A DNA stretch of 44,618 nucleotides from a virus. The stretch is taken from IMG/VR virus record IMGVR_UViG_3300043172_000232, positions 1-44,618 of that record, one strand, 5' to 3'. The notes beneath the pieces were generated by a model. The model searched no databases and was not told where the DNA came from. It was given only the letters and a program-made list of their open reading frames with translations. The translations under genes and the position numbers were made by a program. Shown here in pieces: positions 1 through 44,618 of this stretch; position 1 is the stretch's first letter; each line of letters opens with the position of its first letter.

Positions 1-1
1 G

Positions 2-550
2 GATGATTCAGGCAAGAAGAATCCGATTCAGCAAATTGCATCGACAGTGAGTTATCTGGAAAGATATACCCTGTTTGCGATAACCGGACTTGCGCCGCAA
101 GAGGACGACGACGGCGCGGGGGCAAACAAGCAACCCGCCAAAGTAGACCCGCCCAACGATGCAGAGCAGGAATGTATCGACGCAATCTGTGCGCTAATCA
201 TTCCCCCACAGGGAAAAAGGGTGGACAAAAAGAAAATTGCGTCGATTTACTACGAGCATCACCAGTCTTACCCGTGCGATATTACACTTGCGGCTGGCTG
301 TGCGCAATGGTATTCAAAGGCCGACCGTCCCGAAATCTACATCCCCGACAAGCGCAGCACCTTTGAAAAAGAACAAGGGCTCCCCGGCGACGAGGACAGC
401 CAGCCGGATCACCTCGATCACCCCGAATCGCCGAAAGAATTCCGTTACCATTGCCGGGACTGCGAGCGGGAATTCGACGAACTCAACAAAGATGACAAGT
501 GCCCCGGATGTTTCAGCTTCAAGATCAATGACAGGCAGAAGAAAAAGTAA
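2..550 (+). CDS. ERF-family single-strand annealing protein, C-terminal part (5' truncated)
   Basis: The reading frame is open from base 2, so the start lies outside the window; an internal GTG at 47 is not the true start. The segment SYLERYTLFAITGL followed by an acidic EDDDGAG stretch matches the end of the ERF core (SYARRY..LGI..EDDDG) of phage annealing proteins that pair single strands during recombination. The C-terminus adds a zinc ribbon (CRDC then CPGC, near residues 136-155 counted from base 47). A YqaJ-type exonuclease at the other end of the window is the expected partner. The family call rests on a short conserved region, so the N-terminal half would be needed to confirm it. Confidence 0.8.
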   Translation, partial: DDSGKKNPIQQIASTVSYLERYTLFAITGLAPQEDDDGAGANKQPAKVDPPNDAEQECIDAICALIIPPQGKRVDKKKIASIYYEHHQSYPCDITLAAGCAQWYSKADRPEIYIPDKRSTFEKEQGLPGDEDSQPDHLDHPESPKEFRYHCRDCEREFDELNKDDKCPGCFSFKINDRQKKK

Positions 551-609
551 TGTTGTGGGCCGTCCACGGGGCGATGTAATTTAGTGGGCGGCTCAGTTTT
601 GGAGAGATA

Positions 610-786
610 ATGGCAAAGAAGAAAAAGAGACCTGAGATACCCCAGTGCGAAACTTGTTTCCGTCGCAACTTTGACGATGAAGATATCGCATACTGCGGAT
701 TAAGTGGAAACGATTGCCCCAGGGTACTCAAGGTGGCTTGCGTAAACCATAGAATCACAGATGATTCTGTTAAGAGGCCGGGATAA
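610..786 (+). CDS. Small Cys-rich hypothetical protein, 58 aa
   Basis: ATG follows GGAGAGATA at good spacing. The protein starts with a basic run (MAKKKKR) and carries CETC...C...C...C, a probable single zinc site. Its TAA shares one base with the ATG of the next gene (TAATG), the coupling style used throughout this operon. Function not recognised. It is one of at least ten small zinc-binding-like proteins in this genome. Confidence 0.75.
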   Translation: MAKKKKRPEIPQCETCFRRNFDDEDIAYCGLSGNDCPRVLKVACVNHRITDDSVKRPG

Positions 787-1214
787 TGCCAACCTACCAA
801 ATAAAACTAATTGACAACAAGCCGACATTCAGCAAAGACGGCGCACCTGTCCACCTCAAGGACTTACTGGCTTCGATGCAGCATGGAGGGGCTGTTAAGG
901 TTTTGACGCCCTTAGAGTCGCACACAGACCGCCAGAGGCGATGGTACAAGGGCGTATGCCTGACAGGTCTATCAGATTGGAGTGGGGACACGAAGGATGA
1001 GTGGGATTTGCGACTGAAAGCCGAGTGCAACGGGAATGAGTTGCTAAAAAAAGAGTCGATTCTTTACGCAGACGGGCAAATCTGCACACGCCTAACAATA
1101 ATCGATGTTGGAAAACGTAAAATGACACAGTTCATTGAGAATATTTTGTCATTGGCAATCACAAAGGACTGGCCTGTCACGCCGCCAGACCCGGAATTAA
1201 GGAGCAAGAAATGA
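786..1214 (+). CDS. Hypothetical phage protein, 142 aa, possibly NinB-like
   Basis: Overlaps the preceding stop by one base. The middle of the protein (TDRQRRWYKGVCL, then GDTKDEWDLRLK) resembles the T-x-x-Q-x-R-x-(W/F)-(Y/H) and EEWK-type helices of NinB/recombination-accessory proteins that sit beside annealing proteins, and the position next to the ERF gene fits. The resemblance is by eye only; it may simply be an uncharacterised phage family. Ends with a basic tail and overlaps the next ATG by four bases. Confidence 0.7.
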   Translation: MPTYQIKLIDNKPTFSKDGAPVHLKDLLASMQHGGAVKVLTPLESHTDRQRRWYKGVCLTGLSDWSGDTKDEWDLRLKAECNGNELLKKESILYADGQICTRLTIIDVGKRKMTQFIENILSLAITKDWPVTPPDPELRSKK

Positions 1215-1747
1215 GCTTAAAAGAGCAGTTAGCAGACGAACAGGAATGTATCGCCCATCACCAGAAGGCAATCAATGCCGCAGTGGGACGGCGTGATAAA
1301 GTTCGGGCCCAGATAGCCGAAGCCGAGAAGCCGAAGCTGCGGCATGGCCAGACCGGTATGTACACATTTGGGGATTGCGATCCTGTGCCTGCAATGTACA
1401 TCGATACGCTCGAACACCCTGATACAATGATGTACGGCAGCGAAACGGCTGAGGGCGCATTGTATGCAACTTCCCCGCTCGAAGTAGGTTCTTTTGTGGC
1501 AATGGGTCATATCGACGACCTCAAAGCCTTGCAGGAACCGTTGGAGAGGTTTGATGAACGAAACGACAACCGAACGATTTCAGTGATGTCAACGCACGGT
1601 AAATACTGCAATGTGAAGGTGCAGGAATCAGACGACGCGGAGCCTCAAGCAATACGCTTGTCAGCAGGAAAGGCCAGGGCGCTGAGTTTGGCTATCCGCC
1701 GGATGTTGGCAACGCAACAAAGGGCTGCCAGTCATAATGAATCTTAA
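1211..1747 (+). CDS. Hypothetical protein with N-terminal coiled coil, 178 aa
   Basis: Start is coupled to the previous gene by an ATGA overlap. Residues 1-45 are charged and heptad-like (EQLADEQECIAHHQKAI...), predicting a coiled coil; the rest is mixed alpha/beta with no motif I recognise. The C-terminal segment (LSAGKARALSLAIRRML) is helical and basic. Its place in an early operon after the annealing protein suggests a DNA-metabolism or host-takeover role, but the sequence gives no specific function. Confidence 0.75.
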   Translation: MSLKEQLADEQECIAHHQKAINAAVGRRDKVRAQIAEAEKPKLRHGQTGMYTFGDCDPVPAMYIDTLEHPDTMMYGSETAEGALYATSPLEVGSFVAMGHIDDLKALQEPLERFDERNDNRTISVMSTHGKYCNVKVQESDDAEPQAIRLSAGKARALSLAIRRMLATQQRAASHNES

Positions 1748-1934
1748 TCTATTACAACTTGACGCCTGTTGTATTCACGCGCCCCGATGCCCGAAATGCG
1801 GCAGCGCAGGTAAAGTGACCAAGAACACAACTGGACAGGGTAGAATGTTGGAGTGTAAATGTGGCTGTTCATATCGGGTAACAGCTACTTATTGTATAAC
1901 GGAGGAATCTTTTTCAGACCCCGATATCTGGTAG
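1737..1934 (+). CDS. Zinc-ribbon protein, 65 aa
   Basis: Contains CPKCGSAGKV ... CKCGC, a classic zinc ribbon of about 25 residues, preceded by an additional CC pair. Overlaps the end of the previous gene by 11 bases. Stops at TAG. Such ribbons in phages bind nucleic acids or proteins; no specific partner can be named. Confidence 0.7.
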   Translation: MNLNLLQLDACCIHAPRCPKCGSAGKVTKNTTGQGRMLECKCGCSYRVTATYCITEESFSDPDIW

Positions 1935-1937
1935 ACT

Positions 1938-1967
1938 GCCCGTCGCGTCAAGGGCTTTTGACCGGGC
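1938..1967 (+). promoter_or_regulatory. Stem-loop in intergenic spacer
   Basis: The 82-base gap before the next gene holds a two-part hairpin: GCCCG (1938-1942) pairs with CGGGC (1963-1967) and GTCAA (1947-1951) with TTGAC (1958-1962), with a TCGC bulge. There is no U-tract directly after it, so RNA processing or attenuation is more likely than simple termination. Confidence 0.45.
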
Positions 1968-2016
1968 GCAGGCGTGGCGGGTAATTTGAAACTAACCTTA
2001 TTTTTGGAGAAGTATT

Positions 2017-2247
2017 ATGAAGGAACAGGGAATTTACAAAGTAGTAGCAACAGAGTCCGAAATAATCAAAGACGAACTCGGCCAAGTCGAGAGCCGCAAG
2101 AAACGTGTCATCTTCAAAGATGATGCCATGCCCGCCTTTGACGAGAAAAATGCCATAATCAAGACCGCCATCGCCGCCAGCAAGGTCAAGGGCGAAAAGG
2201 CTATCAAGGACATCGATGAAGTGGAGGTAACAGCCAAACCCTTTTGA
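2017..2247 (+). CDS. Hypothetical protein, 76 aa
   Basis: ATG is preceded by TTGGAGAAGTATT, a good ribosome binding site. Small, charged, probably beta-rich N-terminal half (GIYKVVATESEIIKDELG) then a helix (NAIIKTAIAASKVKG). The family is not recognised. It restarts translation after the structured 82-base spacer, so it may be regulated separately from the genes upstream. Confidence 0.75.
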   Translation: MKEQGIYKVVATESEIIKDELGQVESRKKRVIFKDDAMPAFDEKNAIIKTAIAASKVKGEKAIKDIDEVEVTAKPF

Positions 2248-2269
2248 GGGTAAGGGTACGGCGACCCGC

Positions 2270-2551
2270 TTGAAGCAGTGCGTTCCCACTGCATGGGTGC
2301 CGACGGCGGATTGCCCTGATTATACACCCAAGAGATACAAAGACCCGCCCCCGGCTGGGACGAAACCCGATCCTGATTACGTGCCGAAGGTGGGAGAATG
2401 GTTCTGGTGGCAATGCGTAGATGAATGGATTCTTTATTACCGTGCTGAAACGACATTCGGATTGACGAAGAAGCAGGTATCGCATAAGTTACGGTTGACT
2501 AAGGAAGACATACGCAGAGACAAATGCCTCCCTGCAACAGAACCTGATTAA
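2270..2551 (+). CDS. Hypothetical protein, 93 aa (start uncertain)
   Basis: The longest frame begins with TTG at 2270; an in-frame GTG at 2297 is an alternative, and neither has an ideal ribosome binding site. The protein is rich in Trp, Tyr and Pro (PPPAGTKPDPDY, GEWFWWQCVDEW). It ends one base before the tRNA gene, arguing for a shared transcript. No function recognised. Confidence 0.55.
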   Translation: MKQCVPTAWVPTADCPDYTPKRYKDPPPAGTKPDPDYVPKVGEWFWWQCVDEWILYYRAETTFGLTKKQVSHKLRLTKEDIRRDKCLPATEPD

Positions 2552-2552
2552 A

Positions 2553-2624
2553 GCCCCGGTAGCTTAACCGGTAAAGCCCTGACCTTGTAAGTCAGTAATA
2601 GCAGTTCAAATCTGCTTCGGGGCT
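2553..2624 (+). tRNA. tRNA-Thr (anticodon UGU)
   Basis: A full cloverleaf can be drawn: acceptor GCCCCGG (2553-2559) with TCGGGGC (2617-2623), anticodon stem CTGAC/GTCAG around the loop CTTGTAA with anticodon TGT, and T-arm AGCAG/CTGCT around TTCAAAT. CCA is not encoded. It reads ACA codons and is embedded in the early operon, as phage tRNAs often are, presumably to supplement the host pool. Confidence 0.93.
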
Positions 2625-2653
2625 ATTTTTATCTTGAATAGGAGAATTGAAAG

Positions 2654-2983
2654 ATGGACTATGCAAAGGTTATGATGGGAGAACACGCCCTGTCGTTACC
2701 ATTCAATTTCGTGCGGCAAAAGGCGGATGAACAACGCGGCCTTATATTAGGGCAAGAGACTGGTTGTGCTTTGGCGTTTGGCTCTGATATGACCCACGTG
2801 CTTGTTATGGGTGATATGGTATTCAGGCCCCACCTTGCCATTGAAAGTAATCATTGCGAAGGGATGGGGGCGGCGGCTATCATAACATCTTCATCGTTTG
2901 CGGACGTTGACGAGTGGATTCGCCATGGTAATATATTGCTTAATCATTATGTATCTCCGAATGCGCAAAGGATTAACCCATGA
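2654..2983 (+). CDS. Hypothetical protein, 109 aa
   Basis: Starts after TAGGAGAATTGAAAG. The sequence looks like a small alpha/beta domain (HVLVMGDMVFRPHLAIE, then GMGAAAIITSSSFADVDEW) without known motifs. Overlaps the next gene by four bases. Function unknown. Confidence 0.75.
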   Translation: MDYAKVMMGEHALSLPFNFVRQKADEQRGLILGQETGCALAFGSDMTHVLVMGDMVFRPHLAIESNHCEGMGAAAIITSSSFADVDEWIRHGNILLNHYVSPNAQRINP

Positions 2984-3348
2984 CAAAACGATACCGATGG
3001 ACAGTATTAATAATCTTTGCCTGCTTGCTGATTTGGAGCAGTGCAATCAAAGGTATAATCTGCACATTCACACACACTCCTCTGGCCGGTGAGGGTCACT
3101 CCTCCTCCGAACAAGGTTGTATTTCTCCCTCCTACGACCCCCCGGCCATTATTTTCATCGACGCAGACGGTACTCACCTGGACGCCAAAGAAACCCAGAC
3201 CATGCTCGACGAAAAAGACTACCGGGACAAAGACGGCAACAGGCTCAAGATTAACGGGGCGTGGGGGACTAAGACTATCTATGCGGTGAATCGGTATATC
3301 GGAGATTGCCATGGTAATTCTGTTATGAGTTTATTTGAGGTGAAATGA
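2980..3348 (+). CDS. Membrane-anchored or exported protein with peptidoglycan-binding-like C-terminus, 122 aa
   Basis: Residues 7-27 (TVLIIFACLLIWSSAIKGII) form a signal peptide or membrane anchor after MTKRYR. The C-terminal part (AKETQTMLDEKDY ... NGAWGTKTIYAVNRY) resembles the peptidoglycan-binding type 1 repeat (QxxLxxxGY...G.WG..T..AV..Y). If right, it would act in the periplasm or cell wall, possibly in lysis. No catalytic domain is attached. The domain match is by eye and weak. Confidence 0.6.
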   Translation: MTKRYRWTVLIIFACLLIWSSAIKGIICTFTHTPLAGEGHSSSEQGCISPSYDPPAIIFIDADGTHLDAKETQTMLDEKDYRDKDGNRLKINGAWGTKTIYAVNRYIGDCHGNSVMSLFEVK

Positions 3349-3542
3349 TGGGTAACAGATTTAGAGAATTTCAATGCGTACTGTTCGGGCATGACTGGTC
3401 TGAGCATGGCAAAACAACTTGCCAAATACACAACCAAGATTTTAATGTTCACAAGATATGCGGTCATTGTGGGTTACAGCGAAATATCGGCAAGCGATTT
3501 TGCTCTCCTTGCATGGATAGCTTTAGCAAGGAGTCCCCCTAA
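3345..3542 (+). CDS. DUF1660-like Cys/His zinc protein, 65 aa
   Basis: GAGGTGAA precedes two adjacent ATGs (3345 and 3348); either may be used. The pattern C-x4-GHDW ... C-x2-H ... CGHCG ... CSPC resembles small prophage proteins of the DUF1660 type that begin with a C-x3-GH-(D/K)W motif and end with a CxxCG knuckle. Probably a structural zinc fold; role unknown. Confidence 0.65.
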   Translation: MMGNRFREFQCVLFGHDWSEHGKTTCQIHNQDFNVHKICGHCGLQRNIGKRFCSPCMDSFSKESP

Positions 3543-3619
3543 TGAATAAACCCATGGCAGACCAGTGGGGCTAAGTAATGTTGAATTTCCCCTTGACAAG
3601 ACAAAGGAGCATGAAATGA
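3542..3619 (+). other. Two mini-ORFs, remnant or leader peptides
   Basis: Between two real genes lie a 10-codon frame (3542-3574, ending MADQWG-stop, started by TAATG and an AAGGAG site) and a 13-codon frame (3578-3619) that couples to the next gene by ATGA. MADQWG matches the last residues (MAEQWG) of the cytosine methyltransferase-like gene at 5159-5740, so the first piece may be a leftover of a related gene's 3' end. Coding status is doubtful. Confidence 0.35.
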
Positions 3620-3951
3620 AACATCCGACACTACAACAAGTTCGGGACCGGATTGGCTTTAAGGGATTCAAACACACAGACGCATTTCTGTTCTGGTCAT
3701 ATTGGGATAGTCGCGGCTGGAAGCGCGGCGGGCAGCCTATGGTGAAATGGAAAAGTGCATTGGCCGGCTGGAATTACAGGAACAAGAAGGAGGCTGGCAG
3801 TAAGACAAAAGGCCCGATTCTGTGCAAAAACTGCGGTGCGCCGTCTATAGGGATGCGGGAGAACAAGGCTTATTGCAATAAATTGGAGTGTAGAGCGGCT
3901 GCGGGGCAGGTATCTTCACAATTTTTACTGAAATCGAAACAAATCACTTGA
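3616..3951 (+). CDS. Replication-like winged-helix C-terminal fragment with zinc ribbon, 111 aa
   Basis: Start chosen at 3616 because GGAG lies six bases upstream; a longer in-frame start at 3565 has no site. Residues 1-50 (PTLQQVRDRI ... FWSYWDSRGWKRGGQPMVKWKSALAGW) match the short element found at the C-terminus of phage replication initiators and DnaD-like proteins (PT..EV..Y....F..YY...GW..G...M.DWK.A...W). A zinc knuckle follows (CKNCG ... CNKLEC). It may bind DNA or a replication partner; the rest of an initiator is absent. Confidence 0.65.
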   Translation: MKHPTLQQVRDRIGFKGFKHTDAFLFWSYWDSRGWKRGGQPMVKWKSALAGWNYRNKKEAGSKTKGPILCKNCGAPSIGMRENKAYCNKLECRAAAGQVSSQFLLKSKQIT

Positions 3952-3975
3952 CTTTTGGCTGAGGTAGTGTAGAAT
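3948..3975 (+). promoter_or_regulatory. Sigma70-type promoter for pseudoknot leader 1
   Basis: TTGACT (3948-3953), a 16-base spacer and TAGAAT (3970-3975). Predicted start near 3982, 18 bases before helix A of the first pseudoknot. It overlaps the end of the upstream gene. Confidence 0.75.
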
Positions 3976-3999
3976 ATATGCTGATTAAGGAATATAGCA

Positions 4000-4076
4000 T
4001 GACCCTCACAGTGAGAAAACAGATTATAACCACCTCGACAGGCTTTCGTGAGGGTCAGCCTACGAGGTGGTTTTTT
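4000..4076 (+). ncRNA. Pseudoknot leader/attenuator RNA, copy 1
   Basis: Helix A: TGACCCTCAC (4000-4009) with GTGAGGGTCA (4048-4057), 10 bp. Helix B: AACCACCTCG (4028-4037) with CGAGGTGGTT (4063-4072), 10 bp, running into TTTTTT (4071-4076). The order A-B-A'-B' makes an H-type pseudoknot. Helix C, AGGCT (4040-4044) with AGCCT (4057-4061), flanks A' and would extend the B terminator hairpin, in competition with A-A'. It lies between a promoter and the ribosome binding site of an adenine methyltransferase, so it could terminate transcription conditionally or yield a roughly 95-nt small RNA. Confidence 0.8.
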
Positions 4077-4098
4077 CTTGCGCGGAGGTGGGGATGAA
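4069..4098 (+). repeat. 30-base direct repeat, copy 1 (leader exit and ribosome binding site)
   Basis: Identical to 5134-5163. It covers the last two G of helix B', the T6 tract, the spacer TCTTGCGC, the site GGAGGTGGGG and ATGAA. The 3' exit of leaders 1 and 2 is conserved at sequence level while the pseudoknots themselves are not, pointing to duplication of a regulatory cassette. Confidence 0.9.
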
Positions 4099-4501
4099 TA
4101 AAGGAATGTTCACGTCCAAAACAGATGAATGGTCAACGCCACAAGATTTGTTTGACGAACTTGATGCAGAGTTTCATTTCAATTTAGACCCGTGCTGTAC
4201 CGTCAAAAACGCCAAATGTCGATATACCTACACGAAAGACGAGGACGGTCTGGCACATTCATGGGGCGATTATCGTGTATTTATGAATCCTCCCTACGGT
4301 AGAGAAATCGGCAAATGGATGAAACATGCGTATGGGTGTGACGCAGAGATTGTCGTCTGCCTTGTCCCCGCCCGTACAGATACTGCATGGTGGCACGACT
4401 ACGCAATGGAAGGTGAGGTAAGGTTTATTCGTGGGAGATTAAAGTTTGGCGGATCTAAAAACTCTGCCCCCTTCCCGTCTGCGATTGTGATATTTCGTTA
4501 G
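4094..4501 (+). CDS. Phage DNA N6-adenine methyltransferase (Dam-like), 135 aa
   Basis: Start 4094 is set by GGAGGTGGGG directly upstream; the longer frame from 4067 runs through the terminator helix. The protein fits the phage DNA_N-6-adenine-methyltransferase family (PF05869 type): WSTPQDLFDELDAEF, FNLDPCC, DGLAHSW, the catalytic NPPYG motif at about residues 66-70, LVPARTDT, FIRGRLKFG and a final FPSAIVIF. It should transfer a methyl group from SAM to adenine N6 in DNA, protecting phage DNA from restriction or altering regulation. Length is near the compact family minimum. Preceded by pseudoknot leader 1. Confidence 0.92.
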   Translation: MNKGMFTSKTDEWSTPQDLFDELDAEFHFNLDPCCTVKNAKCRYTYTKDEDGLAHSWGDYRVFMNPPYGREIGKWMKHAYGCDAEIVVCLVPARTDTAWWHDYAMEGEVRFIRGRLKFGGSKNSAPFPSAIVIFR

Positions 4502-4571
4502 ACAACTAATTCAGAGTCCAGCCTATGCTTAACTTAGCTGACATACTCGATACCGTGATTTGCGGGGTGGG

Positions 4572-4781
4572 ATGGTAGGCGTAGACGATTACATTAGAAC
4601 TGTCACGGAAGTCACAGAATGGAACAGGCAGGTGATTGCTCGCAGGGAAAGGAAGAAGAAAAATGATACCAGTAAATCAGATAGGCCGGTACAGAACGTG
4701 TTTTCACAGAATGCTGAACGAGAGAGTCAAGCCATACATCCGCAAAACAAAGAAGCAACAGGAAGTTCTGCACCCGCGTAA
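4572..4781 (+). CDS. Doubtful small ORF, 69 aa
   Basis: ATG at 4572 follows GGGGTGGG, but the frame overlaps the better-supported gene at 4663 by 119 bases. The N-terminal half (DDYIRTVTEVTEWNRQVIARRERKKK) looks helical and protein-like, while the C-terminal half lies in the overlap and is low in structure. A 17-codon frame (4525-4578) ends at its start by an overlapping ATGGTAG. It may be a truncated older gene. Confidence 0.35.
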   Translation: MVGVDDYIRTVTEVTEWNRQVIARRERKKKNDTSKSDRPVQNVFSQNAERESQAIHPQNKEATGSSAPA

Positions 4782-4974
4782 GCATTACATCGTTATGATC
4801 GAAGGGCGTATATGGCTTATTTGGTACAGTAATTACAAAAAGGAAGGTTCGGTGATAGGAGAGATTAGCTACCCCCAGAAGATGGGCAAGACTGCTTATA
4901 CGGCAAAAGAATGGGATGGGATAGTGGCTGAGTACATACCGATAGCCGAGCGAGTGATTGAGGGTATGGAATAG
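4663..4974 (+). CDS. Hypothetical basic protein, 103 aa
   Basis: Start 4663 has GGAAGAAG five bases upstream and is preferred over 4636. The protein is basic and rich in aromatic residues (HYIVMIEGRIWLIWYSNYKKEG), with a small beta-sheet likely in residues 35-75. It lies in the same transcript as the adenine methyltransferase. No family recognised. Confidence 0.65.
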   Translation: MIPVNQIGRYRTCFHRMLNERVKPYIRKTKKQQEVLHPRKHYIVMIEGRIWLIWYSNYKKEGSVIGEISYPQKMGKTAYTAKEWDGIVAEYIPIAERVIEGME

Positions 4975-5012
4975 GACGAAAGAGATAAATTTGCTTTATT
5001 TGAGAATACCCA

Positions 5013-5041
5013 TTGACATGATTAAACGACTATGTTATAAT
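5013..5041 (+). promoter_or_regulatory. Consensus sigma70 promoter for pseudoknot leader 2
   Basis: TTGACA (5013-5018), a 17-base spacer and TATAAT (5036-5041): a perfect consensus promoter. Predicted start near 5048, six bases before helix A. Confidence 0.9.
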
Positions 5042-5053
5042 GCAGGGCGAAAT

Positions 5054-5141
5054 GGATAAACCGTCGAACAACCTGATTAGTAGTTCAAAACCCCTTAGCA
5101 GGGCAAATTTGACGGTTTGTCCTCCTGTTTTGGGGTTTTTT
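5054..5141 (+). ncRNA. Pseudoknot leader/attenuator RNA, copy 2
   Basis: Helix A: 5054-5068 with 5108-5122, 15 bp including two G-U pairs (core AAACCGTC with GACGGTTT). Helix B: AAAACCCC (5087-5094) with GGGGTTTT (5132-5139), followed by the rest of a T6 tract ending at 5141. Helix C: AGCAGG (5097-5102) with CCTGTT (5124-5129), flanking A'. Same A-B-A'-B' order as copy 1 with no sequence in common in the helices. Precedes the cytosine methyltransferase-like gene. Confidence 0.82.
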
Positions 5142-5163
5142 CTTGCGCGGAGGTGGGGATGAA
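5134..5163 (+). repeat. 30-base direct repeat, copy 2
   Basis: Identical to 4069-4098 (end of helix B', T6, ribosome binding site and ATGAA). See that entry. Confidence 0.9.
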
Positions 5164-5740
5164 GATTCTGGTTGCTTGCGAATTCTCAGGGCGGGTGCGT
5201 GACGCTTTTATCAAGCGGGGGCATGAAGCTATGTCCTGCGACTTGCTACCCACCGAATCACCAGGGCCTCATTATCAGGGCGATATCTTTGATGTTACGG
5301 GCGACGCATGGGACTTAATGATCGCATTTCCGCCTTGTACCTATTTATGCAGGCAGGGGCAGCGGTGGATCGGCCACCCGAAGCATCCGAACCGACTCGC
5401 CAAACAAAGGAAAGCTATCGACTTTTTTCTGTCATTAACAGAAGCCCCGATAGATAAGATTGCTGTTGAGAATCCTGTAGGTGTATTAAACACAAGATTC
5501 CGCAAGCCCGACCAAATCATACAGCCGTGGCAGTTCGGGCATGATTATTCAAAAAAGACGTGCTTGTGGACTAAGAATTTACCGCAACTGCGGCCTACAA
5601 AAATAGTGCAGGTCACATATATCACTACCCCCAAGGGCAAAAGGTTTACGCGGGGATGGTACGAAATGCCTCGCGAGAGCCGAAACAGGAGCATAACTTT
5701 CCCTGGCATAGCCGACGCAATGGCAGAGCAGTGGGGATAA
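5159..5740 (+). CDS. Cytosine-C5 DNA methyltransferase-like protein, 193 aa
   Basis: Start 5159 follows GGAGGTGGGG and is preferred over 5117, which lies inside the leader. It has a SAM-binding-like start (ILVACEFSGRVRDAFIKRGHE, CDLLP), FPPCTYL with the catalytic-type PPC, and VENPVG matching motif VI (ENV/ENP). At 193 residues it lacks room for a normal target-recognition domain, as in the short phage relatives of this family. It may methylate cytosine or carry out another base modification; activity is uncertain. Leader 2 controls it. Confidence 0.8.
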   Translation: MKILVACEFSGRVRDAFIKRGHEAMSCDLLPTESPGPHYQGDIFDVTGDAWDLMIAFPPCTYLCRQGQRWIGHPKHPNRLAKQRKAIDFFLSLTEAPIDKIAVENPVGVLNTRFRKPDQIIQPWQFGHDYSKKTCLWTKNLPQLRPTKIVQVTYITTPKGKRFTRGWYEMPRESRNRSITFPGIADAMAEQWG

Positions 5741-5754
5741 ACTTGCTTTATTCA

Positions 5755-5976
5755 ATGAGTAAAATAGTGAGAAAAAGTCTAAAGGCTAATAAGATGGAAA
5801 GTGGACAATAGATTCAGAGTGTTATCCCACATGATGACGTTGAGTGCGTAGGGACGAAAGAGTTGTTTCCGTGGTTCTTGTTCTGTGTTAGACCCCCCGA
5901 TACAGACTATCGCCATTGCGATATGGGAGTATTTGGTGCGTTCCTACCCGCTACCACGTTAAAAAAAGGCGATTAA
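5755..5976 (+). pseudogene. Small ORF split by an in-frame TAG (amber)
   Basis: ATG at 5755 opens 18 codons ending ANKMESGQ, then TAG (5809-5811), then the same frame continues for 54 codons (IQSVIPHDDVEC ... GVFGAFLPATTLKKGD) to TAA at 5974. The downstream part has no ATG, GTG or TTG until well inside, so it is either a decayed gene or amber readthrough. Other genes here end in TAG (for example 1934, 4974, 6598), so TAG is not globally reassigned. The ribosome binding site is poor. No family recognised. Confidence 0.45.
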
Positions 5977-5979
5977 ACA

Positions 5980-6114
5980 GTGAAAGAAACGCGCTGGGAT
6001 ACATACTCGTCCGAACTCCGTAAGCAGGAGTTTACAATCTTCCCCGATTCGTCGGGGGGAAAGCGCCTGAACCGACAACCGAAGCACAAGGGAAGTAATG
6101 TACTACAGAGTTAA
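5980..6114 (+). CDS. Possible small basic protein, 44 aa, over two hairpins
   Basis: GTG start six bases after the previous TAA; weak site AAAGGCG. It overlaps the endonuclease start by 17 bases. The DNA also contains two perfect hairpins: AACTCC/GGAGTT (6014-6019 with 6027-6032, 7-base loop) and CCCCGA-TTCG-TCGGGG (6042-6057, UUCG tetraloop). The region may therefore be an RNA leader for the endonuclease rather than, or as well as, a gene. Confidence 0.4.
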   Translation: MKETRWDTYSSELRKQEFTIFPDSSGGKRLNRQPKHKGSNVLQS

Positions 6115-6598
6115 ACAAGGCCGTTGCCAGCATCCTAAATGTAAGCGTAAAGGCAAAAAGGCTACGGCGAAATGGAACATCAATGGTATTCTACGTTGCC
6201 ATAGATGTGCTAATGCATGGTTTAGTCATGGCGAGGTATCGAAGCCAGAGGACAAAAGGGGGTTGGCAGTAAAACGTGCGAAACAATTGAGAGAAAATGC
6301 AACGGAGTCGGAATTAGTGTTCAAGTATAAACTGGACAAAACCGAATGGCAATTCAAATTTCAGAAGATTTTCGCTCGAAAAAACATGTTTGCCATTGTT
6401 GATTTTTATATTCCTCACAAGAAACTTTGTATTGAAATTGATGGCGGATATCACAATAAGCGGGAACAGAAAAGGAAAGATAATTGGCGGGATAGCTGGT
6501 TGAGAAAACGACGCGGAGTAACTGTTATGCGGTTGACGAATGAGGATGCGACGGAAATGTCAGTTGACTCGATTAACAGAATGATCGAAGAAGCATAG
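6098..6598 (+). CDS. DUF559/Vsr-type endonuclease with zinc-finger N-terminus, 166 aa
   Basis: ATG follows GGGAAG. Residues 9-40 contain CQHPKC ... CHRC, a zinc finger. From about residue 60 the PD-(D/E)XK Vsr/DUF559 fold is clear: LRENATESELVFKYKLD, FKFQKIF, AIVDFYIPHKKLCIEIDGGYHNK and a final VTVMRLTNEDA. Catalytic candidates are E68, D113, E125 and D127. It should nick or cut DNA. Free-standing enzymes of this type include homing (E-Vsr) endonucleases and host-interference nucleases. Its position between structured RNA regions and leader 3 suggests it could mobilise this segment. Confidence 0.82.
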   Translation: MYYRVKQGRCQHPKCKRKGKKATAKWNINGILRCHRCANAWFSHGEVSKPEDKRGLAVKRAKQLRENATESELVFKYKLDKTEWQFKFQKIFARKNMFAIVDFYIPHKKLCIEIDGGYHNKREQKRKDNWRDSWLRKRRGVTVMRLTNEDATEMSVDSINRMIEEA

Positions 6599-6650
6599 TA
6601 GGACTAAAAAAGGTAGACATGAATTTGTTGAAGGAAATTTTACTTTTTAC

Positions 6651-6678
6651 TTGACTTCCGGCTGAAAAAAGGTAAGAT
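6651..6678 (+). promoter_or_regulatory. Sigma70-type promoter for pseudoknot leader 3
   Basis: TTGACT (6651-6656), a 16-base spacer and TAAGAT (6673-6678). Predicted start near 6685, at the first base of helix A. Upstream wording (ACTTGACTTCCGGCTGA) resembles the leader 1 promoter (ACTTGACTTTTGGCTGA), so these two promoters are related. Confidence 0.7.
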
Positions 6679-6685
6679 GAATATA

Positions 6686-6767
6686 TGGACGTAAGATCGA
6701 AACATTCTTGTGCTAACAACCTCGCGGGCAATTCTTCGGTCTTGCGTCCAAACCGTGAGGTTTTTTT
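6686..6767 (+). ncRNA. Pseudoknot leader/attenuator RNA, copy 3
   Basis: Helix A: 6686-6701 with 6735-6750, 16 bp with two G-U wobbles (TGGACGTAAGA with TCTTGCGTCCA in the core). Helix B: AACCTCGCGG (6718-6727) with CCGTGAGGTT (6753-6762), 10 bp with one wobble, then T7 (6761-6767). Interleaved as in the other copies; helix C is not evident here. Unlike the others it is followed after two bases by a tRNA-like gene, not by a ribosome binding site. Confidence 0.8.
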
Positions 6768-6769
6768 AT

Positions 6770-6845
6770 GTCCCCGTAGCTCAGTTGGTTAGAGCAGTGG
6801 TCCAACATTATCACCGTGTCGCAGGTTCGAGTCCTGCCGGGGACT
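6770..6845 (+). tRNA. tRNA-like gene with an 8-base anticodon loop (aberrant or pseudo-tRNA)
   Basis: Acceptor GTCCCCG (6770-6776) pairs with CGGGGAC (6838-6844); D-arm GCTC/GAGC; T-arm GCAGG-TTCGAGT-CCTGC is canonical. The anticodon stem GTGGT (6797-6801) pairs with ATCAC (6810-6814) but encloses eight bases, CCAACATT, with no U33, and the variable loop has six bases. No anticodon can be assigned safely. It may be degenerate, a frameshifting-type tRNA, or a tRNA-like domain of the RNA that follows. Confidence 0.7.
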
Positions 6846-7070
6846 TAGGCGAAAGCCAACAAAAAGTCCAGCGAACGCGGGCAGGCCCTTAATCGGTGTA
6901 CGGCTGAATCCGGAACAGCGTGGCGAACTATGCGTGACAGCCGGGAGAGTACCGGCATTAAAAAGGAAATACGAGAAGCGGCGGCGAAAGCCGAGAGCAT
7001 GGCCTGATTGTGCAGGACAAAATAACTCTACAGGGTACAGGGAGAATCTCTCCTGCCCGCTTCTCGTATA
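6846..7070 (+). ncRNA. Candidate structured non-coding RNA downstream of the tRNA-like gene
   Basis: There is no convincing reading frame in about 320 bases. A perfect 13-bp helix (6969-6981 with 7057-7069) closes a four-way junction with hairpins CGGC-GAAA-GCCG (6982-6993), CCTG/CAGG (7003-7016) and GGAGA/TCTCC (7041-7053). Upstream are GGC-GAAA-GCC (6848-6857) inside GGACTT/AAGTCC (6841-6869), which competes with the tRNA acceptor, and GCCGG/CCGGC (6940-6956). Large ornate phage RNAs beside tRNAs (GOLLD, ROOL) are known, but I cannot match this to either. Confidence 0.6.
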
Positions 7071-7086
7071 TTTGACAATATAATAA

Positions 7087-7171
7087 TGGGCAGTAAGGTA
7101 AGCAGTAAGTCTACCCAGTTGTGTTCCGGACACGCTGCGCTAATGCAACTTGCCTGCCTGCCCACCTTTTT
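7087..7171 (+). terminator. Terminator-like long hairpin with U-tract
   Basis: TGGGCAG (7087-7093) pairs with CTGCCCA (7158-7164) and GGTAAG (7097-7102) with CTTGCC (7149-7154), separated by a 3x3 internal loop; GTGT-TCCGG-ACAC sits inside. CC and T6 follow. It closes the non-coding region just before the ribosome binding site of the next gene, so it may act as an attenuator. Confidence 0.6.
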
Positions 7172-7192
7172 TAACTCACAGGAGGCTGTAAA

Positions 7193-7411
7193 ATGAAAGA
7201 ATACAATCCAAAGATAGAAGATGGTTGGCGGATAACAGGTTGTCCTGTACATTTAGGCTCACCAGGTTTTTGCGGCGCAACTCCAGGTCTTTTATGTCCA
7301 ACAGAAACAGAGACTCCTGCCATCCCCCCCAAATGCCCTGCCCGTAGTGAAGGGTTTTTGACTAAAGTGATCGACTCTAATTCTATGGGAGGACATAACA
7401 ATGGGAACTAA
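7193..7411 (+). CDS. Hypothetical protein, 72 aa
   Basis: Strong ribosome binding site AGGAGG. Gly/Pro/Cys-rich in the middle (CPVHLGSPGFCGATPG) with four Cys before residue 50. No homologue recognised. It overlaps the next gene by 11 bases, and is the first frame after the terminator-like hairpin. Confidence 0.65.
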   Translation: MKEYNPKIEDGWRITGCPVHLGSPGFCGATPGLLCPTETETPAIPPKCPARSEGFLTKVIDSNSMGGHNNGN

Positions 7412-7730
7412 CTATTACATAGAACCACAGGAACCGTGCCCGCATTGCAAAAGAGGCTATCCCGAAGTACATATAGGTAAATCATCAGCGGGGTGGGTGT
7501 TTTCTCTGCATGTAGACGACGAGTTAGATTCATGGGACAAGTGGTTGGAATTTCTGGAAGGCAAGGTGATTAGGAATGAATACGGCAACGCGATACCGCT
7601 GGCTAATTTTATAAAAACCGTTACTTGCCGCAAGCATATACACGGCCTGAGCAGGAATGATATCGACGGTTCGCATTGTGTCGGTCACGGCGAAGGGACT
7701 TATGACTATATTGCAGGTGATTTTAGTTAA
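7401..7730 (+). CDS. Conserved phage hypothetical protein (MGTNYY family), 109 aa
   Basis: ATG follows GGAGGACATAACA. It begins MGTNYYIE, has CPHCKRG and then HIGKSSAGWVFSLHV, the signature of a widespread small phage and bacterial protein of unknown function. A Cys/His pattern suggests metal binding. Ends with DGSHCVGHGEG. Confidence 0.8.
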   Translation: MGTNYYIEPQEPCPHCKRGYPEVHIGKSSAGWVFSLHVDDELDSWDKWLEFLEGKVIRNEYGNAIPLANFIKTVTCRKHIHGLSRNDIDGSHCVGHGEGTYDYIAGDFS

Positions 7731-7759
7731 AAGTGAAAGAATGAAAGGTTGAAAGCAGA

Positions 7760-8530
7760 ATGAGCACAAAAATACCATGGGCGGATGAAAGCTGGAATGT
7801 GATTGTGGGATGCTCAAAGGTTTCGGCGGGGTGCCAGAATTGCTATGCTGAGAGAATGGCGCGAAGGCAGGCGGCAATGGGCAATACGAATTATCGTTGG
7901 GTTACAAGCAATGGTAAGTGGGCGGGCAAAACAACTTTTGTCGAATCCGCTCTCGAAAAACCCTTCCACTGGCGCAATCCCCGCACAATCTTTGTCGTTT
8001 CGATGGGTGATTTGTTCCATGAGACTGTGCCGTTCGAGTGGATTGAAAAAGTAATGGGCGTGATAGAACAATGCCCACAACACTTTTTCTATATGTTAAC
8101 CAAAAGGCCACATATTATGGCTGAGTATTTCAATGGGTTGGGAAAAAGCTATGAGTTGTCATGTTGCCCTAATCTTTGTCTGGGCGTAACGGTGGAGAAC
8201 CAGAAGGCCGCCGCCGAGCGGATACCGATTCTATTGAAGATACCTGCGGCGCAAAGGTTTATTAGTTTCGAGCCATTGCTGGAAGCTCTTACATTATGGC
8301 CTCTCGATATAAGAGGCATTTCCGTGGGGTTCATCGGGTGCGAATCTGGCCCCGGCGCAAGACTCTGCAAACAAGACGCCATCTTGGATTTACGCTATCA
8401 GTTATCAAATGCCAACGTCAAAGTCGGCATAAAACAAATACCCCTCAATGGCAAGTGCAGCAAGTTCGAGAACAGGGACCAGTGGCCGGAAGATTTAAGA
8501 GTGTGGGAGATTGAGCATGAGCAGTCCTAA
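7760..8530 (+). CDS. Gp37/Gp68 family (DUF5131) protein with three-Cys cluster, 256 aa
   Basis: It opens IPWADESWNVIVGCSKVSAGCQNCYAER; the C-x6-C-x2-C set with following Tyr matches the Gp37/Gp68 family, thought to be distantly related to radical SAM enzymes. Later family marks are VSMGDLFHE, FYMLTKRP, LGVTVENQ, RFISFEPLL and IGCESGPGAR. An iron-sulfur chemistry on nucleic acid or nucleotides is inferred from the fold; the substrate is unknown. Full length for the family. It sits in the early operon, upstream of small coupled genes. Confidence 0.88.
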   Translation: MSTKIPWADESWNVIVGCSKVSAGCQNCYAERMARRQAAMGNTNYRWVTSNGKWAGKTTFVESALEKPFHWRNPRTIFVVSMGDLFHETVPFEWIEKVMGVIEQCPQHFFYMLTKRPHIMAEYFNGLGKSYELSCCPNLCLGVTVENQKAAAERIPILLKIPAAQRFISFEPLLEALTLWPLDIRGISVGFIGCESGPGARLCKQDAILDLRYQLSNANVKVGIKQIPLNGKCSKFENRDQWPEDLRVWEIEHEQS

Positions 8531-8873
8531 GTTTAGAATAATGAAAGACGGCAAGATTGTCGGTACGCTGATTTTCAAGGGAGCATTGGCGCAATACAGT
8601 TTTGACGACGCAGACGATCATCCAAAATTGCCTGATGGAATAGGCCCGGACTTATGGTGCGAAAGGTGTACCCTTGTACCCTATGTCTGCCCCGACAAGC
8701 ACGGGAAGGCTATGTTTGTCGGCGACCCTGTAAAACACCGCCACGCAACAGGTACGCTTGTGGCGGATATGGTTAGCGGTATCGGCATCAAAGTACATGA
8801 GAACTTAACTATTGCCCTCACACCATTGCAATCTGAAAGTATCGAACTGATCGAAGGGGAAGATAATGGCTGA
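8517..8873 (+). CDS. Hypothetical protein, 118 aa
   Basis: ATG at 8517 (GGGAGA upstream) is preferred over TTG at 8511. It overlaps the end of the Gp37-like gene. Contains CERC and a VCPDKHG segment (possible zinc site), then GDPVKHRHATGTLVADM, which faintly recalls a YopX/SH3-like barrel. Function unknown. Confidence 0.65.
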   Translation: MSSPKFRIMKDGKIVGTLIFKGALAQYSFDDADDHPKLPDGIGPDLWCERCTLVPYVCPDKHGKAMFVGDPVKHRHATGTLVADMVSGIGIKVHENLTIALTPLQSESIELIEGEDNG

Positions 8874-9186
8874 AATGACAGTAACTGAACAATCAGTGAT
8901 AGATGCAATGGATACAGAGTTTGACGGGGTGGATAAGTTTGATATAGTCCAAGAGTTACTTGGGCTTCGTACCCGTCTCACTGCCGCCGACAAGGAAATC
9001 GCAGACAAAGACAAGCGGATAGCGGAGTTGGAGGGAGGTGTTGAAGCTTTCGAGCTTACAGTTCGTGCTATGGGTAATAAGATACTCGCTATCAGTCACA
9101 ACGAAGACGTTGACGTTAGTAAGTTGGTTGGTATGTTTATTCCACTGAGATATGACATGCGTAAACTCTTGGAGGCCCCAAAATGA
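8866..9186 (+). CDS. Coiled-coil hypothetical protein, 106 aa
   Basis: The central part (LLGLRTRLTAADKEIADKD, then KRIAELEGGVEAFEL) is a strong heptad coiled coil of about 40 residues. Flanks are acidic N-terminally and hydrophobic C-terminally. Overlaps both neighbours by a few bases. Likely an oligomeric accessory protein. Confidence 0.7.
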   Translation: MAEMTVTEQSVIDAMDTEFDGVDKFDIVQELLGLRTRLTAADKEIADKDKRIAELEGGVEAFELTVRAMGNKILAISHNEDVDVSKLVGMFIPLRYDMRKLLEAPK

Positions 9187-9608
9187 GAACAGCCCAAGAA
9201 TGGTTAGCCCTGTCCGAATCGGAGCAGGCGGTGGAATTGGCGGAGGTGCTTGTTGAGAAACCGTGGAAGCATAGTATGTCGTATGTGAAGTATTCCGGTT
9301 ATTGTCCTAAATGTAGGAGGAAATTTACGGCAAAGGAAAAAATGACACTAAAACACTACCCCTGCCCCGTCCCCGACCCCATAGATATCCATGATTGGAA
9401 TGTGGCTATGGAGTGGAGGGATAAAATTATAGTAAACATCAAAACCGATGACGATAGGGATAAGTGGGATGATATGCTGCATAAAGTGTTTGATGCCGCA
9501 GGTGGACGGGCAACAGGGCTCGATAAGGATATATGGTTTGTTGATTACGCCCAACCCATCCACTACCTTATCGCCGCTGCAATGGCAAAGGAAGGATTGA
9601 AGAAATGA
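9183..9608 (+). CDS. Hypothetical protein with zinc motif, 141 aa
   Basis: N-terminal helix, then a CPKCRRKFTAKEK ... HYPCP zinc-finger-like segment near residues 40-62. The remainder is acidic and aromatic (DPIDIHDWNVAMEWRDK). Coupled to neighbours by ATGA overlaps at both ends. Function unknown. Confidence 0.7.
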   Translation: MRTAQEWLALSESEQAVELAEVLVEKPWKHSMSYVKYSGYCPKCRRKFTAKEKMTLKHYPCPVPDPIDIHDWNVAMEWRDKIIVNIKTDDDRDKWDDMLHKVFDAAGGRATGLDKDIWFVDYAQPIHYLIAAAMAKEGLKK

Positions 9609-9703
9609 TAGCGGAATGTCACCCCATCGCGGGATTGATTATGATGATTGTAGCGGCTGGAATGTTTTTGTGTCTATGCACTGCTGGTTCTGGGAGCAGA
9701 TAA
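9605..9703 (+). CDS. Tiny membrane protein, 32 aa
   Basis: ATGA overlap with the preceding gene and immediate contact with the next ATG at 9704. Residues 8-27 (IAGLIMMIVAAGMFLCLCTA) form one membrane helix. Its position just before a lipoprotein gene suggests an envelope-related function, but nothing identifies it as a holin. Confidence 0.55.
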   Translation: MIAECHPIAGLIMMIVAAGMFLCLCTAGSGSR

Positions 9704-10024
9704 ATGCGAAAACTCGTCCTAATCCTGATCCTGTTCATAGCAGGCTGTGAGACATACCGCGATAGGCTCGTACAGGATAATTACAATCAGGCTTTGATCG
9801 AATGGAAGGAAGCCCATCCGTTCGATGCGGACTGGTATAAAACTGACCCTAATGAAAAGGAGATAGCAATGACCGAGACAGAACAGAAACTACAAGAAGA
9901 ATGTAAAGCGGACAACGAGTTGCATGATGCGTATATTGAATCTAATTACGGATCATCTTATGGTCCTCGCCGCACATACCGTTGGGAAGTTAGGGGTGGC
10001 GAGAAAGTGTTGGTGGAGCAATGA
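9704..10024 (+). CDS. Predicted lipoprotein, 106 aa
   Basis: MRKLVLILILFIAGC is a textbook signal peptide with lipobox IAGC, so the mature protein would be lipid-anchored at Cys14. The rest is hydrophilic and helical. Phage lipoproteins can block superinfection or serve as outer spanin; no spanin-like proline-rich segment is evident. Directly follows a small membrane protein. Confidence 0.8.
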   Translation: MRKLVLILILFIAGCETYRDRLVQDNYNQALIEWKEAHPFDADWYKTDPNEKEIAMTETEQKLQEECKADNELHDAYIESNYGSSYGPRRTYRWEVRGGEKVLVEQ

Positions 10025-10092
10025 TGCCGATAGATAGAAACAAATTAAAAGCGATTCCCATACAAAAATGTGGGAGACGAGGAGGCGGAAAA

Positions 10093-10533
10093 ATGCGTGA
10101 TATTTGTTTTAGAGCGTGGGACGAAGATTGCGAAGTGATGTACTATTCAGACGGGGAGAATGAGGATTGCATTTTCGGTTTCAACAAAGGTTCTGTTGTT
10201 GCGTGGTTACGAGAAACAGAAGCAGCAACATTAGATGAACCAGAGTATCAGTATAGCAAACCTGTTGACGTGGAACAATACACCGGCCTCCGCGACAGCA
10301 AGCGAACCGAAGAATTCCCGGAGGGGCAGAAGATATGGGATGGGGACTTGTACAGGGATAAGCATGGTACAATTTTCAAGGTACAAATGAAATGTGACGG
10401 ATGGGGCCTGTTCCCTGTAAAGAAGGATGCACCAGTCAGGAGCCTGTATTGGTGGAATGTATGTATCCATGATGCAGGTGAAGTCATCGGTTCAATCCAC
10501 ACCCACCCAGAACTCTTAGAGGTAAAAGAATGA
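10093..10533 (+). CDS. YopX family protein, 146 aa
   Basis: Start 10093 is placed by GGAGGCGGAAAA and by the family's usual opening MRDICFRAWDE; an in-frame start at 10021 would add 24 residues. The C-terminal barrel shows VDVEQYTGLRDSK, KIWDGDLYRDKHG and VIGSIHTHPELL, the YopX signature (EqyTGLxDkxGkxIyeGDiv...GNihenPeLL). YopX proteins are common in phages; role unknown. Confidence 0.88.
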   Translation: MRDICFRAWDEDCEVMYYSDGENEDCIFGFNKGSVVAWLRETEAATLDEPEYQYSKPVDVEQYTGLRDSKRTEEFPEGQKIWDGDLYRDKHGTIFKVQMKCDGWGLFPVKKDAPVRSLYWWNVCIHDAGEVIGSIHTHPELLEVKE

Positions 10534-11081
10534 AACGATACTTGATAATAATCTTCTTATTGTGCTTTATGACAACCGATACCACTCATTCTACCATTCC
10601 GGCAGAAATTCAGCTCAACTGGATGGAACCAAAGCAGGGTTATGGTAGTCCGTTATGGGACCTTACTGACTACGGCGAACTTGCTGCTCAATATCAGGGT
10701 AGGCGCATAGGTCAACTTTATCGGGGCATGGCTATTGGTGACCCGGAGGCGTTGGAATGGTTTCTTGAAGCGTGCGGAAAGCGAGGGTGGTTCTATATTG
10801 GCAAATACAAACTAACCGGTGAGCGAACCGAAAAACTTACTTATGAATTTATACCGGGAGTTGGTCGATGTGTCACCGGTTGCGTAGTAACCTGGAAGAC
10901 AACTTCGACTTTTGCACCGATACCATACCGAAGGGTTCGACAACCTGTGGAAGTCGAACCGAACCCGCCGCCAATTCAATTTGTAGTGGACCCCAACTCG
11001 GTTGTCTACGACCCGAACGATGACCCGAACGATGACCCGGCATTGAAAATGTTACACGAAATTATGAAAGGAAAACCATGA
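10530..11081 (+). CDS. Exported hypothetical protein, 183 aa
   Basis: N-terminal signal peptide (YLIIIFLLCFMTTDTTHS) with likely cleavage near residue 22. The mature part has a soluble domain with a Cys pair (RCVTGC) and a proline/acid tail with a DPNDDPNDDP repeat. It lies between two lipoprotein genes with ATGA couplings, suggesting a small envelope-directed operon. No family recognised. Confidence 0.72.
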   Translation: MKRYLIIIFLLCFMTTDTTHSTIPAEIQLNWMEPKQGYGSPLWDLTDYGELAAQYQGRRIGQLYRGMAIGDPEALEWFLEACGKRGWFYIGKYKLTGERTEKLTYEFIPGVGRCVTGCVVTWKTTSTFAPIPYRRVRQPVEVEPNPPPIQFVVDPNSVVYDPNDDPNDDPALKMLHEIMKGKP

Positions 11082-11311
11082 GAACATTAGCACTAATTGC
11101 ACTCCTGCTCCTGTCGGGCTGTGTACGAATCAAAACGCCGGACTGGGAATATATCCGCTTCGGCGACCAGAAAATCGGTACTCTTGAGATAGAGAATACA
11201 ACGCTCGGCAAGATTAAGATAGTCGGTCAGGAGAGCAAAGGTTCTATCCCTGTCGAGTTGACTGTTGGCGGTGTAAGGTTGAGGGGTAGTGTTACGGAGG
11301 TGGGAGAATGA
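11078..11311 (+). CDS. Predicted lipoprotein, 77 aa
   Basis: MRTLALIALLLLSGC is a signal peptide with lipobox LSGC. The mature domain is short and beta-rich (IGTLEIENTTLGKIKIVG, VELTVGGVRLRG). Second lipoprotein of this operon; coupled to both neighbours. Confidence 0.8.
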   Translation: MRTLALIALLLLSGCVRIKTPDWEYIRFGDQKIGTLEIENTTLGKIKIVGQESKGSIPVELTVGGVRLRGSVTEVGE

Positions 11312-11493
11312 GTGCAACACGAAAAATTGCTGTAATAATATACCTCGTCTTTTTGCTGCTTGGAATCCGGGCGGCATATGATGGCGACTGGGTTGTGGCA
11401 ATGTTCTGGGCGATTATCTGCGCCTCTGAAAATATAGCTGTATCGATTGATTATGCGACTTGGAAGAAAAAGGAGAAAGAGGTGGGGGAATGA
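11308..11493 (+). CDS. Two-helix membrane protein, 61 aa
   Basis: Residues 7-24 (IAVIIYLVFLLLGIRAAY) and 29-45 (VVAMFWAIICASENIAV) are two membrane segments, followed by a charged tail KKKEKE. This is holin-like in topology, and it follows a lipoprotein gene, but no endolysin is adjacent, so it stays unassigned. Confidence 0.7.
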   Translation: MSATRKIAVIIYLVFLLLGIRAAYDGDWVVAMFWAIICASENIAVSIDYATWKKKEKEVGE

Positions 11494-11681
11494 GCGATAA
11501 ACCGACGGCAACATGGGGCGTGTGCTTGTGGGTGAAATGCCCGCACTGCAAAGAGGGGGTGGACTTACTGGACGCCCCAGATTTTTGGGATGGTAGAAAC
11601 AGCGACACGTTCGACGCAGATGAACTTACTGAATGCTGCCCGAAGTGCGGCGAAGAAATAACCTGCACAGTAGTATATTGA
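11490..11681 (+). CDS. Zinc-ribbon protein, 63 aa
   Basis: Start at the ATGA overlap (11490), with GGTGGGGGA upstream. Contains CPHCKEG and CCPKCGEE separated by about 30 residues, a zinc ribbon with an acidic insert. Function unknown. Confidence 0.75.
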   Translation: MSDKPTATWGVCLWVKCPHCKEGVDLLDAPDFWDGRNSDTFDADELTECCPKCGEEITCTVVY

Positions 11682-11699
11682 AAGTGAAAGTCGAAATAA

Positions 11700-12185
11700 A
11701 TGGAACGTATGGGATTCGAGCAAGATAGGCGAATCGTAAAAGTCATGGGCAACCGTCCCTGCATTGAGTTCGTTGGCGGCAAAGAATGGCATTTCGATTC
11801 TCAACTCGAATACAAGTGGGCGCAATACCTTGAATTCCTGAAACAAGCGGAAGAGATACGTGACTGGGATTTTCACTGTTGGCCCGAACCGTTCTATTTT
11901 ATTGGTGTCAAGAAAGCCCCCGTCCAATACACGCCGGATTTTCTGGTTACTGAAAACGACGGAACCGAAGTCATCCAAGAACTAAAAGGCCACCACGACG
12001 GCCCGACAAATAGCAAGCTCGCACGTATGGCGGAATACTATCCCGACAAGATTATGGAACTCGTCCTACAACGAATCCCCAAAAAGGGCAAGGGTGCGAA
12101 CCGTCGCAGGATAGCCGCAAAGTACACTCGCCGCATAATCGATGCCAGTGTGATTTTCCGGCAGATGGGAGCATTGATTAAATGA
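11700..12185 (+). CDS. DUF1064-like PD-(D/E)XK nuclease, 161 aa
   Basis: The segment FDSQLEYKWAQYLEFL, then a WPEPFYF strand, YTPDFLV and VIQELKGH matches the DUF1064 phage nuclease core: E(residue about 37), PDF Asp and E-x-K as the active-site set. It is expected to cut DNA, perhaps branched intermediates. Coupled by ATGA to the next gene; the start lacks a good ribosome binding site. Confidence 0.82.
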   Translation: MERMGFEQDRRIVKVMGNRPCIEFVGGKEWHFDSQLEYKWAQYLEFLKQAEEIRDWDFHCWPEPFYFIGVKKAPVQYTPDFLVTENDGTEVIQELKGHHDGPTNSKLARMAEYYPDKIMELVLQRIPKKGKGANRRRIAAKYTRRIIDASVIFRQMGALIK

Positions 12186-12493
12186 AAGAAGTTACTGAAC
12201 TGTATTGTCATGCCTGTAACGGTTATTTCAAGGTTGAATTCGATTTAGAACTTAGCGGCAACCATGTTGTGGCGTGCCCAAAATGCAAACATGAACATTG
12301 TCGCGTAATCCAAGGCGGCAAGGTAACAGGTGACAGGTGGGGGCAGAGGAACGGGCAAACATATAATTATGCTCCATCCATGACAACATATACGGCTACG
12401 GCCTCCACCGATTCATCATCTGCGGGCAGTTGGTGTCTTGCGGATAGTTGGAACAACAGCACGTCTACTTTTATTACATACACGACGGCATAA
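12182..12493 (+). CDS. Zinc-ribbon protein with Ser/Thr-rich tail, 103 aa
   Basis: CHACNGYFKV ... CPKCKHEHC forms a zinc ribbon in residues 9-41, followed by a low-complexity Thr/Ser/Asn tail (TTYTATASTDSSSAGS). Such proteins occur in phage structural regions. It is the last gene before the strong promoter at 12500. Confidence 0.7.
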   Translation: MKEVTELYCHACNGYFKVEFDLELSGNHVVACPKCKHEHCRVIQGGKVTGDRWGQRNGQTYNYAPSMTTYTATASTDSSSAGSWCLADSWNNSTSTFITYTTA

Positions 12494-12499
12494 AACTTC

Positions 12500-12528
12500 T
12501 TGACATTCCCCGTTAAACCTGTTATGAT
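12500..12528 (+). promoter_or_regulatory. Strong sigma70 promoter, probably for a leaderless mRNA
   Basis: TTGACA (12500-12505), 17-base spacer, TATGAT (12523-12528). The usual start distance puts +1 at about 12535, which is the A of the next gene's ATG. There is no ribosome binding site upstream of that ATG. Confidence 0.82.
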
Positions 12529-12534
12529 ACTAAT

Positions 12535-12855
12535 ATGACTTACGATGAAATATATCAGGCTGTCCGTGCTTACATGGACGCAAACGGCACAACCCTCCAA
12601 CAATTAGCCTCCGTCACCCCTACGCAGGCTATCTCCCTGTTAGGGCTCACAGGAGACGATGTGGGGCGTCTAAACCGTGGATGGGATGCTTTACGCACCC
12701 GGATCAAGCGAGAGCTTAGAAGCGAAGCGGAGGCCCAAGAGCTTACCGACCTGAAAGACTTCGCTAAAGCGTGGGTTTGGAACAAATGGCCCGATGCTCA
12801 ATTCGGGAGAAGTGGCAGAGAGATCACTATCTATCTTGACGGGGGGCAGGAATGA
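12535..12855 (+). CDS. Hypothetical protein, 106 aa, leaderless start
   Basis: ATG coincides with the predicted transcription start. The protein is helical (YDEIYQAVRAYMDANGTT, LRTRIKRELRSEAEAQEL) and may carry a small HTH-like region (TLQQLASVTPTQAISLLGL). It overlaps the spike gene by ATGA, so it could be a chaperone or linker for that protein, or a regulator; neither is proven. Confidence 0.75.
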   Translation: MTYDEIYQAVRAYMDANGTTLQQLASVTPTQAISLLGLTGDDVGRLNRGWDALRTRIKRELRSEAEAQELTDLKDFAKAWVWNKWPDAQFGRSGREITIYLDGGQE

Positions 12856-14318
12856 GCATTTTAACTGCCGATACGGTATCTTTCATCTGGAACGCTGGCG
12901 GAAGTTCCCTTAATGCAAACGGAGCGGGGGCTACTCAGGCTGCATGGGATGCCGGTAGTCCGTCCGATTTTATAGGCTCTGATGGTGAAGCCATATCCGC
13001 CGCCGACACACACAACGGCTCACAAACAGCCTGCACAGTTACAACTTCCGGTGGCGGTCATCCTCTTATTACAAAGGCCAACGGCTTTACAAATGTTGTG
13101 TCAGGCACCATAGCATTTGTTGTTTTTGATGCAATTTATGATACGGGGTATTACATTGCGACTGCTGTTAATGCCAACAGTATCGAATTGGGTGATATTG
13201 CGTACAGTGCGGATACGACCTGTGATATATATGTTGGCGGGGCTGCCCTTAATCTCTCTGCTGTTACTGGCGATATAGGGGATGCAAGCACACAAAATAG
13301 AAGATTTTTTATCCGGGGCGACGAGCAGTTATCGGGAGACCAAAGTATTTCCAATGGTGGTTCAGCGTCTACACTGCTCTCCATTTACGGTGTTGACGCA
13401 AGTTGGGCGAGAATAACCCCAACCCGAACCACGCCCACAGGAGGAAGCAACGCTGACGGGCCGCTTGACACAAGTGTACTATCGAAAATCAGTTGGTCAG
13501 GGGGAACCAACCAGATTGATGTTGCCGCTGACTATATTTATTTTGACGGCTTATGGATAACAGGTAGTCATACGGCTCATCTATTCGGTTCATCCTCATC
13601 TGATTTTATAACGATAACTAACTCAGTCATTGCAAATGCCGGAAACGGTGCGGGTAGTTTTGCTGTACGGTTAGATAATGACAATGCAATGTTTAATTGT
13701 GATTTTATTTGTACAGGCGCTACTGCGGCTATGGGAGCAGTGTTTTGTGACTCGATAAATTATATAGGACATTGTAGAATATCCGTTGCCAGCAGTAGTG
13801 CAACTTCCAGAGGGATTAATATTCAGGCTGGTTGTGTATTAAACTGCCTCTTCTTCGATCTTTCAGGGATTGGCGTTCTTTGGTCCACCGCTGCACCCAA
13901 TGGATTCAGTGTGCATGAATGCACTTTTGAGAATGTTCTGACTTGCATACAATCACCAAATGCTGATATAGCTGACATACTGCGAATCACAGGTAACATT
14001 GCCCAGAACTGCACGAACTTCTATGAGAATTTAGGAGCAACTGACCAGAGTCTTCTCGCCACGTATAATAATCTCAACACCATAACTACAATGTACCCAG
14101 CCGACGCAATAGGTGATTTCTCCGGCAGTCCGAAGGTTGGTTTTCAGGATGTGACCGGCGACCCGCTGTTTGTCTCACTGGCAAACGAAGATTATGACCT
14201 ACAGGCAACAAGTCCATCTAAAAATACAAGCCCATTCAAAGGCGATAGAGGCGCAATGGCAAGTGCTGAGTCTGGCGGTGGTGCTACGCAACTTGTCAAC
14301 GGCGGATTGATTAGTTAA
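12852..14318 (+). CDS. Right-handed beta-helix spike-like protein, 488 aa
   Basis: The middle (residues about 190-430) has the repeating short-strand pattern of parallel beta-helix proteins (YIYFDGLWITGS, FITITNSVIANAG, AMFNCDFICTG, GCVLNCLFFDLSG, GFSVHECTFENV, ILRITGNIAQNC), as in phage tailspikes and pectate-lyase folds. Residues 1-150 form a Gly/Ser-rich N-terminal domain typical of virion attachment. It probably binds or degrades host glycans. It is encoded opposite to all other virion genes, with its own promoter, and converges on the tail operon. Confidence 0.75.
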   Translation: MSILTADTVSFIWNAGGSSLNANGAGATQAAWDAGSPSDFIGSDGEAISAADTHNGSQTACTVTTSGGGHPLITKANGFTNVVSGTIAFVVFDAIYDTGYYIATAVNANSIELGDIAYSADTTCDIYVGGAALNLSAVTGDIGDASTQNRRFFIRGDEQLSGDQSISNGGSASTLLSIYGVDASWARITPTRTTPTGGSNADGPLDTSVLSKISWSGGTNQIDVAADYIYFDGLWITGSHTAHLFGSSSSDFITITNSVIANAGNGAGSFAVRLDNDNAMFNCDFICTGATAAMGAVFCDSINYIGHCRISVASSSATSRGINIQAGCVLNCLFFDLSGIGVLWSTAAPNGFSVHECTFENVLTCIQSPNADIADILRITGNIAQNCTNFYENLGATDQSLLATYNNLNTITTMYPADAIGDFSGSPKVGFQDVTGDPLFVSLANEDYDLQATSPSKNTSPFKGDRGAMASAESGGGATQLVNGGLIS

Positions 14319-14348
14319 TTCAGGGCTGATCGGGGGCAGGTTGATAGC

Positions 14349-14798
14349 TTAGAGCCTGCCAATCACAACTATCTCAAACCTGCTTGTTCCGGTTATTGTT
14401 ATCGTATCCGCAGAACCCTCTGTAAGCTGCAAATCACCCGGACTCATGTTGAAGTCGTGGGTATGCTGTGGATTGATCGTGACACCGCTTGCAGACGAAA
14501 CGATTGGGATATCGGTAGCACCGCCCAGTGCATTGATTGCGGATGTTGTCGATAAGTTCCTGATGCGCAGAAACGACACGGCGCTCATTGTCATCTTATC
14601 GCCAAGAACATCGAGCAGTCCGCCGTGTAAATCTATAACCTTCGATGTCGCTACGTTGGTTGCGCTCGTATAAATACGGGTGGCCGAATCGAATGATATA
14701 TTAGCCGTATCCTTATACGGACCTGATGCCGTTACTAACGATCTCGCACACGTCAGGTTAGCTGTTAAATTTGTACTTATTGCCGCTGTCAGTCCCAT
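14349..14798 (-). CDS. Structural protein at the end of the tail operon, 149 aa
   Basis: Last gene of the long minus-strand operon. Thr/Ser/Ala-rich beta protein (MGLTAAISTNLTANLTCARS ...). Pattern fits a small virion adhesion or decoration protein. No family named. Thirty bases separate its stop from the stop of the convergent spike gene, where GGCAGG (14335-14340) can pair with CCTGCC (14355-14360), a weak possible shared hairpin. Confidence 0.65.
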   Translation of the reverse strand: MGLTAAISTNLTANLTCARSLVTASGPYKDTANISFDSATRIYTSATNVATSKVIDLHGGLLDVLGDKMTMSAVSFLRIRNLSTTSAINALGGATDIPIVSSASGVTINPQHTHDFNMSPGDLQLTEGSADTITITGTSRFEIVVIGRL

Positions 14799-14799
14799 T

Positions 14800-15045
14800 T
14801 TATCGCTCCCATTTCTTTAGAGGGCAAGTGTTTTCTTCTGCCCGCGCCTTTGCCGGTATTGCACATTTGCATATCGAGCAGAATAATATTTTCCACATCC
14901 AGTAATTCTTTTCGCATTTCTGGCAAGTCCTTACCCTGCTGTCTGTGAATTCATACTTCTTGCCTTTTGCAAGGTTTGTATAACCTTGCGCTATGTTCTT
15001 GGCTGTCTTACTAACCATTCTTATCTTGTCGCCACAACAACCCAT
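14800..15045 (-). CDS. Cys-rich phage protein, 81 aa
   Basis: Starts MGCCGDK, then CQKCEKNYWMW ... CSICKCAIPAKAR ... CPLKKW, a zinc-finger arrangement ending in CPL-x-KW that recurs in small proteins near phage tail genes. Possibly a virion-associated metal protein. Lies between two tail-tip genes with gaps of one or two bases. Confidence 0.75.
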   Translation of the reverse strand: MGCCGDKIRMVSKTAKNIAQGYTNLAKGKKYEFTDSRVRTCQKCEKNYWMWKILFCSICKCAIPAKARAEENTCPLKKWER

Positions 15046-15047
15046 TA

Positions 15048-15920
15048 TTATATCTCAAGCCAATCCGTCGGGTTTGTTGCAGGATGGCCACCGCCAAGGA
15101 CATCATTTCTTGCCATAAAGCAATCCCCATTTACCGCGTCAATCACAAAATCATGCGCGAAATATTGAACTTCACCGTCCCATTCGGGAGCGCTATCGCA
15201 TGGATCGCCAACATATATCTTTGCTGTTCCACCAGAGACACCTTGGAAAACTTCAAACGCCGGACAAAGATCGCTGATGCAAGCGAAATTGTTAGTTGCC
15301 GCCTCGTCCGTATCTCCACATGTCTCTCCGCCCAAATATATAGCAGAACCAGTAAAGATTCTATGGTCTGCGTTTGGGGTATCAGTTGACTTGACGACAT
15401 AGACAATCACAACAAAGCCTCCAACAACTAAACAGACCTGCACCCTTAACCTGTTGTATACAGTTGTAAAGTCTGCCGGGCCGGAGCACCCTGTCGAAAG
15501 CCATATTTCCCTTGTGCCGTAAGTTCCTTCGTAATCGTCATACTGCGAGTTCCTATTGAAGTTGGTCATAAACGCACAACCCTCTTGGCTGCAACTGTTA
15601 AATATGCCCGGTTCACCGCCGCTATCAATACCAGTCAGCCAAAATATGCCTTCCAACCCCGCCGCAAAGCCTGTGCCCTTTCCGCTACGTGTATCCGCAA
15701 CACAATTTTGTAATGGCCCTTTGTAATCAGTGCAAACGCAATCCTCAAAGCCAGCAAGAGTTACCCATATATCGGAAGGGCCCGTACTACCACAATCTGC
15801 GCCACACGATTGATCGTGGGTTATACATTCGCCACAGCAGGCTTTGTATACCAAGGCGTTCGGTGCGTCCCACAATACTGCAAGATTGGATGTGTCCCAT
15901 CCGACTCGTACCATCAACAA
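15048..15920 (-). CDS. Cys-rich tail-tip protein with carbohydrate-binding-like C-terminus, 290 aa
   Basis: About 18 cysteines, many paired along the chain (CCGEC, CGADCG, CVCTD), suggest a disulfide-rich extracellular protein. The last 30 residues (VIDAVNGDCFMARND ... TNPTDWLEI) resemble the ChtBD3/CBM5-12 carbohydrate-binding repeat (Y..GD.V...G..Y.A....G..P...W). Together with its place downstream of the tape measure this suggests a receptor-binding role. The binding target is not known. Confidence 0.65.
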   Translation of the reverse strand: MLMVRVGWDTSNLAVLWDAPNALVYKACCGECITHDQSCGADCGSTGPSDIWVTLAGFEDCVCTDYKGPLQNCVADTRSGKGTGFAAGLEGIFWLTGIDSGGEPGIFNSCSQEGCAFMTNFNRNSQYDDYEGTYGTREIWLSTGCSGPADFTTVYNRLRVQVCLVVGGFVVIVYVVKSTDTPNADHRIFTGSAIYLGGETCGDTDEAATNNFACISDLCPAFEVFQGVSGGTAKIYVGDPCDSAPEWDGEVQYFAHDFVIDAVNGDCFMARNDVLGGGHPATNPTDWLEI

Positions 15921-16327
15921 TCCTTAGTGGCTTGGAACGGGTAAAATGGCCGCCACGTTCCGTTATTATCCCATATCGTTAACCGCGAACCATCCTCCAA
16001 TCGGGTGATAGCAGCGTTAAGATTCGACCCGCCAACAACCTCACATTCTACTACGACACGCGGACCCGGAACTACGCCGACCGCACTGTCGGTATCGATG
16101 AAGCAGGTAATGGACGAACCAGCCGGGGCATCGTCAATCGGGAAAGCATTGCGGGGCCGGGACGAAGTAGCACCACTACCCTGTATTGTAACGCCGTTAG
16201 GATGGTTGTGAACGGTAATCCCGCCGTCACCGCGCATATTCATAAGCATATTAACAGATCGGACAAGGGCGTTGTAATCCGTCTGAGATGGCTGCTGATC
16301 GCCTCTCAACTCCCTGTGCATTCTCAT
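15914..16327 (-). CDS. Tail protein, 137 aa
   Basis: Overlaps both neighbours by a few bases. N-terminal helix (SQTDYNALVRSVNMLMNM), then GGITVHNHPNGVTIQGSG, a beta-rich pattern frequent in small phage tail-tip and hub-linked proteins. The C-terminus (WDNNGTWRPFYPF) is aromatic. Role in tail assembly is inferred from gene order. Confidence 0.68.
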   Translation of the reverse strand: MRMHRELRGDQQPSQTDYNALVRSVNMLMNMRGDGGITVHNHPNGVTIQGSGATSSRPRNAFPIDDAPAGSSITCFIDTDSAVGVVPGPRVVVECEVVGGSNLNAAITRLEDGSRLTIWDNNGTWRPFYPFQATKDC

Positions 16328-17271
16328 GCCCGCACCCCTCCCTGTCCCTGACCGGACGGCTCATTAGTCATGCCTTCAAACAGCGTTGCGAAATCTAACA
16401 CGGGATACTGTCGCTGTGTGATATTATATGGAGCATTCCACGGCCATCTTACATTGTAAGTGAACTCAAAATTATATTCCCATGAGCTAAACTCAGCCCT
16501 GCGATACGGACATGCAGTGAACAGCCATCGCCCTGTATCCTCGATAGGGTTAGTATCACTGCCGTCAATTTGGTGTATGCTTGCTGCATTTGCATCTGCA
16601 TTAAAACCATTCCTGTTTGCTATATTTCCGAAGTAATCCTGTAGCCATCGAGAGTTATTTACCGACAAAAAGGCGTCTGTAATTCTCTTAAAATATAAAG
16701 TGCTGCTATAGGCCCTCACGGTCCATACCCACGTAGGGGTATATGTTTCGTTAGCGGGCCTTTCGTCCTCGTCAAACCCTGCGTTTTCCCAATCGTCTTT
16801 CCAGTTTCTTTTGAAGCCCAGCGCAGCTATATCTTTATAGGGAACTCCCGCCGAAGCGGAGTCTACATAATAAATATCCTCTGATGAAACAGATGCCGAC
16901 ATATCAAACTGCTCTTCCCAGCTTGCGTTTGTATCCGGTTCTTTCCTTTTGTTCACTCTGTCGTAAACGGTGGAATAAAATATTTCGGCAATGATATTCT
17001 CATTGTCTCTTGGCTGAATATTGATTTCGGTGATACGCAAATTGAGTGTACTGTTTGTCACAAGAGGAAAAGATAATGTGTCGAAAGCCAGAGGATCACC
17101 AACACGAAACGGAAACGGGTTTATGTCCAGCGATGGGTAAGGTGTATTCCATCGGCCTATACTTGTTCCGACGTTATAGTCAGTCCAAGTAGAAGTAAAC
17201 AACCGCGTGAGTGTCATGCCTTCGGTTGTCTCTCTGAATACTTGTGATTCAACTCGTTCTACAGTTGCCAT
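16324..17271 (-). CDS. Tail tip protein after tape measure, 315 aa
   Basis: Starts at the TAATG overlap with the tape measure stop. Acidic and aromatic, rich in beta strands; no protease or lysozyme motif. By gene order (chaperones, tape measure, then this) it occupies the distal-tail or baseplate-hub position of siphoviruses. The family itself is not recognised by eye. Confidence 0.65.
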   Translation of the reverse strand: MATVERVESQVFRETTEGMTLTRLFTSTWTDYNVGTSIGRWNTPYPSLDINPFPFRVGDPLAFDTLSFPLVTNSTLNLRITEINIQPRDNENIIAEIFYSTVYDRVNKRKEPDTNASWEEQFDMSASVSSEDIYYVDSASAGVPYKDIAALGFKRNWKDDWENAGFDEDERPANETYTPTWVWTVRAYSSTLYFKRITDAFLSVNNSRWLQDYFGNIANRNGFNADANAASIHQIDGSDTNPIEDTGRWLFTACPYRRAEFSSWEYNFEFTYNVRWPWNAPYNITQRQYPVLDFATLFEGMTNEPSGQGQGGVRA

Positions 17272-18854
17272 TATCTCCCTCCCGTTGGCGGATCGCCTAC
17301 CCTTGGCGGTCTTTCGCCTATCCGCGTCTCGAATTCCCTCGCTTGCCGGACCCTCGCATTCTCAAGAGTAACAGCGGGCGTACTTGCAAGAGTACGCAAA
17401 AATTCACCAAGCTCTTTTATTTCGGACATCTGCCTCTTGTGGAACTGGCCAAACATATTCTTCATCGCCTGGTTAAATCCCTTGATGAGTATTTCTCCCA
17501 TTTGTACTCCCAAGTTTAACAGGCTGTCCGAGTTTTCATTTATCCAAGTACCAATAGCCTTTGTTATCGTATTGAGAGCATTCTTGATAGCTACTGAGAA
17601 ACCTTCCGCCTCCAAATCAGCAAGGAAGGTGTCGAATAAATCGCTGGCGGGCTTGAATGCGTCAACCAACCCATCCCCAAAAGCTCTTATCTTTTTCCGG
17701 TTCTTTTCGAGTATCTCCTCAAGCCGTCCAAACTTTTCATTTAATCCCACAATTGCTCTTCCGAATGGCGACAATAAAGGATCGCCCAACGATCTCCCTG
17801 TGGCAATAACCTGTTGCCCTAACCGTCTGGTTTGAAATCCGGCAGTAGCTGCCATTTTTATGAAGTTTTCCGTCATCAGCCCGGCAGATTGGGTACTAAT
17901 AAAAGCCACATCTTCCTCTAACGCAGCAACATCGCTAAGTGCTCTCGCTAACGCCTTGAAACCTCTTATGCGTGGTACAATCTGGGCTAATTGTTCCGCA
18001 GTCGCCTCTTTTAATTTCTGGACGGCCCCAACCAATCCTATCGTTTTCAATGTTTCGGATGATAACTCTAACCCAAACTTTTTAGCAACTTTTTGTGCTT
18101 CGTCCGTTGGCTTTATAAAGGCAGTCATTAAAGCATTCAGGGATGTTACGGCCTCATTCATTTTGATATTACCGCGTGTTACAGTCGCTATAGTTCCAAG
18201 CAATTCATCAAAGCTCAGGCCGGCTGTACTCGCGGTCGCCGTAACTGTACCTAATGTTTGTGCCATCTCGTCGAAAGTAAAGACGCCTTTCTTGTAAGCA
18301 CCAAAAAGCTTATCGCTCACGGATAATACATCAGAGACTTCCATCCCATATGCGTTCAAAATACCAACAAGCAACCGTGTTGTAGTTGCAACATCTGTAA
18401 TACCAGCTACCGCTGTTTTGGAGGCTATGCCTAAAACATCCATTGCCTTAGCTGCTGGTATTTGGGCGGACAGAATATCAAATAGGCCACGGGATAATGT
18501 TTTAGTGCTTTGCCCGAATGCCTTACTCAAATCTTCGAGGTCTTGCGCGAAGCCTTCAAGCAAAGGCTCAGTCCTGTCGTCTAACATGGTGTTAATCATT
18601 TGCATCTGCTGTTGGAAATCCGCAGCCGCCTTAATACTTGCACCTATCGCGGCAACAACAGATACGGCAAGGATACGGCTAAGACGCATTAAGGAAGCAC
18701 CGAGCCGGTTAATACCCGCACGGATAGCAACAAGAGCCCTTGCGCTTATCTGCATCATAGCTCTTGTGACAGCTATTCGAGCAGCAGCCAGACCTCTCCT
18801 GAGAGGGGCAAGGTTTGCCCTGATATTTACTACTGCTTCGCCTAATGTTCCCAC
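17271..18854 (-). CDS. Tail tape measure protein, 527 aa
   Basis: Shows the TP901-type core (AADFQQQMQMINTML, LSKAFGQSTKTL, SLNALMTAFIKPTDEAQKVAKKFG) with flanking basic and hydrophobic helices (ILAVSVVAAIGASI). It sets tail length; at about 0.15 nm per residue the tail would be near 80 nm, short for a siphovirus. Follows the two chaperone genes and is joined to the small one by one base. Confidence 0.9.
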   Translation of the reverse strand: MGTLGEAVVNIRANLAPLRRGLAAARIAVTRAMMQISARALVAIRAGINRLGASLMRLSRILAVSVVAAIGASIKAAADFQQQMQMINTMLDDRTEPLLEGFAQDLEDLSKAFGQSTKTLSRGLFDILSAQIPAAKAMDVLGIASKTAVAGITDVATTTRLLVGILNAYGMEVSDVLSVSDKLFGAYKKGVFTFDEMAQTLGTVTATASTAGLSFDELLGTIATVTRGNIKMNEAVTSLNALMTAFIKPTDEAQKVAKKFGLELSSETLKTIGLVGAVQKLKEATAEQLAQIVPRIRGFKALARALSDVAALEEDVAFISTQSAGLMTENFIKMAATAGFQTRRLGQQVIATGRSLGDPLLSPFGRAIVGLNEKFGRLEEILEKNRKKIRAFGDGLVDAFKPASDLFDTFLADLEAEGFSVAIKNALNTITKAIGTWINENSDSLLNLGVQMGEILIKGFNQAMKNMFGQFHKRQMSEIKELGEFLRTLASTPAVTLENARVRQAREFETRIGERPPRVGDPPTGGR

Positions 18855-19063
18855 TATACTTTCCTTATTGCCGGGTCACTCATCGCCATAGCTATAGCTT
18901 CTTTGCCACTAACTTTTGTCTCACCGGATTCCAATTCGCATATATTCCCTATCTCTTCCAACCAACCAAAGAACTGCTCGAACGTCATCGCGCGAATGTC
19001 TGTCTTTGATAACCCGCCCTTAAAAAACCGGATAAGCAGAGCCACTCCCGTGCTAAGACTCAT
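18854..19063 (-). CDS. Tail assembly chaperone, second (T) part, 69 aa
   Basis: An ATG at 19063 overlaps the previous stop, but the main product is likely a -1 frameshift fusion with the upstream gene through the A9 run. In the shifted frame the ribosome reads eight codons (NTQASGKE) straight into MSLSTGVALLIRFF with no stop. The sequence resembles the short T domain (AMTFEQFFGWLEEI) that recruits the tape measure protein. Confidence 0.8.
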   Translation of the reverse strand: MSLSTGVALLIRFFKGGLSKTDIRAMTFEQFFGWLEEIGNICELESGETKVSGKEAIAMAMSDPAIRKV

Positions 19064-19491
19064 TTCTTTGCCCGACGCTTGAGTGTTTTTTTTTCCTCTA
19101 TCTGCGGGGTTATCGCTGCGGTGATTGCCACAACACTATCTACCGTAATCAATTCGCCGGTTCCTTCTAACGTAATACTGGTATCAAACCTTTTGAGAGC
19201 AAGCCACAGCAAATATGTCATCACAGTTACGTCATCCATGCTCTCTAAATCTTCTTCCGTGGGTGGCTTAATTACCTTGTCGAATACAGAATCAGGCACA
19301 CCATCCGGGTATAATTCCTGTGCCGTTTCGATTACATTCTTTTTCCGTTCGGCGGCCTCCTTTAGATAATGCTCTTTCTTGTACGCCTGCAAGTCGGCCC
19401 AATTGCCAAGAGTCAGTTTGCCAAGCTTGCGTTTAACGCCACCTAATTCTATCTCGGTATAACCCTGAGATATAATCCCCAACTCGCCCAT
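19060..19491 (-). CDS. Tail assembly chaperone, first (G) part, 143 aa
   Basis: Immediately downstream of the major tail protein. N-terminal GVKRKLGKLTLGNWADLQAY and the helical middle fit the G-type chaperone. The C-terminal codons GAA AAA AAA ACA contain a perfect -1 slip site. The protein coats the tape measure during tail assembly and is absent from the mature virion in known systems. Confidence 0.85.
   Translation of the reverse strand: MGELGIISQGYTEIELGGVKRKLGKLTLGNWADLQAYKKEHYLKEAAERKKNVIETAQELYPDGVPDSVFDKVIKPPTEEDLESMDDVTVMTYLLWLALKRFDTSITLEGTGELITVDSVVAITAAITPQIEEKKTLKRRAKK
19086..19094 (-). promoter_or_regulatory. Programmed -1 frameshift slippery run (A9)
   Basis: On the minus strand nine A occur near the end of the first chaperone gene, giving A-AAA-AAA in frame. 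Slipping one base back joins the chaperone G frame to the T frame without a stop. Equivalent sites control G/GT ratio in lambda-like phages. Confidence 0.82.
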
Positions 19492-19500
19492 TTCTTCTCC

Positions 19501-20325
19501 TTATGTAGTTGCGATTGTTATAGCACTATCATATAGCGCCGTGTATGTATGTTCTAAGACGCCATCCTTGTTCACACTTGCAGACTGGCCCGTTATGGTT
19601 GCGGGACCACTATAAGCTCCACCTAAGATTGCGCCAAGCCGCCATAGTTGCAATGTCGCCTTGTCACCTATCGCTATTGCAACCCCGGCGCTATTCGAGA
19701 ACCCGGAATCGTCCGCAAGATTCGTCCATGTTGCCGATGCTTTCTTGAATCCCGATAACCGCGTTCTGCCCAGATTTACCCCGGACATCGCCGTCGAATC
19801 AGCGGTAGTGACAGTCATACTACAACTCCATTCTTTAGGCTTGAACATTGCCGAAGTTGTAGTATCTATCCCCCATAGTACGCGGGCACTTTTCCCGTGA
19901 AAACCGGCGGTGGTTAAAGGCGTTGAGCCAGTCCCGCCCGCAGTGAGTCTCAACCCCTCTGCGTCGTTACCCTCAAAGGCGTAGGACAATTTACCAACAT
20001 CGTCAACACTAACAGTCTCGGTGAGGCCCGTCATAATAGCGTTACCCTCAAGCTGGACCTCATCAGCTCCCTCACTAATATTCAACTGCCAAGCCGCATC
20101 GATACCAATTAACGCCACCGTATCCTGTGCGCTCGTCGCCAACCCTTCGGCAGTACCCGTAAAATCGGATAAGCCCGTTAGCTCGGTTGCCCACGAATTC
20201 GCTGCCGCCATTGTGGTTGTATCCGCAGTGTCAATAGAGGTTGTTACATCCCAACTTGTGAGCGAACTCAAGGCCGTACCGTCAACCTCAACCGCTCCCG
20301 ATTTACCATGATATGGTCCAGCCAT
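19501..20325 (-). CDS. Major tail (tube) protein, 274 aa
   Basis: Two similar halves: YHGKSGAVEVDGTALSS with WDVTTSIDTADTTTM, and FHGKSARVLWGIDTTT with WSCSMTVTTADSTAM, indicating an internal duplication of the beta-sandwich tube fold. Size and place between tail terminator and chaperones support the call. It forms the tail tube rings. Confidence 0.85.
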   Translation of the reverse strand: MAGPYHGKSGAVEVDGTALSSLTSWDVTTSIDTADTTTMAAANSWATELTGLSDFTGTAEGLATSAQDTVALIGIDAAWQLNISEGADEVQLEGNAIMTGLTETVSVDDVGKLSYAFEGNDAEGLRLTAGGTGSTPLTTAGFHGKSARVLWGIDTTTSAMFKPKEWSCSMTVTTADSTAMSGVNLGRTRLSGFKKASATWTNLADDSGFSNSAGVAIAIGDKATLQLWRLGAILGGAYSGPATITGQSASVNKDGVLEHTYTALYDSAITIATT

Positions 20326-20326
20326 T

Positions 20327-20740
20327 TTAGCTCCAACTTATCCAAACTGTGTATAAAATAGTTGATTGCCATACTTTATCTACCACAATGATAGGGGCAA
20401 TCCCATTTCTTTCATTTCTCAAATGCGAAAAGCCCGATACCGGCATTACGGCCTCATCGAACCAGTCTTCAATCTTTCTCACAATATCAGCCAACTCAAC
20501 TCCACCATCCTCTGCCCTTGATATCGCCGCAAACTGTACGTCAAATTTCTCAATTCTTGCATCTGTGCCGCCCATCTGGTCATCGACCGACGATGCAACG
20601 ATAGAATACACCGTATAAGGCTCCTGTGCGGCCTGTGGCGCCTGTTGCCAGAACATTCCGCCCGTATTAGCCGCCCGCAAGGTCGCCCCACCAGCGGCGT
20701 CGTAGAGCGTCTTAATGGCATCGGTTAATGCGGTTATCAC
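20327..20740 (-). CDS. Tail terminator-like protein (DUF3168 type), 137 aa
   Basis: Begins with a helix (ITALTDAIKTLYDAAGG), followed by YTVYSIVASSVDDQMGGTD and RIEKFDVQFAAISRA, the usual strand pattern of head-tail and tail-terminator proteins of this fold. It caps the tail tube end. Position just before the major tail protein agrees. Confidence 0.78.
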   Translation of the reverse strand: MITALTDAIKTLYDAAGGATLRAANTGGMFWQQAPQAAQEPYTVYSIVASSVDDQMGGTDARIEKFDVQFAAISRAEDGGVELADIVRKIEDWFDEAVMPVSGFSHLRNERNGIAPIIVVDKVWQSTILYTVWISWS

Positions 20741-21192
20741 CTGTTCGCCTCCTTGAAATTACGGAGGATACCGTTCTCGCTCTGCCTGAGAGCAGGCCTA
20801 AGCCATGGGCGGGCCTGCATCTTTACCGTCCCTACTTCAAGGTAGAAACCGTATTGAACATCTGTACCGGCCCCTGCTCTCTTTCTAATATGGTCAATAT
20901 CAGACCCCACGAAGCCATTAATACTTGTTTCCTTCTTTTCTATCTTATGTGCCACCGATGATTTTAGTATGCCAATATCAATTGCGGGCGGTTCCCCGGG
21001 CGCAGAGGGGCGGTGAAATTTCCTGCTTTTACCCTTACCGCTTCTGCGTGACTTCTTTCCACTGGTCGCGCCTGTTCCCATAATCTTCTTCGCATTTTCC
21101 TCGACAAGAACCACCGATTTTTCCATCGCTACAACATTCGCCTCTGTTGCCCGCGTGAATATCTCTCTGCCGAACCATGCAAGCTCGCTCAT
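20737..21192 (-). CDS. HK97 gp10-like tail completion protein, 151 aa
   Basis: N-terminal helix with ENAKKIM, a basic SGKKSRRSGKGKSRKF stretch, PSAPGEPPAIDIGILKSSV and the final GTVKMQARPWLRPAL, which is the typical gp10 end (GT.km.ArPfl.PA). It functions at the head-tail interface. Coupled on both sides by ATGA. Confidence 0.88.
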   Translation of the reverse strand: MSELAWFGREIFTRATEANVVAMEKSVVLVEENAKKIMGTGATSGKKSRRSGKGKSRKFHRPSAPGEPPAIDIGILKSSVAHKIEKKETSINGFVGSDIDHIRKRAGAGTDVQYGFYLEVGTVKMQARPWLRPALRQSENGILRNFKEANR

Positions 21193-21554
21193 ATCTCTAT
21201 CTCCTCAAGTTCGATTTGCAAGTTGACAGAACGATTGCCCACATTGTATGGCTTGCTCGTTACTTCATAAGTATTGGAGTTTATAATAATCCTGTCCAAT
21301 GGAATAATACTCAACGCCGAACCCTGCGCCTGCATGTACAAAATATTTTCATCCCGAAAAGTTACCTTCCCGAATTCTGTTTGTTCGGAACCAACCCGCC
21401 TTCGTCTCTGATTGAACAGACACGGAGCGGAAGCTATTCTATCGGTGTAAGTATTTATAACACCCCCGGTAGCAGCCTGAGACGTACCGATCTTCTGCAC
21501 TTGACAGGTTTGAGTTAGTAAGTTAGCAAGACTCAAAATGAACGCTTCCTCCAA
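21189..21554 (-). CDS. Head-tail adaptor (head closure) protein, 121 aa
   Basis: LTQTCQVQKIGTS, NTYTDRIASAPCLF, EQTEFGKVTFRDENILYM and DRIIINSNTYEVTSKPYNVG follow the SPP1 gp16/phage_H_T_join beta-barrel pattern. It closes the portal channel after packaging and links to the tail. Confidence 0.82.
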   Translation of the reverse strand: MEEAFILSLANLLTQTCQVQKIGTSQAATGGVINTYTDRIASAPCLFNQRRRRVGSEQTEFGKVTFRDENILYMQAQGSALSIIPLDRIIINSNTYEVTSKPYNVGNRSVNLQIELEEIEI

Positions 21555-22783
21555 ACCTCTAATCTATTCTGAATCCCCGCAGGCATAGTAAGAGCGCCGC
21601 CACTTAACAATCTATACGAATAATCGCCTATTTTTTCTTGTTCGACAGCGGCGCTTTGTTTTCTTGCGTCGTAATATGCTTTGGTGAGATCAATGCAAAT
21701 CTGTTCAAGGTCACCGGGCGTAGTCGCATACCCGGCAGTGTATCTTATGATTACATTCTGAACTCCCCTATAGTGACCGTGATGATCCTCTGCGTAATAA
21801 CCGTAGTCGTTGCCGTAGTAATCGTGGTCATATCCTGTGCGATGACCGGACACGAATCCGGCCCCATAGCCGGACCAGTTTGTTATAATTCCCGTTTCAT
21901 TGTCAATCACATAACCTGACTGGGGCATGTCCGGGACATCCAGACTTACCACAGTATGCAATACGTTCAACCCCGACACAGGAAGCAACTCTATCGGGTC
22001 CCACAAATCAAGTGTAGATGAAACAATAGTCGCAGACCATCCTGCGCCCAATGCGTCAATCGCCGCCCTTAATATGGTAATCGTTGCCGAATCGTCAAGC
22101 GTCAAAGAGTTAGTCCCTGCATTCGCCCCACCCTGCACAACAAGCGTCATCGTTGTATCGCTTATTTGGACATAAGCATTGTAGGCATCCGAAGATGTAT
22201 TCTCCAGCCGCATCCCCTCCTGTCGTGAGGTTGAGAACAACTGCACACTGATAACGGGATATTCCTTTAACTGGATTTCATGGTGGCTGCCGTCCCTGAT
22301 TTCCCGATAAGTAGTAGAAACAAAAGTCCTGTCGGCGAACTCCTGCATGGCACTTGTCGCCCTTGCTATCAGGGCAGTTATCAAGTCATCGTCTCCAGTC
22401 ACTCCTGTGTATGCCTGAAAGTTCGCAACCGTCGTCAATGCCCCGGATGTAGCGGAAAACGTATCGGATGCCCCGAATACGATAAACGAGTCAGTGGTTT
22501 GTACCGCTACCGATGATATAGTAGCTTTCGACAAAACGTGATATGACTTGAACCGCTCGAACCCATTAGCTTCCGAACAAGTAATCTCAACCTGGTATAA
22601 TCCGGTTGTACCAGCATCGTCAAGCTTTGCGTAATTACCTGAGAGTATGGCCGTGTTGGTTCCATCTTCATACACCGCATAGGTAGGCAGAGCGTCGGCA
22701 TCAACAGCCGTCCCGGCGGTGGCAGTGACATTTAACGAACCATTGAACTCCTCATTTAAAATCGCTATATCAGGCCATGCCAT
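21533..22783 (-). CDS. Head-tail connector (gp6-like) fused to Ig-like and insert domains, 416 aa
   Basis: Residues 1-115 look like a beta-sandwich domain related in style to the upstream gene product (LNVTATAGTAVDADALPTYAVYED). From about 117 the gp6/phiE125 gp8 connector starts (NFQAYTGVTGDDDLITALIARATSAMQEFADR, YREIRDGSH, LKEYPVISV) and ends with IRYTAGYATTPGDLEQICIDLTKAYYDARK. A long insert (about 190-330) splits it and includes a His/Tyr/Gly-rich loop (HDYYGNDYGYYAEDHHGHY). Usual connectors are near 100-200 aa, so this one is greatly enlarged. Confidence 0.8.
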   Translation of the reverse strand: MAWPDIAILNEEFNGSLNVTATAGTAVDADALPTYAVYEDGTNTAILSGNYAKLDDAGTTGLYQVEITCSEANGFERFKSYHVLSKATISSVAVQTTDSFIVFGASDTFSATSGALTTVANFQAYTGVTGDDDLITALIARATSAMQEFADRTFVSTTYREIRDGSHHEIQLKEYPVISVQLFSTSRQEGMRLENTSSDAYNAYVQISDTTMTLVVQGGANAGTNSLTLDDSATITILRAAIDALGAGWSATIVSSTLDLWDPIELLPVSGLNVLHTVVSLDVPDMPQSGYVIDNETGIITNWSGYGAGFVSGHRTGYDHDYYGNDYGYYAEDHHGHYRGVQNVIIRYTAGYATTPGDLEQICIDLTKAYYDARKQSAAVEQEKIGDYSYRLLSGGALTMPAGIQNRLEVWRKRSF

Positions 22784-23649
22784 TATTCAATCCTCGGAGC
22801 ACCTGCCCCACCAATATCGTCTGCGGTTTTCGTTGTGTCTGCGTCCGCATTATCCAAAATCGTACTGAGGTTCTTTGCAAGCCTGCCACTGCTTGTCTCT
22901 GTGACACCGCTGCGGCTGATTTCCTCAAGGTTGATTGAGCGATCCGAAAGTGCAACCGTTCCATCCCAGACTCTTTGTGCGATAGGTGTTGCCGAAGAAC
23001 TTACGCCAGCAATCTCATCGCTTAAATCTTCAAGCGTATCACCGTCGGCCCCGGTTCGAGCTACCAGGCTTGAGCCACTATCAGCCCTGCCTATCGGGAA
23101 GGCCGTTGACTCGTCATACTTCGCAGAGGTAATCCCATCATCAACAATCGATACCCCGTTCGTCACATCCGTCACAACTGCAACAGTTGTACCTGTCAGT
23201 CCTACCGTGGCGTCGGCACTTCCTATTTGTGCCCAGCTCATACCTGCATATCCACCGGCATTTATTATCAGGCTTGGGAAATTATTCGGTGCGGATACGG
23301 CAAGTAAAGCGCTATCCGTCCCTCTCTTAAATCTATTCTCAATCGAAAAACCCGCGAGGAAGGCAGTCACGGTGTTGCTATCAACCGCACCCTCATCAAC
23401 GTGCAGGAAATAATCCGCGCCAGTAGCGTAAAACACATCTGTGGCAATAACGGTAGCAAGGTGAGAACCCACCTTGCCGTCATGGTCAATACTCATGGTC
23501 AAGCCAGTAGCGGTCTCGGTCCCGGTTGCATCGTCTTTATAAATGCGATACGTCCCGCCAACAATAGTAATAGCAGCACCGTCGGCATCATTCGTATTGA
23601 ACGCCAGATGAATCGTACCATCTTCCGCTATGTCACCAAAATATTTCAT
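22783..23649 (-). CDS. Virion structural protein with Ig-like N-terminus, 288 aa
   Basis: The first 100 residues (GDIAEDGTIHLAFNTNDADGAAITIVGG ... RIYKDD) form a beta-sandwich like BppU/Ig-type phage domains; the rest is Ala/Ser/Thr-rich with repeated RVWDGTVALSDRSI-like helices. It joins the connector gene by one base (TAATG). Probably a head-fibre or decoration protein; no specific family. Confidence 0.65.
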   Translation of the reverse strand: MKYFGDIAEDGTIHLAFNTNDADGAAITIVGGTYRIYKDDATGTETATGLTMSIDHDGKVGSHLATVIATDVFYATGADYFLHVDEGAVDSNTVTAFLAGFSIENRFKRGTDSALLAVSAPNNFPSLIINAGGYAGMSWAQIGSADATVGLTGTTVAVVTDVTNGVSIVDDGITSAKYDESTAFPIGRADSGSSLVARTGADGDTLEDLSDEIAGVSSSATPIAQRVWDGTVALSDRSINLEEISRSGVTETSSGRLAKNLSTILDNADADTTKTADDIGGAGAPRIE

Positions 23650-23652
23650 TCT

Positions 23653-23868
23653 TCACTCTTTTGCAATATCGGTAATCAAAGTTTTCATAACAACGCTGCG
23701 TGTTTCTTTAACCTCAGTCTCCACCCTATCCAATTGCTTTGTCATAAGTTGTTGCGTTACCTCGATAGTCGTAAGCCGCCCTTGTAACTTATACGGGATC
23801 ATCACTAAGGCAATAACAATGATAAGCCATTGCCCTGCTACGTTTAGTATAGCTAAGGTTTTTTTCAT
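23653..23868 (-). CDS. Membrane protein with coiled coil, 71 aa
   Basis: Membrane helix at residues 11-27 (GQWLIIVIALVMIPYKL) followed by a coiled coil (TTIEVTQQLMTKQLDRVETEVKE). This topology is seen in hemolysin XhlA-like and other phage lysis accessory proteins. It is the best membrane candidate inside the virion operon, but no lysin lies next to it. Confidence 0.7.
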   Translation of the reverse strand: MKKTLAILNVAGQWLIIVIALVMIPYKLQGRLTTIEVTQQLMTKQLDRVETEVKETRSVVMKTLITDIAKE

Positions 23869-24224
23869 GTCTTAATCACTCCGCTTGCGTAGACGTTGAT
23901 GTACGAACTTCCCGAAGAGGTAATGAAGATAGCTTCATTGACGAGTGCTTTAACGCCACGGATATACTGGCGGCCCACGTTCCCGTGCCGTAACTGCAAC
24001 AGGATCGGCCCCGCCATCCTCGTGATCGTAGCCGTAGCCGAGGCGCGTGAATCTATGATCGCCGCCGCCGATTGATTTGCAGACAGGTATAACTCTTGCA
24101 AGATGAGTCTTTTGCCCGTTCCAGGTGCGGCCTCAAGCTCTTCACCGCCGCTGGCATCCGAACTGGTAGCATTTACCGCCCAGCCGTCCGGGTCCACTGC
24201 TAAACTTTGTGTTGAAATAGCCAT
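23865..24224 (-). CDS. Small virion protein, 119 aa
   Basis: Beta-rich (GKRLILQELYLSANQSAAAIIDSR, AIFITSSGSSYINVYASGVI), like small capsid-decoration jelly rolls. Coupled by ATGA to its downstream neighbour and by one base to the upstream one. Family not recognised. Confidence 0.68.
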   Translation of the reverse strand: MAISTQSLAVDPDGWAVNATSSDASGGEELEAAPGTGKRLILQELYLSANQSAAAIIDSRASATATITRMAGPILLQLRHGNVGRQYIRGVKALVNEAIFITSSGSSYINVYASGVIKT

Positions 24225-24478
24225 TATGTTTTCCTTTGCTCGCCAAGAACTTCTTCAATTTCTTCAATAATCATCGTATCATTCATATCCATCGGCTGCC
24301 ATTCACCGCACGCGGGTTTGCCGGGGCACGGTGCATAACTAACCTTATTCGTCTTCGTCACGTCCGTTACAGGATCATGCAATACCGGCGATGGCGGCAA
24401 TCTCGTACACCGGGATAAACCTTCTTCTTCCCATTGCCAAAAACAATTAAAACAATTTCTATCTGCGTCCTGTGTCAT
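24224..24478 (-). CDS. Cys-rich small protein, 84 aa
   Basis: CFNCFWQWEEEGLSRC ... CPGKPACGEWQP has the C-x2-C-(F/K)-W ... C ... C-x-x-(F/W) arrangement also seen in the genes at 36285 and 33790 here. Probably a zinc-binding domain used repeatedly by this phage. Role unknown. Confidence 0.72.
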   Translation of the reverse strand: MTQDADRNCFNCFWQWEEEGLSRCTRLPPSPVLHDPVTDVTKTNKVSYAPCPGKPACGEWQPMDMNDTMIIEEIEEVLGEQRKT

Positions 24479-25044
24479 AAGTCTGTATGCTCATACCAAT
24501 CGAACAAAACATTCGCTAAATTCGACGCACTAACTACTACATTATTAATGCGAAAATGGTATTTTGTGTTTTGTTTCAACATTATTTCATTTGTATCTCT
24601 CACCTCTCCGCCAAAGTTCCTGCCTGAGCCTAATCGCGCCGTGGCTATTACGGTTCCCCCCGTTACGCCCACAGGCGTATGCGTCACAACTACAGTTGCG
24701 CTATCGGTTGCATTCCTGTTCCTGTTCCTTGGCGTAATTGGGGTTCCGTCACTTCCGGTCGATACGCCTTCGGTGAGAATATATTCTGTTTCCAATTCGT
24801 TCAGCACAGAAATGACGGTGTGTGCCCATCGCACCGTATTCGGCGTGGCTATAATATATTGTCTTGCGCTGGAACTGGGAATGTCCATATGCTCCCGGAC
24901 GAAATAATGATCCCCGCAATGGATTTCATGGTGGGCATAGTCTATCGTCAGCAGTGCTCTCGTTGTGCCGTCGGACGGTATCTCATTCTTTCCGTCGTAC
25001 AACTGTACGTGCAACACCTCAATACCATTCTCGGCTGTTTTCAC
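24475..25044 (-). CDS. Conserved phage structural protein (RNRNRN family), 189 aa
   Basis: Shows HHEIHCGDHYFVREHMD, YIIATPNTVRWAHTVISVL, GTPITPRNRNRNATDSATV, TARLGSGRNFGGEVRDTNEIMLKQNTKYHFRINN and a final LFDWYEH. This whole pattern recurs in an uncharacterised family located between capsid and tail genes of many phages. Likely a beta-barrel virion protein. Confidence 0.8.
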   Translation of the reverse strand: MKTAENGIEVLHVQLYDGKNEIPSDGTTRALLTIDYAHHEIHCGDHYFVREHMDIPSSSARQYIIATPNTVRWAHTVISVLNELETEYILTEGVSTGSDGTPITPRNRNRNATDSATVVVTHTPVGVTGGTVIATARLGSGRNFGGEVRDTNEIMLKQNTKYHFRINNVVVSASNLANVLFDWYEHTDL

Positions 25045-25361
25045 GTAACGTATCTCACTTCCACGCCATAAGTAATAGTCCCGGTATTCGCCCAGATAAT
25101 ATCAATCGCATCGCCCGCCTTGAACCTTATCTCTTCTGTACCGATAGCTCTCAAGTCCTGTACTCCATTCATGTCGTGTCTGTACAACAGATTGTCATAG
25201 CTGGGGCCATTAACTGAATCTAACCTCATTGTAAAATCTTCGACCGTTGCCGAAGCCGAATTCAATGTTAATCTCATCTCGTCGAAATGCGCAGGGCAAT
25301 CGAACGCCACCGTATGGCGCGCCGATGTAACCCCTGCGAATTTCGCCGAGTTCAAACCCAT
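25041..25361 (-). CDS. Small virion protein, 106 aa
   Basis: Start at 25361 uses the TAATG overlap with the previous stop. Beta-rich (HTVAFDCPAHFDEMRLTLNS, ATVEDFTMRLDSVNG) with final YGVEVRYVT, as in small capsid-fibre domains. Linked by ATGA to the next gene. No family named. Confidence 0.68.
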   Translation of the reverse strand: MGLNSAKFAGVTSARHTVAFDCPAHFDEMRLTLNSASATVEDFTMRLDSVNGPSYDNLLYRHDMNGVQDLRAIGTEEIRFKAGDAIDIIWANTGTITYGVEVRYVT

Positions 25362-26143
25362 TACCTGCGCCCGAGTTGAACACATTTAACATAGTCAACA
25401 TGAAGTACCGGAACGCCTGTCCCGCCGCTTTGACATACCAGGGATGGTTTCAATTCCATCACCGACACATTAGCATTGACACCGCCGGCGGCCTGTTTCA
25501 CGTCATTGATGTACTGATTAACCACCATCGTGCTTGACGTTGCGTTCTCTACCTTGAAGCCTAACCTGATAGCCGTACCGACTACCAGCGTCGAAGCTGC
25601 TTCTGTATTACCCGTCCCGGCGTTTTCCGTTGTGAACAAAAGCACTCCATCGTCAGTTACCGATTGCCAGCCAATATGATCGGTAGAGGTATTAGCCGAA
25701 CCACTCAGGATACTCGTATCGTTATTGGAGAGCCCAACGAACACTTCTGCGACCAGCGTAACAAGCAACCTGATCCGTGCCTCGAACCATATCGGCTTGT
25801 CCACCGCAGGGAAGAATATTTCATGGTTCTTCTGCACCTGCATCCCCCGCGCGGCAGTTTCGGCAGAGATCAAATTGAGCCATCCGCCCGCACTATCCGG
25901 GATAGTCACAGAGCCGGATGTTGCAGCATTCCCTGTCCAGCCGGTCATCGTAGTGCTTGTTGGTGTTGCTGTTCTCCAGTTGGTGAAGTCTTCATAGAAG
26001 ATATACCCCAAACTGGGATCGGCCCTGATAGCCTCAAGCGGGCAATCCGCCCACAACCCTACCGCGAAAGCTGGGTTAAGTCCCTCTTGATACGGGTTCT
26101 GAATATTCTTAACGTATTTTCGTCTTGTCATTCCTGCTGCCAT
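25361..26143 (-). CDS. Lectin-like (LamG jelly-roll) virion protein, 260 aa
   Basis: After a short basic start (MTRRKYVKNIQNP) the chain has the order of a concanavalin-type jelly roll: YIFYEDFTNW, GWLNLISAETAARG, IWFEARIRLLVTLVAEVFVGLS, GVLLFTTENAG, IRLGFKVENAT and VLHVDYVKCVQLGRR. Such domains bind glycans or decorate capsids. RBS AGGAGTACAAA is shared with the paralogue genes upstream. Confidence 0.72.
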   Translation of the reverse strand: MAAGMTRRKYVKNIQNPYQEGLNPAFAVGLWADCPLEAIRADPSLGYIFYEDFTNWRTATPTSTTMTGWTGNAATSGSVTIPDSAGGWLNLISAETAARGMQVQKNHEIFFPAVDKPIWFEARIRLLVTLVAEVFVGLSNNDTSILSGSANTSTDHIGWQSVTDDGVLLFTTENAGTGNTEAASTLVVGTAIRLGFKVENATSSTMVVNQYINDVKQAAGGVNANVSVMELKPSLVCQSGGTGVPVLHVDYVKCVQLGRR

Positions 26144-26182
26144 TTTGTACTCCTTTCGAGTAGCCTGTTTTCAGGGAAAATG

Positions 26183-26653
26183 TTATTCTATAGTTGTTCT
26201 CAAATCGTCGCCGCCCCACTTTGCCCCGGTTAAGAGAATACCGCAACTGGATATAACCGGGTGATTAACGGATTCGGTAGCCAATAGCCGGACATATTTA
26301 TCAGTTCCCGACAATTCGGAATCATCGACTTCAATCAGATACATATTTGAACCACCGACTGTAGTTGTGAATCCTGAGCTTGTCGCGTTCGTTGTATCGC
26401 CTTCGGTATCGTAGGTAGTCATTTGTTTGTACCGGAACGCGATTGCGGTTTTGGTATCGGGTGTCACGTTGTCACAACTCTGGACTGTAATCACCGCCGC
26501 CCCGGATGCGCCTACGCCTTCATGCAGGAGAAAATTGGCGTGTTTGTAATCTGCAAGACTCACAACATCAGTCGCCAGAGATGTAGCCCATGCGTCAGCT
26601 ATCGGATCCCAACCACTTGTAAATTTACAGTTCTGTAAAAGCCTGTCACTCAT
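26183..26653 (-). CDS. Tandem paralogue 3 downstream of major capsid protein, 156 aa
   Basis: Homologous to the two genes upstream: MSDRLLQNCKF, YKHANFLLHEGVG, VQSCDN, AIAFRYK, GDTTNATSSGF, YLIEVDDSELSGTDKYVRL and a final DDLRTTIE. A beta-sandwich decoration protein is the most likely role given its place behind the capsid gene. Ribosome binding site GGGAGTACAAA. Confidence 0.75.
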   Translation of the reverse strand: MSDRLLQNCKFTSGWDPIADAWATSLATDVVSLADYKHANFLLHEGVGASGAAVITVQSCDNVTPDTKTAIAFRYKQMTTYDTEGDTTNATSSGFTTTVGGSNMYLIEVDDSELSGTDKYVRLLATESVNHPVISSCGILLTGAKWGGDDLRTTIE

Positions 26654-26692
26654 TTTGTACTCCCTTCGAGTAGTCTCATTTGAGAGAAAATG

Positions 26693-27169
26693 TTATTCTA
26701 ATGTAGTCCTTAGATCGTCACCGGAAAACCTTGGACCAGTCAAAACACACCAAACACCGGCATCGACAGCGGTTCCGTCGCCTACGGTTAATTGAAGACG
26801 AACATACTGATCGGTTCCGCTCAACTCACTATCGTCAACCTCAACAACATACTGCTTATTTGAGCCAGCCGTTGTCAGAACCCCGCCGACTCCGGCTGCC
26901 GTTGTGTCGCCTTCAAGGTCGGTTCCTGTCGCCACTATCTTATACCGGAACGCTATGGGTGTTGCTGTTGTTGGGTCCGTATTGTCGCAACTCTCGACTG
27001 TGATAGTCGCCGTACCCGCCGCACCTACACCGATATACAAGCAAAACGTACAGTGCTTATAATCCCGCATACTGATAATATCGGTTGCGGGTGAACCGGA
27101 ATACCTGTCGGCGTCGGGACCCAGTGCGGGAACAAACTTTGCATTTTGTAAGAGTCTGTCATTACTCAT
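26693..27169 (-). CDS. Tandem paralogue 2 downstream of major capsid protein, 158 aa
   Basis: Start at 27169 (AGGAGTACAAA upstream; longer frame to 27328 rejected). MSNDRLLQNAKFVPALGP, YKHCTFCLYIGVG, VESCDNTDPTT, AIAFRYK, VVEVDDSELSGTDQYVRL and a final DDLRTTLE. Closer to paralogue 3 at the C-terminus and to paralogue 1 in the middle, so gene conversion is possible. Confidence 0.77.
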   Translation of the reverse strand: MSNDRLLQNAKFVPALGPDADRYSGSPATDIISMRDYKHCTFCLYIGVGAAGTATITVESCDNTDPTTATPIAFRYKIVATGTDLEGDTTAAGVGGVLTTAGSNKQYVVEVDDSELSGTDQYVRLQLTVGDGTAVDAGVWCVLTGPRFSGDDLRTTLE

Positions 27170-27194
27170 TTTGTACTCCTTTCGAGTAGTCCTG

Positions 27195-27228
27195 CCTCCA
27201 GCCGGGGCCGAAGCCCCGACCTTGGAGG
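27195..27228 (-). promoter_or_regulatory. Stable hairpin between paralogues 1 and 2
   Basis: CCTCCA (27195-27200) pairs with TGGAGG (27223-27228), and inside CGGGGC (27203-27208) pairs with GCCCCG (27213-27218). On the transcribed strand the loop is UUCG. No U-tract, so it more likely blocks nucleases or tunes expression of the abundant upstream proteins than terminates. Confidence 0.65.
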
Positions 27229-27239
27229 AGGAGAAAATA

Positions 27240-27716
27240 TTACGTAATAGCCGTTCGCATACTGTCCGCTGAAAAGCTCGATCCCGACAGGATACATAGA
27301 ACACCCGCCAGAACCGCCGCGTCAGCAAGCTCGGTCAACTTCAGCCGCACATACTTGTCTGTGCCCGATAGCATATCGTCATCAATCTCGATGAGGTACA
27401 CACCATTAGAGCCTACGGTGGTTCCGAAGCCCGAAGTTGTTGCGGCAGTGATTTCGCCTTCGATATCGGTAGTCGCAATCTCTTTGTATCGAAACGCAAC
27501 CGCCGTCGGCGTCGTCGGGGTTGTGTTGTCACAACTCTCAACCGTAACCGTAGCCGTGCCAGTCGTACCCACACCTTCATAAAGGATAAAGGTGCAATGC
27601 TTGTAATCCTGCATATTGACTACATCGGTACTATTCGGCCCGCCCTCATACGCTTCCGCGACAGGAGGCAGCACGTTAATGACTTTCATGTTTTGCATGA
27701 TTCTGTCACTACTCAT
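27240..27716 (-). CDS. Tandem paralogue 1 downstream of major capsid protein, 158 aa
   Basis: Start at 27716 after GAAAGGAGGCTGCT (very strong). MSSDRIMQNMK, YKHCTFILYEGVG, VTVESCDNTTPTT, VAFRYKEIATTDIEGE, YLIEIDDDMLSGTDKYVRL and final DSMRTAIT. The strong site and adjacency to the major capsid gene suggest an abundant capsid decoration protein. Confidence 0.78.
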   Translation of the reverse strand: MSSDRIMQNMKVINVLPPVAEAYEGGPNSTDVVNMQDYKHCTFILYEGVGTTGTATVTVESCDNTTPTTPTAVAFRYKEIATTDIEGEITAATTSGFGTTVGSNGVYLIEIDDDMLSGTDKYVRLKLTELADAAVLAGVLCILSGSSFSADSMRTAIT

Positions 27717-27729
27717 AGCAGCCTCCTTT

Positions 27730-29010
27730 CTATTCTCTGACAGCCAGAGTAACGTATGGGCTGATAGTTGCGCCGGCTGCGGCATGTTTGCGGGTCATCG
27801 CCGTTTTCCACCACGGTTTGCCGTCAGCTCTGTAGATGAATCGCAGTGCAGTCTGATCGGTCGTAAACTTAACGTGTATGCTTGAGGCAGATTTGATTGT
27901 GTCGGCGCCTGCCTTTGTAGCGGTGAGGTATGCGTCCATGTTGGTGAGGATAATATCGCCAACAGTACCGAGCGTTTGACAGTGATCGCTTTCGATAATC
28001 GGAGCGCCGAAAATCTGCTCAGGAAGTTTTGTGGTTGCGTTGACCACAACAACCGGAGCACCGCCCGTACCAACGACTTGAGAGAACTGCATGACCTGCT
28101 CCGTCACATCACGGTTCATCAACCATATCGCCGTACCTCTGTCATTAATTCTCGCCCACATCTTGAGCGCGTTCTTGAGGTTGAATGTCTTTGCCGCCTG
28201 ATCCGCTTCAATCGCTACCGATATGACAGCAGGGGAATTAAGGATACCCAGCGGAGTACCCGCACCCGTACCGTTAATGATTTCTTCATCGAAATGCCTG
28301 GCGATTGCTGTAGCAGCGAGAGTGTTAATCATCACCTCAATAGCCTGCGGCGAATCGTCCATCAACTCGGAAGTCACATACATCAAAGCAGCCAGTTTGT
28401 TCAACTCAAGCCGGACCTGATCGAAATTGGGCTGGCTCGGCGTAATAGCTTCGCCTTCGGCAACCCAATACGTGATAACGCCACCGGCCCAGCTTGTGCT
28501 CTCGTCGTAATGATTCAGTGCCGGAAGTTTAATCATCCGGTTGATCGGAATTTGAGTGGTGCGCGGAGCAAGTTGCGCCTTCTTATCGACTGCGGCTAAC
28601 AGTTGCAGCGAGAACTCTTCGGGTACAAGGAACCCACCCTCGGAGTCGATCAGTGTGTTAGCGCCCGAAGGGGCTTTGCCAAGATACGCCTTGAAGTCCT
28701 CGGTCTCTTCACCGCACCCTTTACGCATAACGTCACGATAGAACCGGCCCGCCGTTTTGTATACCGGCTTGTCGGCTTCGTCCTCGACCATTGCGAGGGA
28801 AGGAATCTTGTTTTCCTTGATTAGTTTTTCCACGATAGCATCAACAGCTTTTGTAGTCGCGGCCTCAAGTGCCTCAACAGGAATCAGGGGAACAAACTTT
28901 TCAGCAATCCCCTCATCAATCAAGCTCTTGGCCCCGGCCTCATCCGCCGTAACGGTATCGCCCTTTTTGTAATCTCCGTAATCCTGGAGAAGTTTCAGTT
29001 CAACTTTCAT
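27730..29010 (-). CDS. Major capsid protein, HK97 fold, 426 aa
   Basis: After an N-terminal region (LLQDYGDYKKGDTVTADEAG, then coiled AVDAIVEKLIKENK, the likely scaffold/delta domain removed by the protease) the HK97 core is clear: GGFLVPEEFSLQLLAAV, APRTTQIPINRMIKLPAL, YWVAEGEAITPSQPNF, VTSELMDDSPQAIEVMI, GTGAGTPLGILNSP and FIYRADGKPWW. It forms the icosahedral shell. Follows the protease as in HK97-type phages. Confidence 0.95.
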   Translation of the reverse strand: MKVELKLLQDYGDYKKGDTVTADEAGAKSLIDEGIAEKFVPLIPVEALEAATTKAVDAIVEKLIKENKIPSLAMVEDEADKPVYKTAGRFYRDVMRKGCGEETEDFKAYLGKAPSGANTLIDSEGGFLVPEEFSLQLLAAVDKKAQLAPRTTQIPINRMIKLPALNHYDESTSWAGGVITYWVAEGEAITPSQPNFDQVRLELNKLAALMYVTSELMDDSPQAIEVMINTLAATAIARHFDEEIINGTGAGTPLGILNSPAVISVAIEADQAAKTFNLKNALKMWARINDRGTAIWLMNRDVTEQVMQFSQVVGTGGAPVVVVNATTKLPEQIFGAPIIESDHCQTLGTVGDIILTNMDAYLTATKAGADTIKSASSIHVKFTTDQTALRFIYRADGKPWWKTAMTRKHAAAGATISPYVTLAVRE

Positions 29011-29054
29011 AATAAAGTCCCGTTAAAATAATATTACACTTCAACCGACTACAA

Positions 29055-29100
29055 TCTCCAGCCTGACAGCCCCAGCTTTCGCCTGCTGTCTCCAGCCTGA
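29055..29100 (-). promoter_or_regulatory. Hairpin flanked by 12-base direct repeats before the capsid gene
   Basis: In the 98-base gap between protease and capsid, TCTCCAGCCTGA occurs at 29055-29066 and 29089-29100. Between them GACAGC (29065-29070) pairs with GCTGTC (29085-29090). It may be an RNA processing or stability element that raises capsid expression relative to protease. Confidence 0.5.
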
Positions 29101-29108
29101 TTGCCCCA

Positions 29109-29819
29109 TCAGTACATAACGCCTTTTACTAATTTGATTTTCTCGTCTACCAGTTTCTCTATTGTTACCGGGGTAAACCCTTTAATCTCTACTGTTGACT
29201 TGACCCTAACGGTAGATGTAGATGGTTGCAGGTTCACCAATTCAGCAAGCTCAATCTCCGTCTCGTCCATTTCTTCTTCCTGCTCAAACTGTTCAAGCAG
29301 ATCATCCGATAATTCGATATCATGCTGCTTTACCGCAGTCGCCAAAGCTTCGGGGTTGGCGGGTACAGCAACGGCTGAGAATTCCAGAAGTTCCCATTCG
29401 ATGAATATCCGCCGCACACCTGCGAACTCTGGGTTCTTCTTTATATCAGCAGGTGTAGGGACGCGATGTGCTATAGGATCGAACCCCACAGAGAACGCTT
29501 TCAGAAAACCACCTTTGAATAATTGCCATATCTCTTCAGCCCTCTCGGTGATCGCGAATTGCACTTTAGCGGTAATCTTCTTTGTGCCCTTCTTAATCCA
29601 CAGGGCTTTACCGATAGGTGGTTCCCAGTTGTCATGACTCCATAGAACAACAGGGTTTGCCTGAAACCTGTCTATCTTCGCGCCACGCGGCAACAAAACC
29701 TCGTTGTCCCTGTCAACAGCCCCCGTCGATATAACAGCCGTCACCGACCGCTCATCAACATCTATGCTCTTGACTTGCGCGGCTTTGAAGGTTTTTGTCT
29801 CTTTTTGTTCTTTTGGCAT
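29109..29819 (-). CDS. Prohead maturation protease (HK97 U35 type), 236 aa
   Basis: SIDVDERSVTAVISTGAVDRDNEVLLPRG, the catalytic-type His in LWSHDN, FAITERAEEIWQLFKGGFLKAFSVGFDP with the Ser of AFSVGF, and WELLEFSAVAVPANPEA are the standard family marks. It cleaves the scaffold region of the capsid protein during maturation. The C-terminal 70 residues are acidic and extended. Confidence 0.93.
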   Translation of the reverse strand: MPKEQKETKTFKAAQVKSIDVDERSVTAVISTGAVDRDNEVLLPRGAKIDRFQANPVVLWSHDNWEPPIGKALWIKKGTKKITAKVQFAITERAEEIWQLFKGGFLKAFSVGFDPIAHRVPTPADIKKNPEFAGVRRIFIEWELLEFSAVAVPANPEALATAVKQHDIELSDDLLEQFEQEEEMDETEIELAELVNLQPSTSTVRVKSTVEIKGFTPVTIEKLVDEKIKLVKGVMY

Positions 29820-29847
29820 ACCGTCACCTTATTGTTATATTGCTTTT

Positions 29848-31914
29848 TCATGTTAATCCCGCTATTGAACATCTGCATTGTGGATGTAAGGGCGGGTGTT
29901 CTATCGGTTCAAAATTGAAACTGAGGGTTCCGCCCTGATCACCTTCAAACTCCGTACCCTGATCGAAGAAATTAAAGCCCAATGTCTGTATCCGACCGTC
30001 CATTGGCCCGCACCATTCGCAAACCCTTTCATCGGCGGCGGTAATCCATTCGACCTCTTTGACTACTCCGCTTTGCTTGTATGCTTCGATTGCACCCTGA
30101 TTAAAAGCCCAGATTGTTTCGGTTCGGGCAATCAGTAAAGCTCTTTTCCTGCCAATATCCTGCGCAGAGAATACAGCCCGGATTCTCCTTTGTATCGGCT
30201 CCGCCCCTTCACCCGCAAGGATACCATCCGCGACTGCCTGCCTCACTATCTTCTGGGTAGTCCGGTTGATTTGCCGGATTGCGCCCGTTCGCTTTTCCAC
30301 TATCCCCAAAGCCGCACCGTCATTGAACGATGCAGTTGTATCGATAGTCTCAATTGCCCTTTGGCCTGCTTGCAAGAAAGTCGCCCGCACGAACGGCAAG
30401 AACACATTCTTTAACCGCTCATCCCACAGGTCCATTTTGAACCAGCCGGGAACAAGATCGTCGGCACTTGCCTTTGCCCTCTTGAATTCCGCCTTGGCAG
30501 CCTGCGCGCTCACATCCTCACCCATCCGCTCAAAGTAACTAACCAAAGCTGCAACGAATTCGGTCGGTATGAAATTAGCGGAGGGCGTTTCCAGTGCCGG
30601 GAACTTTGCCTTTGCATGAGCACAACATATCGCCTTGTCTGTTTCATTCGGTCCAGGTGCTACTATCTCAGGCGGTTCCGGCGGGGCGTCACCCCACGCA
30701 ACAGGGTCTTTGCCGTCTATTTCCCGCTCCTCGTTTATACTGGCATACTTGGTTTCGATGTGGGTCTTCTGTTCCTGTAGCCGGAATTCTTTATCTTCCG
30801 GCACAGGGTTGTCGTAGGCAAAGAAAAGGTTCTCATCGAATTCAGGGGCAAGGTCCTGATTCATGGTCTCTTCGTTCATTGTCAGCCGGGGGAGGATTGT
30901 TCTCCTCATGTAACCCCGTTCGGCTACGTCAGCATTGGCTCTGCTCACGCCCTCATCCTGCAAGAAACTCATGGGGACGCCGAAGATACCGGCCAACTCC
31001 TTCAAGCTCCAATCCCTGCCCTTGAGAAACGCCATTTCTTTCGGGGATAGGGAGAACGGCTTGAACTCTGCCCCGCCCGTAGCAATTGCAAACTTACCCG
31101 CATTGCTCGGTTTCTGGAATCTCCTGAAATCATGGCGTACACGCTTCTTCTCGTCTTCATTGATAACTACGTCTTTGGGATAAGTTAATACTGTATCGGG
31201 GTTGCCGCCCTTCCTGAACATCGCCGTTTCATACGTGTTCATCGACATATACAAATCAGCCGCAACAACAGCCGCCTCAAGCGGGCCCACACCTAAGAAT
31301 GGCTGGTTGATCGAAGGGTATCGGAAATGAACCATATCCTTGACAGGGATTTTGATCTTCTCACTGCTCCTGCCATACTCGTAATGGGAGATAAACTTCT
31401 TCTTATCCGCCCTGGCCCATACAAACTGAGGCTGGAGCGGCCATAACTCATTTACAGCCAACCCATTACGGCATTTCAACCAATAGGCGTTACCCGTAGC
31501 GTCTTTGGCGCTTGCGGTGAGGTAGAACAGGTCGAATCGGTTCTGGATACCGTTTACGCGGTTAATTAAGTCGATAAGGGGGTGCTCAAGCACCTCTTCC
31601 ACGTCCGCAGCCGGGGTAGTGAATTTCAGGAGGTTGCTCTTGTGGAGTAGATACTGTTTGCGGTGATGGGGTACGGATCGTGTGCGAAACCGGCTTTTTG
31701 ACGTGTTTGTGGGCTTTGCGACGAATAACCGCAGCGTGGATTGGGCTACGGCCTTGGCGTTCGTATCGATCATGGCATATACCCATGACGTATTACGCCT
31801 GACAAGGGCCTTCATAGAGATATCAGGTCTGTAGGGCTGGCCGTCACCAAACGTAGTGACTGCACCCTCAGCGGCTATTGTACGACTTTTGCCGAACCAT
31901 CTGGTCCAAAACAT
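29848..31914 (-). CDS. Portal protein fused to MuF-like head morphogenesis domain, 688 aa
   Basis: Residues 1 to about 420 form an HK97-type portal (SWVYAMIDTNAKAVAQSTLRLF, HFRYPSINQPFLGVGPLEAA, LTYPKDVVINEDEKKR, LKELAGIFGVPMSFLQDEG). After a Pro-rich linker (APPEPPEIVAPGP) residues about 500-688 match the MuF/SPP1 gp7 domain (LLIARTETIWAFNQGAIEAY, WITAADERVCEWCGPMDG, HPPLHPQCRC). The portal ring threads DNA; MuF domains assist injection or capsid assembly. In most phages these are two genes, so this is a natural fusion. Confidence 0.92.
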   Translation of the reverse strand: MFWTRWFGKSRTIAAEGAVTTFGDGQPYRPDISMKALVRRNTSWVYAMIDTNAKAVAQSTLRLFVAKPTNTSKSRFRTRSVPHHRKQYLLHKSNLLKFTTPAADVEEVLEHPLIDLINRVNGIQNRFDLFYLTASAKDATGNAYWLKCRNGLAVNELWPLQPQFVWARADKKKFISHYEYGRSSEKIKIPVKDMVHFRYPSINQPFLGVGPLEAAVVAADLYMSMNTYETAMFRKGGNPDTVLTYPKDVVINEDEKKRVRHDFRRFQKPSNAGKFAIATGGAEFKPFSLSPKEMAFLKGRDWSLKELAGIFGVPMSFLQDEGVSRANADVAERGYMRRTILPRLTMNEETMNQDLAPEFDENLFFAYDNPVPEDKEFRLQEQKTHIETKYASINEEREIDGKDPVAWGDAPPEPPEIVAPGPNETDKAICCAHAKAKFPALETPSANFIPTEFVAALVSYFERMGEDVSAQAAKAEFKRAKASADDLVPGWFKMDLWDERLKNVFLPFVRATFLQAGQRAIETIDTTASFNDGAALGIVEKRTGAIRQINRTTQKIVRQAVADGILAGEGAEPIQRRIRAVFSAQDIGRKRALLIARTETIWAFNQGAIEAYKQSGVVKEVEWITAADERVCEWCGPMDGRIQTLGFNFFDQGTEFEGDQGGTLSFNFEPIEHPPLHPQCRCSIAGLT

Positions 31915-31929
31915 AGGAGCCCCTATATT

Positions 31930-31991
31930 GGAGCCGCATCCACTTTAACTTAAAGTAGCGGCCCCTCCATAGAGGGTTATAACTTATAACC
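31930..31991 (-). promoter_or_regulatory. Palindromes and leader hairpin before the portal gene
   Basis: Two perfect odd palindromes lie here: ACTTTAA-C-TTAAAGT (31942-31956) and GGTTATAA-C-TTATAACC (31975-31991). The first lies in a larger hairpin closed by 31930-31937 with 31958-31965; CCCTC-CATA-GAGGG (31963-31976) lies between. They sit right behind an HTH gene, so they could be operators for it, or an RNA element separating it from portal expression. Confidence 0.5.
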
Positions 31992-32203
31992 TAAAGCTTC
32001 CAGTTAATGTCGCAATCCCTTATCTCGTCGTAACTTACAAACTTCGGGGCGGTTATATGTGTAGCTAACATGCACCCCACCTTTGATAGATGTTTACTGA
32101 TCGCGGGTTGGCTTATGCCCATAAATGCCGCCGCCGACGCTTGTGTCAATCCCTGCATCTGGACGAGCCTGTATGCTTCAAGTTGTGATTTGGTTGGGTT
32201 CAT
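31991..32203 (-). CDS. HTH DNA-binding protein, 70 aa
   Basis: TKSQLEAYRLVQMQGLTQASAAAFMGISQPAISKHLSKV is a sigma region-4/LuxR-like helix-turn-helix, nearly the whole protein. It could regulate late genes; two palindromes lie directly downstream. Alternatively it is a small terminase-like accessory. Coupled by ATGA to the previous gene. Confidence 0.78.
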   Translation of the reverse strand: MNPTKSQLEAYRLVQMQGLTQASAAAFMGISQPAISKHLSKVGCMLATHITAPKFVSYDEIRDCDINWKL

Positions 32204-32421
32204 ATGCGTCTGTATGTCCAGTCTTTTGAATTCCTCGGGTTACCTATCCATTCAACCGTTAGAGCCTTGAAATGCCATTTCGCCATTTCGCCACAATACT
32301 TGAATTCATGCTCTAACTGTACGATAGCGACTCTTGCCGAATCATCTTCTGTGACTACGGTATCTGTCCATTCTTTGCCAACGGCTTCGTCGAAAGTATA
32401 TTTGATTTTCCAAATGTTCAT
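32200..32421 (-). CDS. Hypothetical protein, 73 aa
   Basis: Mixed alpha/beta (IWKIKYTFDEAVGKEW, TVVTEDDSARVAIVQLEHEF) ending in a basic tail. ATGA overlaps on both sides. The pattern VVTEDDSARVAIVQL looks like a small two-strand/helix domain. Function unknown. Confidence 0.68.
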   Translation of the reverse strand: MNIWKIKYTFDEAVGKEWTDTVVTEDDSARVAIVQLEHEFKYCGEMAKWHFKALTVEWIGNPRNSKDWTYRRI

Positions 32422-32708
32422 AACTTGGCCATCAACCGTTCCAGAATAACATTCTTCAATTCCTCATCAGATATATTCGTAATAAGGTCACCCAAGCGCT
32501 TATCCAACATTTTAATAACAGCGGAACCCTCCCCCATGCCCTCCGTGCCATAGCACAGGTATGTATTTATTTGATCTATTACCGCATACGCCACCTTGTC
32601 AATATCTATCTTGTCCGCGAGCGCGCGTGCAATTTCGGCCATTATTCCATCCTTAACCTGTTGTTCAAACTTAACTTGCCAATCTGGTACTGATATCGTA
32701 ACGTCCAT
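32418..32708 (-). CDS. Hypothetical helical protein, 96 aa
   Basis: Almost all helix (DWQVKFEQQVKDGIMAEIAR, LKNVILERLMAKL) with an acidic surface. Ribosome binding site AAGGAG upstream. No family recognised. Part of the accessory block between terminase and portal. Confidence 0.68.
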   Translation of the reverse strand: MDVTISVPDWQVKFEQQVKDGIMAEIARALADKIDIDKVAYAVIDQINTYLCYGTEGMGEGSAVIKMLDKRLGDLITNISDEELKNVILERLMAKL

Positions 32709-32722
32709 ATTATTTCATCTCC

Positions 32723-32935
32723 TTATTCACTATTTGAATCCCGTATCCTTTTCAATACTTCACTAAAAGGCATATCAATGTAACGACCATGCGCAAAACC
32801 TTCAAAATAAATGCAAGTTTGCTGGTCGTGTGTTTCAGATATACAAGTCACGGCGTCGGGGCGAAACGCAAGTTGCCGATGCCTGTTGCCCCAGTCCGTA
32901 TCCTTAAACTCAGTATGAATAAACTCTTTGCTCAT
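32723..32935 (-). CDS. Hypothetical protein, 70 aa, paralogue of the next gene upstream
   Basis: The core (AVTCISETHDQQTCIYFEG ... YIDMPFSEVLKRI) aligns with the neighbour at 32932-33171 (AISAVVESKDGCIVHIGG ... HVNMPFDELSKEI). This strand pattern ending in MPF(S/D)E(V/L) resembles small FlbD-like folds. An old tandem duplication. Confidence 0.66.
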   Translation of the reverse strand: MSKEFIHTEFKDTDWGNRHRQLAFRPDAVTCISETHDQQTCIYFEGFAHGRYIDMPFSEVLKRIRDSNSE

Positions 32936-33171
32936 TTCGCCCCCTTCTTCGGCCTGCCTAATTGTGGTAATATCTCTTTCGATAGTTCGTCAAAGGGCAT
33001 GTTGACATGAACTCCTGTCTGCCCTACAATACCTACCCACACTCCTTCTCCGCCAATGTGGACAATGCAACCATCTTTCGATTCCACAACAGCACTTATA
33101 GCCTTTTTCCGAATCAACACCCTATCGTCGCCCGTTTGGGCTGTTTGCGTTGTTTCGATCCAATCTTTCAT
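32932..33171 (-). CDS. Hypothetical protein, 79 aa, paralogue of the next gene downstream
   Basis: Beta-rich core with VNMPFDELSKEI as in its neighbour; the C-terminus is basic (GRPKKGAK). ATGA coupling to the downstream copy. Role unknown, possibly DNA-binding given the tail. Confidence 0.66.
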   Translation of the reverse strand: MKDWIETTQTAQTGDDRVLIRKKAISAVVESKDGCIVHIGGEGVWVGIVGQTGVHVNMPFDELSKEILPQLGRPKKGAK

Positions 33172-33174
33172 TTG

Positions 33175-33405
33175 TCACCCCTTCGTCCGTATCATTTCAT
33201 ATTTAGGATTTCTGTCGAGTGCCCACACGAGCGACATATTGCCAAGATATCTCCCCAAGTCCTCTAAGCATTCTGTACATATCGTGTGATCAGTCTCTAT
33301 GTCAAACTCATTGACTGGCCCTCCGTACGCCTTTATCCGCATCCTGCCGCTCGATGGAATCTGCTTTACCAACCTGCATATATGACAACACTTGTCCTTT
33401 GCCAC
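33175..33405 (-). CDS. Cys-rich hypothetical protein, 76 aa
   Basis: CCHICRLVKQIPSSGR ... CTECLEDLGRYLG gives two CxxC pairs about 32 residues apart, a zinc-binding fold. Begins after GGAGAAAGTAACGTGGC. Function unknown. Confidence 0.68.
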   Translation of the reverse strand: MAKDKCCHICRLVKQIPSSGRMRIKAYGGPVNEFDIETDHTICTECLEDLGRYLGNMSLVWALDRNPKYEMIRTKG

Positions 33406-33418
33406 GTTACTTTCTCCT

Positions 33419-33796
33419 TTAATGAATATTGATTAACTCTAAAAACATATCCTTTTCTTCGGGCACGTTACGTGCCTCAATCTCCAACTTGACCCGCCTC
33501 AGGATAAAGTAACATCTGCCGCAAACATGGCCATGTTCGCCGTTCCATACAAGTATTTCAGCTTTGCCGCAGACTTCGCAAGGGTTATTGGGCCCCCCTA
33601 TATTCCTGCCGTTCGCCCTAAATGCTCTCTTTGCTCTGCAAATAGATTCAGTTATAGCTTTTGGCGTAACACCTTCCCGCTCTGCCAAATCCATGACACG
33701 AATACCTTGCACCCTTAATTTGTATCGCCTTGCGATAGTCTCGGAGCAGTCACGCTTCAGGATTTCAGCCATCCATGGTTCCCAAACAACTAGCAT
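33419..33796 (-). CDS. HTH protein with zinc ribbon, 125 aa
   Basis: RRYKLRVQGIRVMDLAEREGVTPKAITESICRAKRAFR is a sigma-region-4-like helix-turn-helix; then CEVCGKAEI ... CGRCYFILRR is a zinc ribbon. Such a pair fits a transcription regulator or small terminase-like protein. It overlaps the upstream gene by seven bases. Confidence 0.72.
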   Translation of the reverse strand: MLVVWEPWMAEILKRDCSETIARRYKLRVQGIRVMDLAEREGVTPKAITESICRAKRAFRANGRNIGGPNNPCEVCGKAEILVWNGEHGHVCGRCYFILRRVKLEIEARNVPEEKDMFLELINIH

Positions 33797-34512
33797 TTCT
33801 GGAACCTCATAGTTTTCTTATCGAAGCCATGCTCTTTGCCGGACTCGTCTTTGCCTATCACCAACTGCTCACCTACCCACAGGAGAGTCATCTGATGACC
33901 GACTACTGCCTCAAATTTATCGCCCGGCCCTATTTCATTTTCGGGCTGGATCGGAGTCGGTGAAGGGATCGGTGCAAGGGCGGGCGGCGGAGCGTCTACG
34001 CAGTCTTTACACCAATGAGTCGCATCCACTGATTCGGCTTTCTTGTTACACCACACCGCCTTCTGTGTCTTGTCGCCCCGCATATGTTCGCAGTTCTTGC
34101 ACATAGCAGGCCTTACTATCTCGACCGGCTTGGTTTTGAGTATCCGATGCTTGGAGCATTCTTTGTACTTGGGGCAATAGGCATTCGCATTAACAAACCG
34201 CTGAACCTCAGTGCAATAAGTCGAAAGTCTGTCTTGTGGTGCGTTCCAGTTCTCGCAATCCTGACACTTACCGGGGGCATCCGTGGCCTTGAGGATGTCT
34301 GCTGGTTTCGTGGCCTTGGCATTTTCAATTATCTTAGCCCCCACCCTGTCTTTGAAATTAGGGCATGTTTCATTTGCCGACATCATAATCCATTTCTTGT
34401 TATTGTCGCCCGCCTCTATACACATCCCGGTTTTGTCGGCATCATACAAAGATGCAAGTCCTTTGAATGAGACGAAATGGTGACAGTCCCTGCACTTATC
34501 AATCTTTAACAT
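33790..34512 (-). CDS. Protein with three Cys-rich repeats, 240 aa
   Basis: Three repeats of about 60 residues, each C-x2-C-x(n)-C-x(n)-C: KCRDCHHFV ... MCIEAG ... TCPNFK; KCQDCENW ... YCTEVQ ... YCPKYK; MCKNCEHM ... WCNKKA ... WCKDC. The same motif occurs as single units at 36285, 24224 and 43695. After a Pro linker a small beta domain follows (KFEAVVGHQMTLLWVGEQLVIG). Probably zinc-binding; partner unknown. Confidence 0.75.
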   Translation of the reverse strand: MLKIDKCRDCHHFVSFKGLASLYDADKTGMCIEAGDNNKKWIMMSANETCPNFKDRVGAKIIENAKATKPADILKATDAPGKCQDCENWNAPQDRLSTYCTEVQRFVNANAYCPKYKECSKHRILKTKPVEIVRPAMCKNCEHMRGDKTQKAVWCNKKAESVDATHWCKDCVDAPPPALAPIPSPTPIQPENEIGPGDKFEAVVGHQMTLLWVGEQLVIGKDESGKEHGFDKKTMRFQKC

Positions 34513-35423
34513 TTCCTACTCCTTACAATTCCATTCTCTAATTGACCGCCGCCGATATTCATGGCAGCTTCTATTTCGCCAAAGGCAACATCGCCGTTCA
34601 CATACGCTACCCATTCGCTTTCACCTTCCAGCTTTTCCATGCACAGGTGAGGCCATGCAACTACAGAATTGAGCCGGGGCCATAACTGCTTCGGCGCGAC
34701 AATAGCCAAATCGTCAATAATCCACGGCTTCGGCGGGCGCGTGAGCTTTATTGTCATTAGATTCCTGGTATAGCTCTGTTTGTTCTTGCGCTCCCTCGTC
34801 GATATCCTGTCCCCGCCACCCACCTCAGCCCAAAACTCACCTGTCACTTTTGGAACATGCAGGAAATCAGTGAAGAAGCACATCCTGCGGGTCAAGTCCC
34901 AATCGATCAATACCGTAATATCTTCGTTGTAGAGCCCTGTCTTTGCTAAAAGACTCTTGCGGTGCATAAACGATACATGCAGTACATGATTGAATTGCAG
35001 CATCACCATCCGATCAAAATCCCGGCTTATTTCTACATTCTTAGCCATCGGTTCCATTTGGCCGTCGATCATCTTGTAATGGACTTTGTACAAATCGGAG
35101 TATACCACATCCATATCGGTATTGTCCAAAGCATGTACTAATGTGCTGATATGGTGAGGGTAGAATAAATCGTCATCGCCGAGATAACAGATATACTCAC
35201 CCTGCGCTATTTCGAGGGCCCGATTGAATGAATAAGGCAAACCGAGATTCTGGTTCCTGTCAATAAAGATTAGCCTGTCATCCGGGATCGGGACAACGGG
35301 GCAGCCGCCGTCCCTTGTCAGAATCACCTCAAAGTCCTCGAACTCCTGCGCATAGATACTCCGCAGTGCCCGGTTGACGAGTTCGGGCCGGTTATAGGTT
35401 GATATCAGAATCGTTACCTTCAA
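34506..35423 (-). CDS. Family 2 glycosyltransferase (GT-A), 305 aa
   Basis: VTILISTYNRPELVNRALRSI, RNQNLGLPYSFNRALEIAQGEYICYLGDDDLF with the metal-binding DDD, and VLIDWDLTRRM match GT2 enzymes that move a sugar from a nucleotide-sugar to an acceptor. In phages such enzymes modify DNA, capsid or host O-antigen. The C-terminal 60 residues are unrelated to the core. Placed between terminase and portal among accessory genes. Confidence 0.9.
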   Translation of the reverse strand: MKVTILISTYNRPELVNRALRSIYAQEFEDFEVILTRDGGCPVVPIPDDRLIFIDRNQNLGLPYSFNRALEIAQGEYICYLGDDDLFYPHHISTLVHALDNTDMDVVYSDLYKVHYKMIDGQMEPMAKNVEISRDFDRMVMLQFNHVLHVSFMHRKSLLAKTGLYNEDITVLIDWDLTRRMCFFTDFLHVPKVTGEFWAEVGGGDRISTRERKNKQSYTRNLMTIKLTRPPKPWIIDDLAIVAPKQLWPRLNSVVAWPHLCMEKLEGESEWVAYVNGDVAFGEIEAAMNIGGGQLENGIVRSRKC

Positions 35424-35757
35424 TTATTGTCCTTGCCCATTTATAGAAACAAATTGCTATCTTATGGAAACCAGCCCTTGCCCACGCCCTCGCCTCGACT
35501 AACAGAGTCGCGGGTGTCGGCATAATCTGATTTACCCTGTGTATCCACTGCAGACACCTGGCTACATCACCGCACCGCAGGAACGCATTGGCGGCCCGTG
35601 TGTGCATCCAGTTGTCATTCCGGTACGTGTACGCCATCCACAGGAAACACCGCCCAGCGAACGCACAGGAGCCCTCCCTGTCCATTCCGTTAAAGGTGTG
35701 GTGCAGGGTGTCGAACGGGAACGGGTAATCATGTATTGTCGGTTTTCGGAGTATCAT
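35392..35757 (-). CDS. TPR-like helical protein, 121 aa
   Basis: Pairs of helices (AANAFLRCGDVARCLQWIHRV, LLVEARAWARAGFHKIAICFYKWA) look like tetratricopeptide repeats. It overlaps the glycosyltransferase start by 32 bases and likely works with it, as many glycosyltransferases pair with TPR proteins. Confidence 0.68.
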   Translation of the reverse strand: MILRKPTIHDYPFPFDTLHHTFNGMDREGSCAFAGRCFLWMAYTYRNDNWMHTRAANAFLRCGDVARCLQWIHRVNQIMPTPATLLVEARAWARAGFHKIAICFYKWARTIIEGNDSDINL

Positions 35758-35938
35758 CTGCTTTGCTTGTTATCCATCCATTCCGTACAGGTGGCGTGAA
35801 ACCTCTTTCGTCCTCTAACCAGTTCAGGCAATCCTCAAGTGCTGCTGGGGCAACTTTCAGTCTTGCTTCGGCCTCCAACATGACGTAATACATCTTCTCT
35901 AACATAGCTTTCGGGGTGGTATACAGCACTGGTTCCAT
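35729..35938 (-). CDS. Hypothetical protein, 69 aa
   Basis: Strong site AAGGAGAAAGAAGAA. Helical N-terminal half (AMLEKMYYVMLEAEARLKV), hydrophilic tail. Overlaps the TPR-like gene. Function unknown. Confidence 0.65.
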   Translation of the reverse strand: MEPVLYTTPKAMLEKMYYVMLEAEARLKVAPAALEDCLNWLEDERGFTPPVRNGWITSKADDTPKTDNT

Positions 35939-36036
35939 TTCTTCTTTCTCCTTAATTCACGTGCTCTGTTTTTGCGTATCCGCTCTGTCCATTTACTTTT
36001 GCGCAATCGTTTCGGCAGGCATTTCTCGTTAATCAT
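35899..36036 (-). CDS. Possible small basic protein, 45 aa
   Basis: ATG at 36036 overlaps the upstream stop by eight bases, the pattern of real junctions here. The product is very basic (CLPKRLRKSKWTERIRKNR) and could bind nucleic acid. It overlaps the next gene by 40 bases in another frame, which lowers certainty. Confidence 0.42.
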   Translation of the reverse strand: MINEKCLPKRLRKSKWTERIRKNRARELRRKKKWNQCCIPPRKLC

Positions 36037-36283
36037 GTATGCCTCCGTCTAAATCCCGGAAATAATCAAGTTCCGGCTCTTTTGGTTCTGCGGGGTCGGT
36101 GGATTTATCTTCACCCATAGCCTCGCATCTCATATTCCGAAATCTATCCAGTTCCTCCTGACATACTGCACGCAATCTATGCGAAGCCCGAAGACAGAAA
36201 CATTGCGACAGAATCAGCCCGATTGCTATACCTAACGACACCAGGGCAACAACCCCGCACGTAATCCCAATAATCTCTCTCAT
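36029..36283 (-). CDS. Single-pass membrane protein, 84 aa
   Basis: Residues 3-27 (EIIGITCGVVALVSLGIAIG, LILSQ) span the membrane; the tail is acidic and cytoplasmic or periplasmic. Ribosome binding site AGGAGAAATAGA. Role unknown. Confidence 0.72.
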   Translation of the reverse strand: MREIIGITCGVVALVSLGIAIGLILSQCFCLRASHRLRAVCQEELDRFRNMRCEAMGEDKSTDPAEPKEPELDYFRDLDGGIHD

Positions 36284-36284
36284 T

Positions 36285-36449
36285 CTATTTCTCCTTTACT
36301 TCAAAATCCTTACAAGTATCATCTGCCCATTTCTGGGGCCAACCCTGGACTTTGCCAAGGCACTTACCCCACCAACTCAATCCATCGGGCGACCTGAAAG
36401 ACTGTTTCCACCATTTACAATTAGAGCAGATTGGCTTTATGTCAGTCAT
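36285..36449 (-). CDS. Cys-rich single-repeat protein, 54 aa
   Basis: Start at 36449 (eight-base overlap with the preceding stop) rather than 36488. PICSNCKWWKQ ... GKCLGKV ... DTCKDFE is one unit of the C-x2-C-x(n)-C-x(n)-C-x2-F motif found three times in the gene at 33790. Likely a zinc site. Confidence 0.72.
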   Translation of the reverse strand: MTDIKPICSNCKWWKQSFRSPDGLSWWGKCLGKVQGWPQKWADDTCKDFEVKEK

Positions 36450-36840
36450 CCCGCTCAAACTCCGCACAACAATGCCCAACTTTAACAACTAACATACTCG
36501 CCCCGACGCCGCCTTTGACGATAATCATAGACGATTTGAACGGATTATTGGGAGTCCCGCCATGCCAATTGTCAGCATCGGCAACATTAAGGCAATTAAC
36601 ATAAGCGGGCAATCCGCCCGATATCTTCCCCTTGTGGCGACACACACCGCATCGGCTGCGCCTTTTCAATGTTACTGGGTATGTTTTAGGAAAATCGCCC
36701 ACGTCGGCGAAATCCTTTGCGTTCACATCACAGTTTGAACACAGCCACGTATCTAAAACTTCCCGCAACTCATTAAACGTAATACCGAGACATTCCCCGC
36801 AGCACGGGCAATACAAAATACAATCTTCGTCTTTAGTCAT
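36442..36840 (-). CDS. Double zinc-finger protein, 132 aa
   Basis: Start at 36840 overlaps the TerL stop by eight bases (preferred to 36867). CPCCGECLG ... CSNC is a zinc ribbon; CGVCRHKG ... CLN ... HCCAEFE is a copy of the repeat motif. Follows the terminase directly. Function unknown. Confidence 0.68.
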   Translation of the reverse strand: MTKDEDCILYCPCCGECLGITFNELREVLDTWLCSNCDVNAKDFADVGDFPKTYPVTLKRRSRCGVCRHKGKISGGLPAYVNCLNVADADNWHGGTPNNPFKSSMIIVKGGVGASMLVVKVGHCCAEFERDD

Positions 36841-38245
36841 CCCATTGCGTCCAAACTTCTTCATCATTAGCCATTACATATTCCGGCTTGTTCATTTCGG
36901 CCTTACGCTCCGCCTTCGGGTCCTCGATCTCGAATGTCACGCTTGCCTGTGTCATGCCCTTTAAGTTTACAAGGCTATACCTCACAGCATCCAGTAAGTG
37001 ATTGAAAGCGTCTACCGGCTTGTTCAACAGCTTGCCCTCTTTGTCCTCAGCCCACTTATACGCTCTCAGTTCGCGGAGCAGATTGATAGAGGATGAATGG
37101 ATGTGGAGGTTGAACTGCTGAACTCGTTGGATTCCATGGACGATACTGTCTGGCCCTTTGGTGCAGGGTACAACCAGCATTCCACACTGCTGCAATTCGG
37201 TGATACTCTTGGGCTCGGCGCAATCGGCGACGGTGTATGATTGAGTAGTGATATATGGTTTGAGACGAGCGTTGATTTCGTCATTAGTAAGTCCTTTTTC
37301 GTAGAGGAGTTCCCGGATATACACTTCGTTACGAATGAAACCCAATTCAGCACAAGCAGTAGGGCTGTTGCTATAGCCAAAGTCAAGGCCATACCCATGA
37401 CAATCAAACCTGTCCTCAGGCCATTCGTCAGTTTCTTCATAATTCTCATATACTAATCCTTTTAATACACCCCATTGACCGAGACAGTATACTTTGTAAA
37501 AGTTGTCATCTTTGTACTTATACCCTTCAAGCACAGATGCGTCTACCGGGTCCATGAATTTATTGTCTTTATATACTGAATGATGCAGGGTTGCGAATCT
37601 GTCCGGGGTGTCGCCGTCAATATCCCGTATCCTTATCCGCCGCATATGATTGGGCCAGTTGTCTGGCGTCACCTCATCCACATTCACCTTGTCGTCGATA
37701 CACTTGAAGAATTCATCATTGATCCACGACTCAATAGATACTGGGTTGAATGAGAGGATGATCTGCTTGTAATAGGGTGTCTGGCCTCTCAGCCTGTTAT
37801 CAAGTTGCCAGAAGTCCTCAAAATTCAACTCCGTGGCCTCTTCGCACCATATCCCTGTTATGCCCTCAATGGATTTGATTTTCTCGTGATCGTCCATGCC
37901 TGAGAAAATGAAGTGGTTACCCCATTTGTCGGTAATAGTCATGGGCTTCTTAGTTTTGGAGGCCAGTGGCGGTTTCAGCCCGAATTCATCACAGGTACTC
38001 CACATCAAGTCGAACGCGGACTTCTCTACCGCTGGCTGGGTTTTGCGGACAACCAGCCATTTATGCTTCCTGCCTTCACTTGCCGCCTTGACGGTGCGTA
38101 CAGCCAACTTCTTAGCTGCGAACCTGGACTTACCACTATCACCCCCACCCCACAGGACAAGATACCTGTCCCTGTTCCCGTACAGCGGGTAGAATATGTC
38201 GTTGGTTACTTGTTGCAGGTTGGATAGGTCAAACTTCATCCTCAA
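36833..38245 (-). CDS. terL: Terminase large subunit (PBSX/Terminase_3 type), 470 aa
   Basis: Walker A WGGGDSGKS (about 33-41), Walker B GIWCEEATE, coupling motif SFNPV, and a nuclease domain with GLDFGYSNSPTA, DCAEPKS and NHLLDAVRY. It pumps DNA into the prohead and cuts it. Full length. Starts by ATGA overlap with the upstream small gene. Confidence 0.95.
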   Translation of the reverse strand: MRMKFDLSNLQQVTNDIFYPLYGNRDRYLVLWGGGDSGKSRFAAKKLAVRTVKAASEGRKHKWLVVRKTQPAVEKSAFDLMWSTCDEFGLKPPLASKTKKPMTITDKWGNHFIFSGMDDHEKIKSIEGITGIWCEEATELNFEDFWQLDNRLRGQTPYYKQIILSFNPVSIESWINDEFFKCIDDKVNVDEVTPDNWPNHMRRIRIRDIDGDTPDRFATLHHSVYKDNKFMDPVDASVLEGYKYKDDNFYKVYCLGQWGVLKGLVYENYEETDEWPEDRFDCHGYGLDFGYSNSPTACAELGFIRNEVYIRELLYEKGLTNDEINARLKPYITTQSYTVADCAEPKSITELQQCGMLVVPCTKGPDSIVHGIQRVQQFNLHIHSSSINLLRELRAYKWAEDKEGKLLNKPVDAFNHLLDAVRYSLVNLKGMTQASVTFEIEDPKAERKAEMNKPEYVMANDEEVWTQWDD

Positions 38246-38526
38246 TGCGTCCTTCTTGGCAGTATCGCATTAACCTCTTGCCGCAGCATCCATTTCGGCC
38301 TATAACATGGTAATGGATGCTCCTCGCTCAATGTATATCGAATAAACCACGTATTACTACACGCTTTCAATAACCCTTGCGAAGTATGCGTACCTAACTC
38401 ATCCATAATCAAAGGCTCTCGGTCTTTCAACATAATCATTGTGTTTTTACGAGACGCCCCAACATCCAAAATAGCAAACTGGTATATCCCTTCGCGGTGC
38501 ATGAAGTTACGACGGTTCATGTTCAT
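38242..38526 (-). CDS. Hypothetical protein, 94 aa
   Basis: Alpha/beta (YQFAILDVGASRKNTMIMLKD, NTWFIRYTLSEEHPL) with a basic end. Several starts are possible (38526, 38520, 38502). It overlaps both neighbours. Function unknown. Confidence 0.66.
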   Translation of the reverse strand: MNMNRRNFMHREGIYQFAILDVGASRKNTMIMLKDREPLIMDELGTHTSQGLLKACSNTWFIRYTLSEEHPLPCYRPKWMLRQEVNAILPRRTH

Positions 38527-38776
38527 CTACGCCCACCAATCCACCATTAACCATAGGGCTAAGAACTGCGATATCAACCATTTTGGCGGGCTGTTCTATT
38601 TTCATTGTTACACCCCCAGTCATTATCATGCACTTGTTATCTGGGAAGTGCTGTCTAACCGACCACCTCATTGAATCCACTTCGGGTGCGTTTAGTTCTT
38701 CCGGGCTTTCAATCACTATCACAGCATCCGGTGACAAGTCATGCGGTACGATAAAACCTGTTAGTCTTAGTTCCAT
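38507..38776 (-). CDS. Hypothetical protein, 89 aa
   Basis: LTGFIVPHDLSPDAVIVIESPEELN, then KCMIMTGGVTMKIEQP. Strands alternate with short helices. TAATG link to the TTG-started gene upstream. No family. Confidence 0.66.
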   Translation of the reverse strand: MELRLTGFIVPHDLSPDAVIVIESPEELNAPEVDSMRWSVRQHFPDNKCMIMTGGVTMKIEQPAKMVDIAVLSPMVNGGLVGVDEHEPS

Positions 38777-38955
38777 TATTTCTCCTTATCTTGCACAATC
38801 ACCGTACTTAGGTACGCGCCTATGGTGTCAGTGTGGTATAGCATCAAGTCAAACACATTCTTCGTGATAGTCTCTTGCAGGCATAAAATCTTGAGCCCTT
38901 GCCTCAATGCTTTCAATCCAGCCTTCGCCTCTTTGTTGCTCGTTGTCTCATTCAA
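38776..38955 (-). CDS. Small helical protein with TTG start, 59 aa
   Basis: TTG at 38955 has AAGGAG seven bases upstream; the frame fills an otherwise empty 190-base gap and ends at a TAATG junction. Product is helical (NKEAKAGLKALRQGLKILC, VFDLMLYHTDTIGAYL). Function unknown. Confidence 0.6.
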   Translation of the reverse strand: MNETTSNKEAKAGLKALRQGLKILCLQETITKNVFDLMLYHTDTIGAYLSTVIVQDKEK

Positions 38956-38966
38956 TCTTATTCTCC

Positions 38967-39218
38967 TTAGTCAATATCTCTCCATTCTCTATCGAACGTC
39001 CTGAATCCTTCATCGGCAAGCGTTGTTATATCGATCTCTCCGGCTGGAGGCTTGACGGGTGGCATCGGAGGCACCCACTCTTTAGGGATATGAGGCAACC
39101 CCCTTCGGCATGACCCCCATGCTGTCTTGAATAGGAAGGATACAACCAGAACAACCATCAAAAGCGCCAGCCCGCCTAATACCAGCCATTGACAATTAGC
39201 TTCTATCCAATCAATCAT
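38967..39218 (-). CDS. Single-pass membrane protein, 83 aa
   Basis: Membrane helix at residues 10-30 (QWLVLGGLALLMVVLVVSF), then a basic-Pro-rich segment (PHIPKEWVPPMPPVKPPAG), which is spanin-like in style. ATGA overlap with the upstream gene. A lysis function is possible but there is no endolysin beside it. Confidence 0.72.
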   Translation of the reverse strand: MIDWIEANCQWLVLGGLALLMVVLVVSFLFKTAWGSCRRGLPHIPKEWVPPMPPVKPPAGEIDITTLADEGFRTFDREWRDID

Positions 39219-39415
39219 ACAGACTCCTTAATCTTATCGCAGAACAACTTCCGTCCCTGCGCTTTCGTGATTATCCCTTCAACCATCCAGATAGCAATCG
39301 TAGCTAATTCCTCGGCTGTTATTAGCTCATGGGCAGGCAGGCCGTACTTCTTTGCCAGCATCCTGCCCTCGTTATTGAGCAGCTTGGCTATTTGGTTGGC
39401 GTATCTGTTTACCAA
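39215..39415 (-). CDS. Hypothetical helical protein with TTG start, 66 aa
   Basis: TTG at 39415 follows AGGGGAAAA and overlaps the stop of the small membrane gene; longer starts would overlap TerS. Helical (ANQIAKLLNNEGRMLAKKYG, ITAEELATIAIWMVEGI). Function unknown. Confidence 0.6.
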   Translation of the reverse strand: MVNRYANQIAKLLNNEGRMLAKKYGLPAHELITAEELATIAIWMVEGIITKAQGRKLFCDKIKESV

Positions 39416-39519
39416 TTTTCCCCTATGCTCACAATGACTGACGCTATCACCGCCACCACCCATATAGCGACAAGGAACAAGGCCCCATACACTATCAATG
39501 CTGCTATCATATCTGTCAT
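39409..39519 (-). CDS. Tiny membrane protein, 36 aa
   Basis: Begins at an ATGA overlap with the TerS stop. One long hydrophobic span (MIAALIVYGALFLVAIWVVA and on). It could be a small holin-like protein. Too short for certainty, but both junctions fit coupling. Confidence 0.6.
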   Translation of the reverse strand: MTDMIAALIVYGALFLVAIWVVAVIASVIVSIGENW

Positions 39520-39920
39520 AATACCAACCCTTTCGGCAACTCAAGTACAATTACCACATTCGGGGCGTGATCGCCTAAGGCTTCATTCTCGATCGCTACC
39601 CCATCCTTGACCATATCTTTAGCCAGCCTGATATCTATTTCCTTCTTTGTAGCGTTGGCGATTCGCTTCTGTCCTTTTTCCCACATTTCCCTCCCGGCCT
39701 TGGCATGTTGGACCTTATGTGATATGTCAGCCTTTTCAATCTTCTTTAGCGACTGGTCCCGTACCCGCTTGATTCTTTTGATCCAGTTTCTTTCGTCCCG
39801 GTATTTCTTGACAGTTTTAGCAGAAACATTGCACTTTTTTACGACATTGTTTACCGTTGGCTTTGTTATCCATACTTGATACAGTTCTTCTATTTCATCT
39901 TCGGATAGTTTTTGTCCCAT
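39516..39920 (-). CDS. terS: Terminase small subunit-like protein, 134 aa
   Basis: Start at 39920 (GTGGAG four bases before). N-terminal HTH (LSEDEIEELYQVWITKPTVNNVVKKCNVSAKTVKKYRDERNW) like terminase small subunits that bind the pac site; a helical middle (oligomerisation) and a C-terminal VIVLELPKG tail. Lies upstream of TerL with four small genes between. Good fit but not proven. Confidence 0.78.
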   Translation of the reverse strand: MGQKLSEDEIEELYQVWITKPTVNNVVKKCNVSAKTVKKYRDERNWIKRIKRVRDQSLKKIEKADISHKVQHAKAGREMWEKGQKRIANATKKEIDIRLAKDMVKDGVAIENEALGDHAPNVVIVLELPKGLVL

Positions 39921-39921
39921 A

Positions 39922-40026
39922 TTACTCCACAAGCCACGCTGCAATTAAGAAAAATCCCATAAGCGCCAACACTACACCTATTGCGTATAGGAGTATGGTT
40001 CGGCAAAATTTATCATACTCATCCAT
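39922..40026 (-). CDS. Tiny membrane protein, 34 aa
   Basis: Runs from ATG at 40026 to TAA one base before the TerS start. Hydrophobic helix (TILLYAIGVVLALMGFFLI). The preceding gene ends six bases upstream. Role unknown. Confidence 0.58.
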   Translation of the reverse strand: MDEYDKFCRTILLYAIGVVLALMGFFLIAAWLVE

Positions 40027-40032
40027 CGTGAT

Positions 40033-40239
40033 TCATTCCGGTATCTGTACGTGTAGTTCGGCCAGCAATGCCTCCGCTTGGTCCAATCGTGCCTGCAACC
40101 TATCACGATCTATCATCGCTTCATTATATAACATGTCGCAATCTGAGCCATCACATGGAAGTCTATACTTCCATTCGTAACAGGGACAGGTTGACTCATG
40201 TTCGCCAAATTCATCATAACTGCAATCACAATTTTTCAT
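40033..40239 (-). CDS. Cys-rich protein with coiled coil, 68 aa
   Basis: NCDCSYDEFGEHESTCPCYEWK, CDGSDCD (zinc-type cluster), then a coiled coil (MIDRDRLQARLDQAEALLAE). Function unknown. Confidence 0.68.
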   Translation of the reverse strand: MKNCDCSYDEFGEHESTCPCYEWKYRLPCDGSDCDMLYNEAMIDRDRLQARLDQAEALLAELHVQIPE

Positions 40240-40249
40240 TTCTTATCTC

Positions 40250-40456
40250 TCATCCTTCCAACGCCTTCTGTAATATCTTCCCCTCGTCAGTCCCGATTAT
40301 AACAGCCAGACATAACATCATTGCCTTGCGGAGTCGCTTTATCTCCTTTACCAGTTCCGGGGTGCGGTGTATTGCTGTTAACTGGCTTGCAGGGTCACGG
40401 CTTATTAGTGTTTGCCTGTACTGTTTTAGTATTTCATCAACTTCTTCGATTTTCAT
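40250..40456 (-). CDS. Hypothetical helical protein, 68 aa
   Basis: ATGA overlap with the pseudopilin gene. Entirely helical (VDEILKQYRQTLISRDPAS, LVKEIKRLRKAMMLCLAVII). May be a regulator or a partner of its neighbour. No family. Confidence 0.66.
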   Translation of the reverse strand: MKIEEVDEILKQYRQTLISRDPASQLTAIHRTPELVKEIKRLRKAMMLCLAVIIGTDEGKILQKALEG

Positions 40457-40896
40457 TTTATGAAGCCCCCCATTGTACGATGAATATATCTTGTTTCCGT
40501 CCCTTTTATCAGCCTGTTCGCTGTCTTGTAAGGGATTCCGTCTACTATAATATCCTTGATTAGAACATGCCCCCTCTTGTCGAATATGACTGTTGCCGGC
40601 TTGTATTCGTCAGAGATTTGCAGTCTTTCGTGTTTTCTGGGCAAGATCGAGAATGTGATTTTGTCCGGTTCGTTATTCTCTCTCACAATGATGGCATTGC
40701 CTTGGGCGATTAACAGGGCTGCGTAGGTTTGATGCCTTTGTGCTGTTGCCCTCGTGCGTTGTACTACTATGGACATATTGTCTATTGTTTCCGCCCTATC
40801 CCGGAACATTTTAACGGAAGGGACTGAAATGGCTAAGAGGATGCACATGATTGCCATAACGACAATAAGCTCACATAGCGTATATGCCTTACTCAT
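40453..40896 (-). CDS. Type II pseudopilin-like (GspH-like) protein, 147 aa
   Basis: MSKAYTLCELIVVMAIMCIL is the prepilin N-terminal motif: a short basic leader, then [F/Y]TLxE with Glu at mature position 5, and a 20-residue hydrophobic helix. The globular part (DKITFSILPRK, ATVIFDKRGHV) resembles GspH-type pseudopilins. The residue before the cut is Ala rather than Gly, which prepilin peptidases tolerate less well. A pseudopilin inside a phage late operon is unusual. Start 40896 is set by the promoter; it appears leaderless. Confidence 0.82.
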   Translation of the reverse strand: MSKAYTLCELIVVMAIMCILLAISVPSVKMFRDRAETIDNMSIVVQRTRATAQRHQTYAALLIAQGNAIIVRENNEPDKITFSILPRKHERLQISDEYKPATVIFDKRGHVLIKDIIVDGIPYKTANRLIKGTETRYIHRTMGGFIK

Positions 40897-40902
40897 ACCC
40901 AT

Positions 40903-40930
40903 ATTATAACCCACCTGAAAGAAATGTCAA
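40903..40930 (-). promoter_or_regulatory. Consensus promoter of the pseudopilin gene
   Basis: On the minus strand TTGACA (40930-40925), 16-base spacer, TATAAT (40908-40903). The predicted start falls on the A of ATG at 40896, implying a leaderless transcript that then reads through TerS and beyond. Confidence 0.85.
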
Positions 40931-40935
40931 ATCTT

Positions 40936-41340
40936 TTATAAAAATAGTGCTGCCGGGTGATAAATATTAAGAAACGCATCTATAGTCTGCTCCACCGTTT
41001 TCCCTGCCCATCCTGTTTCCCAATGGTTTCGAGTCCACGTTTTGACAACCTTGGCATTGGCGGCATCTATATCACATTGAACAGGTTGATTGTGGCTTGC
41101 ATGTATAAGAATAGCCGGTATAGGTATCGTCCATAGATTAGAGACAAGTCTTGTGTAAAATAAAAACTGGCCGGTATCAATTTCTTTGTCGCCGTACTTG
41201 TACTCGACAAAAATAAAACATTTATTCGCAAACTCAACCGCACAATCTACATCTGTTGGGGTAATCTTTCCCCATCGCAGGCCCCGCATATCTATTATTT
41301 GTTGTGCCCGTGGCCTATTATGTATTAAGCCCCTATCCAT
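40936..41340 (-). CDS. PD-(D/E)XK nuclease-like protein, 134 aa
   Basis: Start at 41340 gives an eight-base overlap with the methyltransferase stop. TPTDVDCAVEFANKCFIFVEYKYGDKE contains the D...E-x-K active-site pattern of restriction-type or Holliday-junction nucleases. Pairing with an adenine methyltransferase resembles a restriction-modification unit, though a phage processing nuclease is equally likely. Confidence 0.72.
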   Translation of the reverse strand: MDRGLIHNRPRAQQIIDMRGLRWGKITPTDVDCAVEFANKCFIFVEYKYGDKEIDTGQFLFYTRLVSNLWTIPIPAILIHASHNQPVQCDIDAANAKVVKTWTRNHWETGWAGKTVEQTIDAFLNIYHPAALFL

Positions 41341-42127
41341 GATACAGGCATACCCCGAACTTTCCAAACTCAGACAGGAAATGCTGTGAGTGGACGCCAT
41401 AATATAATATCATTTGCCCTTGTAATGGAGCACCTTTGGCCTCACCTTCAACATCAAGGAATTTTATACGTCCCGACGGGAAGCATACCGCAGCACACAG
41501 ACCTAATAGCTTTTGCCCGAATCCTGTTTCCGTGGCGTTATTGACTAAGACGCAGGCTTCGGTGACTTCGCCGGTTGATAGCTTCTTAGCTAAAGTATTG
41601 CAGAATTGGGATATATGGGGCTGAGAGTATGGCGGGTTCATCCATACCCTGCCTTTCCATTTCTGCTCAAGCCCATCAGATTCGGTGTCATAGTAGGTTT
41701 TTGCATTGACAGTCTCATTCGCTATCTTGCTACTTGCCGGATCGACATCTACGCCACCCATCACCTCTTTTGCGGCCTCTACAAACTTCGGGGGCGTATA
41801 CCATTCGTTTTCCCCTGAGTTGTGAGATACGTGGACAACTGTCTTTATCCACCCCAATGCCTTGAAATGTCGTAAAGGAGTGGGCGAAGATATGCCCTTG
41901 TTGCTTAACCAATCCAGCCATGTCGGTAATTCGACATTTGTTGATTTATCCATATCCCCTGTCTTGAAGGCGAGCTTTTGGTAAAACACCCACAACTCTG
42001 AAACAACACCAATAGATAACCGCCGCCAGTCTCGGATATACTTATCGAAGTTCTTGTCAGCTTTTGCAAAGTCCCAATCAGAGGGAATGTCCGGCTTGTC
42101 CGCCACTACGGGGATTATATCATTCAT
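41333..42127 (-). CDS. DNA N6-adenine methyltransferase with N-terminal extension, 264 aa
   Basis: Start at 42127 (TTTGGAGTTGTT before it). Residues 1-110 form a helical DNA-binding-like region (LPTWLDWLSNKGISSPTPLRHFKALGWI). The methyltransferase part shows NEWYTPPKFVEAAKEVMG, VDVDPAS, DGLEQKWKGRVWMNPPYSQP, LVNNATETGFGQKLL and PSGRIKFLD. Catalytic motif NPPY is intact. Its leader is pseudoknot copy 5. It differs strongly from the enzyme at 4094. Confidence 0.92.
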   Translation of the reverse strand: MNDIIPVVADKPDIPSDWDFAKADKNFDKYIRDWRRLSIGVVSELWVFYQKLAFKTGDMDKSTNVELPTWLDWLSNKGISSPTPLRHFKALGWIKTVVHVSHNSGENEWYTPPKFVEAAKEVMGGVDVDPASSKIANETVNAKTYYDTESDGLEQKWKGRVWMNPPYSQPHISQFCNTLAKKLSTGEVTEACVLVNNATETGFGQKLLGLCAAVCFPSGRIKFLDVEGEAKGAPLQGQMILYYGVHSQHFLSEFGKFGVCLYHG

Positions 42128-42136
42128 AACAACTCC

Positions 42137-42219
42137 AAAATAAAACCAGCCCCAGAACATAAGCTACGCTACATAGGATATGTGCCCCGGAGCCAGTTAT
42201 TTTGCAAAAGTAGCATAGC
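42137..42219 (-). ncRNA. Pseudoknot leader/attenuator RNA, copy 5 (minus strand)
   Basis: Read on the minus strand: helix A GCTATGCTAC (42219-42210) with GTAGCGTAGC (42172-42163), one wobble; helix B AACTGGCTCCGG (42198-42187) with CTGGGGCTGGTT (42155-42144), 12 bp with four wobbles; then TTTTATTTT ending at 42137 and GGAG. Helix C ACATA (42183-42179) with TATGT (42161-42157) flanks A'. The same A-B-A'-B' order, in front of the second adenine methyltransferase. Confidence 0.8.
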
Positions 42220-42228
42220 ATAAACCGC

Positions 42229-42256
42229 ATTATAACGACACAAAGCAAGATTGCAA
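42229..42256 (-). promoter_or_regulatory. Promoter for pseudoknot leader 5
   Basis: Minus-strand TTGCAA (42256-42251), 16-base spacer, TATAAT (42234-42229). Predicted start about 42222, three bases before helix A. Diverges from the promoter of leader 4. Confidence 0.75.
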
Positions 42257-42287
42257 GATATTTATTGAGAAAATCAGGACAAGTCAT

Positions 42288-42316
42288 TTGACTTATTCAA
42301 GAGGCGCGGGTATATT
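42288..42316 (+). promoter_or_regulatory. Promoter for pseudoknot leader 4
   Basis: TTGACT (42288-42293), 17-base spacer, TATATT (42311-42316). Predicted start about 42323, six bases before helix A. Confidence 0.75.
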
Positions 42317-42328
42317 GTAAATATGAAA

Positions 42329-42408
42329 TGCGAAGATACAAAACAAATCTCACCTCTCCCTGACAGATCGTATCTTCGCAGATTCCCCGTTCAGGGAGAG
42401 GTTCTTTT
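42329..42408 (+). ncRNA. Pseudoknot leader/attenuator RNA, copy 4
   Basis: Helix A TGCGAAGATAC (42329-42339) with GTATCTTCGCA (42370-42380), 11 bp; helix B ACCTCTCCCTGA (42352-42363) with TCAGGGAGAGGT (42391-42402), 12 bp; then TTCTTTT. Short helix C GATC (42366-42369) with GATT (42381-42384). A' fills the apical loop exactly. Followed by AAGAGGATAG and the gene at 42426. Confidence 0.82.
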
Positions 42409-42425
42409 ATTAAGAGGATAGAATT

Positions 42426-42689
42426 ATGGAAATCTTCGGCATCCGTATAGCCAAAACAAAGACAATTCGGGCAGAGATTGAGGCTGAGAAAATGGCTATT
42501 ATGCAAAGCAATCTCACAGAAATGGCTCGTATGATAGAAAGCTTCAAGGCCGCCGACAAGAGACTGGACATGATGATGTCTAATCTGCTTGAGCGCGGTG
42601 CGAAACTGACATTGATTGAAAGAGCCTTGCCTGATATGTCAAGTGGGGCACGTGAGCAGATTATGAAATTGCTCAATATTGCCAAATAG
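42426..42689 (+). CDS. Helical hypothetical protein, 87 aa
   Basis: First gene after leader 4. Nearly all helix with heptad pattern (IRAEIEAEKMAIMQSNLTEM, SFKAADKRLDMMMSNLLERG). Probably an oligomeric early protein. No family. Confidence 0.75.
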   Translation: MEIFGIRIAKTKTIRAEIEAEKMAIMQSNLTEMARMIESFKAADKRLDMMMSNLLERGAKLTLIERALPDMSSGAREQIMKLLNIAK

Positions 42690-42718
42690 GGGAGAGGTTC
42701 TTTCTATAGGAGAAGATT

Positions 42719-43096
42719 ATGCGTTGGATGACTAAAAGAGAAGTTGATCGGGCGGCCAAAAAGGGACCACTGGCAGCATTGGATAACGGTATTGCTAAAT
42801 GGGGACAGATGCGGGATGCTCTGGTAGAAGATTTGAAGAGGAAGCTAAGGAGCAACGATCACTACGATGGCACAGATTATTGTGCATGTTGTCTGTATTC
42901 CCGGATACATGGGGCTGGCTGCTCGCAGTGCCCTATATACAGGGCCGTCGGATACTGCCACAAGAACGGGTATGATGCTTATGAAGTAGCAAGAGATATA
43001 TTTCTTGCGGGGTATCCTATCACCCCTGTCCGCAAAGCAATCCGCACCCTGATCCGTAACATGAAGAAGGCCCGAAAGATAATGGTGAGTCAATGA
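42719..43096 (+). CDS. Cys-rich hypothetical protein, 125 aa
   Basis: Site AGGAGA before the ATG. N-terminal helix basic; CACCLYSRIHGAGCSQCPIY with a later YCHKNGYDAYEV forms a zinc-type cluster. The pattern C-x2-C-x(n)-C-x2-CP resembles small phage proteins of unknown role. Followed by ATGA coupling. Confidence 0.7.
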   Translation: MRWMTKREVDRAAKKGPLAALDNGIAKWGQMRDALVEDLKRKLRSNDHYDGTDYCACCLYSRIHGAGCSQCPIYRAVGYCHKNGYDAYEVARDIFLAGYPITPVRKAIRTLIRNMKKARKIMVSQ

Positions 43097-43242
43097 ACTG
43101 GTTATATGTGATAATATGGGAACTGTTATGTTGGGGTGGGTGGCTTTACCTGTTCGCTTCAGGGAGAGTTGATGGATGGACTATCCTTGTCGCACTAACA
43201 ATCAATGTCTTGTGTTTTGATCATATAAAGAAGACAAAATGA
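43093..43242 (+). CDS. Small membrane protein, 49 aa
   Basis: ATGA overlaps on both ends. Two hydrophobic spans (YVIIWELLCWGGWLYLFA and TILVALTINVLCF). Holin-like topology, but there is no neighbouring lysin. Confidence 0.65.
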   Translation: MNWLYVIIWELLCWGGWLYLFASGRVDGWTILVALTINVLCFDHIKKTK

Positions 43243-43439
43243 CTACCTACATCCAAGCCAAATCCGATGCCGTAGACGCCCGTGTAAGGTGGGAGCGAGC
43301 AATTGCAACCTTTGACCCCCATCAGGACACGGAAGCCTGTCAGGCGCAAGCTGAGGCCGCATGGGAGTGTCTGAGGGATTGGGACTGTTGCGCGGCGAAA
43401 CTGGAAGAAATGGAAACCGCAGCTAATTTTGAGAGGTAG
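43239..43439 (+). CDS. Hypothetical protein, 66 aa
   Basis: Helical and acidic (QAKSDAVDARVRWERAIATF, EAAWECLRDWDCCAAKLEEM). Ends in TAG. Part of the small-gene operon preceding the exonuclease. Function unknown. Confidence 0.68.
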   Translation: MTTYIQAKSDAVDARVRWERAIATFDPHQDTEACQAQAEAAWECLRDWDCCAAKLEEMETAANFER

Positions 43440-43443
43440 AATA

Positions 43444-43698
43444 ATGGCTAAATTAAACGATTGGGTTGCCGATGGCCTCAATATCTTTTATCGCTCGGCT
43501 CTTATAGTCAGGTGCGGGGACTTATCAACTGCCGCCCAGATAGTCCGTGAGCATAACAGCCATAAGGGGTTGGTGGGGGTGTGTGGTGATTCATTATTCC
43601 TCTTTAGGCAAGTGGTTCTTTCGTGTCCACACATGAAATACAAAGACATTATCGTTGATATCAAGGCCGCTCTTGCTTTGGCGGAGGTGAAGAAATGA
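43444..43698 (+). CDS. Hypothetical protein, 84 aa
   Basis: ATG at 43444 (AGAGG upstream) preferred to 43429. Alpha/beta: IVRCGDLSTAAQIVREHNS, LFLFRQVVLSC, IIVDIKAALALAEVKK. No family recognised. Confidence 0.68.
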   Translation: MAKLNDWVADGLNIFYRSALIVRCGDLSTAAQIVREHNSHKGLVGVCGDSLFLFRQVVLSCPHMKYKDIIVDIKAALALAEVKK

Positions 43699-43847
43699 AA
43701 GACGAGAGGCCGTGTTGTGACAACTGTAAACACGTCAATAGAGCAAAGGGCTACGGTATGGGTAATTACGATTATTGGTGCCACAAACAAAATGGACAAA
43801 AACATACAACTCATTGTTGCCCGCTGTATGAAGCGGAGGCGGATTAA
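43695..43847 (+). CDS. Cys-rich single-repeat protein, 50 aa
   Basis: Starts at an ATGA overlap. RPCCDNCKHVNR ... YWCHKQNG ... HCCPLYE is another unit of the C-x2-C ... C ... C-x2-(Y/F) motif of 33790 and 36285. Probable zinc site. Confidence 0.7.
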   Translation: MKDERPCCDNCKHVNRAKGYGMGNYDYWCHKQNGQKHTTHCCPLYEAEAD

Positions 43848-44012
43848 ATGAAAGACACACGTAGTCCGAAACAGAAAGCCGCTGATAAGTATTGCGAAAC
43901 ACTCGAAGAATCTCTCAAGAAACTAACTGACTTGATTCGCAAGTTAGACATACGGGTAACAAGCTTAGAGCGTAGACCACGCACTGTACAGGGATACGGA
44001 AGGCCCCAATAA
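43848..44012 (+). CDS. Small coiled-coil protein, 54 aa
   Basis: ATG directly after the previous TAA. Coiled coil (ETLEESLKKLTDLIRKLDIR) with basic ends. TAATG link to the next gene. Function unknown. Confidence 0.65.
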   Translation: MKDTRSPKQKAADKYCETLEESLKKLTDLIRKLDIRVTSLERRPRTVQGYGRPQ

Positions 44013-44209
44013 TGAAATGCGACTGCGACGAACACGAAATAATTCGCTATTGCGTCTCTTGCGGCAAAGGTGCTTGTGTAGAATGTATCGATCAGGAATG
44101 GGCAAGAAATTGGAAAGATACAGGGTGGTTGGTATGTCCTGTTTGCGAAGATAAAACCATTGAGGAAATGATGGAATCTTTTAAGGCGGCGGCGAATGAA
44201 GATAATTGA
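44012..44209 (+). CDS. Zinc-finger protein, 65 aa
   Basis: CDCDEH ... YCVSCGKGACVECID ... CPVCED resembles a B-box/RING-like double zinc site. Acidic C-terminus. It overlaps the exonuclease start by 14 bases and is probably translated together with it. Confidence 0.72.
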   Translation: MKCDCDEHEIIRYCVSCGKGACVECIDQEWARNWKDTGWLVCPVCEDKTIEEMMESFKAAANEDN

Positions 44210-44618
44210 CTGCATCCAGGGAGAACCAGATTGGTATCTTGCCAGATTAGGAAAAGTGACCGCCTCCAAGTTTGCCGACGCAACTGCCAAGGGCACGCGA
44301 GCAAGTATGCTGGGCTATATGGACAAGTTGATTGCCGAGCGTATGCGCAATGCCCCCTATGAGTCGTATCATAACTCGGCAATGGATAGTGGCACGGACA
44401 GCGAACCCCTTGCCCGCAAACACTATGCAGATATAAACCGTGTCACTGTGGAAGAAGTGGGATTTATAGAGCGCGACGAATGGACAGGTTGCTCTCCTGA
44501 TGGACTTGTTGGCGATGACGGGATGTTAGAAATAAAATGCCCCTTACCCCATACTCATGTCAGGTATCTTCGAGAAAAGAGATTCCCTACCGCCTACAAA
44601 AAGCAGGTGATGGGGCAG
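44196..44618 (+). CDS. YqaJ/lambda-type recombination exonuclease, 3' truncated
   Basis: Opens IDCIQGEPDWYLARLGKVTASKF, the hallmark of the YqaJ/phage exonuclease family; then MDSGTDSEPLARKHYAD, WTGCSPDGLVGDDGMLEIKCPLP with the catalytic D...E-x-K, and HVRYLREKRFPTAYKKQVMGQ. It resects 5' strands to expose the substrate for the ERF annealing protein. The window ends about two-thirds through. Confidence 0.9.
   Translation, partial: MKIIDCIQGEPDWYLARLGKVTASKFADATAKGTRASMLGYMDKLIAERMRNAPYESYHNSAMDSGTDSEPLARKHYADINRVTVEEVGFIERDEWTGCSPDGLVGDDGMLEIKCPLPHTHVRYLREKRFPTAYKKQVMGQ

Follow-up and report, generated by a model that had tools for sequence, protein, structure and literature searches.

Sequence-Divergent Pseudoknot Leaders With an Open Reading Frame in a Tailed Phage: Candidate Translation-Coupled Transcription Attenuators

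Results

Leaders and Downstream Genes of the Phage Window

The stretch of DNA analyzed here (the window), a virus record of 44,618 bases, comes from a tailed phage encoding Terminase_3, a portal protein, an HK97-type capsid protein and a tape measure protein. Five compact leaders, w1 to w5, lie in the window immediately upstream of three methyltransferase genes, an 87-aa gene and a group of tRNA and ncRNA genes. Each leader carries two helices, A pairing with A' and B with B', arranged in the order A-B-A'-B' and followed by a U-tract, as listed below.

3948–3975, plus strand: promoter of w1, TTGACT-16-TAGAAT
3999–4097, plus strand: leader w1, 32-codon ORF (MTLTVRKQ...RRWG), stop overlapping the Dam start (ATGA)
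4000–4009 (A), 4028–4037 (B), 4048–4057 (A'), 4063–4072 (B') and 4071–4079 (U-tract), plus strand: arms of w1
4094–4501, plus strand: DNA N-6-adenine methyltransferase (Dam, PF05869), putatively under w1
5013–5041, plus strand: promoter of w2, TTGACA-17-TATAAT, 12 of 12 consensus bases
5052–5162, plus strand: leader w2, 36-codon ORF, stop overlapping the methyltransferase start
5054–5068 (A), 5087–5094 (B), 5108–5122 (A'), 5132–5139 (B') and U-tract to 5144, plus strand: arms of w2
5159–5740, plus strand: DNA methyltransferase (phrog_757), putatively under w2
6651–6678, plus strand: promoter of w3, TTGACT-16-TAAGAT
6685–6792, plus strand: leader w3, ATG 6 nt past the −10 hexamer, 35-codon ORF entering the tRNA
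6686–6701 (A), 6718–6727 (B), 6735–6750 (A'), 6753–6762 (B') and U-tract to 6767, plus strand: arms of w3
6770–6845, plus strand: tRNA with an unusual anticodon loop, first unit downstream of w3
42288–42316, plus strand: promoter of w4, TTGACT-17-TATATT
42323–42421, plus strand: leader w4, ATG 6 nt past the −10 hexamer, 32-codon ORF, stop 7 nt before the next start
42329–42339 (A), 42352–42363 (B), 42370–42380 (A'), 42391–42402 (B') and U-rich to 42411, plus strand: arms of w4
42426–42689, plus strand: 87-aa protein with no family match, putatively under w4
42229–42256, minus strand: promoter of w5, TTGCAA-16-TATAAT, divergent from that of w4
42120–42221, minus strand: leader w5, ATG 7 nt past the −10 hexamer, 33-codon ORF overlapping the Dam start
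42219–42210 (A), 42198–42183 (B), 42172–42163 (A'), 42159–42144 (B') and U-rich to 42137, minus strand: arms of w5
41333–42127, minus strand: Dam-type DNA methyltransferase, putatively under w5

Because the arms cannot be aligned between copies, a purpose-written descriptor scan (A-B-A'-B', G-U pairs allowed, T-run after B') took the place of a covariance model built from all copies. The only outliers in the window were 4000–4072, 5054–5139, 6686–6762 and 42329–42402 on the plus strand and 42219–42144 on the minus strand, the same five copies that the initial annotation had named, with the helix lengths of 8–16 bp that it had claimed. Their total helix scores ranged from 52 to 60.5, compared with 42.5 or less for everything else in the window. 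Dinucleotide shuffling of the window, repeated 100 times, never gave a score of 50 (maximum, 48), in line with the annotation's expectation that random sequence would not yield two such interleaved helices. When promoter and loop limits were included, 60 shuffled genomes scored no higher than 41, vs. 45.5–62.5 for actual elements from three genomes, and these shuffled-genome controls rule out a chance origin of the interleaved helices. Since the descriptor and its cutoffs had been fitted to the earliest copies, the scan gives a background rate rather than a sensitivity; two elements described below (Q5 and Q6) were missed at first. A sigma-70-like promoter with 9–12 of 12 consensus bases lies just upstream of all five window leaders.

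Searching with Rfam 15 covariance models at gathering score returned tRNAs only, and a relaxed search of positions 3900–7200 likewise gave no match to the leaders. The open-access papers that we searched did not describe any element of this kind.

Several other features of this region were recorded. ARAGORN could not assign the anticodon loop of the tRNA at 6770–6845, which has the four bases "aaca." A stretch of ∼215 nt at 5870–6084, which has CGTGG/CCACG ends, contains TTAAAAAAAGGCGATTAAA and is followed by a small ORF, is 76–81% conserved at 8085–8221 and 45706–45922 of two phages with few other genes in common with this one (G001 and G007, respectively, introduced below), and has no Rfam match. 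Among the tRNA-like genes, a repeated element of ∼95–130 nt bounded by TACGAGAAGCGG and CCGCTTCTCGTA occurs at 6970–7068 of the window and at 1787–1918 and 2066–2160 of locus L115, and is possibly an unrecognized ncRNA.

Equivalent Leaders in Other Phages

The initial annotation had made its case depend on finding the arrangement in other phages, and equivalent leaders with unrelated arm sequences were present in three further phage records, bringing the total to 16 distinct elements, at three to six copies per phage genome. Other loci were retrieved via the terminase, the methyltransferases and a short conserved DNA element. The first record, IMGVR 3300037245_000796 (G002), is a close relative that has three quarters of its genome in common with the window: window positions 10618–44618 and G002 positions 1–34001 are 100% identical over 34,001 bases, and w4 and w5 are hence common to both. 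The remaining quarter consists of diverged mosaics in which the leader cassettes differ, G002 having two leaders of its own (H1 and H2) in its left region; cassettes vary as units between otherwise identical phages. The other two records, 3300028610_000318 (G001, three leaders, P1–P3) and 3300028610_000650 (G007, six leaders, Q1–Q6), have few genes in common with the window. Another sample, 3300024265, contributed a fragment that matches part of G007 at 100% identity.

Leader w5 and P1 of G001 both precede homologous Dam genes (68% identity over the shared part) and have unrelated arms. Conversely, a tail, GCGCGGAGGTGGGGATGA, around the Shine-Dalgarno (SD) sequence and start is common to three leaders with unrelated arms (window 4073–4096 and 5140–5161; G007 590–564, minus strand), which suggests cassette joining at the SD. 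No exact match to the tail GGTTTTTTCTTGCGCGGAGGTGG was found in viral contigs.

Within the searchable DNA the leader family is narrow. Other phage and bacterial loci, ∼3.6 Mb in total, gave background matches only, and 74 bacterial loci with Dam relatives held no prophage or host copies of the leaders. For the parts tried, phage and plasmid collections contained no near DNA match to the window. A planctomycete host for the window phage is a guess from protein style; neither a phage gene nor the 5860–6085 element had a relative in 392 genomes from the phylum of one match titled Phycisphaera.

Covariation of the Two Helices

Arms are unrelated in most copies, and every position of both helices is occupied by at least three pair types. 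The initial annotation had read compensatory change from the five window copies themselves, where it is unreadable as their arms are not homologous to one another; such change is seen instead in homologous pairs. Q5 and Q6 of G007 are homologous copies whose alignment needs no structural fitting. Each of the 20 proposed pairs holds in both (40 of 40 cells), in an A:A' helix of 8 pairs, a B:B' helix of 5 pairs crossing it and a hairpin of 7 pairs between them, and nine double compensatory changes fall three to each helix. Sliding the partner strand reduced pairing to 32–48% with 0–1 double changes, and none of 500 shuffles reached the observed values. Two interleaved helices with covariation, here three double changes in each crossing helix, are a mark of an H-type RNA pseudoknot, in which both helices would also form at the same time, and the significant covariation that the annotation had called for is therefore present in this pair. 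The second comparison, w3 with H2 of G002, has an identical promoter and diverged arms, with the outer A stem retained; helix B shows one double and one single compatible change, which is weak evidence. The leader structure is thus under selection, as read from strong covariation in one homologous pair plus one weak pair, and the notion of a sequence-divergent, structure-conserved family with two interleaved helices is upheld.

A conserved motif in the L1 loop, ACAATCA, was considered and dropped, being not significant after allowing for motif choice (the best L1 6-mer occurs in 7 of 14 elements, and equally in 14% of shuffles). A collection scan for a promoter followed by ACAATCA gave background matches only.

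A Reading Frame From Arm A to the Downstream Start

Overlooked in the initial annotation was a small reading frame of 27–48 codons in each leader, which runs from arm A across the terminator to the downstream start. Its ATG lies mostly 6–7 nt past the −10 hexamer, at the edge of arm A: in the first scans, which yielded 14 elements, the distance was 3–10 nt in 12, mostly exactly 6, the exceptions being w1 and Q2 (16–23 nt). Arm A itself starts at the AUG or within ∼6 nt of it in most copies. The frame was open across A, B, A', B' and the U-tract in all 14 elements, compared with 2 of 14 and 3 of 14 for the other two frames (5 of 28; Fisher p = 2.2e-7). Its stop overlaps the downstream start or lies within 12 nt of it in all 12 of these elements that precede a protein gene, and overlaps it likewise in Q5 and Q6; the frames of w3 and H2 run into tRNA/ncRNA sequence. 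The encoded peptides are not conserved save for the part encoding the common SD region, and a plain leader-peptide function was rejected because the peptides are alike only there.

Given this spacing, the leader mRNAs are probably leaderless, with transcription starting at or a few bases from the AUG, and w1 and Q2 are probably not strictly so. In these phages, an ATG at spacing 6 after a strong −10 hexamer occurred 9 times vs. 2.7 in shuffles, a tally to which some of the leaders contribute; such other genes make leaderless mRNAs plausible in the host. Two candidate leaderless phage genes with no pseudoknot leader, at 12500–12535 and at 40930–40896 (minus strand), have near-perfect sigma-70 promoters and an ATG exactly 6 nt past the −10 hexamer.

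Terminator Position Defines Two Forms

The U-tract is located just upstream of the SD, ∼75–125 nt from the AUG, and looks strong in most copies; those of P2 and P3 (G001) and Q3 (G007) are weak or displaced. In 13 elements B:B' is the terminator stem itself. The uniform layout that the initial annotation had described does not extend to P3, Q5, and Q6; these retain both the start-codon helix and the helix crossing it, and their terminator is a separate hairpin farther downstream that has a U-tract of its own. The start-codon helix is therefore the constant part of both forms, and the separate terminator in these three copies argues that the pseudoknot is not a mere by-product of termination.

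Discussion

A Proposed Race of Ribosome Against Polymerase

We propose, with a probability of roughly 55%, that each element is a translation-coupled transcription attenuator governed by a kinetic race of the first ribosome against RNA polymerase. If the leader frame is translated and the transcript begins at or near the AUG, the initiating ribosome would, judging from its position, cover arm A. A ribosome loaded before synthesis of A', ∼60 nt later, would hold A:A' and B:B' open, trail the polymerase across the terminator, stop on the next start codon, and hand over to the downstream gene. With no timely ribosome, A:A' would shut over the start codon and B:B' would complete the pseudoknot, whereupon B:B' with its U-tract (or, in three copies, the separate hairpin with its U-tract) would terminate transcription and leave an RNA of ∼80–125 nt. 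Three methyltransferases of the window, the 87-aa gene and the tRNA/ncRNA operon may be under such control. Peptide and arm sequences would be free to drift because only pairing, openness of the frame and position would matter. Since w3 and H2 precede a tRNA/ncRNA operon, control cannot act solely on downstream translation; for these two a translational hand-over would make no sense, and only the transcriptional half could apply. The direction of control is something we infer. Its premises have precedents: a terminator located within 100 bp of the beginning of a frame is still effective because the first ribosome lags (PMC4824070), and structure at the start codon strongly reduces translation of leaderless mRNA in some species, and CA repeats after the start codon boost translation (PMC9031893).

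The closest known system is E. coli pyrBI, with its leader frame pyrL; the pseudoknot lock and the free arm sequences appear to be new. The pyrL frame ends beside the structural gene, and a U-rich pause site upstream of the terminator senses UTP. The phage ORFs similarly span the terminator and U-tract (14 of 14) and end beside the gene in the 12 protein-gene elements; no U-rich pause tract was identified before B in the leaders inspected, and L1 is A-rich (A 0.42, T 0.27) and G-poor. A ribosome close behind the polymerase across pyrL prevents the terminator, which the leader frame crosses, from forming (PMC5021804), and in the phage leaders a coupled ribosome may suppress it in the same way. 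Unlike pyrBI, the phage frame is mostly leaderless, its start codon sits in a helix crossing the terminator helix, and there are three to six copies per genome. Pseudoknot riboswitches with terminators (SAM-II, preQ1, fluoride) likewise combine a pseudoknot leader with a terminator or a translation platform, whereas the phage leaders have no conserved ligand-binding sequence, unrelated arms and an open frame throughout. That these phages carry a sequence-independent class of attenuator, with the 5'-terminal start codon of a leaderless frame locked by a pseudoknot and the downstream protein or tRNA gene transcribed only if the ribosome outruns the polymerase, is a tentative and nearly evenly balanced proposal.

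Alternative Explanations

The main rival, which we consider rather unlikely, assigns A:A' the opposite sign, as a topological antiterminator. Transcribed ahead of B', A' would pair with A first, closing a loop of ∼28–48 nt that contains B and topologically keeping B:B' from winding into a full-turn terminator while the RNA is tethered to polymerase. An untranslated leader would then read through, and a ribosome parked on the start codon would free B:B' and cause termination. Each hairpin is stable by itself, and nested minimum-energy folds choose A or B variably, as this model would have it. Against it stand P3, Q5, and Q6, which keep the pseudoknot with a terminator independent of B:B', an arrangement that it does not need.

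Alternatively, the leaders could be constitutive throttles or insulators, in which a fixed-strength terminator behind the promoter lowers expression of the cassette with no sensing. The exchange of cassettes as units between otherwise identical phages and the strong-looking U-tracts of most copies would fit, but arm A, its position at the start codon, the open frame and the A:A' covariation would be left unexplained, and we regard this reading as unlikely.

The initial annotation had offered two roles, a conditional terminator and a stable small RNA, of which the former is the better. A stable small RNA, or an mRNA leader protected at its 5' end, would have both ends in helices, with read-through as a by-product, and the compact 5' and 3' helices and terminator-like end are compatible with it. 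As a main role it is less supported because every element lies directly upstream of an SD/start codon or of the tRNA/ncRNA operon and is never free-standing; in addition, the loops hold no conserved motif and the open frame has no explanation, making this quite improbable.

An amino-acid-specific attenuator of the trp/his kind, in which stalling at control codons switches the A and B pairings, resembles the leaders in having a small leader frame, four pairing segments and a U-tract with terminator ahead of the first gene, and the trpL of Sinorhizobium meliloti is itself leaderless, its transcript starting with the trpL ATG (PMC7298713). Codons 2–13 of the phage leaders are also enriched in Asn (20 vs. 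9.3 expected) and Ser (26 vs. 12.9). This enrichment, however, follows the G-poor, A/C-rich L1 and varies between leaders, and no leader has more than four equal residues in any eight, hence no run of control codons. The pairing is 1:3 and 2:4 (interleaved) rather than the 1:2, 2:3, and 3:4 of trp, his, and ilv leaders, and the frame continues through the terminator to the next gene. An alternative antiterminator overlapping the terminator stem is absent from the common form, as A:A' and B:B' occupy separate arms in the 14 scanned copies. We therefore find this explanation very hard to sustain.

Least credible is a processive antitermination signal that acts on the polymerase, as in phage HK022, whose put RNAs work through conserved RNA structure and sequence: both are structured RNAs directly behind phage promoters (early ones for put), but the phage leaders show no sequence conservation and, unlike put, have a terminator and a reading frame built in.

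Implications

If the proposed race is correct, these leaders would represent a portable phage regulator that works without a ligand, a regulatory protein or a conserved sequence and depends solely on pairing, position and an open frame. Neither similarity searches nor nested covariance models would detect such leaders, and similar ones may therefore be common and unseen; a simple rule for finding them would be a promoter, an ATG 6 nt on, interleaved helices, a U-tract and a stop/start overlap. They would also provide a compact natural device in which transcription-translation coupling becomes directly testable, and would place tRNA and methyltransferase genes among those that coupling can control in an infected cell.
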